From Aggregatilinea lenta (GTDB lineage: Bacteria > Chloroflexota > Anaerolineae > Aggregatilineales > Aggregatilineaceae), in assembly GCF_003569045.1 (NCBI RefSeq), contig NZ_BFCB01000004.1:300281-364280 (forward strand): a DNA stretch of 64,000 nucleotides, given 5' to 3'. The first letter of the stretch is position 1. Each line of letters begins with the position of its first letter. Of this stretch, positions 1 through 64,000 are shown in pieces. A program made the translations under genes and the position numbers. The notes beneath the pieces are model-generated. The model made no database searches, was not told where the DNA came from, and saw nothing but the letters and a program-made list of their open reading frames with translations.

Positions 1-2206
1 TGACCTGCCGCGCGGGATCGTCCGCGCCAACCACCGCCAGATTGACTTGATAGTCGGGCATGTCGGGCCGGACCGCGCGCCAGTACAGAGCGATGTAGAC
101 CGTGTCGCCGGGCGCAACCGCGCCGTCCGGTTCCACGTCGTATGCAACAAGGTCGATACCACCCTGCAAAGCAAGCGGCAGAGGATACTCGGCAACCCGA
201 ATTTCTCCTTCGGACGAGCGAAATGCGCCGATCGAAGGAACGATGGCGGCAGCGCCGTACGCGCCACCAAACATCAGAATCGCCGCGCAAGACAGCGCCC
301 CCGTGCGCCAATCTGCTCCGTGCGCCATGTCCTGAACCGTCCGCGCTCCCGGCGACTGGCGCTCCAGACGTACGGCAAGCGCGATTGTCAGGGCCACCGC
401 GAGCAGTGCAATCAGCCACGCGGCCCGGCGGACGGGCGTGCTGCCGAAAGAGATCTTGACCTCGTGACGGCCCGCTGGCACCTCGACGCTGATGAACCCA
501 TCCGGCGTCGTCACGATCGGCACCTCGCTGCCGTCGATTTCGGCGTGCCAGCCGGGATAATCGAAGGTGAGCAGCGTGATCGTCACGGGGAGCCGGGCAT
601 AGACGGCCAGCCGCTCCTGGCGGGCGCTGCGCTCGATGGTGTCCGCCTGCACGCTGACCGGCAGTAGATCCCGCGCGACCTTGTCGAGCTGCCCCGTTTC
701 GTAGCCGTTGATCAACGCGGCGGCCCCGCGAGGCAGCGTTGGTGCGGAGTCCGGCAGCAGCCAGCCGTCATTTAGGCCACCGATCAAGGTGCCGCGAATC
801 TCATCCCGCACGACGTCGCGCGCATCGTCCGCGACAGGATCGTAGGTCCACGCCGGCATGGTCAGCACCGGAACCGTCACCAATGCCGCCAGCGCCAGGA
901 GCGCGACGTCACCGCTCAGAGACGCCGCGCGCCGTCGGAATGGCCTCCACACAGCGCTTCCCTGTCCCACCGCCACCGCTCCGCAAGCCATCACCATCGC
1001 CAGCCCTTCCATACGGATCGAGGCGCTCCAGTCACGAACCGGAGACGGGACCAGCAGAATGAGCAGCAGCACAACGCATAGAATGGGAAAATAGAGCGCA
1101 GCGCGCTGGTCCGGCGTCAGCGTTTGACCCAGCCACTGCGCCGCCCGCCATTGCAGCGCATCCCCGCGCGGGACCGCCCGCTGATCCCTCGGTGTGCGCC
1201 GCCAGCTCTCAACGAGGATGTACGCCCACACCAGTAGCGGCAGCAGCCACACCGCCAGCCCGACCGACGTCGTCACCGGCGGATTGATCGCGCTCAGATC
1301 AAGGCGTCCCGGCAGGGCCAGGGCGTCGCTCCAGGCCAACACGCGCGGAACTTCAACCTCGCTGGCCGCCATATGCCAGATCACCGTGTTTCGCTCGGCC
1401 AGCGCGGGCAGCCAGTAGATCGCGGCAACCAGTGTGCCGAGCAGCAGCGACACCACCGCCAATAGCCATCCGGCCCGGTTGCGTTGGCGTCCGCCCACCA
1501 ACGACAGCCAGATCAACCAACCCAACAGCAAGCCGGCCAGCAGCACGTTGAGCGGCGCGGCGGTGAGCCACAGCGCGGCCACGGCCACCACCGCCACGGC
1601 GACGTCTCGTCCCCGGCGCAAGACGAGCACGCTGTCCACCGCCGCCAGCGCCGCAGGGAGCAGGCCCATCGCCAGCAGCAGCGGGAGATCGCCGTCACGG
1701 TACAGCCGGTTCACGATTAGTTGAGGGCTAAACAGGTAGATCGAGGTCGCGATCAATCCGGCGTGCGCCCCCCACCGTCCGCGCACGAACAGCAGCATGC
1801 CCGTTCCGGCCAGGAACACGCTCAACGCGACGATCGCCTTGACGCTGTTTTCGGCGCTCGCCTGCACCGCGACCCGGTACAGGCCGGTCAGGTAATCGGG
1901 CAGCGGCGGGATCACGTTCCACAGCGGGGAGCCATACCCATAGTTGAAGTCGGGCGCCCAGCGGGGGTAGACAGCGCCGCTTTCCAGGCTCGCTCCCATC
2001 TCGATGGCACGCGCCGCCGCCTGCGCATAGCCCGGCACCGGCGGTAGTCCAGGCCGGATCATAAACGGACCCACCGCCAGCACGCAGAGGATTACGACCG
2101 TCACCAGCGACCAGTCGACCTGATGGCGCGGCGCGCGCATCCATGCAGGCAGATCGTCGTCGATCAACCCTGCCGGAAGCTGGCCTCTTGCGCCTCGCCG
2201 TGTCAC
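1..2206 (-). CDS. Large polytopic membrane protein, PF10131/YfhO-like, 3' end outside the window
   Basis: The reading frame is open on the minus strand from a GTG at 2206 to the window edge (735 codons, C-terminus missing). An in-frame TAG lies two codons upstream of the GTG, and a GAGAGG purine stretch precedes it, so this start is well bounded; an ATG 22 codons in is the alternative. A first membrane helix lies near residues 33-50, followed by the motif RWAPDFNYGYGSPLWN (82-97) and PPLPDYL, typical of membrane proteins labelled 6-pyruvoyl-tetrahydropterin-synthase-related, which share a GT-C-like fold. Many further Leu/Val-rich helices follow. Near its 3' part it has a YPGWHAEIDG stretch like the extracytoplasmic end of YfhO proteins, then another helix and the start of a beta-rich domain. 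Probably an envelope glycan or lipid-linked sugar transferase, but substrate and activity are unknown. It is divergent from the kinase gene, about 155 bases apart. Confidence 0.8.
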   Translation of the reverse strand, partial: MTRRGARGQLPAGLIDDDLPAWMRAPRHQVDWSLVTVVILCVLAVGPFMIRPGLPPVPGYAQAAARAIEMGASLESGAVYPRWAPDFNYGYGSPLWNVIPPLPDYLTGLYRVAVQASAENSVKAIVALSVFLAGTGMLLFVRGRWGAHAGLIATSIYLFSPQLIVNRLYRDGDLPLLLAMGLLPAALAAVDSVLVLRRGRDVAVAVVAVAALWLTAAPLNVLLAGLLLGWLIWLSLVGGRQRNRAGWLLAVVSLLLGTLVAAIYWLPALAERNTVIWHMAASEVEVPRVLAWSDALALPGRLDLSAINPPVTTSVGLAVWLLPLLVWAYILVESWRRTPRDQRAVPRGDALQWRAAQWLGQTLTPDQRAALYFPILCVVLLLILLVPSPVRDWSASIRMEGLAMVMACGAVAVGQGSAVWRPFRRRAASLSGDVALLALAALVTVPVLTMPAWTYDPVADDARDVVRDEIRGTLIGGLNDGWLLPDSAPTLPRGAAALINGYETGQLDKVARDLLPVSVQADTIERSARQERLAVYARLPVTITLLTFDYPGWHAEIDGSEVPIVTTPDGFISVEVPAGRHEVKISFGSTPVRRAAWLIALLAVALTIALAVRLERQSPGARTVQDMAHGADWRTGALSCAAILMFGGAYGAAAIVPSIGAFRSSEGEIRVAEYPLPLALQGGIDLVAYDVEPDGAVAPGDTVYIALYWRAVRPDMPDYQVNLAVVGADDPARQV

Positions 2207-2360
2207 GATCTACCGCCTCTCTGCGCATCCATCCACAGACAGCCGCCGCGTCGAATGCGGAAATTTGCATTCTCAATACAGACAACGCATTATAGGGAGC
2301 TAGCGACGGTGCGGCAAACGCAGGATAATACCTCTGCCAACACGTGCAGAAGGATTGTGG

Positions 2361-3623
2361 ATGTCCTCTCAGGAAACGCTGCTCAATGGACGCTATCGCC
2401 TGGTCGCACAGCAGGGATCGGGCGGCATGGCGGTCATCTATAAGGCCACGGACCTCGCCTTGGGTCGGACCGTCGCGGTCAAGATTCTGCGCCCCAGCCT
2501 GACGAGCGATCCCGAATTCCTCAAGCGCTTCCGGCTCGAAGCCCGCAACGTCGCCAACCTGTCGCACCCGAATATCGTCACCGTGCACGACGTCGGCCAG
2601 GACGGCAACACGCACTACATCGTTATGGAGTACGTGGACGGCGACGACCTGAAGCACCTGATCCGCACGCAGGCCCCATTCTCGATTGATCGCGCGCTCA
2701 GCATCGCCATTAAGATCTGCGCCGGCGTCGGCTACGCGCACCGTGCCGAGTTGGTGCACGCCGACGTGAAGCCGCAGAACGTGCTGGTCACCGAAAACGA
2801 CAACGTCAAGGTGACGGACTTCGGCATCGCGCAGGCGCTGTCCATGACCCAGCCGCGCGAGCGCCAGCGCGTCGTGTGGGGCAGCCCACACTACTTCGCG
2901 CCGGAGCAGGCGCAGGGCGATCCCCCCACCCCCGCCTCGGACGTCTACGCGATCGGCATCGTGCTGTTCGAGATGTTGACCGGGCGACTGCCGTTCGTCG
3001 GGGCGGACCAGCAGGAACTCGCTCTGGCGCACATCCGCGAGGTCCCACCGAACCCGTCCGACCTGAATCCGAACGTGCCAGAACACCTCGACCGCATCGT
3101 ACAAAAGGTGCTCTCGAAGGAGCCAGCCGCGCGCTATCGCACGGCGGATCAATTGGGGCGCATCCTGATCAGCTACCGGCGGCAGGGCCAGGTCTCGACC
3201 GATCACGTACCCGAAGTGACCGAAGGCAGCACCAACGCGCGACCCGATACCGCCGCGACAATTGCGCCCTCGCCCGACTCCCTGTATGTCCAGCCTTCGC
3301 CGCCGCTGCGCGGCAACACCGCCCAGACGTTGAACGCGCCATCCGCACAATCGCCCCGCCCCTTTTCCGAAGCGGGCACCAACGTCTACACTCAGGCCCC
3401 CTACGCCGGGATGGAGACTGCGCCGCGCTACCCTTCGATCCCGTCCGCGCAGGGCTACCAGCCGCCGCGCGCACCGGACGCACTCATTCAGTCGCGCTAC
3501 CGCGCCGCCGAACCGCCCGAACAACTCGATCTCGTAACACTTGTCCTGGCATTTCTGGCCTTCATCGCCGTCGTGCTGCTCATCCCACTATGGATCGCCG
3601 TCTATCAAGCCTGGGCCGGGTAG
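2361..3623 (+). CDS. PknB-like serine/threonine protein kinase with a C-terminal membrane anchor
   Basis: Cytoplasmic Ser/Thr kinase of 420 residues. The ATG at 2361 is preceded by AGAAGGA (2348-2354, 6-base spacing); an in-frame TTG two codons earlier is less likely. Kinase motifs in order: glycine loop GSGGMAVIYKA (19-29), ATP-anchoring Lys41 in VAVKIL, catalytic loop HADVKPQN (133-140), DFG at 153-155, and an APE-like FAPEQ. The usual HRD arginine is alanine, so this is a non-RD kinase. After the kinase fold (to about 270) comes a Pro/Ser/Thr/Ala-rich linker of roughly 110 residues and one hydrophobic helix, ending only a few residues past the membrane. There is no PASTA or other sensor domain outside. 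It is a single gene; targets are unknown. The family assignment is secure, the role is not. Confidence 0.93.
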   Translation: MSSQETLLNGRYRLVAQQGSGGMAVIYKATDLALGRTVAVKILRPSLTSDPEFLKRFRLEARNVANLSHPNIVTVHDVGQDGNTHYIVMEYVDGDDLKHLIRTQAPFSIDRALSIAIKICAGVGYAHRAELVHADVKPQNVLVTENDNVKVTDFGIAQALSMTQPRERQRVVWGSPHYFAPEQAQGDPPTPASDVYAIGIVLFEMLTGRLPFVGADQQELALAHIREVPPNPSDLNPNVPEHLDRIVQKVLSKEPAARYRTADQLGRILISYRRQGQVSTDHVPEVTEGSTNARPDTAATIAPSPDSLYVQPSPPLRGNTAQTLNAPSAQSPRPFSEAGTNVYTQAPYAGMETAPRYPSIPSAQGYQPPRAPDALIQSRYRAAEPPEQLDLVTLVLAFLAFIAVVLLIPLWIAVYQAWAG

Positions 3624-3702
3624 TGTATATTGGCGGCCCTGCTTCCGTATAACCCTCTAAGAAACAAGTTGCTATCAATAGGTTTAAGGCCAGGTTTTCT
3701 TA

Positions 3703-3764
3703 TACAATACTAATCCGTGACGGTTGTCCGAACGGTGGTTTTTCGGCAGGCATTCGAGTATAAT
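3703..3764 (+). promoter_or_regulatory. Probable ftsH promoter region
   Basis: Two -10-like hexamers are visible in the 245-base gap before ftsH: TACAAT at 3703-3708 and a consensus TATAAT at 3759-3764. Neither has a good -35 at 16-18 bases. The second would give an mRNA leader of about 100 bases. Which one is used cannot be told from sequence. Confidence 0.4.
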
Positions 3765-3868
3765 CTTAGCCATAATCACAAAAATAACCCGCCTCATTGG
3801 GCTGTATATGTTTACTGGAAAGTGGTAGATACAGTGCCGATACCATGTGAAGGGTTGGAGGCAACGCA

Positions 3869-5818
3869 GTGAATAATCGGTCACGTAACATGTTTGTGTA
3901 CATCCTCATTATTGCGGCGATAGCAGCAGTAGTGTTCGGTGTGCGCAATAACAGCGCCAGCTCGAAAGAACTGACGGTTAGCCAGTTGGTGCACGACATC
4001 AACAACCACCGGGTGAACGCCATCTCCGTCTCGGACGATGGTGAGCTTACCGTGATGTACGACGGTAACGAAACCCGCACCGCCCAAATCAACTCGAACG
4101 TTGATAATGTCTTCGACCTGCTGCAATCGGCAGGGGCTGACCCGAACATTCTGCAGAACGACATCGAGGTCGAGTTCACCAAGCCGAGCAACTTGTTCAA
4201 CTGGATCGGTTTGATAGGCACCTTCCTGCCGCTGCTGCTGATCGGTGGATTCATTTACCTGATGCTGCGCCAGGCGCAGGGATCGAATAATCAGGCGCTC
4301 TCGTTCGGCAAGAGCCGCGCGCGCATGTTCACTGGCGATCAGCCGACAGTGACCTTTGATGATGTCGCGGGTGCTGACGAATCCAAGGAAGAGCTGCAAG
4401 AGGTCGTCGAATTCCTGAAGGACCCAGAGCGCTTCATCCAGCTTGGTGCGCGCATCCCTAAAGGTGTGCTGCTCGTCGGCAGCCCCGGTACCGGCAAGAC
4501 GCTGCTGGCGAAGGCCGTCAGCGGCGAAGCAGGCGTGCCGTTCTTCAGCATCTCCGGTTCTGAATTCGTGGAAATGTTCGTCGGCGTTGGCGCGAGCCGC
4601 GTGCGCGACCTGTTCGAGCAGGCCAAACGGCACAGTCCGTGCATCATCTTCGTGGACGAAATCGACGCTGTGGGCCGTCATCGTGGGGCGGGCCTGGGCG
4701 GAAGCCACGACGAGCGGGAACAGACCCTGAACCAGATCCTGGTTGAGATGGACGGGTTTGACACCGACACCAACGTGATCATTATGGCCGCCACCAACCG
4801 GCCTGACATCCTCGACCCCGCCCTGCTGCGTCCGGGACGTTTCGACCGTCGCGTCGTGCTTGACCGCCCCGACATGAGGGGGCGAGAGGCCATCCTGAAG
4901 GTACACACGCGCGGCAAGCCCCTGGCGTCTGACGTCGACCTCACCGTGCTGGCCAAGACCACACCCGGTTTCGTCGGTGCGGACCTGGAAAATCTGGTCA
5001 ACGAGGCGGCTATCGTCGCGGCACGCAAGAACAAGAAGAGCGTCAGCATGCGCGACTTCGAAGAGGCTGTCGAGCGCGTCGTGCTTGGGCCGGAGCGCCG
5101 GAGCCGTCTGATCACCGAAGAAGAGAAGCGTCTGGTAGCCTACCACGAGGCTGGTCACGCCGTGGTGTTCCACCTGCTGCCGCACTGCGACCCGGTCCGC
5201 AAGGTCACGATCGTGGCGCGCGGTATGGCGGGCGGCGTCACCTGGACGATGCCCGAAAACGACTCGGCGCTGGGCACGACCAAGCGTTATAACGATCAAA
5301 TCGCGGGTACGCTCGGCGGTCGTGCGGCGGAGGAAATCGTCTTCGGCGATATCACCAACGGTGCATCCAGCGACCTGGAAAACGTCACACGCATCGCGCG
5401 CACGATGATCACCCGCTGGGGGATGAGCAGCAAGCTCGGCCCGCGCGTCTTCGGCCAAAAGGAAGAGTTGGTGTTCCTGGGTCGTGAGATAGGAGAACAG
5501 CGGGACTACAGCGAAAGCATTGCCGAGCAGATCGACGACGAAGTGCACGCGATTGTCTCGACCGCATACGAACGCGCGCTGACCGTCCTCCGCGACAACC
5601 GCGACAAGCTCGATGCGGTTGCCGAGCGCTTGATGGAAGTTGAAACAATTGGTCGTGAGGACTTCTTACAGCTCATGGGCGATGGCGAGCCGCCGCAGGC
5701 CAGCCAGCCGCCGAGCGAGCACCGTGCGACCCCGTCGATGCCGCGCCCGAATGTCGAGGGCAATGAAGCCGACGACCGGGCGCCCGGTCCGCTAGGCCCC
5801 ATGCCTTCGCCCGCCTAA
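3869..5818 (+). CDS. ftsH: ATP-dependent zinc metalloprotease FtsH
   Basis: Membrane-anchored hexameric AAA+ protease that degrades damaged membrane proteins and regulators; 649 residues, normal for the family. The start is GTG at 3869 with GGAGG at 3857-3861. Order: first TM helix (residues 8-24), extracytoplasmic domain, second TM (about 112-132), AAA module with Walker A GSPGTGKT (204-211), Walker B IIFVDEID, the second region of homology [20 protein letters not shown], then the peptidase with zinc motif HEAGH (426-430) and a later Asp in SSDLENV. The last 40 or so residues are Pro/Ala-rich and presumably disordered. Stand-alone gene followed by a strong terminator. All catalytic residues are present, so it should be active. 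Confidence 0.98.
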
Positions 5819-5844
5819 CGGTGGCGAAAGCCGCCTGACATTCA

Positions 5845-5876
5845 AAGCCCTGCCAGAGATGGCGGGGCTTTTTGTT
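5845..5876 (+). terminator. Intrinsic terminator of ftsH
   Basis: AAGCCCTGCC (5845-5854), a 6-base loop and GGCGGGGCTT (5861-5870) form a 10-bp stem with one G-T pair, followed by TTTGTTT. It lies 27 bases after the ftsH stop. Confidence 0.9.
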
Positions 5877-5984
5877 TCGCCTCAAATTTCCGGGTTGTAA
5901 GCCTCATATATCTCACCTGTAAGCTCCGCGCTTCCGATGCCCGCTATGCTCTGCCCCGGATCTGTGTACCAGGGATGGGGCTGT

Positions 5985-7604
5985 ATGTCGTTGCGCCACA
6001 CCACTCGCCAGCTAAGTCCGATTCTCGGCCTGCTGCTGACCGGTTTCTTCCTACGGACGCACCTGCTGACCGGCTTTCCAGCTTACATTGACGAGTATCG
6101 CCATATTGCCCGCGCGCAAATAGTCTTCACAACCGGGCAGAAGCCGATCGAGTTCAGCCACGGTAAGCTGCTGCTCTATTACTGGCTCGGCCTGTTCCAG
6201 CCACAGGGGACCAGCGCGCTGTTCGTGTCGCGATTTGCCCTTGCGCTGACCCTGCTGATCGCTGGAGCAGCCGTCGCGAGCATCGCACGGCAGCTCTTTG
6301 GGCAGCGCGCCGTCATTCCAGCGCTCGCCGTCTTCACTTTTGCGCCTTACGGCTTGTTCTACCAGCGGATGGCCCTGGCCGATTCCTTCGCAGGCGCGCT
6401 CGCAGCGCTGGCCATATGGCTCACGCTGCGCCTGCTGCGGCATCCTATACGCAGTACGGGGGTCGCGCTTGGGCTGATGCTCGCACTGGCGACCCTGGCC
6501 AAGCTCACCGCTGCGCCCATCATCGCCCTGCCCCTGGTCGCGGTGGCGCTGCTCGGAGGCACATCCGCCGGACGGCGGGATCCGGCGGCGGCGTGGGCGC
6601 GCTACCGCACCGCGCTGATCGCTGCCGGGCTGGCCTTCGCCGCTCTCTGGGCGCTCGTGGGCGCTACGGCACTCGCGGATCTGCTTGCTGGAGGTCGCCC
6701 GTTGCTACTCGATCAACAATTGCTGACACTCGACGCAACCACAGCAGCCGAGTCCCTTCTGGACAAGCTCGGCCAATGGGTAGAAACGCTGGTGCTGCTG
6801 CTATCCACACCCGGCGCAATCCTGCTACCGGGCCTTGTCCTGGCCGGACTTTGGGAACGCACGCGGCCTATAGCGTTTGTCATGGCATGGATGGCCCTGC
6901 TGTGGGGGCCGTGCATCGTCTTGGCCGATCTCTTCGAAGGTCGATACCTCATGATCGGGATGTCCGCGCTGGCAGTCCTCGCCGGGGGTGGCTTTGCCGC
7001 GTTCACAACCAGCCTGGAGCGTCTTCGCTTCGGCGAGTTACTGGCACGCGCACTGACTGCGGCGACGCTGATCGCGTGGATCGGGATTTTCGCGCTGCCT
7101 CGCGCCTGGACACTGGTCGTGCATCCTGCCGAGGCCGATGTCACCGCGCACGACACCTATCTCTATTTCAGCAGTCCGAGCAACGCCTGGGGTATCGCTG
7201 AGGTGTTCGATTATTTGTCTGCACAGCGGCAGCACACCCAGGACAGCGTCCCGGTAACCGCGTTGCTGGTGGCTGAAAACGGCGTCGAAGAGTTTTGCGG
7301 CCTCGCCGCGCTGTACGTCAGCGACGGCATGCGCTGGTCCTGCATGAGTCAAGTTGATTTCCCCGACACGGCGATTCCCGTGCGCGTCAGTGAGTGGCCC
7401 ACGGTGATGGCGGCCCTCAACAGCGCGCCGTACATTTATGTGCTCACGAACGCGCTGCCCGACGACCAACAGCCTCTAGATACCCAAACAGATTGGGAAC
7501 TCGTGCTTGCCCCGGAGCGACCCTATGGCGGCCCCAGGATGCTACTCTGGCGCGTGAGCAGCGTTGCCCCAGACGTCGTCGCTGACATCTCCGCCGACCG
7601 GTAA
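5985..7604 (+). CDS. GT-C type glycosyltransferase-like membrane protein (GT39/ArnT-like)
   Basis: A polytopic membrane protein of 539 residues from the ATG at 5985. An in-frame ATG at 5937 would add 16 residues that do not look like a membrane protein N-terminus; the 5985 start gives the usual basic head (SLRHTTRQ) followed by a hydrophobic helix. Right after that helix comes YIDEYRHIARA, the Asp-Glu motif that in GT-C enzymes such as ArnT and PMT sits in the first outer loop and carries the catalytic acid. About nine to eleven further hydrophobic segments follow, then a soluble C-terminal part (about residues 380-539). Such enzymes move sugars from polyprenyl-phosphate donors to lipids or proteins on the outer face of the membrane. 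Acceptor unknown. It stands alone between ftsH and a convergent phosphatase gene. Confidence 0.8.
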   Translation: MSLRHTTRQLSPILGLLLTGFFLRTHLLTGFPAYIDEYRHIARAQIVFTTGQKPIEFSHGKLLLYYWLGLFQPQGTSALFVSRFALALTLLIAGAAVASIARQLFGQRAVIPALAVFTFAPYGLFYQRMALADSFAGALAALAIWLTLRLLRHPIRSTGVALGLMLALATLAKLTAAPIIALPLVAVALLGGTSAGRRDPAAAWARYRTALIAAGLAFAALWALVGATALADLLAGGRPLLLDQQLLTLDATTAAESLLDKLGQWVETLVLLLSTPGAILLPGLVLAGLWERTRPIAFVMAWMALLWGPCIVLADLFEGRYLMIGMSALAVLAGGGFAAFTTSLERLRFGELLARALTAATLIAWIGIFALPRAWTLVVHPAEADVTAHDTYLYFSSPSNAWGIAEVFDYLSAQRQHTQDSVPVTALLVAENGVEEFCGLAALYVSDGMRWSCMSQVDFPDTAIPVRVSEWPTVMAALNSAPYIYVLTNALPDDQQPLDTQTDWELVLAPERPYGGPRMLLWRVSSVAPDVVADISADR

Positions 7605-7627
7605 CGCAAATACGCCGCCGCGGGACG

Positions 7628-7656
7628 AAAAAAGCCCCGCCAGGTGGCAAGGGCTT
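7628..7656 (-). terminator. Intrinsic terminator of the HAD phosphatase/acyl-CoA ligase operon
   Basis: Read on the minus strand, AAGCCC (7656-7651) and an inner GCC pair with GGC and GGGCTT (down to 7632), followed by a run of six T (7633-7628). The T-run is only on the minus-strand side, so it serves the gene ending at 7678. Confidence 0.75.
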
Positions 7657-7677
7657 CTCGTGCGGCTGCACGTGGCA

Positions 7678-8385
7678 TCAGCCGCCGATGATCGGCCAGC
7701 CGCTGGTCTGCGCAGTGGCGCGCATCCGCTCGTCGGGATAGACAGCCGTCGGGTATCCTACCCCGTTCAGAAACGGGATATCCGAGGCGCTGTCCGCATA
7801 GGCCGCGCATTGCTCCAGCGTAACACCCGGCTGCGCGACCGACAGGTAGGCCTGTGCGAAGCTAAGTTTGCGCGCGCCGGAGCACGTCTCTCCGGCGATC
7901 TCCCCGACACAACGGCCATCTTGCATCGACACCACCGAGCCGAGGCCTCGATCGGCCCCCAACTGACGGGCCAGCGTTTGGCCAATGGTCTCGAACATCG
8001 TTGAAACCAGCACCACGGTGTGCCCCTGGGCCTTATGGGCCTTCAGTCGTTCCACCACGTCGGGTCGCAGCGCAGGCGCCAGTGACCGCTCGATGATGCG
8101 CTCGCACATGGTCTGCACGTCTTCCGCACGCCACCCGGTCATCAGCCCCGCCATCAGCCGCACCCAGCGATCACGAAACGCCGCCGGGTCCGCCGCGCCG
8201 ATCTTGCTCAGGCCGTAATGCGGCATGCCAGTCAGCCATAACCACGCTTTGCGCATCCGGCTCACGTCCGGTGAACCAACCAGTTCCGCCCACGGTCTGC
8301 CGCCGGAAGTCAGCGTTCCATCGATGTCAAACAACGCGGCGCGCACGTCGGGCAGCACCGGCCCCGTTCCTGCCAGGTCCCTCAA
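7678..8385 (-). CDS. HAD superfamily subfamily IB phosphatase (SerB-like)
   Basis: Cytoplasmic haloacid-dehalogenase-type phosphatase, 235 residues. Motif I is FDIDGTLT (Asp nucleophile and general acid), motif II is the Ser in VSTMFE, motif III is Lys in GARKLSF, motif IV is DSASDIPFL. The helical cap between motifs I and II fits the IB subfamily (phosphoserine phosphatase-like). The start is a TTG whose bases overlap the TGA stop of the upstream acyl-CoA ligase (TTGA, 8385-8382), which implies translational coupling; a GTG ten codons in is possible. Substrate is unknown; IB members act on phosphoserine, phosphocholine or lysophospholipid-type substrates, and coupling to an acyl-CoA ligase makes a lipid metabolite worth considering. 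Confidence 0.85.
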   Translation of the reverse strand: MRDLAGTGPVLPDVRAALFDIDGTLTSGGRPWAELVGSPDVSRMRKAWLWLTGMPHYGLSKIGAADPAAFRDRWVRLMAGLMTGWRAEDVQTMCERIIERSLAPALRPDVVERLKAHKAQGHTVVLVSTMFETIGQTLARQLGADRGLGSVVSMQDGRCVGEIAGETCSGARKLSFAQAYLSVAQPGVTLEQCAAYADSASDIPFLNGVGYPTAVYPDERMRATAQTSGWPIIGG

Positions 8386-10136
8386 GGTTGTTCCGCCTGT
8401 TCTCGCGCTTCAAGCTCCATACGTGCTAGCTCACGCCGTAGGATTTTCCCTACAGACGTGCGTGGCAGCTCGTCCACAAATTCGATTCGGGTCGGGATTT
8501 CGTACCGCGCCAGTCGCTCACCGGCGAACGCGATCAGGTCCTCCACCGTCACTTGCTGCCCATCGCGGCAGACGACCCACGCCTTGAGCGCTTCCTGCCC
8601 CACTTTCTGCGGATCGGGGTGCGGGATGGCCGTCACACCCACCTCACGCACGGCGGGGTGCTCCATCAGCACGTCCTCGACCGTGCGCGGATAGACGTTG
8701 AAGCCGCCGATCAGCGCCATGTCCTTCTTGCGATCCACGATGTAGAAATAGCCATCTTCGTCCATACGCGCGATGTCGCCCGTATACAACCATTCCCGGT
8801 GATCGGGACGTTCGCGCAAGGCATTGGCCGTTTCGGTCGGCATCCCGTAGTAGCCGACCATCAACTGCGGCCCGTGCATCACCAGCTCCCCCACTTCCCC
8901 CACAGGCACCTCGGTCACGCCATCGTCCACGTCGACAATGGTCATCTCCATATCGGGCAGCGGCATGCCGATCGATCCGGCGCGATTCTCGCCGCGCACC
9001 GGGTTCACATGCGACGCGGTCGGCGCTTCGCTCATGCCGAAGCCTTCCAGGATCACCCCGCCCGACAGCTCCTCGAAGCGGCGCTTCGTCGCGGGTGGCA
9101 GCGGTGCGGACCCGCTGATGCAGGCATAGATCGAGGACAGATCGTACTTACCCGCGCTGACGTCAGGATGGTTGTTGATCGCGTTGAACATCGCGGGCAC
9201 ACCCATAAATATCGTGGGCTTGTACTGGTTGATGTTCTGCACCACGTCGTTGATGTCGCGCGCGTTGGGGACCAAAACCATCACCGAGTGCAGCGACACG
9301 GCGAAGCTCATCACGGCCACCATGCCGAACACGTGAAACAGCGGGATCGCAGCCAGGAACACCTCATCATGATTGCGCGACAGCCATGCCTTGCATTGCA
9401 GCGTGTTGGCGACCAGCGCGCTGTGCGTGGACATGGCGGCCTTCGGGATGCCCGTCGTGCCGCCGGTGTACTGGAACACGGCGATGTCGCTGCCCATGAC
9501 CTCCACGCCGGGCTGCTTGCCCGCGTAGCGCGCCAGGACGTCCTGCAGCCAATGGTCCTCGGCCTGCTTATCGATCCGGTGACCGTCTTTCTTTTCCTTT
9601 GCGAGCGTAAACAGTGGGCGCGCAACGCCTGGCAGAAACTCCTTGACGTTGGTGACGATGACCTGCTTAATACTCGTTTCGCCCTGAATCTTCTTCAAAT
9701 TGTTGTAGAACAAGCTCAGCACCACCGCGAACTCCGCGCCACAGTCGTTGATCTGTTCGGCCAGGCGCCTGGGCGGATGCGTTGGGTTGAGCGCGACGAC
9801 CGCCCCGCCCGCCTTCAGCACGGCGTAGAACGCGGCGATGAACTGGACACAGTTGGGCATGATCAGCGCGACGCGGTCGCCTTTTTGCAGGCCCATATCG
9901 ACCAGGGCGGCGGCCAGCGCATCGGACATGGCATTCAGGTCACGGTAGCTCACCGCCGTCTGGACGCGACCGAGAAGCGGCAAGTGTGCGGATGTGAGAG
10001 TAGCGGGCGCGTCGCCAAACTGCGCCGCCGAGCGGATCAGGAATTCGTGCAGAGGGTAGTCTGGATAGGGGTCCAGACTTTTCGGCACGCCGGGATCATA
10101 ATGCTCGAGCCAGGGTTTATCCGAATAGGTGACCAT
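8382..10136 (-). CDS. Long-chain fatty-acid-CoA ligase (AMP-forming)
   Basis: ANL-superfamily acyl-CoA synthetase of 584 residues that activates fatty acids to acyl-CoA through an acyl-adenylate. Motifs: the P-loop-like YTGGTTGIPKAA, GFGMSEAP (A5), YTGDIARMDEDGYFYIVDRKKD (A7/A8 hinge region) and the C-terminal GKILRREL with the catalytic Lys. The N-terminus MVTYSDKPWLEHYDPGVP matches FadD-type enzymes, so I prefer the ATG at 10136. An in-frame ATG at 10187 would add 17 Arg/Pro-rich residues; the only good Shine-Dalgarno (AAAGGAG near 10170) lies too far from either for certainty. First gene of a two-gene operon with the HAD phosphatase, divergent from the recombinase-like gene. Confidence 0.93.
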   Translation of the reverse strand: MVTYSDKPWLEHYDPGVPKSLDPYPDYPLHEFLIRSAAQFGDAPATLTSAHLPLLGRVQTAVSYRDLNAMSDALAAALVDMGLQKGDRVALIMPNCVQFIAAFYAVLKAGGAVVALNPTHPPRRLAEQINDCGAEFAVVLSLFYNNLKKIQGETSIKQVIVTNVKEFLPGVARPLFTLAKEKKDGHRIDKQAEDHWLQDVLARYAGKQPGVEVMGSDIAVFQYTGGTTGIPKAAMSTHSALVANTLQCKAWLSRNHDEVFLAAIPLFHVFGMVAVMSFAVSLHSVMVLVPNARDINDVVQNINQYKPTIFMGVPAMFNAINNHPDVSAGKYDLSSIYACISGSAPLPPATKRRFEELSGGVILEGFGMSEAPTASHVNPVRGENRAGSIGMPLPDMEMTIVDVDDGVTEVPVGEVGELVMHGPQLMVGYYGMPTETANALRERPDHREWLYTGDIARMDEDGYFYIVDRKKDMALIGGFNVYPRTVEDVLMEHPAVREVGVTAIPHPDPQKVGQEALKAWVVCRDGQQVTVEDLIAFAGERLARYEIPTRIEFVDELPRTSVGKILRRELARMELEAREQAEQP

Positions 10137-10280
10137 CCGTGTGCGCGCTGGCGGCGCTGATCTCCTTTCTACAGGTGCCGGGCACAATCCGCATTTTTTA
10201 GCACAATGCTTATTTTATTGTTACATTATAGTGCAAATAGCTAAACATCGCACTGCGGTGTGGAGGTGATCGTCGCAGCT

Positions 10281-11213
10281 ATGTCCGCCAAACAGCTCCC
10301 CCTTTTCCCGGCAGACGGCGAAGCACTGCTCACCCGCCGCAGCCCGCTGGCGGATGCGTTGGGGCCGTTTCAGCACTACCTCCGGCAGGAAGGCCGCAGC
10401 CCGCACACCATCAGCGCCTTTACCTCGGATTTGCGCCTCGTCATGGAGTTTTTCGGGGATACGACGCCCCTGAGCCACTTCACGACGCCTACCCTCAATC
10501 GCTTTCTGGAGTGGATGGAACAGGGGCGCGGCGTGCCATGCAGCCGCAAGACCTACGCGCGCCGTGTCACGACACTCAAGGTATTTTTCGCTTACCTGAA
10601 AGCCACCAGCGTACTGCAAGCCGATCCCGCCGCGGCCTTGCTCCAACGATCGGGCGCGGCGCCACTCCAGCCGGTGCTGGACGAGGGCGACATCCAACGC
10701 TTGCTGGCACACACGGCCACGCTGCGCGTTGCGGAAAAGCCCGACGCCCGCCCCGACCTGCTGCTACGGCTGCTGCTCGATACGGGGATCAAAAAGAGCG
10801 AGGCGATGGCGCTCACACGCGAGCACATCGACCGGACCAACCCCGACCAGCCGCTCCTGGTCGTGAAGCACCGCAAGCCCAATGCCGTCTACCGCGAGCG
10901 CAAGATCGAGCTGGACCCGGATTGGCTGGCTGTGCTGGAAGAATACCTGGAGCAGTACACACCGGAGAACGAGATCTTCGACTGCACGGCGCGCAACCTG
11001 GAATACGTGCTCGGCGATGTCGCGGATGCTGCGGGCGTGGACGGCAAAGTGTCGTTCGAGACGCTGCGCTGGACGTGCATGGTGCGCGACTACCGGCGCG
11101 GCATAGCCCCCGACGTGCTGCGCGAGAAGATGGGCCTCAGTCGCATCAGTTGGCGCGAAACGGGCGACAAGGTGGCACGCTTGGTCGCGCTGCAAGACCT
11201 CGACGAGCGCTGA
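10281..11213 (+). CDS. Tyrosine-recombinase-fold protein with degenerate active site
   Basis: 310 residues. The start is ATG 10281 with GGAGGTGAT at 10262-10270; a GTG at 10260 would overlap that ribosome site. The N-terminal half (25-125) is a SAM-like core-binding domain (QHYLRQEGRSPHTISAF) as in XerC/XerD. The C-terminal half follows the catalytic fold (LLLDTGIKKSEAMALTREHID; VSFETLRWT; REKMGLSRISWRETGDKV), but the first catalytic Arg is Lys171, the box-II His is Glu260, the LGH histidine is Leu286, and no tyrosine occurs after residue 271. Only Arg263 of the catalytic set remains. It can therefore hardly cut DNA by the family mechanism. It may bind DNA as a structural or regulatory protein. 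No att-like repeats, integrase-linked cargo or mobile genes are next to it. Confidence 0.85.
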   Translation: MSAKQLPLFPADGEALLTRRSPLADALGPFQHYLRQEGRSPHTISAFTSDLRLVMEFFGDTTPLSHFTTPTLNRFLEWMEQGRGVPCSRKTYARRVTTLKVFFAYLKATSVLQADPAAALLQRSGAAPLQPVLDEGDIQRLLAHTATLRVAEKPDARPDLLLRLLLDTGIKKSEAMALTREHIDRTNPDQPLLVVKHRKPNAVYRERKIELDPDWLAVLEEYLEQYTPENEIFDCTARNLEYVLGDVADAAGVDGKVSFETLRWTCMVRDYRRGIAPDVLREKMGLSRISWRETGDKVARLVALQDLDER

Positions 11214-11222
11214 GCAGCTCGA

Positions 11223-14461
<3,239 letters not shown>

Positions 14462-14474
14462 TCACCTCGGTGTG

Positions 14475-15341
14475 TTAATCGTCGACTGCTTCGAGATAGT
14501 TCCGGGCCGCCCACCCCTGACGTTGGGGGTCGTCTGGGTCTTCAATCTGCCACCACTCAATGTCGTCAGACGTCTGTGGGCCGTCCACCAGGACAAAGAT
14601 GTCGTCGTCATAGGCCAGGAAACGCTGCGTCCCGCTGTATCCCGGCGCGGATCGCACGTTGAGGCCGTTCAGCCCCACGCCGACCACTATGACACGCGTC
14701 CCGACGCCAAAATCACCGGGCGGCAGCGAGGCACTGGGGACAGGCGACGGCAGGGCCGCCGTTGCACTGGACTGCGCCTGGGGAATGCCGGGCTGCGCCA
14801 CGGTCGGCTGCGGGGCGTTAAACGATCCGGCTCCCGCCGCAAAATCCTGGCTGAGCGTCGGCATCGCGGTCACCACCTGGACACGTGGCGTCTGGTTCCC
14901 CGGCGCTGCCGCCTCCCCCATCGAGCTGATCAGCGCCATGGTGCCGAACGCGGCTACGGCCACCACGCCGACGAGGATCACCAGCGACCACCACGGCAGA
15001 TAGAGGCCGCTGTCACGCGGGGCGGTGCGCTGCTGGCGAGCACGAGCGCGCCGCGCGGCATACGGATCGGGATCATACGGCGGGGCCGGAGGTGGAACAC
15101 TGGCAACCGGGGGCGGTGAATAGCCGGGTGGAACCTCGGCACGGCGAGTTGCACCGGATCGCGCGGAACGGTTGGTAGGAGGCGCAACAGGGTGCGGCAC
15201 GCTTTGCGCCGGACGGGGTTGTGCCGGGGCGTAACGCGTCTCTTCCGAAACACCTGTTTCGTCCACGGAGCGGGCAGCCTGCTCTGGATTTTCTGGCGCT
15301 GCCGGGGGTGAGTTCTGGTCTTCAGGCGGCGTCCCCTGCAT
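14475..15341 (-). CDS. Single-pass membrane protein with a C-terminal bacterial SH3 domain
   Basis: 288 residues from the ATG at 15341, which has GGGAGG 8 bases upstream; an upstream extension to 15530 would run into the divergent gene and reads as noise. Residues 1-120 are a Pro/Ala/Arg-rich cytoplasmic tail. One TM helix (PWWSLVILVGVVAVAAFGTMALIS) follows, then a Pro/Ser/Thr-rich outer linker and an SH3b-like domain at the C-terminus (GVGLNGLNVRSAPGYSG, WWQIEDP, GWAARNYLE). SH3b domains of this type usually bind cell-wall or other envelope components. Function is unknown. It is the first gene of the ligA operon, and the linkage probably reflects shared expression rather than a shared pathway. 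Confidence 0.8.
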   Translation of the reverse strand: MQGTPPEDQNSPPAAPENPEQAARSVDETGVSEETRYAPAQPRPAQSVPHPVAPPTNRSARSGATRRAEVPPGYSPPPVASVPPPAPPYDPDPYAARRARARQQRTAPRDSGLYLPWWSLVILVGVVAVAAFGTMALISSMGEAAAPGNQTPRVQVVTAMPTLSQDFAAGAGSFNAPQPTVAQPGIPQAQSSATAALPSPVPSASLPPGDFGVGTRVIVVGVGLNGLNVRSAPGYSGTQRFLAYDDDIFVLVDGPQTSDDIEWWQIEDPDDPQRQGWAARNYLEAVDD

Positions 15342-15491
15342 CCTGGCTTCCTCCCTTACCGATCCGTTTTTTCGCTGGCTGCCAACGCCTATATATCGTG
15401 CTAAGTATACCACACGGAGCCCGCTTCCCGCCCCTTCCAATAGAACGCACGGTCGCCTTACATCGGTCTCGATTTTAGGCCTGCCGTTTCC

Positions 15492-15521
15492 TTGACAACC
15501 GCACGCCGTCTGCTGTACTCT
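15492..15521 (+). promoter_or_regulatory. Promoter of the PHP hydrolase gene, probably giving a leaderless mRNA
   Basis: TTGACA at 15492-15497, an 18-base spacer and TACTCT at 15516-15521. Transcription would begin about 7 bases later, at or next to the ATG at 15529. No Shine-Dalgarno sequence is present. Confidence 0.65.
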
Positions 15522-15528
15522 CATGCGC

Positions 15529-16623
15529 ATGGCTGCCTACGAATACACCGGAAACATGCACGTGCATACCGTCTATTCGGACGGTGAAGGTACGCATGCA
15601 CAAATCGCGGATGCGGCGCTGCTGGCCGGGCTGGACTTCGTAGTATTCACCGATCATAACGTCTGGCTCGACAACCTCGAAGGCTACTACGGCGACGAGG
15701 AGCAGGGCTACGTGCTGCTGCTGTCCGGCGAGGAAGTGCACGACAACCAGCGCCTCCCCCACTGTAACCACCTGTTGGTCTACAACGCTGGAGAGGACGT
15801 GGCTCACGCCGCCGAGGATCTCTCCGATCTGGTCGAGGCGGTGGATATGAAGGGCGGCCTGAGCTTCATCGCCCACCCGGACGACCCCGCCGTGGACTGG
15901 ATGGGCGAACCGGGTATTCCGTGGGTGGATCGTCACGCCAACGGCTTCACCGGGCTTGAGGTATGGAACTATATGTCCAGCTTCAAGGGCTGTGTCCAGA
16001 CGCGCAAAGAAGCCATGCGCGCTGCCTTCCGACCCGAAGACTGCATCACCGGGCCAGCGCCGGAAACGTTAGCCCTGTGGGACGAAATGCTGTGCACGGG
16101 GCGCGCCGTCGTTGGGATCGGCAGTGCCGACGCGCACGCCACCCGGTTCAAGGTCGGCCCGGTCACGCACACCATCTTCCCCTACGACTTTCTGTTTAGC
16201 TGTGTTAACACGCACATTCTGACCAGCTCACCCCTGACGGGCAACCTCGCCCGCGACCGGCGGTTGCTCTTCGACGCGCTGCGTCAGGGCCGCGCCTTCA
16301 TCGGCTACGACATTCCCGGCAGCACGCGCGGCTTCCGCTTTTCCGCCCAGGGACAGGGCACGTCCGCCGTCATGGGCGAGCACATCAAGCTCGGTCCCGG
16401 CGTAACGCTCCAGGCCCTCGTGCCCGCGCGCGCGCGCATCCGCATCATCGGCAACGGCGAGGTCGTCGCCGAGGAGCGCAACGTCGAGAATCTCACCTAC
16501 GTGGTCCGCTCCGAGGGCGTCTACCGCGTCGAGGGGTGGCGCAGCTACAAGGGTGTAGAGCGCGCCTGGATCTTCAGCAACCCGATCTACGTCGATACCA
16601 ACGTCGCGCGTTACCTCTGGTAA
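15529..16623 (+). CDS. PHP-domain metallohydrolase, CehA/McbA family
   Basis: 364 residues. The N-terminus has the PHP signature NMHVHTVYSDGEGTH (metal-binding His residues and Asp), then FTDHNVW and a downstream SFIAHPDDP; a second metal cluster follows with GSADAHATRF. These are the usual ligands of the polymerase-and-histidinol-phosphatase fold, which hydrolyses phosphoesters or related bonds. The C-terminal 100 residues are beta-rich, as in CehA/McbA-type members. No signal peptide, so cytoplasmic. Two ATGs are possible (15523 and 15529); I chose 15529 because the promoter's -10 box ends at 15521. Substrate unknown. It stands alone, divergent from the ligA operon and upstream of uvrB. Confidence 0.85.
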   Translation: MAAYEYTGNMHVHTVYSDGEGTHAQIADAALLAGLDFVVFTDHNVWLDNLEGYYGDEEQGYVLLLSGEEVHDNQRLPHCNHLLVYNAGEDVAHAAEDLSDLVEAVDMKGGLSFIAHPDDPAVDWMGEPGIPWVDRHANGFTGLEVWNYMSSFKGCVQTRKEAMRAAFRPEDCITGPAPETLALWDEMLCTGRAVVGIGSADAHATRFKVGPVTHTIFPYDFLFSCVNTHILTSSPLTGNLARDRRLLFDALRQGRAFIGYDIPGSTRGFRFSAQGQGTSAVMGEHIKLGPGVTLQALVPARARIRIIGNGEVVAEERNVENLTYVVRSEGVYRVEGWRSYKGVERAWIFSNPIYVDTNVARYLW

Positions 16624-16707
16624 CTACCCTTTCCCGGACCCCGTTTTCCGGCCATCAACGCCATCCGTTTGTGCGCAAAAACATTCGCCACCGGGGTACG
16701 GCTGGGG

Positions 16708-16713
16708 TATAAT
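16708..16713 (+). promoter_or_regulatory. uvrB -10 box
   Basis: Consensus TATAAT at 16708-16713, preceded by GGGG. No convincing -35 is seen 16-18 bases upstream. It lies 43 bases before the uvrB ATG. No obvious LexA-type inverted repeat was found in the short gap. Confidence 0.5.
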
Positions 16714-16755
16714 CTCTCCGAACATTCGTTCGCTCACCGGCGTTAAGGAGTGGCC

Positions 16756-18816
16756 ATGCCTCCCTTCGAGCTTATCTCTGACTACAAGCCGACTGGCGAC
16801 CAGCCCAAAGCCATCGAAGGTCTTGTGCAGGGGGTCGAAAACGGCTTCAGATACCAGACTCTGCTCGGTGCGACCGGCACCGGCAAGACTTACACAATCG
16901 CCAACGTAATCGCCCAGGTTCAGCGTCCGACGGTCATTATGGCGCACAACAAGACTCTGGCCGCCCAGCTTTATTCCGAGTTTAAAGAGTTCTTCCCGAA
17001 CAACGCGGTCGAGTACTTCGTCAGCTACTACGACTACTACCAGCCGGAAGCTTATGTGCCGCGCCACGACCTCTACATCGAGAAGGAAACCCAGATCAAC
17101 GAGGACATTGACCGGCTGCGGCTGTCGGCCACCGCGGCCCTGCTCAGCCGCCGCGACGTGCTGATCGTCGCCTCGGTGTCGTGCATTTACGGCCTCGGCA
17201 GCCCGGCAGCGTGGGGCAAAGCCATCCTGGAACTGAACATCGGCACGGCCCACCGGCGTGACCTGATCCTGCGCCATCTTGTCGCCATTCAGTACACGCG
17301 CAACGACCTGGAGCTGCGCGCCGGCACGTTCCGCGTGCGCGGTGACACGCTGGAAGTGATGCCCGCCTATGCCGAGACGGCGTACCGTATCGCCATGTTC
17401 GGGGATGAGATCGAAGAGATGGTCGAGTTCGAGCCGCTGACGGGCGAGATCCTGGCGCACCACGAGCAGGTAAAAATCTTCCCGGCCAAGCACTTCATCA
17501 CCGAAGATGACAAGATGCAGCGCGCCCTGTGGGACATCGAATACGAGCTGGAACAGCGCGTCGCGGAGTTCCAGAAGTCGGACCGTCTGCTTGAGGCGCA
17601 GCGTATTGAGCAGCGTACCCGCTATGACCTGGAAATGATGCGCGAGGTCGGCTTCACCAGCGGCATCGAGAACTACTCGCGCCACCTGGATCAGCGCCCG
17701 CCAGGCAGCCCGCCGTGGACGCTGATCGATTACTTCCCGTCCGACTACCTGATGATTATCGACGAGAGCCACATGACCATCCCACAGGTGCGCGGCATGT
17801 GGGGCGGCGACCGATCGCGTAAAGAAATCCTGATCGACTTCGGCTTCCGCCTGCCCAGCGCGCTGGACAACCGGCCCCTGAGCTTCGACGAGTTCGAGTC
17901 ACGCATGGGCCAGACCGTCTTCATGAGCGCGACGCCCGGCCCGTACGAAGCGGCACACACGCAGCAGGTCGTGGAACAGATCATCCGCCCGACCGGCATC
18001 GTCGATCCGACCATCTCCGTGCGCCCGGTCAAGGGTCAGGTCGATGATCTGCTCGCTGAAGTCAACCGCCGGGTGCAGCTCCACCAGCGCGTCCTGGTGA
18101 CCACCCTCACCAAGCGCATGGCCGAGGATCTGTCCGATTACCTGATGGAGATGGGCATCCGCGTGCACTACCTGCACTCGGAGATCGACACCATCGAGCG
18201 CATCGAGATCCTGCGTGACCTGCGCCTGGGCGTCTACGACGTCGTGGTGGGCATCAACCTGCTGCGCGAGGGTCTGGACCTGCCGGAGGTCTCGCTGGTC
18301 GCCATCCTCGATGCGGACAAGCAGGGCTTCCTGCGCTCCGAACAGGCGCTGATCCAGAACATCGGTCGCGCTGCCCGGCACGTCGATGGGCAGGTGATCA
18401 TGTACGCGGACAAGATGACTGACGCCATGAAAGCGGCCATTGACGAGACCGATCGACGCCGCGCGATCCAGCAGGCCTACAACGAGGAGCATCACATCGA
18501 ACCGGCCAGCATCATCAAGGAAGTGCGCGACCTGACGCAGCGCATCCAGCACGTCGCCAGGCCGCAGAAGCAGGATGGGGCCGCCGCAGCAGCGGTCGAA
18601 CCTGCCGCCCTACCGAAGACGGAGCTTCAGAAGCTGATCAACTCGCTGGAACAGGAAATGAAGTCGGCAGCCAAGTCGCTGGAGTTCGAAAAGGCTGCCC
18701 TGCTGCGCGATCAGGTGATCGAACTGCGGCAAATCATGGTGCTCAAGGACGACGAGCTGGCCGTCGATCCCAGCCTGGAGATGGTGCGGCAGCGCAGCCC
18801 GCGCCCTCACCCATAA
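16756..18816 (+). CDS. uvrB: Excinuclease ABC subunit UvrB
   Basis: Damage-verification helicase of nucleotide excision repair; works with UvrA and hands DNA to UvrC. 686 residues, normal length. The start is ATG 16756, with AAGGAG five bases upstream; a GTG at 16750 overlaps that site and is rejected. Walker A GATGTGKT is at 38-45; the damage-probing beta-hairpin [12 protein letters not shown] follows; the helicase DEAD-like DESH (DESHMTIPQ), motif [15 protein letters not shown] and motif [11 protein letters not shown] are all present. A C-terminal UVR coiled-coil ([17 protein letters not shown]) for UvrC contact ends the protein. Single gene, followed by a possible terminator. Confidence 0.98.
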
Positions 18817-18833
18817 CAACGCGTTTCATGTCA

Positions 18834-18868
18834 CCAGGGGCAAACGCCGTGTCTGCCCCTGGCTGTTT
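18834..18868 (+). terminator. Possible terminator after uvrB
   Basis: CCAGGGGCA (18834-18842) and TGCCCCTGG (18854-18862) form a perfect 9-bp stem with an 11-base loop, followed by CTGTTTC, a weak U-tract. It lies 18 bases after the uvrB stop. Confidence 0.6.
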
Positions 18869-18928
18869 CGCGTCGCCGCCGGTCAATAGGCACGCCCTGC
18901 CCCGCCGCGTGCGCCACGGCGCAGCCAT

Positions 18929-18957
18929 TTGGGTTTCTCTCCGAATACTGCTATAGT
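18929..18957 (+). promoter_or_regulatory. Possible dgt promoter
   Basis: TTGGGT (18929-18934), a 17-base spacer and TATAGT (18952-18957). The -35 is poor. It would leave a leader of about 33 bases before ATG 18997, in which no Shine-Dalgarno sequence is evident. Confidence 0.4.
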
Positions 18958-18996
18958 TGTCTTATCCTTTTGCTTGAACTTGTGCGCGCTATTCAT

Positions 18997-20154
18997 ATGA
19001 TTAACACACGCCAGCGATACGAAGACATCGAAGCGCGTTCTCTGGCTCCCTACGCTATGAAAAGCGGCGAGAGCCGGGGTCGCCAGTACCCGGAAGCCGA
19101 GCAGGAATTCCGCACGGCTTTTCAGCGTGATCGTGATCGTATCCTGCATACGACAGCCTTCCGCCGCCTGGAGTATAAGACGCAGGTCTTCATCAACTAC
19201 GAGGGCGATTACTATCGCACGCGCCTGACGCACACGCTGGAAGTCGCGCAGATCGGGCGCAGCCTGGCCCGCGCGCTATGCGCCAACGAAGACCTTATCG
19301 AGGCGATCTGCTTGAGCCATGACCTCGGCCACCCGCCGTTCGGTCACTCCGGCGAGGCGATCCTCAACAAGCTCATGCAAGGATACGGCGGCTTCGATCA
19401 CAACAAGCAGTCGTTCCGCATCGTGACCAAGCTCGAACAGCGCTACCAGGGCTGGCCCGGTCTGAACCTCACGTACGAGGTACGCGAAGGCATTGTCAAG
19501 CACGAAACGAAGTATGATGTCAGGGACAGTGAGGCAGAGGGCTTCGACACGGATAAGCGCGGCGGCATTGAGGCTCAAATCGCCAATATGTCAGACGAGT
19601 TGGCATACAATGCGCACGATCTCGACGATGGACTCCGTTCCGGTCTGATCGAGCCGGAGCAGCTTGACGATCTGGCTATCTGGAAGATGCTTAAAGACAG
19701 TATCGGCTGGGATGGCCGTCACTTCAGTGAGCAGATCCGGCATCAAATCATCCGCCGTCTGATCGGCATCGAAATCGACGATGTGATCCGGGCAACCGGG
19801 GCCAAACTCGACGGCCTGGATCTCGCCAGCCCCGACGATTTGCAGCGGCTGCCGTACAATGTCGTGACGCACTCGGAAAACCTCGAAACGATGAACCGCG
19901 AGTTGCAGACGTTCCTCTACGACTGCCTCTACCGTCACTTCCGTGTCGTTCGCATGGCGGTCAAGGCTGAGCGGTTCGTCACCCAGTTATTCGAGACGTA
20001 CATCGATGAGCCGAATCAGCTCCCCCCCACGGTGCATGCGGCCATTGATCATCGCGGCCTACAGCGCGGCATTTGTGATTACATCGCGGGCATGACCGAC
20101 CGGTTCGCGCTCGAAGAGTGGCAGCGGTTGTTCGACCCGTTCCAGCGCCCATAA
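18997..20154 (+). CDS. dgt: Deoxyguanosinetriphosphate triphosphohydrolase-like protein (HD domain)
   Basis: Hydrolyses dNTPs to deoxynucleosides and triphosphate; affects dNTP pools. 385 residues from ATG 18997. An in-frame TTG at 18970 would add nine residues and lies close to the -10 box, so it is less likely. The N-terminal RSLAPYAMKSGESRGR and FRRLEYKTQVF are typical of dNTPase type 2. The HD metal site is visible: His79 in RLTHTLEV, His108-Asp109 in SHDLGHPPFGHSG, and a later Asp in NAHDLDDGL. No ribosome site is visible before the ATG. Between uvrB and greA, 46 bases before the latter. Confidence 0.93.
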   Translation: MINTRQRYEDIEARSLAPYAMKSGESRGRQYPEAEQEFRTAFQRDRDRILHTTAFRRLEYKTQVFINYEGDYYRTRLTHTLEVAQIGRSLARALCANEDLIEAICLSHDLGHPPFGHSGEAILNKLMQGYGGFDHNKQSFRIVTKLEQRYQGWPGLNLTYEVREGIVKHETKYDVRDSEAEGFDTDKRGGIEAQIANMSDELAYNAHDLDDGLRSGLIEPEQLDDLAIWKMLKDSIGWDGRHFSEQIRHQIIRRLIGIEIDDVIRATGAKLDGLDLASPDDLQRLPYNVVTHSENLETMNRELQTFLYDCLYRHFRVVRMAVKAERFVTQLFETYIDEPNQLPPTVHAAIDHRGLQRGICDYIAGMTDRFALEEWQRLFDPFQRP

Positions 20155-20200
20155 CCACCCTATCCTATTGCATCTGTCATAGAAATCAGAAGGTAGCCCT

Positions 20201-20674
20201 ATGGAGGAAAATCAGTACTTAACTGCTGAAGGTGCCGAAGAGCTTCGCCGCGAATTGGACGATCTGCTTACAGTCCAGCGGCCCCGCCTGGCGGCGCAGC
20301 TCAAAGAGGCAATCGGCCAGGGGGATCTGTCTGAAAATGCAGATTACACCGATGCCAAGGAGCAGCAAGCGTTTCTCGAAGGCCGCATCCTCTATCTTGA
20401 AAAGCTCCTGCGCAGTGCGAAAATCATCGACGAAGGCGGCGACAACACGCCTAAAGAAGTGACGGTCGGCTGTGAAGTGACCATCCAGGCGGAGGACGAA
20501 GAGCCGGAGACGTACCGCATTGTCGGCGCTGCCGAGGCCGATCCGCGTAACGGCAAAATCTCGAACGAAAGCCCCATCGGCAGTTCGCTGCTGGGGCACC
20601 GCAAGGGCCAAAAAGTGCACGTCGCAACGCCTGCGGGCGAGCGTGTCGTGACGATCAAGAGCATCACCCGTTAA
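20201..20674 (+). CDS. greA: Transcription elongation factor GreA
   Basis: 157 residues, the usual size. It rescues backtracked RNA polymerase by inserting a coiled-coil into the secondary channel and stimulating transcript cleavage. The N-terminal coiled-coil shows LTAEGAEELRRELDDL and the tip motif QGDLSENADYTDAKE with the acidic pair that acts at the active site. The C-terminal FKBP-like domain ends with SPIGSSLLGHRKGQKVHVATPAG. The ribosome site AGAAGGT (20188-20194) sits 6 bases before the ATG. It may share a transcript with dgt (46-base gap). A strong bidirectional terminator follows. Confidence 0.97.
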   Translation: MEENQYLTAEGAEELRRELDDLLTVQRPRLAAQLKEAIGQGDLSENADYTDAKEQQAFLEGRILYLEKLLRSAKIIDEGGDNTPKEVTVGCEVTIQAEDEEPETYRIVGAAEADPRNGKISNESPIGSSLLGHRKGQKVHVATPAGERVVTIKSITR

Positions 20675-20703
20675 CGACTCGAACAGCACGACTTCGAACA
20701 CAA

Positions 20704-20737
20704 AACAGGGGTACGAGCTAGTCGTACCCCTGTTTTT
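20704..20737. terminator. Bidirectional terminator between greA and the convergent membrane-protein gene
   Basis: AACAGGGGTACGA (20704-20716) pairs perfectly with TCGTACCCCTGTT (20722-20734) around a 5-base loop. A T-run follows on the plus strand and AAAA precedes it, which gives a T-run on the minus strand. Confidence 0.95.
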
Positions 20738-20758
20738 GTCTGTCTGTCAGGCTTGGAG

Positions 20759-21943
20759 TTAGTAGTTCAACAACTCCGCCGTGTCGCCAAAGGCCGAGGC
20801 CGGGTCGTTCGGGGTGGAACCGCCGCCCGATGCTGGGCCTTCCTTCCGCCATGCGGCGATTTCGACCGTCAGCCGCTCGAAGAAACTGCTCGGCGGTAGC
20901 GCGCCCTGCCCGTACTGAGTGTCCACGATGCGGATCTGCACGCGCAGCGTCTGCGTCTCCAGCGTGGTGATCGTGCCCGGCTCGACCAGCACCGCTTCAC
21001 CCTTCGGCGCGAGCTTGGTACGCAGCGCCTGGTCGTTGTAGGCGTGCTGGGTCATGAGTACTTTGGTCACCGTGCGGATGTCGTTCTTGTCGAACAGCCA
21101 CACCTCGGTCGCGGTCACCTTCTTCGGCTCGCCAACGCCGATAGTCTCCGAGATGCCCGATCCGCATTCGCCAAGGAACTCGCCGCTCTCAGTTTCGACA
21201 CTGAACGAGTCGTCGTACAGATCGTCGCCCAGTACGTAAGTCGAGACGTGCTGTACCAGCGGCGCGATTTCACCTGCAGCGGCGAAGTCCGTTTTCTGCT
21301 CGGCAGCGGCGCGCTTCACGGCGATGCGCTCCGAGTTCGATGCGACGGCGCCGGTAGATTCAGTGGTCGCGGGAGCCGGGGCAGCACCGGGCTTACGCGC
21401 CGGACGTCCCGGCTGCGGCTTGGCCCACTTGCCCACCGGCACGGCCCAGTAAAAGGTCATAGCGAAGGCCAGGATCAGCCCGATCAAGGCGACGCCTCCC
21501 AAACACAGCAGCGGGCTGAGCAGATTCCCCAACGTGCTGTGCTCGATCACCTTTGCCTGCTCGGCAGCGGCGTCGGCGTTCGCATTCGCCACCTGTAGCA
21601 GTGTGCCAAGCTGCCCGGCCAGTTGTGCGTCGGCCTGGTTTTCCTGTATGAGTTCCTCAATCATGTCCGGCGTCACACCTGCCGAGACGATCTTGCGTGC
21701 GGCCTCTTCCGTGTCGCCGGTATCGGCCAGCTCAACCGCCGTCATCTTGATCCACTGGTCCTTGTACCCGTCGGCCAGATGCACCGGTTCGGCATCGTAA
21801 AACTTGATCGGCGCGCCCTGGTAAGCCCACAGCAAGCCGATGATCACGCCGAGCAGCACGAGTCCCAGCCGCCAAAGCGACGGCGCGAGTGAACTCAGTA
21901 CAGGTTTAGCCATGATCTTGAACTGTGGTACGAGGCGTCCCAT
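20759..21943 (-). CDS. Uncharacterised membrane protein with two transmembrane helices
   Basis: 394 residues, not recognised. One helix lies near residues 23-41 (LWRLGLVLLGVIIGLLWAY) and a second near 147-170 (LLCLGGVALIGLILAFAMTFYWAV). The stretch between them (about 45-145) is acidic and helical, rich in Ala, Gln and Glu, and probably extracytoplasmic. After the second helix there is a Pro/Ala-rich linker with KPQPGRPARKPG, then a C-terminal soluble domain of about 170 residues with a likely beta structure (VSTYVLGDDLYDDSFSVE, GECGSGISETIGVGEPKKVTATEVWLFDK). The start at 21943 has AGAAAGG upstream; an ATG ten codons in has no ribosome site. The topology would place the C-terminal domain inside the cell. 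Function unknown. Confidence 0.75.
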   Translation of the reverse strand: MGRLVPQFKIMAKPVLSSLAPSLWRLGLVLLGVIIGLLWAYQGAPIKFYDAEPVHLADGYKDQWIKMTAVELADTGDTEEAARKIVSAGVTPDMIEELIQENQADAQLAGQLGTLLQVANANADAAAEQAKVIEHSTLGNLLSPLLCLGGVALIGLILAFAMTFYWAVPVGKWAKPQPGRPARKPGAAPAPATTESTGAVASNSERIAVKRAAAEQKTDFAAAGEIAPLVQHVSTYVLGDDLYDDSFSVETESGEFLGECGSGISETIGVGEPKKVTATEVWLFDKNDIRTVTKVLMTQHAYNDQALRTKLAPKGEAVLVEPGTITTLETQTLRVQIRIVDTQYGQGALPPSSFFERLTVEIAAWRKEGPASGGGSTPNDPASAFGDTAELLNY

Positions 21944-22092
21944 AGGCCCAAGCCTTTCTTTTTAAGCTGCCACACGGCATGGTAGCACAACCGACCGCAC
22001 ATCATTTCACGCATTGTACATGAACACAAAATGCAAGACAAATCGTACGTTAACAATTTCCGAACTTGCCGCTCTACCTGGATGCTAATGGA

Positions 22093-22131
22093 AAACCTCC
22101 TGCGCCTACCAATCGAGGCTGCAGGAGGTTT
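22093..22131 (-). terminator. Terminator of the sugar ABC operon
   Basis: AAACCTCCTGC (22093-22103) and GCAGGAGGTTT (22121-22131) form an 11-bp perfect stem. Read on the minus strand the hairpin ends in TTTTCC, so it serves the permease gene ending at 22162. Confidence 0.8.
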
Positions 22132-22161
22132 GCGAAAAACACGTTACCGGCCTGCGCGGGG

Positions 22162-23379
22162 CTATCCCTTGACCGACCCGGCCAGCAGTCCGCGCACGAA
22201 GAAACGCTGGAAGCCCAGGAACACGATGACCGGCACGGCCATGCTGATGAAGGCCGCCGCCGTCATACGATGCCAGCCGCCGCCCAGCGAGTCAACCAAC
22301 TGGCTCAACTGGTAGGTCAGCACCGGAGCCTTGTTCCCCAGGAAGATCAGGGCCACCAGCAGGTCGTTCCAGACCCACAGGAACTGGAAGATGCCCAGCG
22401 CCGCGATGGCAGGCAGCGCCAGCGGCATCACGATCTTGCGGAACACCTGGAAGTGCCCTGCCCCATCGAGATATGCCGACTCGAACAGGTCGCGCGGCAG
22501 TGATGCGACGAAGTTACGCATCAGGTAGATGGCATAGGGCAGCCCGAAGCCAGTGTGGAACAACCAGACCCCCAGGAACGAGCCGTTCAGGTGCAGTTGC
22601 GTGTACAGCCGGAAGATCGGCACGAGCGTCATTTGAAGCGGGATGATCTGCAGTCCGACCAGGATCGTGAACAGCACTTTACGCCCGCTGAAGTCGAGCC
22701 AGGCGAACGCGTACGACGCGAACCCGGCGAACAGGATCGGCAGCAGCGTCGCGGGGATGCTCACGGCGAAGCTGTTCAGCATACCCCGGAAGATTGCGCC
22801 CTGGCGGGTGGCGTCCTTCCAGAAGTCGCAGCTTCGTGTCCCGGTCGAGCCTTCCGTCTCGCAAGCCTCTTCGTAGGTGCCGCCGCGCGCGTCGTAACCA
22901 ACCAATACGTCTTCATAGTTATTGAGTGTGAAGCGCGACGTCCCCGACCCGGCCTGCGCTTGCAAGTAGGCCAGAATGTCGGAGGATGCCTGCGTGGGGT
23001 CGTCCGGCTGCATTTCTTCCGGTACGTGCGGATCACCGCTTTCGAGTGTGCCACGCGCGATGAGCAGCTGCACGCGCTGCGCGTTACCCCGGAACTCACT
23101 CGTGATCGTGTCCGGATCGCTCAGGTCGACGCCTTCGACGCCTTTCAGATCGGCACCGTGGCACTCCCCACAAGTCTGCTCGTACGTAGCTGGATCGGCG
23201 GTGTCGCTCGTGAGCGCGGTCCACCACCCCGACTTCGTCACGACTTCCTGCGGGCGGAACGAGGTCACGAACAGACCTAACGTGGGGATCAGCCAGATCA
23301 TGCACAGCAAAAAGACGGCCAGGTTCACCGGGATGCGGTTCAGGATTGCCACGATGCGATCGCGTGTTTCAGTACTCAT
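22162..23379 (-). CDS. MalG-like sugar ABC permease with an inserted cytochrome-c-like domain
   Basis: 405 residues, about 120 more than a usual MalG-type permease. After the first TM helix (about 17-40) and the family motif TSFRPQEVVTKSGWW comes an insert (about 58-147) before the permease resumes at FTLNNYEDVL (150-159). The insert contains a CxxCH haem motif, CGECH (C70, C73, H74), and an EEMQP Met (M123) placed like the distal ligand of class I cytochrome c, ending in a helix DILAYLQAQAG. In MalG this loop is extracytoplasmic, where c-type haem is attached. The rest is a normal inner-membrane subunit with the EAA loop (FESAYLDGAGHFQVFRKIVMPLALP). Its ATG overlaps the upstream permease stop (ATGA) and has GGAGGAG upstream. 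Third gene of the operon; no ATPase is encoded nearby. Confidence 0.93.
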   Translation of the reverse strand: MSTETRDRIVAILNRIPVNLAVFLLCMIWLIPTLGLFVTSFRPQEVVTKSGWWTALTSDTADPATYEQTCGECHGADLKGVEGVDLSDPDTITSEFRGNAQRVQLLIARGTLESGDPHVPEEMQPDDPTQASSDILAYLQAQAGSGTSRFTLNNYEDVLVGYDARGGTYEEACETEGSTGTRSCDFWKDATRQGAIFRGMLNSFAVSIPATLLPILFAGFASYAFAWLDFSGRKVLFTILVGLQIIPLQMTLVPIFRLYTQLHLNGSFLGVWLFHTGFGLPYAIYLMRNFVASLPRDLFESAYLDGAGHFQVFRKIVMPLALPAIAALGIFQFLWVWNDLLVALIFLGNKAPVLTYQLSQLVDSLGGGWHRMTAAAFISMAVPVIVFLGFQRFFVRGLLAGSVKG

Positions 23380-24293
23380 CGCGCTGCCTCCTCCGCATTG
23401 AACCGGCGAACGTTGAGGATCATGACAGGAACAATCAGCAAGATCAGGATCACGGCGTAGGCCGCCGCCAGGCCATCGTTATTGTACAGGTACAGCTCCG
23501 ACACCATTCGCGTCGCGATAACGTCCGTGTCGATCCCCTTCAAGACCCAGACGATGTCGAATATCTTCAGGGTGTTGATGGTCATGGTCGTCAGTACGAC
23601 TGCAATGGTCGGTAGAAGGTGCGGCAGCATGATGCGGAAGAACACCTGGAGTTCGTTCGCGCCGTCCACACGTGCCGCTTCGAGGATTTCTTCAGGGATG
23701 GATCGTAGCGCTGCGGCCAGAATCGTCATCGTGAAGCCGGTCCACACCCAGATACCGACTACGATCAGCAGGAACGTATTGCCGGGCGGTGACGTCGCCA
23801 GCCACGCCTTTGCGTCGCCGCCGAACAGCTTCAGGATGGCATTCAACAAACCAATATTCGCATTTGGGTCGTAAACGAAGCGCCAGATAATGCTCGCGCC
23901 GACAAACGAGATTGCCATAGGTAAGAAGATGATCGATTTGGCGACCGATCCGTACGCCACACGATCGGTGAGCACGGCCAGCAGCAGGCCCAGGACAACG
24001 GTGCCGGGCACCATGATAATCAGCCACAGCGCCGTGTTACGAAGGGCGATCTGGCCCGAGTCACTGGTAAACGCGCGTCGGTAGTTCTCAAACACGCCTG
24101 CACAGGGTGCGTCTTCGGCATTCGAGCAGTCACTGGACGCCCAGCCGCTGTCAGAATCGTTTCGAAAGCTCAAATAAGTGGTGCGCAGGGTCGGATATAC
24201 GACAAAAATAAGCATAATGATCAGCGCCGGGCCGACGTACAGCCAAGGCACTGTTCGCCCCTGGCGCATGATCATGGGCGTTGTGCTGCTCAT
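23376..24293 (-). CDS. MalF-like sugar ABC transporter permease
   Basis: 305 residues from the ATG at 24293, with AAGGAG about 9 bases upstream; the 11-residue extension to 24326 is unsupported. Six TM helices are predicted by eye (first at VPWLYVGPALIIMLIFVVYPTL). The cytoplasmic EAA loop reads EEILEAARVDGANELQVFFRIMLPHL, which docks on the ATPase. The loop after TM1 is somewhat long and has two Cys (SSDCSNAEDAPCAG), perhaps a disulfide outside the membrane. It pairs with the MalG-like subunit to form the importer channel. Second gene in the operon, coupled to the third by a 4-base overlap, about 115 bases after the binding-protein gene. Confidence 0.95.
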   Translation of the reverse strand: MSSTTPMIMRQGRTVPWLYVGPALIIMLIFVVYPTLRTTYLSFRNDSDSGWASSDCSNAEDAPCAGVFENYRRAFTSDSGQIALRNTALWLIIMVPGTVVLGLLLAVLTDRVAYGSVAKSIIFLPMAISFVGASIIWRFVYDPNANIGLLNAILKLFGGDAKAWLATSPPGNTFLLIVVGIWVWTGFTMTILAAALRSIPEEILEAARVDGANELQVFFRIMLPHLLPTIAVVLTTMTINTLKIFDIVWVLKGIDTDVIATRMVSELYLYNNDGLAAAYAVILILLIVPVMILNVRRFNAEEAAR

Positions 24294-24328
24294 CAGATCT
24301 CTCCTTGGCTCCCCCAATAAACGCAAGA

Positions 24329-24352
24329 GGAGGCGCTCTCAGGAACGCCTCC
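24329..24352 (-). promoter_or_regulatory. Intercistronic hairpin between binding protein and permease genes
   Basis: GGAGGCG (24329-24335) and CGCCTCC (24346-24352) form a 7-bp stem with a 10-base loop, with no T-run on the minus strand. Such hairpins after a binding-protein gene usually protect the upstream mRNA or partly stop transcription, so the binding protein is made in excess over the permeases. The role here is inferred. Confidence 0.55.
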
Positions 24353-24409
24353 CCCAGGGCAGTGTCACAGGTTAGGGATTCAGTGAGGAACTGCTCAACT
24401 GCATTTCCT

Positions 24410-25729
24410 CTACCCTGCTGCCTCAGTCGCCGCCATGTCGGCACCCATCGAGGCTTCATCGATCGCCTGCTGGATGGCACCCAGTTGCTCGGCGACATCC
24501 GCGCCACCAACCGCAGCCGTCAGGGCATCGAACTCAGCTTGGCCTGCGCCACCCGGCAGCAGGTCGCCCACGTCGAACACGACTTCTGGCGAATCCAACA
24601 GGGCCTGGGCCTTGCCTGCCGAGATCGGGTTCTCGTAAGCCGAGATATCGACGGCTGAGTTCGGGGTCAGGTCAAAGCCGCTGGCTGCCCACGCCGACGC
24701 GCCTTGCGCGCTGGTCAGGTAGTTCATCACAGCCTGCACTGCTGGAGTGTTGTTGAACACGGCGATGAAGTCCGCGCCCACCTGCATCGGAGCCGGTTCA
24801 CCACCGGGGCCGGGCAGCACGAAGAACGCGAAGTCCTCACCATACTGGAAGTCTGGGAACGCGGGCTGAATGGTGGCGCTACCGGCAAAACCGGACTGCT
24901 TCACCATCCACGCCTGGGGCGGATCCTGGAACGGCTGAAGAATGGCATCGTTGAAATTGGTCGTCCGCGTCCCGTCAGAGCCACCTGCGCCGTATGTGTT
25001 CACCCAGTCCACGTACATGGTCCAGGCATCGACCATGCCCTGGTCGGTCCAGTTCGTGGCGCCCGTCGCCAGGCCGCGAACGTAGTCCGCGCTCTGGAGG
25101 CGCAGCAGCAGGTCCTGCACGAAGTCCGTTCCGGCCCAACCCGTTGCGCCGCCGCTCTCGAAGCCCATTGCCAGCGCCGGGGTATCGGTCGCAGCCATCG
25201 TATCGAGCAGCGCCGTAAAGTCTTCCCAGGTCGTGGGCACTTCGTAGCCTTCAAGCTCAAAGGACAGCGGGCTATACCACACCAGCGACTTGATGTCGGT
25301 CTTGATCGGCAGGCCGTACCACGTGCCGCCCACCGACCCCAGATCCTGCCAGCTCTGATCGTAGTTGTCAGCATTGACGTTCACTTCGGACAGCGGCACA
25401 AGGTTTTCTGCATACTGCTGAAGCGCGCCCACGTTCGGCATCGAGGCGATGTCCGGCGGCTCGCCGCCTTCAACGCGCGTCGAAAGCACGGTTTGCAGGT
25501 CGCGTGTCCCTTCGTGGTTAAGGGTCAGATCGCATGCTTCAAGGACAGGTGATAGCACCTGCTTGAAAGTTTCTTCTTCTTCACCGGCCCAAACACTGAT
25601 GACCGACACGTCCGATCCTTCGCTGCCGAAGCACTCGATGTCGCCCTGCGCACGAGTCACACCGACGGGACCAACGACAGCTGTCGCCAGGGCCAGCAGT
25701 AAGACCAAAACTAGAGAACGCTTTAGCAT
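24410..25729 (-). CDS. Sugar ABC transporter substrate-binding protein
   Basis: 439 residues, family 1 extracellular solute-binding protein. An N-terminal Sec signal (KRSLVLVLLLALATAVVGPVGV, cleavage likely after TRA) has no lipobox Cys at the end, although a Cys follows shortly after. The mature part has VISVWAGEEEETF, the motif EGGEPPDIASMPN and GTWYGLPIKTDIKSLVWYSP, as in alpha-glucoside or other oligosaccharide binders. Near the C-terminus the Ala-rich tail QQAIDEASMGADMAATEAAG resembles those of related binding proteins. The start ATG has AGGAGG at ideal spacing. First gene of the three-gene importer operon. The sugar bound cannot be told from sequence. Confidence 0.93.
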   Translation of the reverse strand: MLKRSLVLVLLLALATAVVGPVGVTRAQGDIECFGSEGSDVSVISVWAGEEEETFKQVLSPVLEACDLTLNHEGTRDLQTVLSTRVEGGEPPDIASMPNVGALQQYAENLVPLSEVNVNADNYDQSWQDLGSVGGTWYGLPIKTDIKSLVWYSPLSFELEGYEVPTTWEDFTALLDTMAATDTPALAMGFESGGATGWAGTDFVQDLLLRLQSADYVRGLATGATNWTDQGMVDAWTMYVDWVNTYGAGGSDGTRTTNFNDAILQPFQDPPQAWMVKQSGFAGSATIQPAFPDFQYGEDFAFFVLPGPGGEPAPMQVGADFIAVFNNTPAVQAVMNYLTSAQGASAWAASGFDLTPNSAVDISAYENPISAGKAQALLDSPEVVFDVGDLLPGGAGQAEFDALTAAVGGADVAEQLGAIQQAIDEASMGADMAATEAAG

Positions 25730-25872
25730 TGAAACCTCCTGATTAGTTTTCTTGGCAAATCACACATTCCAGGTTTGTGGGGCGCTTCCGGCGACCATCA
25801 CCTCCTTTGAAGAGTGAAGCCCACAGAATGAGAGGAACGTCTGGATGGACGTGGAGAATAAGCTATTAATTG

Positions 25873-25902
25873 AATATAAGCAGAGTAATCGCATATTGCC
25901 AA
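25873..25902 (-). promoter_or_regulatory. Promoter of the sugar ABC operon
   Basis: On the minus strand, TTGGCA (25902-25897), an 18-base spacer and TATATT (25878-25873). It would give a leader of about 135 bases before the binding-protein ATG, long enough to hold control elements. Confidence 0.6.
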
Positions 25903-26103
25903 GTCGGACTTCCTATCGCACAACACCGGGCACAGTAACCCTCACAGGCGCGTGCAGCACCACCGATGTATGAATGGTGCGACAATAGGTGTTTCACTTG
26001 TCAATGACTTACTATCTTATGCTAGTACATAAAACGCCAAAAATCAAATCGTTTTGGATATTCTCCGATCATTCGTGCGCCGAAGCAGGGACCCAGCCGC
26101 GAA

Positions 26104-26133
26104 TTGCCGTCTCTTTGCGCCATCAGGTACAAT
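26104..26133 (+). promoter_or_regulatory. Promoter of the GNAT gene, probably leaderless
   Basis: TTGCCG (26104-26109), an 18-base spacer and TACAAT (26128-26133). The ATG at 26142 lies 8 bases after the -10 box, where transcription would begin. No ribosome site is visible. Confidence 0.55.
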
Positions 26134-26141
26134 CCCACGCC

Positions 26142-26693
26142 ATGAAATCATACACAGTCAATCAGTTTATTGTGCGCGAAGTCCGTGGAGAGAACGAGCT
26201 TCTCGCGTGCTCGAGGCTCGATCACAGCTTCGAGACCGGGTTCGTGTGGCAGATGGATGTGCGTCAGGAGGCCGAAGAGACGCTGGTGCGCTTTCGCACG
26301 GTACGGCTGCCGCGCACGATCCGATCCAGTTACCCGCGCACGCCCGAAACGCTGCTGGCTGCGTGGCAAAAGCGCGACTGTTTCCTCGTCGCGGCGGTAG
26401 ACGATGTTATATTAGGCTACATAAACATGCGGATTGACGCGACGCAGCGGGGATGGGTAGCCGACCTCGCGGTGGGTGCGTCGCTGCGGCGGCGTCGCAT
26501 CGGCAGCGCCCTGCTCGAACAGGCGACCCGGTGGGCAGCGCTGCACCACTTGCGCACGATGACCATTGAAACCCAGACGAAGAATTTTCCAGGGATTAGC
26601 TTCGCGCTCGCCAAGGGATTCACGTTCTGCGGCTACAACGACCATTATTATGCCAATCAGGACATCGCCCTGTTTTTCAACAAGCGCCTCTAG
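26142..26693 (+). CDS. GNAT family N-acetyltransferase
   Basis: 183 residues from ATG 26142, chosen because a -10 box ends at 26133 and the upstream open frame (to 25989) does not resemble protein. The acetyl-CoA fold is evident: beta4 VILGYINMRI, then WVADLAVGASLRRRRIGSALLEQATRWA with the pyrophosphate-binding R-R-x-x-I-G-S-A signature, and a C-terminal FALAKGFTFCGYNDHYYANQDIALFF. It transfers an acetyl group to an amine on an unknown small molecule or protein. Cytoplasmic. It is 33 bases upstream of the membrane-GAF gene, so the two may be cotranscribed. Confidence 0.85.
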   Translation: MKSYTVNQFIVREVRGENELLACSRLDHSFETGFVWQMDVRQEAEETLVRFRTVRLPRTIRSSYPRTPETLLAAWQKRDCFLVAAVDDVILGYINMRIDATQRGWVADLAVGASLRRRRIGSALLEQATRWAALHHLRTMTIETQTKNFPGISFALAKGFTFCGYNDHYYANQDIALFFNKRL

Positions 26694-26726
26694 CACCGGC
26701 GCTCCACCTGGACGTTTTACACGACC

Positions 26727-28721
26727 ATGATCGATTCGGAAACGCTGTTAGGGTCGCTTGAGTTGGCCAACGAGACGCTCACCGCTACGGTGGTGATCTT
26801 CTCAGTGTCGATCCTGCTCTACAACCTCTCGCGCCACGTCCAAAGCCGCGTCACCCAGGCGTCATCTGTAGTGCTGTTGTGCGTAACCCTCACCTACCTC
26901 GGCGACGTGTTCGTGTCACTCGATCCCGGCCAGCGTTACCTGGACGTGTGGCTGCGCTTCCAGTGGATCGGGATCTCGATTGTCCCGGCGGCGCTGTTTC
27001 ATCTGTCGGATGCGCTGCTGGCGACCACCGGGCGCCCCTCGCGCGGACGGCGTCGGTTCGTGGTGCGCATTTCGTACGCGATCGGCGCGACTTTTGCCGC
27101 GTTAGCGATCTTCACCGACAGTCTGATCACCGGACCAGAGACGGCCATCATTCCGCGCATGGTCGCCGGATCGGCCTTCCCCATCTACATGGCCTATCTG
27201 GTCACCATCGCCACCGTCTCGATGATCAACGTAATCCGCGCGCGCCGCCGCTGCCTGACGCGGTACACGCGGCGGCGCATGACGTACCTGCTGTCCGTGT
27301 TCCTGTCGCCCATCTACGGCCTGTTTCCCTTCACGGTCTTGTTTGGAGAGCTGGAACAGGCTAGCACGACGTCGCTGCTGATCACGCTCAACCTTGCCAA
27401 CCTGCTGATCCTGCTGATGCTGGCCTTCATGGCCTACCCGCTGTCCTTCTTCGGATCGGACCGCCCCGACCGTGTCATCAAGGCGCAGCTACTGGAATTC
27501 CTTCTACGCGGCCCCGTCACCGGTGCGGCGGTCCTGGCGATGATCCTGTTCGTGCCGCGTGTGACCAATTTCCTGGGCGTCGATGGCGACGCGGCGATGC
27601 CGTTTGCCGCCGTGACGACGCTATTGTTCCTCCAGTGGTCGATCACGCTGGCCCAACCGGTGCTGCAGCGCTGGCTGATCTACACCAGCGACCAGCAGCG
27701 CGCGCAGTGGATCCAGCAGCTCGGCGATCGGCTGCTGACCCAGGCCGACGCGGCCCAATTGCTCGAATCGATCCTGGCGGCGCTGTGCGACAGTCTGCGC
27801 GTGCCGACCGCATTCGTCGCGAACGTGCAGGCAGGCCAGGTGCAGCTCGTGCAAGTCGTGGGACCGCTGCTCCCCTCCCCCGAAGCGCTCACCGGCCCAG
27901 AGCTGTCGATGCTGGTCGCCAAGAACGGCGCGGCTGAAGAGGCGATTTCCGACACGCTGCGGCGCGAAAATGGTGTGTTTATCTGGCACTCGTACTGGCT
28001 GCTCCCGCTGCGGCATTCGCAGCCGCCCGGCCACGACGCAGAAGCCGAACCGGCGGGCATCCTCGGCATCTGGGCACGTGCCGCCGCTCCCGATTTTCTG
28101 TCCGACGAATGGGCCACGCTGGAAAGCCTCGCCGATCAGGCCGCGCAGGTGTTGGAGGATGTGCAGCTTCAATCCGAGGTGTTCTTGGTGCTCGAAGGAC
28201 TGGCCTCGCAGATGGACGCCATGCGTCAGTGGCGCGGTATCTCGCGCTACGGCCACGTCGCGCAGGCGCCCGCGAACGTGGAGACGGATCTTACCACTAG
28301 CCCTGACTTCTCCGACTGGATCAAGGACGCTCTGCGCGATTACTGGGGCGGCCCCAGGCTGACCGACAGCGAGCTGCTGCGGCTCAACATCGTCTGGCAC
28401 GAGATGGAAGAACTTGACGACTCGAACCCGGTGCGCGCGCTGCGGGCCGTGCTGGCACGCGCGATCGAAAACCTCAAGCCGGAAGGCCAGCGCAGTCTGA
28501 CGACGACCGAATGGATTCTGTACAACATCCTCGAAATGCGGTTTTTGCAGGGGCGCAAGGTACGCGACGTCGCGCTGCGGCTTGCCATGAGCGAGTCCGA
28601 CCTGTACCGCAAGCAGCGCATCGCCATCGAGGAAGTCGCGCGGCAAGTCGTCGAAATGGAGCACCGCGCCACCGGGCAGACGCAGGAGGGCGAAGCGCCG
28701 GAACCGGAGCCGAGCCGTTAG
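26727..28721 (+). CDS. Membrane sensor with 7TM-like region, GAF-like domain and C-terminal HTH
   Basis: 664 residues. The first 310 residues hold about eight hydrophobic helices resembling the N-terminal 7TM module of some histidine kinases (VVIFSVSILLYNLS, FQWIGISIVPAALFHLSDALL). A GAF-like domain follows (about 330-485; LGDRLLTQADAAQLLESILAALCDSLRVPTAFVAN ... LESLADQAAQVLEDV). The C-terminal part (about 530-650) has no kinase H-box or ATPase; it ends in a helix-turn-helix-like stretch (WILYNILEMRFLQGRKVRDVALRLAMSESDLYRKQRIAIEEVARQV) like a sigma-region-4 or RNA polymerase-binding fold. This suggests a membrane-bound one-component regulator, but DNA binding is inferred. The start ATG at 26727 has no strong ribosome site. 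Confidence 0.75.
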   Translation: MIDSETLLGSLELANETLTATVVIFSVSILLYNLSRHVQSRVTQASSVVLLCVTLTYLGDVFVSLDPGQRYLDVWLRFQWIGISIVPAALFHLSDALLATTGRPSRGRRRFVVRISYAIGATFAALAIFTDSLITGPETAIIPRMVAGSAFPIYMAYLVTIATVSMINVIRARRRCLTRYTRRRMTYLLSVFLSPIYGLFPFTVLFGELEQASTTSLLITLNLANLLILLMLAFMAYPLSFFGSDRPDRVIKAQLLEFLLRGPVTGAAVLAMILFVPRVTNFLGVDGDAAMPFAAVTTLLFLQWSITLAQPVLQRWLIYTSDQQRAQWIQQLGDRLLTQADAAQLLESILAALCDSLRVPTAFVANVQAGQVQLVQVVGPLLPSPEALTGPELSMLVAKNGAAEEAISDTLRRENGVFIWHSYWLLPLRHSQPPGHDAEAEPAGILGIWARAAAPDFLSDEWATLESLADQAAQVLEDVQLQSEVFLVLEGLASQMDAMRQWRGISRYGHVAQAPANVETDLTTSPDFSDWIKDALRDYWGGPRLTDSELLRLNIVWHEMEELDDSNPVRALRAVLARAIENLKPEGQRSLTTTEWILYNILEMRFLQGRKVRDVALRLAMSESDLYRKQRIAIEEVARQVVEMEHRATGQTQEGEAPEPEPSR

Positions 28722-28813
28722 ACGCCAAGGAAGTGGCTACACCGCGCACGGCATGAAGGCGATTCGCCTGAGCGCCGACATGACACGCGCAAAAAACATG
28801 TTGTGAGGGCGGT

Positions 28814-28842
28814 TTGACAAGGAATTTTAGCATTTCTATAAT
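28814..28842 (+). promoter_or_regulatory. Consensus promoter of the S1-domain gene
   Basis: TTGACA (28814-28819), exactly 17 bases, TATAAT (28837-28842). This is a perfect sigma-70/SigA consensus, so strong constitutive expression is expected. The leader before ATG 28927 would be about 78 bases. Confidence 0.9.
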
Positions 28843-28926
28843 AACTCAGTTTCTGATCGCATCTCCGTATTGTTGTGAACGTTGGAACGAGAACAACATA
28901 ATAGTGTGAGGCTGAGGAAGGTGTAT

Positions 28927-29904
28927 ATGACCACGGAGCTTCGACAGTATGGTTCTTCCCAGCCCCTCCCGCCTGACGAGGGCTACTGGGAAGCGCTACT
29001 TCATGAGGGGGAAGTAGCAGCCGAAGGGGACGTATCGCGCAAAGAAGATGAGTTTTGGGATAGCTATGACTTCGACGAGTCGAGCGCTTCGGCCTATGGC
29101 GCGCAAAATGGCTCGCAAGCCGACTGGGAACAGGTTCAGCAGGTTTTTGATTCGGACACGACGGTAGAACTGCGCGTCATCGGCCACAATCGCGGCGGGC
29201 TGCTGGTCGAATGGAGCAGCTTGCGCGGTTTTATCCCCGCCAGCCAGCTGGTCGACTTCCCCGTGCTGGCCGACGTGCGCGAACGGCGCGATCATCTGGC
29301 GTTCCGCATCGGGCAAACGCTGAAGCTGCGCGTCATCGAGCTGGATCAGGAACAAAACCGGCTGATCCTGTCCGAGCGTGCAGCGCAAGTTCAGCCCGGC
29401 ACGCGCGCCACCGTGCTGAACACCATCCAGGAACAAGATATTTGCAGCGGGCAAGTCACTAATTTGTGTGATTTTGGCGTGTTCGTGGATCTGGGCGGCC
29501 TTGAAGGGCTGATCCACATCAGCGAGCTGAGCTGGGGCCGCGTCGGTCACCCGCGTGACGTGCTCGCGCGCGGCCAGACGATTCAGGTTTTCGTGCTGAG
29601 CGTCGATCAGGACCAGGGCCGGGTCGCGCTGAGTCTCAAGCGGCTGCGTCCCGATCCGTGGAAGACCGTCGAGCAGCGCTATACCATCGGGCAGACTGTC
29701 GAAGGTAAAGTCACCAACGTGGTCGATTTTGGCGCGTTCGTCTGCATCGAAGAAGGGCTTGAGGGCCTCATTCACGTCTCAGAACTGGCCGAGGGCCACT
29801 TCCTGCACCCGCGCAACGTCGTGCACGAGGGCGAGACGGTCCGCGCGCGCGTGCTCAACATCGACGGGCGAGCGCGCCGCCTGGGGCTGAGCCTGCGCCG
29901 CTGA
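28927..29904 (+). CDS. S1 RNA-binding domain protein (ribosomal protein S1-like)
   Basis: 325 residues from ATG 28927, with GAGGAAG six bases upstream; the ORF could extend to 28882 but lacks a ribosome site there. An acidic N-terminal region of about 60 residues ([30 protein letters not shown]) precedes three S1 OB-folds: a divergent one (about 65-145, [28 protein letters not shown]), and two canonical ones (about 155-245 and 250-325; [48 protein letters not shown]). This is the short S1 type seen outside Proteobacteria; it likely binds mRNA, perhaps at the ribosome. A perfect consensus promoter and a clean terminator bound it as a single-gene unit. Confidence 0.9.
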
Positions 29905-29938
29905 CCTCAGCCGCTGGCACACTTTCATTTGTGACGTT

Positions 29939-29974
29939 AAGACTCTGGTTCATCTGGGCCAGAGTCTTATTTTC
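29939..29974 (+). terminator. Terminator of the S1-domain gene
   Basis: AAGACTCTGG (29939-29948) pairs with CCAGAGTCTT (29959-29968), 10 bp with a 10-base loop, followed by ATTTTC. Confidence 0.9.
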
Positions 29975-30055
29975 TACTCATGAGCGCGCCTGCTCTGGTG
30001 CCGGCCTCTCATCAAATGCACATACCCCGCCACGCTGTGTTTCGGCGCAACCTGT

Positions 30056-30061
30056 TATAAT
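30056..30061 (+). promoter_or_regulatory. -10 box of the ABC exporter/AttH operon
   Basis: TATAAT at 30056-30061, preceded by TGT. No good -35 is seen. It lies 63 bases before the ATPase ATG and is the only consensus-like -10 in the gap. Confidence 0.45.
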
Positions 30062-30124
30062 CTAAATCTTGATTGAGAAATCCGTCACGCGTTCAAATTC
30101 TTAGCCGTTAGGACGACACACCGC

Positions 30125-30862
30125 ATGGCAAAATCAAACGGCTCCCCTCCCCCGGTCGTCGTATCGATCCGGGACCTTAGCAAAACGTACAGTCCCGGCT
30201 GCGCGGACTGCGCCGTGCTGGACGGGGTCAGCCTCGACATCCACCAGGGCGACTTCGTCGTGCTGCTCGGCGTGAGCGGCAGCGGCAAAAGCACGCTGCT
30301 CAACCTGATAAGCGGCCTGGATCAGCCTACCAGCGGATCGCTCCACATCGACGGCACGGAAATCACGACGCTCAACGAGTACCAGCGCACCGTGTTCCGC
30401 CGCGACCGCATCGGGATCGTGTTTCAGTTCTTCAACCTGATCCCGACCCTGACCGTGCTGGAAAACGTCACGCTGCCGCTGGAGCTGCGCGGCGATCCAC
30501 GTAAGTCCGCCGAGCAGCGCGCGCGCACCTTGCTGGAACGCGTCGGATTGGCCGACCGCGCCAACGACTTCCCCGACAAGCTGAGTGGCGGCGAGCAGCA
30601 GCGCATCGCGATTGCGCGCGCACTCATTCATCAACCCGCGTTGGTGCTGGCCGACGAGCCGACCGGCAACCTCGACGAGGACACCGGGGAACGCGTGCTG
30701 ACCCTGCTGCTGGAACTCACCCGGCAGGCCGGGCGCACGCTGCTCATGGCGACTCACAACCCGGACATCGTGCCACTGGCGGACCGGGTCTACCGCATTC
30801 AGGATGGACAGCTTGTGCCGGTCGTGGACGCCCTCCACACCACCCTGTCCGAGCGCCAGTAG
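30125..30862 (+). CDS. ABC transporter ATP-binding protein (LolD/MacB type)
   Basis: 245 residues, membrane-peripheral ATPase. Walker [10 protein letters not shown] at 49-57; a Q-loop in [16 protein letters not shown]; signature [15 protein letters not shown]; Walker [14 protein letters not shown]-loop MATHNPDI. This spacing and the GNLDEDTG motif are typical of LolD, MacB and FtsE-like ATPases that drive FtsX-type permeases. The N-terminus has an extra CxxC-like pair ([11 protein letters not shown]) in the loop before the A-loop, function unknown. First gene of a four-gene operon with the permease (10-base gap), DUF1028 protein and AttH-like lipocalin. Confidence 0.95.
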
Positions 30863-30872
30863 AGTCTGCACC

Positions 30873-33443
30873 GTGATCACGCCCATTCTTCTCCGGCTCA
30901 CGCACCGCCACATCGATCGGCGTCTGTTCCAAAGCCTGCTGTTCGTGGTCGGCATCGCGCTCGGCGTCGCCGTCGGCGTAGCAATCGACTTGGCGAACGC
31001 GTCGTCGCTGCGCGCCTTCAAGCTCAGCGTGACCAGCGTTACGGGTCGCACCACGCACCAGATCGTCGGGACCAGCGGTGTACCGAGTGACGTCTATCGC
31101 CAGATTCGCGTCGATCTCGACCTGCGAACCAGCGCCCCGGTGATCCAGACCAACGTGCGCGGCCTGTCGCTCGACAACCGCACCCTGCGGCTGCTGGGCG
31201 TCGATCCGCTGGCCGAAGCGCCCTTCCGCGATTACCTGACGGCCGAGTCCGAACCGGACGCCGCCCAGACTGCCGCGCTGTACGCCTTCATGGCCGAACC
31301 GAACCGCGTATTTGTCGCCCAGGCGCTGGCGGACGAATTCGGGCTGGCGGCGGGCGACTGGATCGCGCTGCAAACGCCGACCCAGCCGCGCGTCGAGGTG
31401 CGGATCGTGGGCGTCATCCAGCCCGACGACGAGTTGTCGCAGGAAGCGCTGAGCGACCTGATCGTCGCGGACATCGCCACTGCGCAGGAGATCGCCGGGC
31501 AGCCGGGCCAGATTTCGCGCATCGACCTGATCCTGCCGGACGGCTACGACACCAGCCGAATCAAGGCCCTCCTGCCGCCGGGCCTCCGCCTGACCACACC
31601 CTCGGCCAGCAGCGGCGCGCTCGGCCAGATGATCGACGCCTTCGCGCTGAACTTGCAGGCGCTGAGTCTGCTGGCGCTGCTGGTCGGCGTGTTCCTCATC
31701 TACAACACGGTGACCTTCAGCGTCGTGCAGCGCCGCACGACCATCGGCATTTTGCGCGCGCTGGGCACCACGCGCCGCCAGATCTTCTCGATGATCCTGG
31801 CCGAAGCGCTTACGCTGGGCGTCGTCGGTACGATGCTCGGCTTGGGGTTGGGCATCTTCCTGGGCCGCAGCATCGTCGGGCTGGTCGCGCAGACGATCAA
31901 CGACCTCTATTTCCGCGTGGACGTGCAGAGCATCGCTATCGAGCCGGGCACGCTGCTGCGCGGCGGCGCGATTGGCCTGGCGGCAAGTCTCGTCGCGGCA
32001 CTGATTCCGTCGTACGAAGCGACCCGTACGCCGCCGGTAGGCGTGCTGCGTCGCTCGGACGTCGAGCAGCGCACGCTGGATATGCTGCCGTTTCTGTCCG
32101 GCAGCGCGGTGCTGCTCGTGCTCGCGGGCGTCGCCGTACTTCAGATTCAGACGCGCAGCCTGACGATCAGCTTCACGGCGCTGTTCCTGGTACTGGTAGG
32201 CTGCGCGCTGCTGACGCCACTGGCGCTCATGGTAGGCATGCGGATCGCTGCGCCGGTCACGGGCCGCCTGTTCGGCGTGCTGGGGCGCATGGCCCCGCGC
32301 GCGGTCAGCCGATCCCTGAGCCGGACCGCGTTCGCGGTCGCCGCGCTGACGCTGGCTGTGAGCGTGATCGTCGGCGTGAGCGTCATGATCCGCAGCTTCC
32401 GCACCACGCTGACCAACTGGCTCGACACGACGCTGGGCGCGGACGTCTATCTCTCCGCCCCGTCCGAAGGCGCGAGCGGCATCGCGATCAAGATCGATCC
32501 GGCGCTGGTTCCACAGCTTGAGGGCATCGACGGCGTGGATCGTGTCGCGACTGTACACGATTTGTCGGTGACCGCGCCGGACTACCCTGACCTGCCTCCT
32601 GCGAACCTCGTCGTGCCGAGCATGGATATTTCCGGCGGCAAGCGGCGCTTCGCCTGGCTGGACGCGCCGGGACGCGATTATTGGCAAGCTCTGCAAGGCG
32701 GAGCGGTCGTGGTCAGCGAGCCGTTCGCTTACCGGCGCGGCATCACGCAGGCGAACAATATCGTGACCCTGCTCACTGATCGCGGCCCGCAGCCGTTCAC
32801 AGTCGCGGGCGTCTACTACGACTACACAACCGACCAGGGCGCGATCATGATGGTGCAGAGCGTCTACGAGCGCTATTTCGACGACCAGTCGCTGACCGCG
32901 ATCGGCCTCCTGCTGGAACCCGGCGCTTCGACCGACATGGTCATCGAGAGCGTGCGTGCGGACGTGCCCGGCGTCGAGGGGCTGCAGATCCAGAGCAACC
33001 GCGCGCTGCGGGCCAACGTGCTGAAGATCTTCGACCGCACCTTCGCGATCACCATTGCGCTGCGCCTGCTGGCGATCATCGTCGCGTTCATCGGTATCCT
33101 CAGCGCGTTGATGGCGCTGCAACTGGAGCACACACGCCAGTATGGGATCATGCGCGCCAACGGCATGACGCCCCGCCAACTGCGCGCGTTTACCTTCATC
33201 CAGACGGGCCTGATGGGCAGCGCAGCGGGCATCCTGGCCGCCCCGACCGGACTCGCGCTGGCGCTGATTTTGATCAAGGTGATCAACGTGCGCTCGTTCG
33301 GGTGGACCATCACCCTGAACCTGTCGCCGCAGGAATTTATTCAGGCGTTCGCGGTCGCGCTGGTCGCGGCGCTGGCGGGCGGTATCTACCCCGCCCTGCG
33401 CCTCAGCCGCCTGTCCGCCGTGCGCGCGTTACGGAGCGAATGA
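30873..33443 (+). CDS. FtsX-type ABC transporter permease, duplicated
   Basis: 856 residues from GTG 30873; the upstream open frame to 30804 overlaps the ATPase gene and is rejected. Layout: N-terminal TM ([19 protein letters not shown]), a MacB-like extracytoplasmic core (about 45-250), three TM helices with the FtsX motif [19 protein letters not shown], a TM pair in the middle, a second extracytoplasmic domain (about 530-720) and a final FtsX set with [20 protein letters not shown]. The duplicated FtsX arrangement fits lipoprotein or lipid extraction permeases (AttF/AttG or LolCE-like), fused here in a single chain. It acts with the preceding ATPase and may deliver the AttH-like protein or its ligand. 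Confidence 0.93.
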
Positions 33444-33444
33444 C

Positions 33445-34389
33445 ATGAACTGGCATCACTCACAGCTTCACAGCACGTACAGCATCGTCGCCCGCGACCC
33501 TGAAACCGGGCAGTTTGGCGTCGCCGTCCAGACGCACCAGATGTGCGTCGGCGCGGCGGTGCCCTGGCTGCAGCCGGGTATCGGCGCGGTCGCCACGCAG
33601 TCGCTGACCAACGTCAGCTTCGGACCGCTCGGTCTTACACTGTTGGCCGAAGGCGTTCCGGCCCAGCACGTCGTGGACGCACTCGTCGCCTCGGATCCCG
33701 GCGCATCGCGGCGGCAGCTTGCTGTCGTCGATCGCGAGGGACGCGCCGCCGCCTGGACCGGAAGCGGCTGCATCCCCGAAGCGGGACACCGCACCGGTGC
33801 GGGCTACAGTGTGCAGGCCAACATGATGACCAACCCGACCGTGGTCGATGCGATGGCTGCCGCCTATGAAGGCGCGGACGGCACGCTGGCGCAGCGCATG
33901 TTGGCCGCGTTGGTCGCGGCACAGGCTGAGGGCGGCGACATTCGCGGCATGCAGTCTGCCGCACTCAAGGTTGTCTCCGGCGATCCCGCCAAACCGGTCT
34001 GGGAAGCGGACTACGACCTGCGCGTGGACGAGCACGAGCGCCCGCTGGACGAGCTGGCGCGGCTGGTGCGGCTGCGTCATGGTGTGCGGCTCGACAGCCT
34101 GGGATCGAAGCTGCTCGGCGAAAGCAAGCGTGGCGAGGCGCTGGCGCAGTGGGCCACCGCCCGGCAGGAAGCGCCGGAGCTGGAAGAGCTGCCGTTCTGG
34201 CAAGGACTGGAACTGGCCGACACGCTGAACGATATCTCCGGTGCGGTCGCCATTTTGCGCCCCATGCTGGACGCCGATCCGCGCCGCGAGCACTGGACGG
34301 ACCTCATCCGGCGGCTGCAAGTGTGCGGCCTGCTGGATCGCGAGGGCGTGGCGGACAAACTGATCGCCGCGCTGAGACAGCAAGACTAA
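33445..34389 (+). CDS. DUF1028 family protein (Ntn-hydrolase-like)
   Basis: 314 residues. The N-terminal 200 residues match DUF1028: THSTYSIVARDPETG-like opening (STYSIVARDPETGQFGVAVQ), then GIGAVATQSLTN and GAGYSVQANMM, a fold related to N-terminal-nucleophile hydrolases. The C-terminal 110 residues are helical with a region resembling a putative peptidoglycan-binding or TPR-like tail (LDELARLVRLRHGV, LAQWATARQEAPELEELPFWQGLELADTL). No signal peptide, so cytoplasmic. It starts one base after the permease stop, hence the operon link is strong. The reaction is unknown for the family. Confidence 0.85.
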   Translation: MNWHHSQLHSTYSIVARDPETGQFGVAVQTHQMCVGAAVPWLQPGIGAVATQSLTNVSFGPLGLTLLAEGVPAQHVVDALVASDPGASRRQLAVVDREGRAAAWTGSGCIPEAGHRTGAGYSVQANMMTNPTVVDAMAAAYEGADGTLAQRMLAALVAAQAEGGDIRGMQSAALKVVSGDPAKPVWEADYDLRVDEHERPLDELARLVRLRHGVRLDSLGSKLLGESKRGEALAQWATARQEAPELEELPFWQGLELADTLNDISGAVAILRPMLDADPRREHWTDLIRRLQVCGLLDREGVADKLIAALRQQD

Positions 34390-34393
34390 GCGT

Positions 34394-35551
34394 ATGCGGC
34401 GACTGATTCCGATCGGCGTGCTCCTGCTCACCGTCGCGCTCCTGGTCTGGGGCCTACTCAGCCATCACCGGGGCGACTCCGTGGACGCTGGGGCGGTTTA
34501 CTACCCCGTGCTCGACACCGGCATCGACGGCTTCGAGCGCGCCATTACGCCCTACGACTGGTCCTTCCCGGCGGATTACGGCCCGCATTTCGGCTTCCAG
34601 ACGGAATGGTGGTACTACACGGGCAATCTCGCCACCGACGAAGGCCGCCGCTTCGGCTTCCAGTTCACCATTTTCCGCCGCGCCATCACGCCCAACGCGC
34701 CCGCGTCCAGCTCCGAATGGCGCTCGAATCAGGTCTACATGGCGCACCTGACCGTGACCGACGTTGAAACCGGGCAGTTCGTCCAGTCACAGCGCCTCAG
34801 CCGCGCCGGAGATGCGCTGGCCGGGGCCACAACCGATCCGGTTTTCCGTGTCTGGCTCGAAGACTGGCAGATCGCCGCCCTCGATCAAGAAGCGCAGCAC
34901 ACCCAGATCACCGCCGCCACGACCGATGCCGCGCTCGATCTCACGCTGGAACAGGTCAAGCCGCCCGCTCTGCAAGGCGATGAAGGTCTCAGCCCCAAAG
35001 GCGGCGAGCCGGGCAACGCCAGCTACTACTACTCGTTGTCGCGGCTGATCACGCGGGGCGAGATCACTGTGGATGGGACACCTTACGCGGTTAGCGGCAC
35101 GACATGGATGGATCACGAGTTCAGCACCAGCGCACTGGCCAGCAACGCGGTTGGCTGGGACTGGTTCGGCTTGCAGATCGACGACAATCGCGAGCTGATG
35201 CTCGGCCAGATCCGGTTGCAAGACGGTGGCACCGATCCAGCCTTCAGCGGCATGCTGATCCTGCCCGACGGCAGCACGCGAAAACTCGACGCCGCCGACT
35301 TCACCATCACGCCCGTGTCCACCTGGACCAGCCCGCACACCGGCGCGACCTACCCCGCCGCGTGGGACATTTCAGTCGATACGGGCGAGGCGCAGCCGCT
35401 CCGGTTGTCCGTCACGCCGCTGGTGGATGACCAGGAATTAATCGAGGGCATCAGCTATTGGGAGGGCGCGGTACGTATCGAGGGCGACGCGACGGGCTAC
35501 GGCTACGCGGAACTGACGGGCTACACCGGCCCCATGCAGGGCCGCTTTTAA
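34394..35551 (+). CDS. AttH/CrtC-like lipocalin-fold secreted protein
   Basis: 385 residues with an N-terminal membrane anchor or uncleaved signal (RLIPIGVLLLTVALLVWGLL). The mature part carries the family marks GFQTEWWYYTGNL, FGFQFTIFRRAI, ASYYYSLSRLITRGEI and GTTWMDHEFSTS, as in predicted secreted hydrolases related to hydroxyneurosporene synthase (CrtC) and AttH. Two lipocalin-like barrels are expected. In other bacteria AttH genes sit beside ABC genes attEFG; the same gene set occurs here, with DUF1028 added. Enzymatic activity has not been shown for most members, so a lipid-binding or processing role outside the membrane is only an inference. Last gene of the operon. Confidence 0.88.
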   Translation: MRRLIPIGVLLLTVALLVWGLLSHHRGDSVDAGAVYYPVLDTGIDGFERAITPYDWSFPADYGPHFGFQTEWWYYTGNLATDEGRRFGFQFTIFRRAITPNAPASSSEWRSNQVYMAHLTVTDVETGQFVQSQRLSRAGDALAGATTDPVFRVWLEDWQIAALDQEAQHTQITAATTDAALDLTLEQVKPPALQGDEGLSPKGGEPGNASYYYSLSRLITRGEITVDGTPYAVSGTTWMDHEFSTSALASNAVGWDWFGLQIDDNRELMLGQIRLQDGGTDPAFSGMLILPDGSTRKLDAADFTITPVSTWTSPHTGATYPAAWDISVDTGEAQPLRLSVTPLVDDQELIEGISYWEGAVRIEGDATGYGYAELTGYTGPMQGRF

Positions 35552-35555
35552 ACGC

Positions 35556-35591
35556 AAAACGCGGCGGTCCCCACAGCCGGAGCCGCCGCGT
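35556..35591 (-). terminator. Terminator at the AttH/SufE junction
   Basis: ACGCGGCGG (35559-35567) pairs with CCGCCGCGT (35583-35591). On the minus strand it is followed by TTTGCGTTT, so it best fits the end of the rhodanese/SufE unit; it may slow plus-strand transcripts too. Confidence 0.7.
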
Positions 35592-35603
35592 CGTGGTTTC
35601 GAA

Positions 35604-36050
35604 TTAGCCGAGTTCGGCCAGGTACTTCTTTGCCTCAGTCTGGACCATGCTGACCATACCCATCAGGCCCTGGCCCTTGCCCATCGACACCTCGCGCCCG
35701 AAGATCTTCAGCACGATGTCCTGCGACACCTGCGCGACTTGCTCCGGCGGCGCGCCGCTGAGCGTCTCGTCCAGGATAACGGCCATCGCCATCGCCGACA
35801 GTCCCTGTGGATTCTCCACCGCGAAGTAGTACTTCAACGCGCCGTCCGGCTGCGCCTCAGACCACACGAACGCTTCCGACTCGCAGAACGGCACGCGGTG
35901 ATCTTCGGGATACGGCGCGGTGGCGATGCGCGCCGGGACCGGCTCGAAGCGGCTGGCGTAGTCTATCAGCAGCTCGGCGCGCTCGCTGCGGTCGGTCACG
36001 AAGTCGAAGTCGGCCAGTGCGTCGGTCAATTTTTCTGGAAGTTCAGCCAT
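35604..36050 (-). CDS. sufE: SufE family sulfur-acceptor protein
   Basis: 148 residues from ATG 36050; the longer open frame to 36131 overlaps the preceding gene. SufE takes persulfide sulfur on a Cys from a donor such as SufS and passes it on. The motif HRVPFCESEAFVW contains Cys56 at the expected place of the active-site loop, though the usual GC before it is FC here. The C-terminal IVLKIFGREVSMGKGQGLMGMVSMVQTEAKK is family-typical. It lies 35 bases after the rhodanese gene on the same strand; the same pair (sseA next to a SufE-like gene) is known in mycobacteria, so the rhodanese may be its sulfur donor here. Confidence 0.9.
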   Translation of the reverse strand: MAELPEKLTDALADFDFVTDRSERAELLIDYASRFEPVPARIATAPYPEDHRVPFCESEAFVWSEAQPDGALKYYFAVENPQGLSAMAMAVILDETLSGAPPEQVAQVSQDIVLKIFGREVSMGKGQGLMGMVSMVQTEAKKYLAELG

Positions 36051-36085
36051 CGTCCCCACCAATCCAGTGCTACGAGATCTTGCCG

Positions 36086-36949
36086 TTAGCGTTCGATCGG
36101 CACGCCGACCAGATTGCCCCATTCGGTCCAACTCCCGTCATAGTTTCGCACGCGATCGTACCCAAGCAGGTACTTGAGCACAAACCACGTGTGGCTGCTG
36201 CGCTCCCCAATGCGGCAGTACGTGATGATGTCGTCCTCCGGGTTCAGGTGGGCCTCGCCCTGGTACAGCGCGCGCAGGTCCTCAGCGGACTTGAACGTCC
36301 CATCGTCCTGGTTAACCGCCCTGCCCCACGGGATGTTGGCCGCGCCGGGAATGTGCCCGCCGCGCAGCGCGCCCTCGTTCGGGTAATCGGCCATGTGCAG
36401 GCGCTCGCCGCTGTATTCCGCCGGGCTGCGCACGTCCACCAGCGGCATGCCGTCCTGGACATGCTCGAGCACGTCGTCGCGGAAGGCGCGGTTCGGCGCA
36501 TCGTTGCGCTCCTGCGCCTGGTACTGCGTCGGGGTGTAGGTCGGCTTCTCGCGCGTCATCGCGCGGTTTTCCGCCTCCCACTTCTTGCGCCCTCCGTCCA
36601 TGATCTTGGCCTTCGTATGTCCGAACAGTTGGAAGACCCAGAACGCGTAGGCCGCCCACCAGTTGTTTTTGTCGCCGTAGAACACCAGCGTCGTGTCCGG
36701 CGTCGCGCCAATGCGCGACATCAGGCGCTCGAAACCCGCCTTATCCAGGTATTCGCGGCGCAGCGGATCGTTCAGGTCCGTGGTCCAATCGACCTCGACC
36801 GCGCCCGGAATGTGGCCGGACGTGTACAGAAGTGGATCTTCGTTGGATTCGATGATACGAATAGTTGAGTCGTCAAGGTGGTCGGCCACCCAGTCCGTCG
36901 AAACGAGCACATCGGGATGTGCGTAATGTCGCTCAGAAATGTCAGTCAT
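36086..36949 (-). CDS. sseA: Two-domain rhodanese (thiosulfate/3-mercaptopyruvate sulfurtransferase)
   Basis: 287 residues from ATG 36949 (GGGAG 7 bases upstream). Two rhodanese domains: the N-terminal one (about 10-130) with [18 protein letters not shown] and YGDKNN at its loop, which lacks Cys and is the inactive copy; the C-terminal one with [28 protein letters not shown] and the active loop CRIGERS (Cys245). The CRIGERS loop and overall sequence are close to CysA2/SseA-type thiosulfate sulfurtransferases. It moves sulfane sulfur to an acceptor, here probably SufE encoded just downstream. The upstream extension (to 36994) has no ribosome site. Confidence 0.93.
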
Positions 36950-37061
36950 CGAGCACTCCCTTATTTGCAGAGTTGCGGTTCTCCAAATCGCCATACTTCA
37001 GAATATTATAGACAACCATCTTGAAAATTCCGAATACAGGCCCGCTGGAGCACAGGGCGGC

Positions 37062-37090
37062 TTGCCAACGCCCCGCCGACTGGGTATAGT
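37062..37090 (+). promoter_or_regulatory. Promoter of the SRPBCC-like gene
   Basis: TTGCCA (37062-37067), a 17-base spacer and TATAGT (37085-37090), 38 bases before the GTG start at 37129. Confidence 0.7.
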
Positions 37091-37128
37091 TCGGGCATGG
37101 TTTTTTCCCCCTGAGCGAGGTAACTGCC

Positions 37129-37773
37129 GTGGCTAAAAAGTCGCAACCGTCGGGCCGTCAACTCTCACTGGCCGTCGGGGCCGCAGTCGCGTACTACCTT
37201 TTCGTTCGCCCCCAGATCCTCAAGTGGAACACGCACCCCGATGACGCGCAGCGTCCCCTGCCCGGCGACGAGGTAATCACCCAGCCCAATTTACAGCTCA
37301 CCCAGGCGGTCGAGATCGACGCGCCACCGAACGCCATCTGGCCGTGGCTGGCGCAGATGGGGCGGGATCGCGCGGGCTATTACTGGGGCGACTGGCTGCT
37401 GAATTATGGCATTCCCAGCCTGAGCTACGTGCGCCACGACGTGCCTGCGCCAGAAGCCGGGATGCCCATGGATGGCGGCTTCCACGTCATTGAGGCGGAC
37501 CCAAACCGCGTCCTGTTGTTTGGTGCGTTCAGCGTCCAGCGCGGTCTGGCAACGGTGGATACCACCACGCTGTACCTGCTGACGCCCCGTGAGAACAGCG
37601 GCACACATATCCTGGCCCGCCTGCGGGAATACGCGTTCGGCCCGCTGCGCCCGGCCTACAGCCTGCTCATGGAGCCGCTCTATGCCCTGGCGCTGCACCA
37701 GCAGTTGGGGCGGCTAAAGGCACTGAGCGAACGGCAGGCGCAGCTCAACGCCGCCACGCCACTCCCGGCTTGA
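37129..37773 (+). CDS. SRPBCC-like protein with an N-terminal hydrophobic segment
   Basis: 214 residues from GTG 37129, with a GCGAGG ribosome site. Residues 13-28 (SLAVGAAVAYYLFVRP) form a short hydrophobic anchor. The rest looks like a START/SRPBCC ligand-binding fold: a strand LTQAVEIDAPPNAIWPWLAQMGRDRAGYYWGDWLLN, a middle FHVIEADPNRVLLFGAFSV and ILARLREYAFGPLR near the C-terminal helix. Such proteins bind hydrophobic ligands; no catalytic residues are recognisable. It is 76 bases upstream of the pspC-like gene. Confidence 0.75.
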   Translation: MAKKSQPSGRQLSLAVGAAVAYYLFVRPQILKWNTHPDDAQRPLPGDEVITQPNLQLTQAVEIDAPPNAIWPWLAQMGRDRAGYYWGDWLLNYGIPSLSYVRHDVPAPEAGMPMDGGFHVIEADPNRVLLFGAFSVQRGLATVDTTTLYLLTPRENSGTHILARLREYAFGPLRPAYSLLMEPLYALALHQQLGRLKALSERQAQLNAATPLPA

Positions 37774-37849
37774 TCGCCCTTTCCGCAACTCCCATGCCGG
37801 TCCAGACGTAATAGAGTGTAGATGGTAGTGACACACACGGAGGAACACT

Positions 37850-38155
37850 GTGAACACTCAGAAGCGCCTGTATCGCTCTCGTGATGAACGTATGTTTGCC
37901 GGTGTCTGCGGCGGCGTCGCCGAATACCTGGAAGTCGATCCCACCATTGTGCGGCTCGTCTTCGTCGCGCTGACCCTGCTGGGCGGCCCCGGCTTGATCG
38001 TGTACATCGTGCTCATGCTGATCGTCCCCGAACGGCCCTCGATGCCGCAGAAGGCTAAGCATGACGCGGTCGTGGTACCCGACGACATGGTAGTATCGTC
38101 GAGCATCCCCGTGCCGGACGAGGACGAATCGGCTGCGCCGCATTACGATATCTAA
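37850..38155 (+). CDS. PspC domain protein
   Basis: 101 residues from GTG 37850, with GGAGGAA upstream. The PspC domain spans residues 5-62: RLYRSRDERMFAGVCGGVAEYLEVDPTIVRL followed by one membrane helix (VFVALTLLGGPGLIVYIVLMLIVP). A short acidic tail follows. PspC proteins take part in envelope-stress sensing in Proteobacteria; the rest of the Psp system is not in this window. A strong terminator follows. Confidence 0.93.
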   Translation: MNTQKRLYRSRDERMFAGVCGGVAEYLEVDPTIVRLVFVALTLLGGPGLIVYIVLMLIVPERPSMPQKAKHDAVVVPDDMVVSSSIPVPDEDESAAPHYDI

Positions 38156-38178
38156 CTTGTAAATCACCACTTGACACA

Positions 38179-38214
38179 AAAAGCCGGGATTGCAGTCACG
38201 CATTCCCGGCTTTT
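38179..38214. terminator. Bidirectional terminator between pspC-like and PPC-repeat genes
   Basis: AAAAGCCGGGA (38179-38189) pairs with TCCCGGCTTTT (38204-38214), 11 bp, with an extra TGC/GCA pairing inside the loop. T-runs exist on both strands. Confidence 0.93.
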
Positions 38215-38247
38215 GTATTGCCAACTTATTCGAGTGCGCCGCGCCAC

Positions 38248-39756
38248 TCATCGCCCGGCGCGGACGAGATCCAGGCTCAGCAGGTAACTGCCGGAAGTCG
38301 TGCCCACTGCCCCGTCGTAACGAGACGCCACGATGATGTACATATCGTCGCGCGGCAGCACAAAGCGATCGAGCTGCGCGTTCTGGTTCCCGGCGCCGTC
38401 GTCGTCGAAGATGAGCTGCTTGCGCGCGCTGTCCTGAATGGTCAGCAGGGCATCCAGGTCATTCTCCGTGCGCTCCATCGTGACCGTGATCACGTCGCCT
38501 TCACTCCCGAAAAACACGTACTCTTCCGTGAGGTGGTCATTGTCGATGATACCCGTCGCAGACCCGCTATAGGGTAACTCCAGCGCGTGCCCGCCGATGA
38601 CCCCCAGCCGCCCGTCGAGTGTCAGCGTATACGTGCCCGTCGTCTCGCCCTCGGCTTCGCCGGAGCGCGTCGCCAGGATGTAGTAGCGCCCCGCGTCCGG
38701 CAGCGTATACGCCAGGATTTCGGCCAGCCCGCGCGTTCCGCTGTTGTCGTTGGCCGCCAGCTCGGTGAAGTTCGCGTCCAGCAGCCGCACCATCGGATCC
38801 AGGTTACCTTCATCCGTCTCCTGGTCGATGGTCACCACGTCGCCGCGCTTGGCCTCGAACCAGTAATAGCGCCCCGTCAACGTTTCGTCGATGTCGCCTT
38901 GCATCGACTGTCCGTAGTCGATCAGCCGGGCGCGGTCAGCCGTCACCCCCAGCGCATCCGGCGCGGCGCGGCCCGCCGACAGAATGTAGCTGCCCTGTGT
39001 GTTGCCCGCTTCCTGCCCGAAGCGCGTGGCGACCACCACGTACGTGCCGCTGTCCAACACGGTGTAGTTGTGGATCGCGGCGTCCAGCGTGCCCTGCGCG
39101 AGCGGATCGTCGTCGTTCGAGGCGATGATCCGGCCATCGGACGTCGCCAGATCCAGGTGCGGGTCGAGATCCCCGGACGTGCGCCGCATCGACAGATCCA
39201 GCACGTCGCCACGCTCGGCGCGTAGGAAGTAGAACGCGACCGGCTCCTGCGACGTGATCCGGCCCAGCGTCGTGCTTCCCAACGCGATCGCGGTCCCGTT
39301 GGCCGTCTGGATTTCCGCGCGTGTTAGCAGCAGCGAATACGATCCGCTGGTGCTGCCGTGTTCCTGGCCGAAGCGTGTCACGACCACGAAATACAGATCG
39401 GACGCGGGCGCATGCCAGCCCGCGATGCGCGCATCTACGCCGTCGCCGCCATCATCGCTCGCCGCGATCACCGCGCCGTCCGCGTTCATCAGTAGTAGAT
39501 ACGGATCGAGGTCCCCCGCCGTGCGCGTCAACCCGAGTGTGATCTGGTCGCCTGCATCGGCCCGGAAGGTATACACGCGACGGAACGTTTCCGCCCCCAG
39601 CACGCCGCTCGCCGGCTCGCCAAATGACAGCGTATCGCCCTGGCGCAGCGTGTCCGCGCGGACACTGCCCAGCGCGACGGCACACAAACACAGCGCCAGC
39701 CAGAGGGCCAGCGCCGGTCGCGCGACTGCTCTATTCCACCGTCCTACGCGCTGCAT
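38248..39756 (-). CDS. Secreted protein with four PPC domains
   Basis: 502 residues. The N-terminus is a signal peptide (ALALWLALCLCAVALGSVRA). Four tandem pre-peptidase C-terminal (PPC) beta-sandwich domains follow, of about 115 residues each. Each has the family pattern of a G-x-L/I opening (GVLGAETFRRVYTFRA, GRITSQEPVAFYFLRA, GDIDETLTGRYYWFEA, GIIDNDHLTEEYVFFG), a Asp-rich centre LDPYLLLMNADG with DDGGDG or NDDDP, and a closing YFVVVTRFGQ. No peptidase or other catalytic domain is present, nor a sorting signal. Likely an extracellular adhesion or matrix protein; function unknown. It is the second gene in a tandem of two, 22 bases after the larger paralogue. Confidence 0.88.
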   Translation of the reverse strand: MQRVGRWNRAVARPALALWLALCLCAVALGSVRADTLRQGDTLSFGEPASGVLGAETFRRVYTFRADAGDQITLGLTRTAGDLDPYLLLMNADGAVIAASDDGGDGVDARIAGWHAPASDLYFVVVTRFGQEHGSTSGSYSLLLTRAEIQTANGTAIALGSTTLGRITSQEPVAFYFLRAERGDVLDLSMRRTSGDLDPHLDLATSDGRIIASNDDDPLAQGTLDAAIHNYTVLDSGTYVVVATRFGQEAGNTQGSYILSAGRAAPDALGVTADRARLIDYGQSMQGDIDETLTGRYYWFEAKRGDVVTIDQETDEGNLDPMVRLLDANFTELAANDNSGTRGLAEILAYTLPDAGRYYILATRSGEAEGETTGTYTLTLDGRLGVIGGHALELPYSGSATGIIDNDHLTEEYVFFGSEGDVITVTMERTENDLDALLTIQDSARKQLIFDDDGAGNQNAQLDRFVLPRDDMYIIVASRYDGAVGTTSGSYLLSLDLVRAGR

Positions 39757-39778
39757 CCGATTCCTTTCGTTGCGGTCC

Positions 39779-42550
39779 TCACTGCCGCGTCAGCGTTAGC
39801 GTGAACGCACCGGCGGTGTGCTCGCTTTCCATGCCATAACGAGTCACCGCGATCAGGTACTTACCCGTGGCAGGCAGCGTCACGTCGCGCAGCAGCGACT
39901 CATACGTGCCGCCCAGCGGACTGTCGTCGTTGTGCGTCAATTCGACCCAGCCCGTATCTGTGGACTGGTACAGGAACATCACCGAGTCGAGGTTGCCGCT
40001 CAGGTTTTCGAGCGTAATCGTCACCACGTCGTTGGCCGTGCCGTCGAACACGTAAAACAGCAGGTACTGTTCGTCACCGATTTCGCCGGTCACGCTGTCG
40101 CCGTAGGCCATCGCGATGATCTCGCCCGTCTGCTCCGCACCCGCGCTGCCAATGTCTTCCGCCGCGCCCATTTCCAGTGTCAGCTGGTAGTCGCCCGCCG
40201 TCGGATCGGCGTCCGGGCCAACGTAGCGGGATGCGATGATGGTATACGTCCCGTCGGCGGGCAGCTTGGTGTTGATGCGCGAATCGCGGATCACGCCGGG
40301 ATCGATGTCGTCATTGGCATCCACCACGTTGCCGTCTGCGTCCTGAAGCTCCAGGTAGCAGTCCAGCGCCGAATCTGCCGTGGCGCGCATCGTGATGCGC
40401 ACGGGGTCATTGGCCGACCCACTGAAGGTGTAGACCTCGCTGACGATCTCGTCGTTGATAGTCCCGCTAACGGTCTGCCCATAGCTCAGCACGCTCGTAT
40501 CCGGGCCGGATGGCGTTTCCGCTTCCGGCAGCGCTTCGCCCGTGGACTGCGTCAGCGCCAGGATATACCCGCCGGCGCTCTCCTCGACCGGGCCGAAGCG
40601 CGGCGCGAGGATCACCAGATAGTCGCCCGTGTCGGGCAGCGAGACGCCGGACAACGAATCGTTCCCGCTCGACAACACCTCGTCGAGGTCGGAATCCGCC
40701 AGAACCAGGACCGAATCCAGCCCTTCGTCCGCCGTCACCGCCAGATCGACCAGCGATCCAGCCTCTCCGCTAAACGAGTACAGTGTGGCCACGGCATCGA
40801 ACGTCGCCTGTACCGGCACGTTCGGCTCCAGCGGCGTGGTCGCCAGCGAATCGAGCAGCGTGGCTTCCACGGGCGCTTCGACCGTCTCCGGCTCGGCGGT
40901 TTCGACTGGCACGTTACCGCTGCTCAGTGTCAGCGTGTACGGCCCTTCGGACGTACCTTCCGCCTGATCGAATCGTGTCGCGACAATGGCATAGTACGCA
41001 TCGCGCGGCAGCGTGAACACCAGATGCGAGTCGCGCTTCTCCCCTTCCACAATGTCGTCGTGCTCGGACAACGGAATGCGCTCGTCGTCCAGCAGCACGA
41101 CGAGCGGGTCCAGCCCGTTAAGATCGTCGGGATTGCCGCTCTCCATATCGACCGTGATCATTTCGCCCTGGCTGCCCAAGAACACGTACACGTCCATGTA
41201 GGCCGTGCTGTCCAGTTCGCCTTCAACGATCTCACCCATGCCAATCTGCGGCAGATCGGCGTAATCGGGCGGCAGTACGGGCGCGCCGGTCGTCGTTTGT
41301 GTCACAGCAGGCGCTTGATCGGTCGTGATCGTCAGCACGTAGCTGCCGCTGGTCGTGCCGTTCTCCTGCCCGACACGCGTCGCCACCACGACGTAATCGC
41401 CGTCGGCGGGCAGCGGGTAGGTCACCTGCGCGTCGCCGTTCTGGCCGCCGCTGTTGTTGTCTTCGTCGAGCGAATCGCCTTCGCCGCTCAGCAAATACAG
41501 ATAGCTGTCGAGGTCGCCGCCGGTGCGGGACATGCTAACCGTCACCGTTTCGCCCGCACGGCCCTGGAAGCGGTACGCCGTTACCGGGACTGCCGCGTCG
41601 ATGTTGCCTTCCTGCGGCTGGTTATAGTCGACGGGCTGCGCGTCGCGTCCCAGCGCGAACAGGCCCGACTGGCTGAACGTGAAGCCGTAGCTGCCCCCGG
41701 CGTTGCGTGTGTCCGGCAGGGAAACGGCCAGGAAATAAATGTCATCGGCGGGCAGTGACGCGGCCATGCCGCTTGCCAGCGGCCCGCGCTGCAGCTCGGC
41801 AAAACTGCTGTCGTAGAGCACGAGCAGCGGCTGGAAGTCGCTCGACGTCGCTTCCGGCGTCACGTTAAGCGAGCCTTCCGCGTGGCCCTCGAACCAGTAC
41901 AGACGGAAGGCCGTCTGTCGGTCGAGCGCGTCTCGTACCGAATCGCCCGACTGCATCTCGACCAGCCGCGAGCTGTCGCCCTGTTCGGTCGGCAGCTCGC
42001 CCGTGTTCTCGGCGGGCGACTCGGTCAGGGCCTCCGTTGGCGGTGGTTCGGTCGCGATGGAGTCGGATGGTATGGCATCCGGCGTCGGGCTGGGAGGAAT
42101 CTCACCGGTCAGCGGCTGCCCGTTCGCCGACGCGCTCAAGTTAAGCGTGAACGTTCCGCCCGCGTCCGGCACGACGCCGCCACTGTGCGTCGCCTGCACG
42201 ACGTACCGGCCCGGACTGGGGATGACGAATGTCAGGCGCGCCGTCGTGTCGCCGCCGCTGTTGTCGTCGGTTGCCAGCAGGTTCTGGTTGCTGTCGTTGA
42301 GCACTAGAAACGGGTCGATCTCGCCCTCCGCGGCGACCATCGTAATTGTCACCACGTCGCCCAGCGCGCCGTCGAACGCATAAAACGCGCTCGGCTGGGT
42401 TGTGGACAGCGTCCCGTCGACGGTTTGGCTGTAGACCAGCGGCGTGGGGTCCTGCCCCTGCCTGAACGGCGCTGCGAGCGCCGGGCTAACCGCAAGCACC
42501 AGCAGCATCCCCACTACGAACCCACTGTAAAACAATTTTGGTATCCGCAT
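39779..42550 (-). CDS. Secreted protein with seven PPC domains
   Basis: 923 residues from ATG 42550, which has GGGGAG upstream; an extension to 42658 has no signal. The signal peptide is IPKLFYSGFVVGMLLVLAVSPALA. About seven PPC domains follow, recognisable by openings such as GTLSTTQPSAFYAFDG, GNIDAAVPVTAYRFQG, GELDSTAYMDVYVFLG, GTINDEIVSEVYTFSG and GEIGDEQYLLFYVFDG, and by Asp/Asn-rich calcium-like turns (TDDNSGGD, DEDNNSGGQ, ANDDIDPG). The second and fifth repeats are weaker. A Pro/Thr/Glu-rich linker lies after the first repeat. No catalytic domain. It probably arose with the adjacent four-repeat gene by duplication and may be an adhesin or surface-layer component. Confidence 0.88.
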   Translation of the reverse strand: MRIPKLFYSGFVVGMLLVLAVSPALAAPFRQGQDPTPLVYSQTVDGTLSTTQPSAFYAFDGALGDVVTITMVAAEGEIDPFLVLNDSNQNLLATDDNSGGDTTARLTFVIPSPGRYVVQATHSGGVVPDAGGTFTLNLSASANGQPLTGEIPPSPTPDAIPSDSIATEPPPTEALTESPAENTGELPTEQGDSSRLVEMQSGDSVRDALDRQTAFRLYWFEGHAEGSLNVTPEATSSDFQPLLVLYDSSFAELQRGPLASGMAASLPADDIYFLAVSLPDTRNAGGSYGFTFSQSGLFALGRDAQPVDYNQPQEGNIDAAVPVTAYRFQGRAGETVTVSMSRTGGDLDSYLYLLSGEGDSLDEDNNSGGQNGDAQVTYPLPADGDYVVVATRVGQENGTTSGSYVLTITTDQAPAVTQTTTGAPVLPPDYADLPQIGMGEIVEGELDSTAYMDVYVFLGSQGEMITVDMESGNPDDLNGLDPLVVLLDDERIPLSEHDDIVEGEKRDSHLVFTLPRDAYYAIVATRFDQAEGTSEGPYTLTLSSGNVPVETAEPETVEAPVEATLLDSLATTPLEPNVPVQATFDAVATLYSFSGEAGSLVDLAVTADEGLDSVLVLADSDLDEVLSSGNDSLSGVSLPDTGDYLVILAPRFGPVEESAGGYILALTQSTGEALPEAETPSGPDTSVLSYGQTVSGTINDEIVSEVYTFSGSANDPVRITMRATADSALDCYLELQDADGNVVDANDDIDPGVIRDSRINTKLPADGTYTIIASRYVGPDADPTAGDYQLTLEMGAAEDIGSAGAEQTGEIIAMAYGDSVTGEIGDEQYLLFYVFDGTANDVVTITLENLSGNLDSVMFLYQSTDTGWVELTHNDDSPLGGTYESLLRDVTLPATGKYLIAVTRYGMESEHTAGAFTLTLTRQ

Positions 42551-42653
42551 CAGCGACGTCTCCCCGCGGAAAAGACGATTATGCCCTTCATTGTACGGTA
42601 GCCAGCGGTGCCTCGCAACATCGCCGGAAGACGTTCGCATGCGATTTTCGGGC

Positions 42654-42683
42654 TTCACCTGTCGCCATGAAATAGGGTATAGT
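42654..42683 (+). promoter_or_regulatory. Possible cmk promoter
   Basis: TTCACC (42654-42659), an 18-base spacer and TATAGT (42678-42683), 48 bases before the TTG start. Confidence 0.45.
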
Positions 42684-42730
42684 TGTCCCCATTCGGCGCT
42701 TCATTCTGAGTTCAATACAAGGAAATCACC

Positions 42731-43432
42731 TTGGTTTTGCCAAAGACCATCGCAGTTGACGGTCCCGCCGGGTCGGGCAAAAGCTCGATTTCATTCGCCC
42801 TGGCCCAGCGGCTTAGCTACCTCTTTGTAGATACCGGCGCGTTCTACCGCGCGATCACCCTGCTTGCCCTGGAACAAGCGATCGACCTCGACGACAAGGC
42901 TCGCCTCACCGCCCTGGCAGAGCGTGCCCGGCTCGGTTTATCTGACCATCTGCCCGACGACGGTCGCCAGTACACGATTCTCGCCAACGGGCGCGACATC
43001 ACCCCCCTGCTCAGCTCCTCCGAAGTCGACTCGTGCGTCTCGATCGTGTCCGCCGTCGCAGGCGTACGCCAGGCGCTGCTCGACCTTCAGCGCACGGTGG
43101 CCGCGCGGGGCCAGGTGATCATGGCCGGACGCGACATCGGCACGATTGTGGTCCCGGATGCGGATCTCAAGTTGTACATCGACGCAGCGCTGGACATGCG
43201 CGCCCACCGGCGCTACCAGCAGCGTTTGACTAGCGGCGAATCTGCCGACCTGGACGCCATCCGCGCGGGCCTCAGCAGCCGCGACACAATTGACAGCGGG
43301 CGCGAGGTCGCTCCCCTGCTCCGCGCCCCGGACGCGATTTATCTCGACACGAGCGAGCTTACTCTGGACGAAGCGGTCGATGCCGCCTACCACATCGTGT
43401 GCGAGTGGGATCGCGCGCACGACGCATCTTAG
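42731..43432 (+). CDS. cmk: Cytidylate kinase
   Basis: 233 residues. Phosphorylates CMP/dCMP with ATP. P-loop GPAGSGKSS at 11-18; the CMP-binding part has FVDTGAFYRAIT and AGRDIGTIVVPDADLKLYIDA; the lid is RAHRRYQQRL. The start is TTG at 42731 with AAGGAA upstream; a second TTG two codons later is possible. Divergent from the PPC-repeat genes. A hairpin with a T6 run lies about 70 bases downstream, so it is likely a single-gene unit before comEC. Confidence 0.96.
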   Translation: MVLPKTIAVDGPAGSGKSSISFALAQRLSYLFVDTGAFYRAITLLALEQAIDLDDKARLTALAERARLGLSDHLPDDGRQYTILANGRDITPLLSSSEVDSCVSIVSAVAGVRQALLDLQRTVAARGQVIMAGRDIGTIVVPDADLKLYIDAALDMRAHRRYQQRLTSGESADLDAIRAGLSSRDTIDSGREVAPLLRAPDAIYLDTSELTLDEAVDAAYHIVCEWDRAHDAS

Positions 43433-43503
43433 AGGGTGTGATGCACTGTCTGAGCGAGAAAACGGATTTTTCACTCGCCCGCTGACCTGTGAGTCGTGGG
43501 CGC

Positions 43504-43526
43504 CGGGCTTGCTCCGCCCGTTTTTT
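43504..43526 (+). terminator. Terminator of cmk
   Basis: CGGGC (43504-43508), a 7-base loop and GCCCG (43516-43520), followed by TTTTTT (43521-43526). Confidence 0.75.
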
Positions 43527-43577
43527 CGTCTTGTTCCCCTTCCCTCCATTTGCATGGGGGAAGGAGCCAGAGGCTGG

Positions 43578-43617
43578 GGGCGTAACGCTCAGCCACCTTA
43601 GCCAGACCGTTACGCCC
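43578..43617 (+). repeat. Inverted repeat upstream of comEC
   Basis: GGGCGTAACG (43578-43587) pairs perfectly with CGTTACGCCC (43608-43617) around a 20-base loop. It lies 30 bases before the comEC ATG, after the cmk terminator; a following TGTTTG is a weak T-run. It could be a second terminator or a control element in the comEC leader. Confidence 0.6.
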
Positions 43618-43646
43618 TGTTTGCCACTGTTGCAAGGGGTCACGCG

Positions 43647-46013
43647 ATGACTCTGCTCTATCTGGTCACCGCCTGGGTTGCAGGCGCTGTCGCCGCGACT
43701 TCTGCCAGCGCGCCCGTCGATGCCTGGCTGCTGGTGGCGCTGCTCTGCACGCTGTGTGCGGTCGTCATGCGGAGCGACCGCCGCTGGCGGCTGGTGTTCG
43801 TATGCGGCGTATGCCTCGCGCTGGGCGCAGCCCGCTCGACCGTCGCTCAACGTGGTCCCGGTCCCGGCCACGTCGCGCACTTCACGGGCACCGGCTACGT
43901 CACCCTCACCGGCACGATCACGCGCCCACCCGATCCGCGCGACACCTACACCGGGCTGCGCGTGGAAGTCGAGAGCCTCACGGCAGATAGTGAGTCGTTT
44001 GACGTTAACGGGCTGGTGCTGGTTCAGGCGTCTCCGTACGGCGACTATGAGTACGGCGACCGCGTGACGGTGAGCGGCACGTTGCTCACCCCGCCGGAGT
44101 TCGATGGCTTCTCGTACCGCGACTACCTCGCCCGCCAGGGCATCTGCGCCATGATCCAGAATGCCCAGGTGGACGTCACCGCGCATGACCAGGGACGACC
44201 CTGGCTGGCCGCGCTGTACGGCGTTCGTGACCACGCACGCCGCACCATCGACCGCCTGCTGCCCAGTCCGCAAGCACCGCTGCTTAACGGCATCTTGCTG
44301 GGCGACGAGAGTGCCATTCCCGACGACGTAGACACCGCGTTCCAGCGCACCGGCACCGCGCACATCGTCGCCATTTCCGGCTCGAACATTGTGATCGTGA
44401 TCGGCGTGCTGATGGGCCTGCTGGCACCCAGCCTGGGACGGCGGCGTGCCGCCTGGGCCACGCTGCTTGGCATCGCAGCCTATACCGTCTTCGTCGGTGC
44501 GGCGGCGTCGGTCGTGCGCGCGGCACTGATGGGCGGGCTGGCGATCTTCGCCACGCAGACAGGTCGGCGCGCCCACGGTCTGACCACGCTGGCCTTCGCC
44601 GCGTGGCTGATGTCGCTGTGGAATCCACTGGTGCTGTGGGATGTTGGCTTCCAATTGAGCGTCGCCGCGACCGCCGGGCTGGTCTTCTTCAGCCACGACT
44701 TCGAGCGCCTGCTGGAAACCGGCCTCAGCCGCCTGTTCAGCGCGGAGACGGCGCGGCAGGTTACGCGCTGGCTCTCGGAACCCATCGCGGTCAGCCTCGC
44801 GGCCCAGGTGACCACGCTGCCGCTGCTCGTGCTGTACTTCGGCCAGATCTCGCTGGTCACGCTCATTGCCAACGCGCTGGTCGTGCCTCTCCAGCCCTAC
44901 ATTATGCTCATGGGGGGACTGGCGACCATCTTGGGGTTGATTGCGCCCGTGCTCGGCCAACCTGCCGCGTGGATTGCCTGGATTCCGCTCACGCTGACGA
45001 TTGAGATCGTACGCGGGCTGGCGGCAGTCGATTGGGCGTCCCTACCCTTCACCATCACGCCGGAGGCCGCCTGGATCGCGATGGGCGCACTGGCCCTGGG
45101 GGGACTCTTCCGGTTCAAGCACCCGGAGGATCGCGCGGCGCTCGTGGCGCGGCTCCGCCAGCGCGTAACCACTTACGCCGTGCTCGTCGCGGGGATCATC
45201 CTCGCGGTGTTGGTGTGGAGCGTCGCTCTGCAGATGCCAGATGGCAAGCTGCATGTCTGGTTCCTGGACGTGGGCCATGGCAACGCCGTGCTGATCCAGA
45301 CGCCGAACGGCGTGCAGATCCTGGTCGACGGCGGGCCGAACCCGACCGAGCTGCGGCGCGCGGTCGGCGACGCGCTACCGTTCTGGGACCACGACCTCGA
45401 TCTGTTGATCGTGACGGAGCCGTTCGCTTCCGAGATCGGTGCGCTGCCATCGCTGCTTGACGCCTATACGGTCCAGACCGTGCTGACCAACGGCGAAACG
45501 GAACAAACGGACGCCTATCAGACGGTCGCGCAGCGGTGGAACGCGCAAAATGCACAGGTCGTGCCAGTATTCGCTGGCTACACCGTGCGGCTGGGCGATG
45601 GGGTCACGCTTGAGGTGCTCTATCCGTTCACGCCTACCTGGGATGATGATGAAACGCGCGACGCCTTGGTGCTGCGCCTCACGTATGGCAGCGCCTCGTT
45701 CCTCATCGCGCCGGAACTCGGCGCAGACGCAGAAGCGGCGTTGCTCGCCAGTCCGCAGTACCTGGGCAGCACGGTGTTATCGCTTGTGTCACATGGGGAT
45801 GAGGACGCCAACCCGCCGGAGCTGCTCGCCAGGGTCAGCCCGCAGGTCGCCGCCGTGATGGTCGGCGTGGGGCAGCGCAGCGGTCTGCCGGATGCCGTGC
45901 TGCTGGACCGGGTCGAAGCCGCGACGGGTCGCCGCGTCTACAGGACCGATCAGGATGGCACGGTGGAATTCGTCACGGATGGCGCATCACTGCACGTCTT
46001 CACCGGGCGCTAG
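43647..46013 (+). CDS. comEC: ComEC/Rec2 family DNA uptake channel with degenerate nuclease domain
   Basis: 788 residues from ATG 43647 (AAGGGG upstream). Order: two N-terminal TM helices, the OB-like DUF4131 domain (about 40-175, GYVTLTGTITRPPDPRDTY), the competence channel domain with about eight helices (about 210-530; GDESAIPDDVDTAFQRTGTAHIVAISGSNIVIV, WDVGFQLSVAATAGL), then a metallo-beta-lactamase-like domain (about 538-788). That last domain keeps the scaffold (VWFLDVGHGNAVLIQTPNGVQILVDGG) but the HxHxDH motif is replaced by TEPFASEIG, the later HHGS by SHGDED and GHP by GLP, so the metal site is lost. DNA entry through the membrane channel may persist without the nuclease step. Its TAG stop overlaps the convergent ppk stop in CTAG. 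Confidence 0.92.
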   Translation: MTLLYLVTAWVAGAVAATSASAPVDAWLLVALLCTLCAVVMRSDRRWRLVFVCGVCLALGAARSTVAQRGPGPGHVAHFTGTGYVTLTGTITRPPDPRDTYTGLRVEVESLTADSESFDVNGLVLVQASPYGDYEYGDRVTVSGTLLTPPEFDGFSYRDYLARQGICAMIQNAQVDVTAHDQGRPWLAALYGVRDHARRTIDRLLPSPQAPLLNGILLGDESAIPDDVDTAFQRTGTAHIVAISGSNIVIVIGVLMGLLAPSLGRRRAAWATLLGIAAYTVFVGAAASVVRAALMGGLAIFATQTGRRAHGLTTLAFAAWLMSLWNPLVLWDVGFQLSVAATAGLVFFSHDFERLLETGLSRLFSAETARQVTRWLSEPIAVSLAAQVTTLPLLVLYFGQISLVTLIANALVVPLQPYIMLMGGLATILGLIAPVLGQPAAWIAWIPLTLTIEIVRGLAAVDWASLPFTITPEAAWIAMGALALGGLFRFKHPEDRAALVARLRQRVTTYAVLVAGIILAVLVWSVALQMPDGKLHVWFLDVGHGNAVLIQTPNGVQILVDGGPNPTELRRAVGDALPFWDHDLDLLIVTEPFASEIGALPSLLDAYTVQTVLTNGETEQTDAYQTVAQRWNAQNAQVVPVFAGYTVRLGDGVTLEVLYPFTPTWDDDETRDALVLRLTYGSASFLIAPELGADAEAALLASPQYLGSTVLSLVSHGDEDANPPELLARVSPQVAAVMVGVGQRSGLPDAVLLDRVEAATGRRVYRTDQDGTVEFVTDGASLHVFTGR

Positions 46014-48139
46014 GGCGTTATACGCGCCTGCTCCATGAACCACAACTGGCTGTTAATCGCGGTTTCGTCGCCGGGGACGAGACGCTTGTACGTCCCGTCC
46101 TGTTGAAGCTCGCGCGCCTTGACGTTGTCCGCCAATTGAATTGCGAGGATTTCGTCCGCCATCCGCGCTCGCAGTGCCGGGTCCTGCACCGGGAACACGG
46201 TTTCCACGCGGCGGTCGAGATTGCGCGGCATCAGGTCCGCGCTGCCCATGAAGACTTCTGGCTCGCCGCCGTTGGCGAAGTAATAAATCCGGCTGTGTTC
46301 GAGGAAACGCCCAACGATGCTCGTCACGCGCACATTGTCGCTGATACCGGGCAATCCAGGCCGCAGACAGCAGATGCTGCGCACTAACAAATCTACCTTG
46401 ACCCCGGCAATCGACGCTTCGTACAATCGCCGGATGAGCTTCGGATCGACCAGGGCATTCATTTTCATGATGAGATGACCGCCCCGCCCCTCGACCGCGT
46501 GCTGGATCTCGCGCCGGATCAGGTAGTCGATCTCGTTGCGCAGATATTCCGGGGCGACCAGCAGCTCGCGGTACGCGGCGGCGGGTGCGTACCCCGTTAG
46601 ACGATTGAAGATCTCGCTGGCGTCGATACCCAAGTCCTCGCGGCTGGTCAGGTAGCCCATGTCCGTGTAGATACGTGCGGTGGTGGCGTTGTAGTTCCCG
46701 GTGCTAAAGTGCACATAGCGACGCAGGCCGTCGTCTTCACGGCGCACCACCAGCGCCACCTTACAGTGCGTCTTCAGCCCGACGAGGCCGTACACCACGT
46801 GCACGCCCTGCGCCTCCAGCTTGCGCGCCCACACGATGTTGTTCTCCTCGTCAAACCGCGCCTTGAGTTCGACCAGCACGGCCACCTGCTTGCCGTTCTC
46901 CTGCGCTTCGAGCAGCGCATTCACGATTGGCGAGTTACTCCCGACGCGGTACAGCGTCACTTTGATCGCCAGCACCTTCGGATCGTACGCTGCACGGCGG
47001 ATAAACTCGACCACCGGCATGAACGAATCATACGGGTGATGCAGCAGCACGTCCTGGTTGCGCAGGATCGAAAAGATGTCGTCGTACTGGTTCAGCATGG
47101 CGGGACGCTGCGGCACGAACGGTACAAACTTTAGCTCCGGCATGTCCACGTCGGCCAGCTCGAACAATTGGCTCATGCCGAGCGGCCCCCAACCCTGATA
47201 TATGTCGGAGCGCTCGATATTCAAATAGCCCTTGAGCAGATCAAGCACAGCCGGCGGCATGTCCGCTTCGACTTCGAGCCGCACCACACGCCCAAACCGC
47301 CGCTGGCGCACGCCCGCCTCGATCGTTTCCAGCAGATCCGATGCCTCGTCCTCTTCAATTTCCATGTCGGCGTTGCGCGTCACGCGGAACGGGTAGTTGT
47401 CGAGCAGTGTCATGCCAGGGAACAGCTTATCCAGGTTGGCTGCAATGACCTCTTCCAGAAAGACGAAGCGCTTGCTGCGCGGTTCCGGCTTGCCCTGGTA
47501 GCGCTGTGCGATGTCGTGAATAGGGATCAGGCGCGGTAGCGCAGGCGGGACCTTCAGCCGGGCGAAGCGCTCCTGCCCCAGTTCGTCGCGCAGCAGCACG
47601 GCCAGGTTGAGGCTGAGGTTCGAGATGTGGGGAAACGGCCTGCCAGGGTCCACGGCCAGTGGCGTGAGCACCGGGAAGACCTCGCTGTCGAAGTAGTAGC
47701 CCAGGGCGGATTTGCGCTCGTCGGACAGGTCGGCGTAGCGGTGAATGAAGATGTCGTGCGCTTCGAGCTGTGGCAGCACGTCTTCGTGGAAGCAGCGGTC
47801 CTGCGTTTCGAGCATGGGCAGCAGCCGCTTGCGGATCGCGACCAACTGCTGCGCGGGCGTGAGGCCGTCGGCGGGTGTCTCGATCACGCCCGCAGCCACC
47901 TGCTCGCGCAAACCCGACACACGGATCATGAAAAATTCATCGAGGTTGTTGGCGAAGATAGCCAGGAACTTGACCCGCTCCAACAAGGGCGTTTGCGGGT
48001 CGAGCGCTTCTTCCAAAACGCGGTAGTTGAACTCCAGCATACTGAGTTCGCGATTGATAAACAGCGCAGGATCACGTAAATCGACCGCGCCAGATACCAA
48101 AGGCTCACCATCGGGAAGCGCTTCCTGCTTGTCTATCAT
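46010..48139 (-). CDS. ppk1: Polyphosphate kinase 1
   Basis: 709 residues from ATG 48139 (AAAGGGT upstream); the extension to 48211 crosses the divergent promoter region. It makes polyphosphate from ATP. N domain: LFINRELSMLEFNYRVLEEA; H domain; then two PLD-like C domains with the catalytic His in YVHFSTGNYNATTARIYTDMG and RSICCLRPGLPG. The C-terminal GSADLMPRNLDRRVETVFPV is typical. All hallmark residues are present. It lies tail-to-tail with comEC, sharing a CTAG, and is divergent from the DnaB-like gene across an inverted repeat. Confidence 0.97.
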   Translation of the reverse strand: MIDKQEALPDGEPLVSGAVDLRDPALFINRELSMLEFNYRVLEEALDPQTPLLERVKFLAIFANNLDEFFMIRVSGLREQVAAGVIETPADGLTPAQQLVAIRKRLLPMLETQDRCFHEDVLPQLEAHDIFIHRYADLSDERKSALGYYFDSEVFPVLTPLAVDPGRPFPHISNLSLNLAVLLRDELGQERFARLKVPPALPRLIPIHDIAQRYQGKPEPRSKRFVFLEEVIAANLDKLFPGMTLLDNYPFRVTRNADMEIEEDEASDLLETIEAGVRQRRFGRVVRLEVEADMPPAVLDLLKGYLNIERSDIYQGWGPLGMSQLFELADVDMPELKFVPFVPQRPAMLNQYDDIFSILRNQDVLLHHPYDSFMPVVEFIRRAAYDPKVLAIKVTLYRVGSNSPIVNALLEAQENGKQVAVLVELKARFDEENNIVWARKLEAQGVHVVYGLVGLKTHCKVALVVRREDDGLRRYVHFSTGNYNATTARIYTDMGYLTSREDLGIDASEIFNRLTGYAPAAAYRELLVAPEYLRNEIDYLIRREIQHAVEGRGGHLIMKMNALVDPKLIRRLYEASIAGVKVDLLVRSICCLRPGLPGISDNVRVTSIVGRFLEHSRIYYFANGGEPEVFMGSADLMPRNLDRRVETVFPVQDPALRARMADEILAIQLADNVKARELQQDGTYKRLVPGDETAINSQLWFMEQARITP

Positions 48140-48181
48140 AGACCCTTTGCCTGCCTGCAAACCACCGTCCATTTGCTGAGG

Positions 48182-48187
48182 AGTATA
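48182..48187 (-). promoter_or_regulatory. ppk1 -10 box
   Basis: On the minus strand TATACT (48187-48182) lies 42 bases before the ppk1 ATG. The matching -35 position falls inside the inverted repeat at 48199-48230 and has no consensus sequence. Confidence 0.45.
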
Positions 48188-48198
48188 ACACAGTCCGG

Positions 48199-48230
48199 CC
48201 TGCGCTCGCACGCGAGCGCGCGAGCGCAGG
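48199..48230. repeat. Perfect inverted repeat in the ppk1/dnaB-like divergent region
   Basis: CCTGCGCTCGC (48199-48209) and GCGAGCGCAGG (48220-48230) are perfect complements around a 10-base loop. The repeat overlaps the -35 position of ppk1 and ends 4 bases before the -35 of the DnaB-like gene, a good place for an operator acting on both. Confidence 0.8.
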
Positions 48231-48234
48231 GGGC

Positions 48235-48263
48235 TTGCACACTTGGCGGCTCAACTGTACAAT
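48235..48263 (+). promoter_or_regulatory. Promoter of the DnaB-like gene
   Basis: TTGCAC (48235-48240), a 17-base spacer and TACAAT (48258-48263), 38 bases before the ATG. Confidence 0.7.
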
Positions 48264-48301
48264 TCCTCATACTCCAATCGATAGAGGGGTGACACAAATA
48301 C

Positions 48302-49492
48302 ATGTCAACACGACGCTTCCATGACGACATGGCCGACAAGCCCGCGTCAGGAACCTATGTCCCAAATTCTGGCCCTACCCCACCCGACATCGAGCGTGCG
48401 CCGGAAGACCCGAAGCGCCGTGTAGTGCCGCGCGGACGCTCCAACAAGAATACGGCCCACATGCCGCGCACGCTGGCCCAGGTCATGAACGAAGCCAACG
48501 ACATGGTCGTTCGCGGCGATCTGACCGAATATGTCCCGCTGCCTACCGGGTTCGACCCGCTGGACGGCATGATCGGGGGCGGGCTGCGCAAGACCGAGCT
48601 GCTGCTGCTGGGTGGCGCACAGGGGATCGGCAAGACGATCGCCACGCTGCAAATCGCGCGCAACATCGCCATGCGCAGCGGCCAGTTCGCGTTTTACCTC
48701 TCCTACGAGCATACCGAAACGCACTTAATGAACCGGCTGTTGTGCCTGGAAAGCATCAACCCCCCCGAGGTCGATCTCAAGCAGGGCATCCGGCTCAAGG
48801 ACATGTACGATGTGATCATTGCCGAGCGTGCCAAGAGCACCCTGCGCGGCGCATCGGACAGCGGTGGATCGCTGCAGACGATCCTGCGCGAGAATTCCAA
48901 GACGGCGATGGCCCTCGCACGAATGAACCGCTACGCCGACCGGCTGATTCTGGTCAAGGCCAGCCCTGCCGTGACGACACTGCGCGCTATCCGCGAGATG
49001 ACCAGCCGCCTCTGCGACGCGACCGGCGGTAACGTCACCGTCTTTGTGGACTACTTGCAGAAGATCGCCATACACCCGGAGCGTGCCACCGACGAGGGCG
49101 AAAAGGTCACCATCGTGGTCGAGGGCCTGAAGGATATGGCGCTGGCGCTGGGCGTGCCCGTCTGGGCCATCGTCGCGGCGGACCGCGAAGGGCTGAAGGC
49201 GAATCGCTTGCACTTGTTCCACCTGCGCGGCAGTTCTGCGCTCGACTACGAGTGCGATATCGCCATCGTGATGAACAACAAGTATCACATCCTCTCGAAA
49301 GAACATGTGACCTTCAACCCGTACCAGGCGCGTCAGTTCCGTGACTGGGTGGTGTTTACCATCGAGAAGAACCGCGCCGGGCGCGCTATGCAGGACATGG
49401 AGTTCCAGCTTCACGCGCCTTACTTCGCGTTCGACCCGCGCGGGCAGAAAGTCCAGCAGCAACTCATCGACGAGAAGATCATCGAGTCGTAA
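48302..49492 (+). CDS. Stand-alone DnaB-helicase-C-like (RecA-fold) ATPase
   Basis: 396 residues from ATG 48302 (GGGGTGA upstream). The first 75 residues are polar and Pro/Arg-rich, without the DnaB N-terminal helical domain that binds primase. The core (about 80-330) matches the DnaB C-terminal family: TGFDPLDGMIGGGLRKTELLLLGG, Walker A GAQGIGKT (105-112), FYLSYEHTE, Walker B-like VTVFVDYLQK, and AIVAADREGLKANRLHLFHLRGSSALDYECDIAI, as in DnaB motif 4. The C-terminus has FTIEKNRAGRAMQDMEFQLH. It may form a hexamer on DNA or act as a KaiC/RadA-like regulator; it is not the main replicative helicase by architecture. Single gene with its own promoter and terminator, divergent from ppk1. Confidence 0.85.
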   Translation: MSTRRFHDDMADKPASGTYVPNSGPTPPDIERAPEDPKRRVVPRGRSNKNTAHMPRTLAQVMNEANDMVVRGDLTEYVPLPTGFDPLDGMIGGGLRKTELLLLGGAQGIGKTIATLQIARNIAMRSGQFAFYLSYEHTETHLMNRLLCLESINPPEVDLKQGIRLKDMYDVIIAERAKSTLRGASDSGGSLQTILRENSKTAMALARMNRYADRLILVKASPAVTTLRAIREMTSRLCDATGGNVTVFVDYLQKIAIHPERATDEGEKVTIVVEGLKDMALALGVPVWAIVAADREGLKANRLHLFHLRGSSALDYECDIAIVMNNKYHILSKEHVTFNPYQARQFRDWVVFTIEKNRAGRAMQDMEFQLHAPYFAFDPRGQKVQQQLIDEKIIES

Positions 49493-49514
49493 TCGCACAC
49501 GTCATTATAAGATG

Positions 49515-49546
49515 AAAAGCGCCGGAGATCTCCGGCGCTTTTTTGT
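49515..49546. terminator. Bidirectional terminator between DnaB-like and lipoprotein genes
   Basis: AAAAGCGCCGGA (49515-49526) pairs perfectly with TCCGGCGCTTTT (49531-49542) around GATC; T-runs on both strands. Confidence 0.95.
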
Positions 49547-49565
49547 GTCCCACCGCAATCGCACG

Positions 49566-50498
49566 CTAGCGTGCCACAATCACCGCGTTGTCGTAGTTGG
49601 CCTGGGCGACGCCACCCCGGTTGTTCATCAGGAACAGGCCGTAATCACCCTCGCTGAACGCAGAGTCCTGCACCTGCGCGACCACGTTCCCGTTCACTTC
49701 CAGCCACAACGTGCTGCCAATGCAGCCTGCCCGCAGGTGGTTCGTGCTCTGCGGCGGCTGCACGCCCGCGACCGCAATCGGTCCGGTGAGTGACGCGGAC
49801 TCGTTCGCGGTCATGCGCCCGATTTGTGCCTGCTCCAGGTTATCCAGCACGAAGTAGTAATAGTTCTCGCCCTCAGTGCGTCGGCACAAAAAGCCATACG
49901 ATATTTCGCCTCCGCCCTGACTGAGTTGCACATCCGCCTCGATTACCACGTCGCGCGGCGGCGTGTCACCCGTTTTTGGACCGAGCGTATAGCCCCACAG
50001 CAGCCCCTCCGGCGACAGCACGCTGAGGAAATACATGCCGTTCTCGTAGCCACGCGCGACCGTTTCGTCGCTGCTAGAAATCCAGTTTGTGCCCGGCGTG
50101 TCGAAGTTGCTCTCGATTCTGAACCCGCCCGGCTGATTGGAATCCGGCGTGGCTGGCAGGTTACTCGTTGATGCACCAACCGTCACGGCAGGGGCAGCGC
50201 CTTGCGGTCCATCCGGTGCCTGCGTCAGCACGAATGTGGTCGGCGTTGGAATCGCGCCATTTGTAACCGGGTCGCCCGGCTGGGATTGCGTGGGTGTAGC
50301 CTGTAAACGCGCCGTGCTCGTCGCACCAAATGAGTCCAGGCTGCTGTCGGGTGTATCGACTGCCGGTGCAGTACCCAGCTCCTCGACTTCCGGGGTCTGC
50401 TCCGTTTCGCCCTGTTCCAGATTGCAGCCTACCGCCGTCGCTGCCAACGCCGCACCGCAGAGCAGAAGTCTGACCCGTATCCGTTTGAAATTGCGCAT
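49566..50498 (-). CDS. Lipoprotein with a C-terminal LamG/DUF1080-like domain
   Basis: 310 residues from ATG 50498; the extension to 50606 overlaps lipA and its terminator. The N-terminal signal RVRLLLCGAALAATAVGC has a lipobox ending AVGC, so it is a lipoprotein anchored outside the membrane. Residues 20-130 are a Thr/Pro/Ser/Glu-rich linker. The last 180 residues look like a concanavalin-like beta sandwich (YGFLCRRTEGENYYYFVLDN, SLTGPIAVAGVQPPQSTNHLRAGCIGSTLWLEVNGNVV, YGLFLMNNRGGVAQANYDNAVI), as in family 16-like or DUF1080 sugar-binding modules. No catalytic residues are recognised. Probably binds glycans. After the lipA terminator, so separately expressed. Confidence 0.8.
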   Translation of the reverse strand: MRNFKRIRVRLLLCGAALAATAVGCNLEQGETEQTPEVEELGTAPAVDTPDSSLDSFGATSTARLQATPTQSQPGDPVTNGAIPTPTTFVLTQAPDGPQGAAPAVTVGASTSNLPATPDSNQPGGFRIESNFDTPGTNWISSSDETVARGYENGMYFLSVLSPEGLLWGYTLGPKTGDTPPRDVVIEADVQLSQGGGEISYGFLCRRTEGENYYYFVLDNLEQAQIGRMTANESASLTGPIAVAGVQPPQSTNHLRAGCIGSTLWLEVNGNVVAQVQDSAFSEGDYGLFLMNNRGGVAQANYDNAVIVAR

Positions 50499-50534
50499 GC
50501 CGTCATCGCCTCTTTGTCGTGTGCCACCCACATG

Positions 50535-50563
50535 AAAAATGCCGCTCGGCAGTCGAGCGGCAT
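50535..50563 (-). terminator. Terminator of lipA
   Basis: ATGCCGCTCG (50539-50548), loop GCAGT, CGAGCGGCAT (50554-50563); on the minus strand followed by a T-run (AAAAA at 50535-50539 on plus). Confidence 0.9.
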
Positions 50564-50589
50564 CCTCGTCCTGTGAGCGAACATCCGCT

Positions 50590-51570
50590 TTACTGCGCGC
50601 CGTCACGCAGGTGAATGGTGTTGAGCTGCGATAGTTCGCGCACCTGCTCGTCCGCGCGATAGCTGCTGCGCACCAGCGGGCCGCTCTCGACCCACTTGAA
50701 GCCCATCTCCAGCCCCAGCCGCTTCAGTTCCGCAAACTCATCGGGCGTATAGTAGCGGTCGATGGGCATGTGCTTGCGGCTTGGCTGAAGGTATTGCCCA
50801 AGCGTGAGGATATCCACGCCCCAACTCGCCAAATCGCGCATCGTCTCAACCACTTCGTCGAAGGTTTCGCCCAGGCCAACCATGATCCCGCTTTTCGTCA
50901 GCACCAGCGGATCGAGTTCCTTGGCGTTGCGCAGCGTCGCTTCGGCCCACTCGTAATGGTCCTGCGGCTGCACCGTGCGGAACATCCGTCGTACGGTTTC
51001 CACGTTGTGATTCAGAATTTCCGGCTGCGCGTCCATAACGGTCTTCAGCGCCTCGCGGCTGCCTTTGAAGTCCGGGATCAGCACTTCGATGCTGCACCCA
51101 GGCTGAAGCTGGCGAATCCGGCGGATCACCATTGCGAAGATCGGCGCGCCGCCGTCCTTGCGCTCGTCGCGGTTGACACTGGTGATCACCACGTGGCGCA
51201 GGTTCATTGCCTTGACCGACTGTGCGATGCGGTTGGGTTCCTGCCAGTCGAGCGGCGAGGGGCGTCCGGTCTTGATGTCGCAGAAACGGCACGAGCGCGT
51301 GCAGGTGTCGCCCATCATCAGGAACGTCGCCGTGCCCCTGCCCCAGCACTCGCCCAGGTTAGGGCACATCGCCTCTTCGCAGACCGTGTGCAGTTGTTTG
51401 CTGCGCATCAGGCCGCGCACCAACTCGTAATTTTCGCCGCTGGGCGCGCGCACTTTGATCCATTCCGGGCGGCGCTTTGGGCGCGGGTTAGGGGACTGTT
51501 CCGGTATTTGAATGTCGTTGACGCTGATCAGGTCAGTCACTACCATGCTCCCTGAGTTGTACCAATTCAC
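50590..51570 (-). CDS. lipA: Lipoyl synthase
   Basis: 326 residues if it begins at GTG 51570. It inserts two sulfurs into octanoyl groups on lipoyl domains. Two iron-sulfur sites are clear: the auxiliary cluster Cys64, Cys69, Cys75 ([12 protein letters not shown]) and the radical-SAM triad Cys90, Cys94, Cys97 (CTRSCRFC). Downstream [30 protein letters not shown] and [11 protein letters not shown] are family motifs, and the RSSYRADE end carries the Ser ligand. The GTG sits 8 bases after a TATAAT -10 box without a ribosome site; an ATG at 51546 has GGGAG only one base away, too close for a good start. A leaderless mRNA from 51570 is therefore likely. Confidence 0.95.
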
Positions 51571-51578
51571 GCTTGAAG

Positions 51579-51584
51579 ATTATA
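51579..51584 (-). promoter_or_regulatory. lipA -10 box, probably leaderless
   Basis: On the minus strand TATAAT (51584-51579) ends 8 bases before the lipA GTG. The -35 position (TGGTCG) is poor. Confidence 0.6.
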
Positions 51585-51617
51585 CCGTCTCCGCAGTAAC
51601 CCGACCATCACACTGGT

Positions 51618-52025
51618 TTAACTGTAATCGAATGCGAACACCTTGCTTGGCGTCACTTTGAAGATCGCGGTGTTGGGTGGTGTGGTGTTGGACGGGTCCT
51701 CGCCGCCGGGGTATTTCTGCTTGATCCGGCGCGAAAACTCGCTCCACCCTTCGCGCGTGATCTCCGTAACCTGCCCGCGTACCTCGACATAGCGCACGTG
51801 GTTATTCTCGGTCATTACGCACAGCGAGACACTGGGGTTCGCCTGGATGTTGTGGTGCTTGACGCTGTTCAGTGCAGCGCTAAACAGGATTGTGTCCTCG
51901 TCGGCCAGGAACCAGATTGGTGTTGTGACGGGAATTCCGTTGGGCGTGACGGTTGCAATAACCGCGAACGCGTTTATGGTGCTGTCGTGAAACAGGTCTT
52001 GAAAGGCATCGGGTACGAGGTTCAT
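51618..52025 (-). CDS. Pyridoxamine 5'-phosphate oxidase-like flavin/F420-binding protein
   Basis: 135 residues from ATG 52025, which has AGAAG upstream; a TTG six codons earlier is possible. The split-barrel fold is evident: HDSTINAFAVIATVTPNGIPVTTPIWFLADEDTILFSAALNSVKHHNIQANPSVSL, a typical opening of small PNPOx/F420-dependent proteins, and VRYVEVRGQVTEIT. Such proteins reduce small molecules with FMN or F420. Which cofactor is used is not evident. 32 bases after comM on the same strand. Confidence 0.88.
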   Translation of the reverse strand: MNLVPDAFQDLFHDSTINAFAVIATVTPNGIPVTTPIWFLADEDTILFSAALNSVKHHNIQANPSVSLCVMTENNHVRYVEVRGQVTEITREGWSEFSRRIKQKYPGGEDPSNTTPPNTAIFKVTPSKVFAFDYS

Positions 52026-52057
52026 GGTCTTCTGTTCTCGCAATGACTACGCGAAGA

Positions 52058-53593
52058 TCAATACACAACTTTCCGTGGTCGGTACTGAATCGCCTCGGCC
52101 AGATGCACGACCTGAATCGTGTCGCATGCCGCCAGATCGGCGATCGTCCGGCTCAGTTTCAGAATGCGGTGATAAGCGCGCGCGCTGAGCTGCATCTGCC
52201 GCAAGGTCGTGTTGAGCAGCTGCTGCCCGGCGGCGTCAGGCTGGCAGTAGCGCCGGATTTCGCTCGGCCCCATGTCCGCATTCGCCTGCAAGCGCGGCTC
52301 GTCCTTAAAGCGTGCCCGCTGGCGATCGCGCGCCTCCTCGATGCGCGCCCGCACTGCCGCCGACGACTCGCCCCGACGGTCGTCGGTGAGCTTGTCGTAA
52401 TCCACGCGCGGCACGTCGATGTGGATGTCGATACGGTCCAACAGCGGACCGGATAGTCGCTGCTGGTAGCGCCGCACCGCGGACGGAGAGCACGTGCATT
52501 CGCGCACCGGATCGCCGTAGAATCCGCACGGGCACGGGTTCATCGCGCCGACCATCATGAAATTCGCCGGGAATGAGAGCGTCACCCGCGCGCGGCTGAT
52601 CGTGACGTGCTTGTCTTCGATGGGCTGGCGTAGTACTTCCAGCGTATGCTGGCCAAACTCCGGCAGTTCGTCAAGAAATAATACGCCCCTGTGAGCCAGG
52701 CTGACCTCGCCCGGTCGCGGCCACGATCCGCCGCCTACTAGCCCCGCCTCACTGATTGTGTGGTGCGGCGCGCGGTAGGGCCGTACGCGGATTAGGGGCT
52801 TGTCGTGCGGCAGCAGGTCCGCGACGGAGTAAATCCGCGTGACCTCCAACGCCTCGTCCAGCGACATCGTCGGCAGAATCGCGGGCAGTGCGCGGGCCAG
52901 CAGCGTCTTGCCCACGCCAGGCGGCCCGACCATCAGCACGTTGTGGCTGCCCGCCGCCGATACCTCCAGCGCGCGCTTGACGTGCTCCTGCCCCTTGATA
53001 TCCGCGAAATCCGTCAGGCCGTCGAGATCGGTCGGCACGCTGGTATCGACCGGCTTGCGTACGTACGGCGGGATCGGCTGCAAGTCGTACAGGTGCTCAA
53101 CCAGACTGCCCAGCGAGGAAATGGGCACGATGTCGATGTCCGGCACCAGCGCGGCCTGGGGCGCATCCTCCGCGGGCACGTACACGCACTCGTAGCCTTC
53201 CTGCCATGCGCGGTGCACGATCGGCAGGGTGCCGCTCACGTGCCGCACGCTGCCGTCCAACGACAGCTCGCCGACGAAAATCGCGCCCGCGAGCCGGTCG
53301 AGCGGGGCCTGATCCGTCGCGGCCAGCACGCCGATCGCCATCGGCAGATCGTACGCCGGACCCTCTTTGCGCAGGCTGGCCGGAGCGAGGTTCACGGTAA
53401 AGCGCTTGTTCGGGAATTGCAGCCCGCTGTTGCGGATTGCAGCGCGGACGCGTTCGCGACTTTCCTGAACAGCGGCATCCGGCAGGCCCACGACCGTGAA
53501 TGCAGGCATCGCGTGAGGGCTGAAATCCACCTCGACCTGAATGATCTCGCCGTCCAGCCCGACTACCGCGCACGAATAAACTGTAGCAAGCAT
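52058..53593 (-). CDS. comM: YifB/ComM family magnesium-chelatase-like AAA+ ATPase
   Basis: 511 residues, full length. The N-terminal ChlI-like domain carries SCAVVGLDGEIIQVEVDFSPHAMPAFTVVGLPDAAVQESRERVRAA (first 50 residues). Walker A GPPGVGKT at 223-230, a Mg-chelatase-type Walker B HRGVLFLDELPEF, then GAMNPCPCGFYGD and a C-terminal lid (SARAYHRILKLSRTIADL). In Vibrio, ComM is a branch-migration helicase for natural transformation. With comEC in the same window it is consistent with some DNA uptake ability. First gene of a minus-strand row with the PNPOx-like gene. Confidence 0.95.
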   Translation of the reverse strand: MLATVYSCAVVGLDGEIIQVEVDFSPHAMPAFTVVGLPDAAVQESRERVRAAIRNSGLQFPNKRFTVNLAPASLRKEGPAYDLPMAIGVLAATDQAPLDRLAGAIFVGELSLDGSVRHVSGTLPIVHRAWQEGYECVYVPAEDAPQAALVPDIDIVPISSLGSLVEHLYDLQPIPPYVRKPVDTSVPTDLDGLTDFADIKGQEHVKRALEVSAAGSHNVLMVGPPGVGKTLLARALPAILPTMSLDEALEVTRIYSVADLLPHDKPLIRVRPYRAPHHTISEAGLVGGGSWPRPGEVSLAHRGVLFLDELPEFGQHTLEVLRQPIEDKHVTISRARVTLSFPANFMMVGAMNPCPCGFYGDPVRECTCSPSAVRRYQQRLSGPLLDRIDIHIDVPRVDYDKLTDDRRGESSAAVRARIEEARDRQRARFKDEPRLQANADMGPSEIRRYCQPDAAGQQLLNTTLRQMQLSARAYHRILKLSRTIADLAACDTIQVVHLAEAIQYRPRKVVY

Positions 53594-53743
53594 GTTGCAC
53601 CTGTTTGAGAATGAGCGATCAGACCCGCCCTGCCAACCGCCCCTATCCTAGCCCAGATGCGGAAAGTGCAAAAGGCGGGGCGCGTTGCATGGACGCCCCA
53701 TTCAAGTAAACTTAGCGCACTGCTCGTCTATTGAGGACCGGCC

Positions 53744-54343
53744 ATGAGCTTGGAATCTGAGACGTTCATACTTGAAACCGGGCGACTCGTGATCCGCTCC
53801 TTCGCGTACGACGATTTCGACGCGCTGCATACCATTCGGGGCGAGGCGTTCGGTGAAGAACCGCTGGAACGCGACCGCGAGTGGTTTGACTGGAGCATCA
53901 GGAATTACACCGCCCTGGCCCGCCTCTACCAGCCGCCGTATGGTGATCGCGCCATCGTGCTCAAAGCCTCGCAGGAGATCGTAGGCATGGTCGGGCTGGT
54001 CCCGTCGCTGGGGCCATTCGGCACGCTGCCGTTTTTCCGCGCCCGCGCAACCGGCCCCGCATCAAGCCTAGTCACGACCGAGATGGGCCTGTTCTGGGCG
54101 CTCGGCACACGGTACCGCCAGCAGGGCTATGCGACCGAAGCCGCGCAAGCGCTCGTCACCTATGCCTTCGAAACGCTGTCGATGGAACGGCTGATCGCCA
54201 CCACGGAGTTTGACAACCGCGCCTCGATGGCTGTCATGCAGCGCCTCGGCATGACAATCGAGCGCAATCCGCACCCCACGCCGGAATGGTTCCAGGTGGT
54301 CGGGATCTTGGAACATCCGGCGCTGCGGACTTCAGCCGGATAA
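53744..54343 (+). CDS. GNAT family N-acetyltransferase (RimJ/RimL type)
   Basis: 199 residues from ATG 53744 (GAGGA upstream). RimJ/RimL signature opening LETGRLVIRSFAYDDFDALHTIRGEAFGE; acetyl-CoA-binding region MGLFWALGTRYRQQGYATEAAQALVTYAFETL with the QxxGYA motif; then MERLIATTEFDNRASMAVMQRLGMTIE. Acetylates an unknown amine or N-terminus. Single gene between two minus-strand genes, 14 bases from the convergent peptidase stop. Confidence 0.93.
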   Translation: MSLESETFILETGRLVIRSFAYDDFDALHTIRGEAFGEEPLERDREWFDWSIRNYTALARLYQPPYGDRAIVLKASQEIVGMVGLVPSLGPFGTLPFFRARATGPASSLVTTEMGLFWALGTRYRQQGYATEAAQALVTYAFETLSMERLIATTEFDNRASMAVMQRLGMTIERNPHPTPEWFQVVGILEHPALRTSAG

Positions 54344-54357
54344 CTCGCCCTACCCCG

Positions 54358-55935
54358 TTACGGCACTTCTACGCGCAGCGAGAGTACATCCGGCTGCTTC
54401 ATATACATGCCGCGCACCGGCGCGGCAGTGACGTAACTGGCTTCCGGCAGCGCTCCCCAAAAATCGGCGGGGGTGGCCAGATCACCCTCCATCGTGTCGA
54501 GATAGGTGTGCAGCCAGCCCATAAACGCCTCGTCGCCGATCTCCTCGCGGATCTTGTCCAGCAGCAGCGCCCCGCGCAGGTACACCGCATTGATGTACTC
54601 ACGCACGGAGTAGTAGTCGTACACCTGTGAATCAACGAAGCCGCCCGGCCCATAGTCGTAGATCCGCGCCTGCCACCACCAATCAACCAGTTCGGGATAC
54701 GTGTTCTCGAAGAAGAACAGCTCGCTGTAGGTCGCCAGCGCCTCGTCCAGGTACGGATAACTGGCCTGATCGTTCCCCACCAGCGCATACCACCACTGGT
54801 GCGAAATTTCGTGCGCCGTGATGATCGTCAGCCAGTCATTCGGCTCACCGGTCCACGTGCGGAACCATGCCTCGCTGACGAACACCAGCCCCGTGAACTC
54901 CATCCCGTCGGGGAAATCGCCCTCCACCACCACGATGCGCTCGCGCGGATAGGGGCTGAAGATGCGGCTGTACACCTCCACAGCCTGCGCCGCCGTTTGG
55001 AGCGCGTGGTGCGGCGCGTCGAGCGTCGTGCCGGGGACCGGGTAATAGTACAGCTCGACGCTAATGCCCGATTCCGTGATTGTGCTCAGGCTCTGGAACT
55101 GGTCTGACAGCGACAGCGTGATTTCCCTCGCCTGCGCCAGATCAACATGCCACGCCGACGTGCTGACCGGCGTCACGATGCCCGGCGCGGCGAGCTGCAG
55201 CCCCGACGGTGCGTTCGACACGCTCAGGTCCAGGCTGAAGTCCGCCGCCAGCAGCGCGTCCTGCTCCCCGACCGTATAGGGGGTCGGAACGACCCAGCCC
55301 CGCCCGCCGCTGTAGCTGGCCAACAGCGGCATCCACAGACCGAGATTGAGCTGGCGTGCGGAATAAGCGCGATAGCCCGACGGCTGCGCCGTGCCCGACA
55401 TGGTCGGCAGCGTGACCGTATATTCCAGCGTCAGCGCAACGCCGCAGTGCGCATGCAGGCGCTCTGGCAGCGGAATGGTCAAATGGTTTTCTTCCAGTAC
55501 CGCATGATCGAGCGGGCGACCATCCGATGTTTTGGCGCCTATGAATTCGAACTCACCCGGCGTCTGGTTGCCGTCCACGTTGAACACCAACTCTTGCAGC
55601 GTCTGGCCCGTCTCGTTGACAAACGTCACTGTCTGCCGCGCCGTAACCGTGCGGGACGTCCAGTCGAGCGCCGCCGTGATGTCGTAGCGCAGCGGCACCG
55701 TCCCGTCTACCATTTCCGGGCACGGTACTTTGGTCTTTTCAGGTACCGGCGTGACCGCCGTCGCCTGTGAAAGCAGTGGCACCGGACGCGGCGTATTGGT
55801 CGGCGGAGCGGTTGCTAGCGTCAGCGGCACAGGCGAGATCACCGCCGTGCGAGAGTCGGGCGCGCAGGCTTGCAGGGCGAGCACCACCAGCCCCAGCAAG
55901 CCAGCCGCCAGGAGCGCCTTCAGGCTTCGAGTCAT
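54358..55935 (-). CDS. M1-family (gluzincin) metallopeptidase, lipoprotein
   Basis: 525 residues from ATG 55935, with GAGGTG upstream; the long open frame to 56415 crosses the rplU promoter and gene and is rejected. Signal peptide SLKALLAAGLLGLVVLALQAC has lipobox LQAC, so it is anchored outside. A Pro/Thr-rich linker follows, then an M1 N-terminal beta domain (LRYDITAALDWTSRTVTARQTVTFVNETGQ) and the catalytic domain with HEISH (375-379) and the third ligand Glu398 exactly 18 residues later, in YLDEALATYSE. A GAMEN-type exopeptidase motif is replaced by GMEFTGLVFVSE, so it need not be an aminopeptidase. The C-terminal helical domain of large M1 enzymes is missing (about 100 residues after the zinc site). 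Extracellular protein or peptide breakdown is likely. Confidence 0.88.
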   Translation of the reverse strand: MTRSLKALLAAGLLGLVVLALQACAPDSRTAVISPVPLTLATAPPTNTPRPVPLLSQATAVTPVPEKTKVPCPEMVDGTVPLRYDITAALDWTSRTVTARQTVTFVNETGQTLQELVFNVDGNQTPGEFEFIGAKTSDGRPLDHAVLEENHLTIPLPERLHAHCGVALTLEYTVTLPTMSGTAQPSGYRAYSARQLNLGLWMPLLASYSGGRGWVVPTPYTVGEQDALLAADFSLDLSVSNAPSGLQLAAPGIVTPVSTSAWHVDLAQAREITLSLSDQFQSLSTITESGISVELYYYPVPGTTLDAPHHALQTAAQAVEVYSRIFSPYPRERIVVVEGDFPDGMEFTGLVFVSEAWFRTWTGEPNDWLTIITAHEISHQWWYALVGNDQASYPYLDEALATYSELFFFENTYPELVDWWWQARIYDYGPGGFVDSQVYDYYSVREYINAVYLRGALLLDKIREEIGDEAFMGWLHTYLDTMEGDLATPADFWGALPEASYVTAAPVRGMYMKQPDVLSLRVEVP

Positions 55936-56024
55936 ACACACCTCATCGTGATAACACCGCCAGAATGATACTCCACACGCCCCGCCGCGCCAACGCGGAC
56001 GGCAGGCGCTCGCCTGACGCGCCA

Positions 56025-56054
56025 TTGACGCTGCCCCCTTGCCGCTGGTATAAT
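56025..56054 (+). promoter_or_regulatory. rplU-rpmA promoter
   Basis: TTGACG (56025-56030), an 18-base spacer and TATAAT (56049-56054). It leaves a leader of about 118 bases before rplU. Confidence 0.8.
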
Positions 56055-56064
56055 ACCACCCGGT

Positions 56065-56160
56065 ATCCTGGCTGCTGTCAGGATGTCTTTGTTTGATTAC
56101 TCGCGTGCCAATTTTCCCCGCTAGGACGCCCTTGGGCTGTCGCTTGCGGCGGCAAAGCGA
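56065..56160 (+). promoter_or_regulatory. Structured 5' leader of rplU, possible autoregulatory site
   Basis: The leader has two hairpins: ATCCTG/CAGGAT (56065-56070, 56079-56084) and TCGCTT/AAGCGA (56140-56145, 56155-56160), the second ending just before the TTGGAGA ribosome site. L21 operons in other phyla are controlled by leader RNAs; whether this fits a known L21 leader class is not determined. Confidence 0.4.
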
Positions 56161-56179
56161 AGATTGGAGACAATTGAAG

Positions 56180-56497
56180 ATGTATGCAATCATACGCACG
56201 GGCGGTCGCCAGTATCGCGCCGAACCCGGTCTGGTGCTCGACGTCGAGCGTCTGCCCCAGGCCGAGGGCGAGGTCATCGACCTCACGGACGTGCTGCTGC
56301 TCGTCGGTGACGACGGCGAAGCGCAGGTCGGCCAGCCGATCGTAGCCAACGCCGTGGTGAAGGCGACGGTCGTCAAGCAGGGCCGCGCCCGCAAGGTCTT
56401 TGTGTGGAAGTACAAGCCGAAGCTGCGTTACCGTCGCCGTCGGGGACATCGCCAGTACTATACCCAGCTGCGTATCGATAGTATCGCGGGCGCATAG
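56180..56497 (+). CDS. rplU: 50S ribosomal protein bL21
   Basis: 105 residues from ATG 56180, with TTGGAGA upstream. It opens [25 protein letters not shown] and ends [29 protein letters not shown], both typical. Binds 23S rRNA in the large subunit. First gene of the rplU-rpmA pair, 28 bases before rpmA. Confidence 0.98.
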
Positions 56498-56525
56498 GCA
56501 GCCAAGAGCAGAGGAGTACTGAGAC

Positions 56526-56816
56526 ATGGCACATAAAAAAGGTGGCGGTTCGACTCGTAATGGGCGCGACAGCGAAAGCAAGCGCCGTGGCGTAAAGCGT
56601 TTCGGCGGCGAATACGTCATTCCCGGCAACATCATCGTGCGCCAGAAGGGCACCAAGTTCCACCCCGGCGAGAACGTCGGCCTGGGACGCGACTTCACAA
56701 TTTTCGCCACAGCAGCGGGATATGTCACGTTCGAGACGTTCCGTGGTGGCCGTAAGCGCATCAGCGTCTATCCCGAACAGCCGCAGACCGAAGCCCAGGA
56801 CGCTGCACAGGCATAA
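56526..56816 (+). CDS. rpmA: 50S ribosomal protein bL27
   Basis: 96 residues from ATG 56526 (AGAGGAG upstream). Opening [29 protein letters not shown] is the conserved N-terminus near the peptidyl-transferase centre; no cleavable Firmicute-type leader is present. The tail (about 85-96, [12 protein letters not shown]) is an acidic, Gln/Ala-rich extension. Confidence 0.98.
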
Positions 56817-56910
56817 CGCCTGTACATTATTTAGGACATCATCAGCCGTAGAGACCGCTACGCATCCCCTCGCACGAGGGAACCGTGGCCGGAAAGGTTG
56901 AAACAACAAT

Positions 56911-57381
56911 ATGCGTGAAAACATCCACCCCAATTGGTATCCTGAAGCGCGCGTCGTTTGCGCGTGTGGCAACACCTGGACGGTCGGCTCGACCGTGCCG
57001 GAAATTCGCACCGACGTGTGCTCGGCCTGCCACCCGTTCTTCACGGGCGAACAGCGTATCGTGGACACCGAGGGACAGGTCGATCGCTTCATGAAGCGTC
57101 TGCGCGTGCGCGACGATATCATCGCCGACATCGAAACCCGCAACACGCAGCTCACGTCGCCTGACGTGTCGATGAGCGAGCTTGGCCTGGAGCGCCGCTA
57201 CGTAACCGTCTTCGCTGACGCGGGCATCGAAGTTGTGGGCGACTTCATGGCGCGTTTTGAAGAAGGTGGCGACGATGCCATCCTGGCGATCTCCGGTATT
57301 GGCCGCAAGGTCCTGGCCGACACCAAGAAGGCCCTGCGCACACGCGGCTACCTCGTCGATCAGGCGGAAGCCGCCGAGTAA
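56911..57381 (+). CDS. rpmE: Ribosomal protein bL31 with a C-terminal helix-hairpin-helix extension
   Basis: 156 residues, twice the normal length. The first 70 residues are a zinc-binding (C+) bL31: MRENIHPNWYPEARVVCACG, with Cys17, Cys19, Cys37 and Cys40 as metal ligands and the motif CSACHPFFTGEQ. The C-terminal part (about 88-148) reads LGLERRYVTVFADAGIEVVGDFMARFEEGGDDAILAISGIGRKVLADTKKALRTRGY, a helix-hairpin-helix arrangement like the RNA polymerase alpha C-terminal domain. A ribosome site GGAAAGG lies about 13 bases upstream of ATG 56911. Separate from rpmA by 94 bases, followed by a hairpin. The role of the extra domain is unknown. Confidence 0.95.
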   Translation: MRENIHPNWYPEARVVCACGNTWTVGSTVPEIRTDVCSACHPFFTGEQRIVDTEGQVDRFMKRLRVRDDIIADIETRNTQLTSPDVSMSELGLERRYVTVFADAGIEVVGDFMARFEEGGDDAILAISGIGRKVLADTKKALRTRGYLVDQAEAAE

Positions 57382-57408
57382 GCACCGGCACCTAAGATCG
57401 TCTATTCT

Positions 57409-57445
57409 AAAGGGCAGGTTGTAGCCTCTACACCTGCCCTTTATG
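57409..57445 (+). terminator. Terminator of rpmE
   Basis: AAAGGGCAGG (57409-57418) pairs with CCTGCCCTTT (57433-57442), with an inner GTAG/CTAC helix in the loop. The following T-run is short (TTTATG). Confidence 0.75.
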
Positions 57446-57518
57446 TTGGGCGCAGCGCTCACGCCCCGCCGCGCCGCCCACCATTGTCAACCGTTCAACA
57501 CACCAGAGGGAGAGCCAC

Positions 57519-58100
57519 GTGAAGCACCATACTGGGGGAGTTGAAGTGATCTGCGGCAGCATGTTCAGCGGTAAGACGGAGGAGCTGATCCGTCGCGTTC
57601 GCCGTGCCGTCATCGCTCGCCAAAAGATCCAGGTTTTTAAGCCGGAAATCGACACGCGGTACTCAGTCGAGAATGTAACGTCCCACGATGGCCTCGCCTT
57701 CGAAGCGCTGCCGGTGAAGAATTCGCGGGCCTTGTTGGAGCGCATCGATCCAGATACCACGGTCATCGCCATCGATGAGGCGCAGTTCTTCGACCCCGGC
57801 GTGGTCGCCGTCGCGCAGCAGCTCGCCGACCGGGGACTGCGGGTCATCTGCGCCGGGCTGGACATGGACTTCCGCGGCGAGCCGTTCGGCCCCATGCCAG
57901 AGCTGCTCTGCTGCGCGGATAGCGTACAAAAGCTCCAGGCGATCTGCGTGCACTGCGGCGAGCCTGCGACGCGCACGCAGCGCCTCGTGAATGGCAGCCC
58001 CGCCTACTACGATGACCCGATCATTATGGTCGGCGCGTCGGAGAGTTACGAGGCTCGCTGCCGGGAGCATCACGAAGTGCCGCGCCGGGCAGCTACTTGA
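57519..58100 (+). CDS. tdk: Thymidine kinase
   Basis: 193 residues from GTG 57519 with GAGGGAGAG upstream. Type II thymidine kinase that phosphorylates thymidine for salvage. P-loop GSMFSGKT (13-20), the DEAQFF motif, and [12 protein letters not shown]; four zinc ligands in CVHCGEPA and YEARCREHH. No fusion or truncation. Confidence 0.97.
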
Positions 58101-58108
58101 GAATAACC

Positions 58109-58825
58109 ATGTCCAATTTCGATCTTGACGAAGACAGGAACGCGCGCAACGGTAATCTCGCTTCCGCGCCGCACCGGAGTGCACAGCCCGGCGACATCAT
58201 TACGTTCGGCAGTTATCCGCAGACTGCGGACGGCACGGACAGAACGCCAATCCAGTGGCGGGTGCTGGAAAATTCCGGCAGCGAGCTGTTCATTTTGAGC
58301 GAGTACATTCTGGACTGCAAGCGGTACCACGGCGAGTATATGGATATTTCCTGGCGTGACTGCGATTTGCGGACGTGGCTGAACGGTGAGTTCTACAACG
58401 CCGCGTTCAATGCCGCCGAGAAGGTGCTCGTCCAAACGACACGCTGCACGGACAACGGCGAGAATAGTCCGGACACGGAGGACAAGGTTTTTTTGCTCAG
58501 CGCCGCCGAGGTGAATAGTCTGACTGATAACCTCGGTAAGGATTTTCGTCGTGCGCGAGGTACGGAATTTGCCAAAGTCAAAAAAGCCGGTGGCTGCCAT
58601 TTGTATGTGATGGACAAAAATATCGCCGCTGATTACATCAGTGAGGGCGGCAAAAAGTACGGCTGTTCGTGGTGGTTGCTAAGAAATCAAGGCAGGCTGA
58701 AAGACAAAGGGAACGACCCGTCACGTGTTGTGTTTATCGGCCAACGCGCCAGCATCCGCCACTACGCTCGAGTCAACCGCGCTGGCTACGGCGTGCGCCC
58801 CGCTTTGAAACTCACTCTACAGTGA
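58109..58825 (+). CDS. DUF6273 domain protein
   Basis: 238 residues from ATG 58109 (a TTG at 58097 is also open and overlaps the tdk stop). Motifs GDIITFGSYPQTADGTDRTPIQWRVLE, DCKRYHG...ISWRDCDLRTWLNGEFYNAAFN and the closing RASIRHYARVNRAGYGVRPALKLTL are those of DUF6273, a fold common in Firmicutes and related to surface or C-type-lectin-like modules. No signal peptide or anchor, which is unusual for that family. The coding sequence is richer in A/T than its neighbours. It may be acquired from another phylum. Function unknown. It directly follows tdk, so it may be cotranscribed. Confidence 0.8.
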   Translation: MSNFDLDEDRNARNGNLASAPHRSAQPGDIITFGSYPQTADGTDRTPIQWRVLENSGSELFILSEYILDCKRYHGEYMDISWRDCDLRTWLNGEFYNAAFNAAEKVLVQTTRCTDNGENSPDTEDKVFLLSAAEVNSLTDNLGKDFRRARGTEFAKVKKAGGCHLYVMDKNIAADYISEGGKKYGCSWWLLRNQGRLKDKGNDPSRVVFIGQRASIRHYARVNRAGYGVRPALKLTLQ

Positions 58826-58865
58826 GCGGATACGCTGAAATTTCAAAATCCAGCACCTGGGAAAC

Positions 58866-58895
58866 AACCGGGCCATAAACGTGGCCCGGTTTTCT
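58866..58895 (+). terminator. Terminator after the DUF6273 gene
   Basis: AACCGGGCCA (58866-58875) pairs with TGGCCCGGTT (58882-58891) around a 6-base loop, followed by TTCTT. It ends the tdk-DUF6273 transcript. Confidence 0.9.
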
Positions 58896-58935
58896 TGTCT
58901 GGGTTTCCCACACAACCCATGTTGCACGGGATGAT

Positions 58936-59781
58936 TTACTCACCCCACCCCGCGCTGTAAAAGTCCAGGTATTCCGGCATGTGCGGCTCCCAATAGGTTT
59001 TGTTGTGGCTGCCGGGCCGCAGATGATACGTATGCGCCAATCCTGCCGCGTCGAGCGCGTCGTGCAGGTGCTGCACCCGCTCGGCCATCAGGTCCTGGTC
59101 GCCCACGTCCAGGTAGATGCGCGGCTGCGCGTCCGGAGTGACGCCTGCCGCCAGATCCGCCGGGTTATACGTCGCAAACCGCTCGCGCGTGACGCCGAAA
59201 ATCCACGGCGGCCCGTTTTGCTCCGGCGGACCCATGAACAACGCCGGGCTGTGAATCCCCACGGCGCAGAACTGCGCCGGATCGCGGAAGGCATGCACTG
59301 CCGCAGCCGCGCCGCCCATCGAGATCCCGCCCATCGCGCGCCCTGCCCGGTCCCTCCGCACGTGATACTTCCGTTCGACGAACGGAATCACCTCGCCCAA
59401 CAGATAGTCGCCATACGCGCCGTACTGCTTCAGCGCGTCGCGGAAGAAGTCGTTCTCCATGTCGAGCAGGCTCGGCCAATCGTAACCCTGCTGATCGTCG
59501 GCGTTGAGGTAGAAGCTCTTTTCGCCGGTCGGCAGCACGATCACCATCGGCGGCAGCGTGCCGGCCTCGATGCCGGCATACAGGTACGGCTGGATGTGTA
59601 GCTTATCTACGATATAACGCGGGCTGAGACCCCACGGGTGCAGGAAATACAGCACGGGGTACGCCGCAGCGCGCGCCGCATCGTAACCGGGCGGCAGCAC
59701 AACCTTGCTGTTCATCGCGCGTCCCAGAGCGCGGCTGTCGATCCAGAGATCCTGAACAGCGTCTGCCTCCAGCGATGTCAT
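58936..59781 (-). CDS. Alpha/beta-hydrolase esterase (esterase D/Fes-like)
   Basis: 281 residues from ATG 59781 (GAGAGGA upstream). Putative esterase family: opening SKVVLPPGYDAARAAAYPVLYFLHPWG, the nucleophile elbow GISMGG (Ser), an acidic residue in IYLDVGDQDLM and the catalytic His in GSHNKTYWEPHMPEYLDFY. No signal peptide, so cytoplasmic. Acts on an unknown ester; relatives hydrolyse S-formylglutathione, feruloyl esters or mycolates. 33 bases after the CPBP protease gene on the same strand. Confidence 0.9.
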   Translation of the reverse strand: MTSLEADAVQDLWIDSRALGRAMNSKVVLPPGYDAARAAAYPVLYFLHPWGLSPRYIVDKLHIQPYLYAGIEAGTLPPMVIVLPTGEKSFYLNADDQQGYDWPSLLDMENDFFRDALKQYGAYGDYLLGEVIPFVERKYHVRRDRAGRAMGGISMGGAAAAVHAFRDPAQFCAVGIHSPALFMGPPEQNGPPWIFGVTRERFATYNPADLAAGVTPDAQPRIYLDVGDQDLMAERVQHLHDALDAAGLAHTYHLRPGSHNKTYWEPHMPEYLDFYSAGWGE

Positions 59782-59814
59782 AAGTGTCCTCTCGGAAGGT
59801 AACGACGTCAGACG

Positions 59815-61032
59815 TTAAGGGTGCAGGTGCAGCAGTAGAGCCGCGTCAGGCATCAGTACGAGCAGCGCCAGGGGGATGAAGTTGTACAGGAAATGCGCGA
59901 GCATCGCCGTCGTCGTGTTGTAGTGGGCGCGCAGCCAGCCAAACACCACGGCCACTCCCAGGATAATCAGCGCGGCTGGCGTCAGCGTGTACTGGACGTG
60001 CGTCAGTGCGAAGATGATCGCCGTCGGCCAGAAGCCAAAGATCGGTTGCATTGCGCCTCGAAAGGCGATCTCCTCACCCACTGCCGCCGTCGCCGCGACG
60101 AGGAAAGCCATGCCCAGTGTGGTGATACTGTTGGACAGGGCATCCGAGGCCTTGGTCTGTTCCTCGAATGTTTCCGGCGACACCAGGCTCTGCCACAGAG
60201 TACCCATCAGCGCGGCAAATATGATCAGTCCGATCGCCGCCCCCACGCCGATGCCCAGCGCCTCGATCGTTGGTAGGCGCAATCCCAGCCGGTCGATCAC
60301 CTGCCGCCAGGTACGCCGAATACCCAGGCCAACGCCCGCGACGCTCAGGATCAGGAACGGCAGCATGTTCAGCAGCAGATCGGTGGCGCTCAGTCCGGAC
60401 GTCGAGTATTCCTCGGCAACGCCGCTCAAGCCGCCGCCCAGTACAAAGTTGACGACGGTATTGCCCAACACGTAAATCACAAATACCAGCGCGACCACGT
60501 GCACCATCGACGCCGGATCGAAACCGTCACGTGCCGCTGGCGCAGGAGCCAGTCCTGGCAGTGCCCAGGCCTGCGTCCGAGCCGTCTGTTCGCGCGTTTC
60601 CGCCGTGTAGTAATTCAACATCTGAGGGAACAGCGGTGTGCCGCTCGCACCCGCATCCGGCGCCTGCAAGGCGGCAGGCGTCCCAGAAATTGCGCTCGAC
60701 GGTGGCTCAGTACGCCGCGGGAAGAGGCGCGCCAGCCAATTGCGAACCGGCTGCAGCATCAGCACGGACGAGATCGCCGCCATTGCCACGGACACGCCCA
60801 ACGCGATCCAGGCGTCCGACTTTTCAGGCGCGTCCTCCGCCGAGCTGTAGGCCGCGGTTACTTGCAGCACGCCATAAACCATCACGATCAAGGCGTTGAT
60901 CAGCAGCAGCGCCACAAAAACGGATTGCCGTGCCGAGCGACTGTGGTTGCGGTCGGCATAATTGGCGGCAATTGTGATCACGCAGAGTACGGCGACGATT
61001 GCCAACGTGAGGAGGATATCGGCTGCGGACAA
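59815..61032 (-). CDS. CPBP family intramembrane metalloprotease
   Basis: 405 residues. The start is TTG 61032 with AGGAG six bases upstream, a well-spaced site. Three N-terminal TM helices and a Pro/Ala-rich linker (about 110-170) precede the conserved ABI/CPBP core of five to six helices. Catalytic motifs: EEIAFRG (EExxxR), FALTHVQYTL and a later His in AMLAHFLYN. These proteases (Rce1-like) cleave within or near the membrane, often on peptides or prenylated substrates; target unknown. Upstream of the esterase, same strand, so probably one operon. Confidence 0.92.
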   Translation of the reverse strand: MSAADILLTLAIVAVLCVITIAANYADRNHSRSARQSVFVALLLINALIVMVYGVLQVTAAYSSAEDAPEKSDAWIALGVSVAMAAISSVLMLQPVRNWLARLFPRRTEPPSSAISGTPAALQAPDAGASGTPLFPQMLNYYTAETREQTARTQAWALPGLAPAPAARDGFDPASMVHVVALVFVIYVLGNTVVNFVLGGGLSGVAEEYSTSGLSATDLLLNMLPFLILSVAGVGLGIRRTWRQVIDRLGLRLPTIEALGIGVGAAIGLIIFAALMGTLWQSLVSPETFEEQTKASDALSNSITTLGMAFLVAATAAVGEEIAFRGAMQPIFGFWPTAIIFALTHVQYTLTPAALIILGVAVVFGWLRAHYNTTTAMLAHFLYNFIPLALLVLMPDAALLLHLHP

Positions 61033-61207
61033 GACAGGCTCCTGAATTGAGGGAACGGCGAGCGAACTGCTACGATTATAAGAACCGGAGCGCCTTTAGT
61101 CCACCGTCGTTGGCGCGAGGCACACGCAGGGCAGACGTAGATTGCGTTCCGCCGCCAACCACGAGACAATCTGACCCGCTAATCGTACGACGAAAGGAAC
61201 GCACAGC

Positions 61208-62146
61208 TTGCAACAGCCACCAGCGCCCTACTTCTATCCACCGCAGAACGTCCATCCGCCGCGCCGCCAGCGCCGGCTGAGGCGTCGGCGCGGCTGCCTG
61301 CTGCCGTCCTGCATGCTGCTCGTGGCCTTGCCGCTGATGTGCTTGGGCGCGTTCCTGCTGGCATTTATTCTGTTTCCCCCCACTCCGACCACGATCGTGC
61401 TGCTCGGCGTAGACGCGCGCCCCGGCCAGGGCTACCTGACGCGCACGGACAGCATCATGCTGATGAACGTCGCGCCAGGGCGCGCGCACGTCGCACTGCT
61501 CTCGATCCCGCGTGACGTGTTTATCGACGTGCCCGGCTACGGCGCGCAGCGCATCAACACGATCAACGTGCTGGGCGAGCAAGATGCGCCCGGCAGCGGC
61601 CCAGACCTGATCAAGGCCAGCATCCAGCAGAGCTTCGACATTCAGGCCAACTATTACGTCCGGCTCGACTTCGACGCGTTCATCGATCTGGTGGATGCGG
61701 TGGGCGGCGTGAACATCGACGTGCCTTACGTGGTGGAGGACTGGGAATATCCGACGAGCGAGGGTGGAACGGAGCACATCCGCTTTGAACCAGGGGAGCA
61801 GCACATGGACGGCGCGACGGCGCTGAAATACGCCCGGACGCGCCACCAGGACGACGACTACCGCCGCGCCGAGCGCCAGCAGCAGGTGGTGGACGCCGTC
61901 GTGCACAAGTTGAGCAATCCGCTTCAGGTCTGGCGCTTGCCGAAAGTCCTCAGCGTGCTGCAATCGCACATCGACACCGACATGAACGTGATCGATATGC
62001 TGCGACTGGGGCCGGGCTTCGTGCTCGGATGGTCGGGGCGCGAAAGCATGGTGCTGGACCGCGACTACCTGTACGTTACGGATGGGGGCTATGCCGTCCC
62101 GGATTACGCCCAAATTCAGCCCTGGATCGATCAGAACTTCGACTGA
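61208..62146 (+). CDS. LytR-CpsA-Psr (LCP) family protein
   Basis: 312 residues. The start is TTG 61208 with AAAGGA upstream. A short Pro/Arg-rich cytoplasmic head, one TM helix (LPSCMLLVALPLMCLGAFLLAFILF), then the LCP domain with the polyprenyl-phosphate pocket residues DARPGQGYLTRTDSIMLMNV, SIPRDVFIDVPGYGAQRINTI, GGVNIDVP and YARTRHQDDDYRRAERQQQV. LCP enzymes attach glycopolymers to the cell wall in monoderm bacteria. This fits a wall-bearing, single-membrane cell. No partners beside it. Confidence 0.93.
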   Translation: MQQPPAPYFYPPQNVHPPRRQRRLRRRRGCLLPSCMLLVALPLMCLGAFLLAFILFPPTPTTIVLLGVDARPGQGYLTRTDSIMLMNVAPGRAHVALLSIPRDVFIDVPGYGAQRINTINVLGEQDAPGSGPDLIKASIQQSFDIQANYYVRLDFDAFIDLVDAVGGVNIDVPYVVEDWEYPTSEGGTEHIRFEPGEQHMDGATALKYARTRHQDDDYRRAERQQQVVDAVVHKLSNPLQVWRLPKVLSVLQSHIDTDMNVIDMLRLGPGFVLGWSGRESMVLDRDYLYVTDGGYAVPDYAQIQPWIDQNFD

Positions 62147-62155
62147 TCGATCTGG

Positions 62156-62587
62156 CTATTTGCCCTCTTGGTTAAGGTCATCGATCAGTTGGTCGTAAGC
62201 GCCCAGCCATTCGCTCGGCTTCCGGGTGAACTTGGTGATGGTGATGTCCGCGAAGTGCTCGACCATCGAGGCCAGAATCCCCGGCATGGTTTCCCATGCG
62301 TCGCTGCGGATCATCGATTCGAGCCGCGCTGACGTCGAACCTACCCATCCCCAGCGCTGGCGAAGCTGCTCGGCTTTGATCCAGTAGTCGCGCTTTTCCC
62401 ATGCCTCCGCCGACGTCTCGATCCCGTCGTCAATGCCGCGCAGGCAGAACACCAGCTCGGCGGCCATGTCCTTCACCTCGTCGTCCAGCGACGTTTTCTG
62501 GCTGAGGTGGCGCAGCAGCTCCGCCGCGGTGCGCATATACTGGTTGCGAACTTTCCCTGGACTGTTGGTATTCACCACTCGGCTCAT
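62156..62587 (-). CDS. Uncharacterised helical protein
   Basis: 143 residues from ATG 62587 (a GTG 12 codons earlier is also open). Not recognised. It is soluble and largely helical (QYMRTAAELLRHLSQK, DEVKDMAAELVFCLRGIDDGIETSAEAWEKRDYWIKAEQLRQRW), with a Trp-rich middle and no motif. On the minus strand a TTGACA with TATCGT 17 bases later lies about 40-70 bases upstream, a plausible promoter. Convergent with the LCP gene, 9 bases between the stops. Confidence 0.75.
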   Translation of the reverse strand: MSRVVNTNSPGKVRNQYMRTAAELLRHLSQKTSLDDEVKDMAAELVFCLRGIDDGIETSAEAWEKRDYWIKAEQLRQRWGWVGSTSARLESMIRSDAWETMPGILASMVEHFADITITKFTRKPSEWLGAYDQLIDDLNQEGK

Positions 62588-62684
62588 TGAGGTACGCAGC
62601 TCCAATCCTGTCAATGAGGTCACCCGGCTACGGTCGCAGTACGATAGCGGCAGGTGAGATGAATGTCAAGAGGGTGTTCTGGTG

Positions 62685-63746
62685 TTACGCAGGCTCGGCG
62701 CAGGGCAGCATAAGCTCAAGCTGGTAGCGATCGTCTCCCTTTGCCTGCAGCGTCAGCGTCCCATTCTGACGCTCGGCAAGCAAATTCGCCACGTAGAGCT
62801 GCATGCGGTGCAGGTACGGACGCCCTTCGTAGCGCAGGTCGCGGCTGGTCAGGATCTCGAAAAGTGATGCCGCGTCGGCGATTTGCAGATTGGGCGCGTT
62901 GTGCTTGATCAGGATATGCGCCGCCGATTCCGAGTAGAACAGGCTTAGCTCGACCGCGTCGGGTTCGGCGCTCTCGGCCATCGCGAACTCAACCAGAATG
63001 TGCAGAATCCGGTGCAGCGCCGACGGTGAGATGCTCGTCATCGGCTCCTCCGTGACGCCGTTGTGATATACCAATCGCCCGCCGGGGAAACGGTGGCGGG
63101 CGTCGGACATCCAATGTCCTACGAACTGGCTGAGCACCATTGGCTCGATCTCGAACTGCTGGAGATTTGCCTCTAGGTACATGATGTCGAGCGCGATTTG
63201 CGTGTACTGGTTCAACTCGTTCGCGTTCTTGATGATATGGTCCAGAAATTCCGTTTGCTCGTCGGACGACAGCGTGCCCTTGTTGTTGCGCAGCAGTTCC
63301 GCGAATCCCAAGATGGCGCTCAGAGGCGTGCGCAGATCGTGGGAGATAACGCTCAGAAACGACTGGTTCACCCGGTCGATGGGCGATGTGTTTGGTGGCG
63401 CTTTGATGACTAACAACACTCCGATTGAGTCTCCCAGGCTATAAAGCGGCACGCGATTCCACGTCAGCAGGCGCGCCGGATACTTCGGAACTCGCAAACT
63501 GCCCCATCGCGCCGTCTCGGCAGAGGTATCGTGACTGAACATCGACGCCAGGCCGGGGATCGGCGATTCCATGCTTGCGAGCAGTTCGTCGGTCGTTTCC
63601 GGCACGCGATCGAGCAGCAAGAACTCCTGCGCGGAAACGTTCATGAGATCGATCTGACCGGCGAGATCGACGACAATCACCCCGTCACTCGACGTATCGG
63701 CCCACGCCTGCAACGCAAGCGTATCGAGTGAATTTTGATCATTCAT
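62685..63746 (-). CDS. PAS-HisKA sensor kinase-like protein lacking a recognisable ATPase domain
   Basis: 353 residues from ATG 63746. No TM helix. A PAS-like domain (about 14-115; SSDGVIVVDLAGQIDLMNVSAQEFL) precedes a HisKA domain whose H-box SFLSVISHDLRTPLSAILGFAELL contains His136. The following region (about 210-353) has the length of a HATPase_c domain, but the N-box Asn is missing (LHRILHILVEFAMAES), and no DxGxG or GxGxG boxes are seen. It may be a phosphorelay or scaffold protein activated by a partner kinase, or a degenerate copy. No response regulator is adjacent in the window. Confidence 0.85.
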   Translation of the reverse strand: MNDQNSLDTLALQAWADTSSDGVIVVDLAGQIDLMNVSAQEFLLLDRVPETTDELLASMESPIPGLASMFSHDTSAETARWGSLRVPKYPARLLTWNRVPLYSLGDSIGVLLVIKAPPNTSPIDRVNQSFLSVISHDLRTPLSAILGFAELLRNNKGTLSSDEQTEFLDHIIKNANELNQYTQIALDIMYLEANLQQFEIEPMVLSQFVGHWMSDARHRFPGGRLVYHNGVTEEPMTSISPSALHRILHILVEFAMAESAEPDAVELSLFYSESAAHILIKHNAPNLQIADAASLFEILTSRDLRYEGRPYLHRMQLYVANLLAERQNGTLTLQAKGDDRYQLELMLPCAEPA

Positions 63747-63920
63747 TGGTCACTTGTATCGGCAATAGTTGCACTAGGATAACGTTAGTCCAGGTCCATT
63801 GAGAAAGCAACAAAAAACGCGTAAAAATCGCGTCTCACTTACCGTCGCCTGTATGGCAGCCACGTAGGCGAGCATGTTAGTTTTATAGTATTATGAGCTT
63901 ATTGCAAACTGGGGCAAGTC

Positions 63921-64000
63921 ATGACTGAGTTCCTGCTTATTCGTCACGCCACTAATACGTTCGTGAGTACGGGTCGTCTGGCCGGATGGACGCCGGGCGT
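63921..64000 (+). CDS. Histidine phosphatase superfamily protein (5' end only)
   Basis: Only 26 codons are inside the window. From ATG 63921 it reads MTEFLLIRHATNTFVSTGRL, with the RH of the catalytic His motif LIRHAxN of phosphoglycerate-mutase-like phosphatases, the phosphate-accepting residue. The rest, including the second His, lies outside. Divergent from the sensor kinase-like gene, 174 bases away. Confidence 0.8.
   Translation, partial: MTEFLLIRHATNTFVSTGRLAGWTPG

Follow-up and report, generated by a model that had tools for sequence, protein, structure and literature searches.

The maltose importer MalFGK2 of E. coli is a type I importer, as is the system described here. In one of its permease subunits, an additional extracytoplasmic region termed MalF-P2 (residues 91-271) contacts the binding protein MalE, according to a simulation study (PMC3150292). 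That region sits in the other permease subunit than the cytochrome-c insert reported below. To our knowledge, MalF-P2 holds no haem; MalE reportedly interacts with both P2 of MalF and P1 of MalG, as the title of Daus et al. 2007 has it. The closest solved sequence relative of our permease core is 8ja7_B, a chain of 274 aa that we take to be SugB of the mycobacterial trehalose importer LpqY-SugABC. SugB shares trehalose or maltose chemistry with the operon neighbours of the permease's relatives, and its match leaves the insert uncovered. For the insert itself, the best profile and structure matches are the CcoP domains of cbb3 oxidase and cytochrome c6, which combine CxxCH with a class I fold and use Met as the sixth ligand.

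A sugar permease with a cytochrome-c insert

The window, i.e., the whole stretch of 64,000 nucleotides that was analyzed, encodes on its minus strand a sugar ABC importer permease of the MalG/SugB type with an inserted cytochrome-c domain (22162..23379, 405 aa, ATG start). PF00528 covers residues 226-397 of this protein (Pfam, E 5.5e-16, 59.3 bits against a cut-off of 26.4), and its best PDB sequence match, to SugB 8ja7_B, covers residues 186-405 (E 4.2e-28). TM1 lies at about residues 18-40 (23260..23328, minus), where a hydrophobic run in the sequence coincides with a helix in a low-confidence full-length model. The cytochrome-c domain occupies about residues 56-147 (22939..23214, minus), as indicated by a PF00034 match on the insert and by the fold of a homologous domain. 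A preliminary description had proposed a MalG-type permease with an insertion, rather than a frameshift, after TM1. This proposal holds: the domain lies in frame within the first outer loop, both flanks are permease sequence, and the reading frame is unbroken, so that the cytochrome-c insert in a sugar permease is confirmed as a real observation. The CGECH haem-attachment motif was likewise found as described at C70-H74 (23158..23172, minus).

Residues 300-319 (22423..22482, minus), within the PF00528 match, presumably represent the EAA motif, and the EAA coupling loop of such permeases is cytoplasmic. Counting helices from this loop, the TM1-TM2 loop with the insert is predicted to be extracytoplasmic, which upholds the location suggested earlier. 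C-terminal of the domain, the same outer loop contains a two-cysteine hairpin (22810..22899, minus), recognized by Cys conservation: C173 is present in 41/41 and C184 in 40/41 domain-bearing sequences, and the corresponding position also holds two Cys in four domain-less relatives. The two residues may be joined by a disulfide.

Directly upstream, on the same strand and in an order shared with relatives, are the genes for a partner permease of the MalF/UgpA type (23376..24326, minus; PF00528, 1.7e-15) and a sugar-binding protein of the same operon (24410..25729, minus). NCBIfam matches of the partner permease to GlcT and UgpA are both below their cut-offs; the binding protein has a weak Pfam match below cut-off, and its PDB matches are sugar-binding proteins (best 7eho_A, 7.3e-12). 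ABC_tran was not found in the permease (Pfam, E up to 1), whose only families were PF00528, two cytochrome families and DUF6168; the ATPase subunit of type I sugar importers is often encoded elsewhere. The permease is also adjoined by a gene for a 394-aa protein (20759-21943, minus) that has hydrophobic stretches and matches no Pfam family at E 0.01.

The operon context was compared across 15 neighbourhoods (the window, 13 domain-bearing loci and the domain-less L085) using a simple ORF caller that missed some ORFs. A relative of the binding protein was present in 14 of them, a LacI-like protein in 13 and a GH13 protein in eight. The single LacI-like protein tested is LacI and the single GH13 protein tested by Pfam matches PF00128, while all three GH13 proteins tested by NCBIfam score above the treS_nterm cut-off of 678 bits (808-822 bits). 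In addition, a GH65 enzyme is encoded at L074 and a GH63-like enzyme at L075. Near the permease operon in the window, the caller returned neither a LacI nor a GH13 relative. Judging from the operon neighbours of its relatives, the permease is likely to transport trehalose or another alpha-glucoside. Among the operon genes tested, no redox enzyme was seen, and the same simple caller returned no other ORF with CxxCH in the 14 domain-bearing neighbourhoods.

Fold and candidate haem ligands of the domain

PF00034 scored 18.2 bits on the whole protein, under its cut-off of 21.3, and 22.5 bits, over the cut-off, on the insert alone. Among 17 domains of the family, PF13442 matched 16 and PF00034 matched 11 (E 0.01); the window's own domain is divergent, with 23-35% identity to the other 16. 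An AlphaFold2 full-length model of the window's permease was poor (pLDDT 56.6) and was set aside, and the fold was therefore examined on the Pelolinea homologue (L080), whose domain was modelled in isolation (pLDDT 88.5, pTM 0.79), with that domain and 16 relatives, the window's included, as input. The best Foldseek match of this model is the cytochrome kustc0562 (7o38; E 9.3e-3, probability 1.00); at E up to 10 there are 133 matches, all of them weaker than E 0.001. VIA-align gave Z values of 5.5-6.8 over the best 50 listed, and 104 of 244 chains had Z of at least 5 and none reached 8; the absence of other fold families from this list carries no meaning. By title, the listed structural neighbours are either cytochromes of the c type or enzymes and complexes that include a cytochrome-c part, with the exception of 7y5e_G2 among the Foldseek neighbours, whose title gives no such indication; they include an engineered M58H cytochrome c6. 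The class I cytochrome-c layout that had been read from the sequence is thus borne out by the PF00034 match on the insert and by a homologue's domain that folds like c-type cytochromes; the fold check, made on that homologue, favours a cytochrome.

The domain recurs in 41 distinct sequences, which is more than chance would give. Since these 41 rows were chosen for CxxCH, the motif is present in 41/41 by construction, and the fair counts are those from the searches given below (26/26 in the class and 16/16 loci). H118 (23026..23028, minus) is kept in all 41, and the residue after it is M in 15, L in 11, V in eight, I in six and T in one. The preliminary description had assigned the ligand role to M123 (23011..23013, minus) in an EEMQP context. 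This Met does occur in the window's protein, which is the only one of the 41 to have it (1/41), so it is neither a family feature nor acceptable as an axial ligand; moreover, no column across residues 50-200 holds Met at 85% or more. H118 is consequently the better candidate and, from its invariance, likely the sixth haem ligand. In the profile match to CcoP 3mk7_C, GqiH stands opposite GQMP, with the His one residue past the Met; aligned with eight cytochrome domains from the window's genome, the conserved His falls about two columns past the ligand Met. These offsets place H118 in the ligand loop, with some uncertainty as to the exact column. As the distal Met is absent and the His invariant, the domain appears to be a variant rather than a canonical His/Met class I cytochrome c.

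Distribution, maturation genes and evolution

A profile of TM1 plus the insert was run against 396 genomes of the same Chloroflexota class and gave 26 full-length matches under 14 family labels, the window's own included, all 26 with CxxCH. In a set of 61 genomes (the window's own and 60 relatives), with up to 30 candidates scored in each genome and the insert called from match ranges, at least five carried the insert-bearing permease (the window's genome, G006, G032, G056 and G011). A contig scan of named genomes, which relied on two short peptide patterns by which relatives can be missed, returned at least 20 loci. The domain is present in 16 of them, with CxxCH in 16/16; five of these repeat sequences already found and 11 are new. 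The titles of the contig-scan loci are Chloroflexota or its members, including one Anaerolineaceae chromosome, and domain-bearing isolates are Pelolinea submarina MO-CFX1 and Thermanaerothrix daxensis. A phylum draw of 400 genomes (out-of-class share unstated) yielded 11 matches (E 1e-20), of which 10 are full-length, and all 11 came from the window's genome or the same class. Viral contigs gave no match. In the survey of homologues for CxxCH suggested in the preliminary description, the motif is present in every domain-bearing relative found, none of them having the domain without it; the domain as a whole is missing from four close homologues, which belong to two lineages.

Cytochrome maturation genes are present in nearly all genomes that have the domain: of 33 such genomes, 32 have PF01578 and 31 have CcmE. 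G113 (73% complete) has neither, and G072 has no CcmE match and a strong ResB. The window's genome has PF01578 twice and CcmE once, in agreement with what a cytochrome reading had called for, together with 14 PF13442 matches besides the permease; the class survey found no ResB in it (117/396 class genomes have ResB). CcmE is common in the class: 330/396 genomes have it, 24 of the 26 domain-bearing ones among them. Maturation genes thus separate the two groups poorly and are permissive only. These counts weaken the idea that Ccm genes are retained only to serve the permease, as do the Ccm genes of three small genomes without a full domain permease (G363 and G434, where the permease is domain-less, and G376, with a partial match only), the protein with five CxxCH motifs beside the Ccm genes of G363 and the multihaem match in Pelolinea submarina (both given below). 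Two further genomes with a domain-less permease differ: G417 has PF01578 and ResB and no CcmE match, and in G432 both PF01578 and CcmE were unmatched.

Pelolinea submarina is a strict fermenter according to a table in PMC5481317. Its permease is the sole match in the genome to PF13442 (28.7 bits) and to PF00034 (19.0 bits, below cut-off), and PF02335 was unmatched. A multihaem match, PF09699, was found, so the permease is probably not the only c-type cytochrome of this organism. Its Ccm cluster lies at G438:C1:1013718-1019963 (L101), and no CxxCH was present among the ORFs called within 20 kb around it.

Several other proteins were seen near maturation genes. A 375-aa protein with five CxxCH motifs adjoins the Ccm genes of G363 (L102:6237-7361), the permease of which is domain-less. 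In the window's genome (C2), a 666-aa protein with a cytochrome-c domain (L104:4829-6826) is located near a CcmF-type match and has a weak SdrD_B match, below cut-off. Two CcmC-type matches, G439:C2:417652-418230 and G099:C12:28875-29450, have one in-frame TGA each, which may mean a pseudogene, a mistake in the sequence or reading, or an artefact of the frame.

For the permease core, a maximum-likelihood tree was built from 71 rows. The domain is present in 40 of them, which represent 41 sequences, as two share the same core. The domain label requires three changes on this tree, against a shuffled mean of 23.4; the starred branches alone force one change, and bootstrap trees give 2-3. All 40 rows with the domain fall in a single clade of 44 (100/98), which also includes four domain-less rows in two places. 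This pattern fits one gain and two losses of the domain, and the two losses indicate that it is dispensable. In each of 12 pairs, identity of the domain (0.30-0.91) is lower than that of the permease core (0.84-1.00). The dN/dS of the domain, a rough measure here since several dS values are above 1, is 0.06-0.28 and exceeds that of the core in each of the 10 of 12 pairs that could be computed, which points to a domain that is constrained, less so than the core. One permease, L013 (G011), has two cytochrome domains in tandem at about residues 55-245 of a 531-aa frame, and neither copy has lost CxxCH or the PH[IV]P histidine.

This permease clade repeatedly takes up inserts in its first outer loop. 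Sister permeases carry other inserts in the same loop, of about 80 aa (L015, L016, L021, L023, L026) or about 90-110 aa (L022, L024, L025, L028), and some sister rows outside the domain clade have no insert there. In L014 (G054; 609-aa frame) the loop has about 300 extra residues that look beta-rich and repetitive by eye. L017 (G021) has a Cys-rich hairpin at this position and no cytochrome domain, and may show the state preceding domain gain.

Possible roles and comparison with known systems

We infer that the permease carries a genuine c-haem domain of class I type outside the cell. Its insertion would have been a single event in the common ancestor of one permease clade, within one Chloroflexota class, and most descendants would have retained it. 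Haem would be attached at C70 and C73, with H74 as the proximal and, most likely, H118 as the distal ligand, i.e., with His/His ligation. Since the corresponding loop of MalG reportedly contacts the binding protein, a change in the haem's redox state or ligands is proposed to alter docking of the binding protein or gating, by which the uptake of trehalose or another alpha-glucoside would be tuned to the extracytoplasmic redox state. Such tuning is a possibility that we favour tentatively. The stronger form, an importer gated by a covalent c-haem that reports the extracytoplasmic redox state, so that carbon uptake follows electron-acceptor supply, is slightly more doubtful; if true, c-haem gating would hold even in the strict fermenter P. 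submarina, where the permease is the only class I match. Evolutionary distances within 12 operons, a small and related sample, bear on the docking partner. After correction for the core, domain distances correlate with those of the binding protein (partial r 0.46, permutation p 0.0018), and the hairpin correlates with the binding protein more strongly than the domain does (partial r 0.74, p 0.0008). The MalF partner also correlates with the binding protein (partial r 0.36, p 0.017), and no clear correlation was found between domain and MalF (0.23, p 0.09).

The main rival to redox- or ligand-dependent docking or gating is a static haem whose sole part is to keep a small fold intact, on which the binding protein docks as it would on the haem-less domains in the same loop of relatives. 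The other inserts of sister permeases (about 80, 90-110 and 300 aa) suit this account, as does a domain surface that drifts fast while the ligands stay. On the other hand, a haem-dependent fold would be costly for docking alone, and H118 is invariant alongside CxxCH; we regard a static haem as somewhat unlikely. Alternatively, the domain could be an electron-transfer station between an extracytoplasmic carrier and a partner, with the importer as its membrane anchor. Here, the lack of a redox enzyme among the operon genes tested and the P. submarina permease, a sole PF13442/PF00034 match despite the multihaem match, tell against a role to which the class I fold, the tandem domains of L013 as a short wire and a wealth of cytochromes would otherwise be suited (at least five PF13442 matches in 13 of 15 domain-bearing genomes, the permease included where matching, besides the 14 in the window's genome). 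This reading is unlikely.

Even less probable is a sensor of gases or small ligands (e.g. NO, CO or sulfide), in which a labile His or an open sixth site would gate uptake: no Met stands at one fixed place and the residue after H118 varies, but the invariant H118 favours a firm ligand and no sensor partner was seen. Finally, the preliminary description had allowed for a non-functional domain. The divergence of the window's own copy and the losses in two other lineages could be read as decay, or as an insert that was never loaded with haem; however, H118 and CxxCH are invariant in 41 sequences, domain dN/dS is well under 1, and PF01578 accompanies nearly all domain-bearing genomes. Because C, C, H and H are invariant in a fast-drifting domain and are kept in a tandem duplicate, we consider an insert without function very improbable.

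In the literature that could be searched, most subscription papers lying beyond it, we found no description of a sugar permease with a cytochrome-c insert, and we know of no earlier sugar ABC importer with a built-in c-type cytochrome. The nearest haem-linked ABC transporter found is CydDC of E. coli, which, according to PMC4132815, co-purifies with haem b and has an ATPase activity that responds to hemin. It thus differs from the c-type domain reported here in its haem, and it is not a sugar importer. CydDC is named a haem transporter in paper titles, and it consists of a permease fused to its own ATPase; the window's permease, which has no ABC_tran match, is not a fusion of this type. The domain hints at a possible link between sugar uptake and redox conditions outside the cell, and its occurrence in two isolates makes this directly testable. 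Compared with CcoP and cytochrome c6, the cytochrome-c domain of this permease has an invariant His and is located inside a transporter loop, joining nutrient uptake and extracytoplasmic redox chemistry in a single polypeptide.
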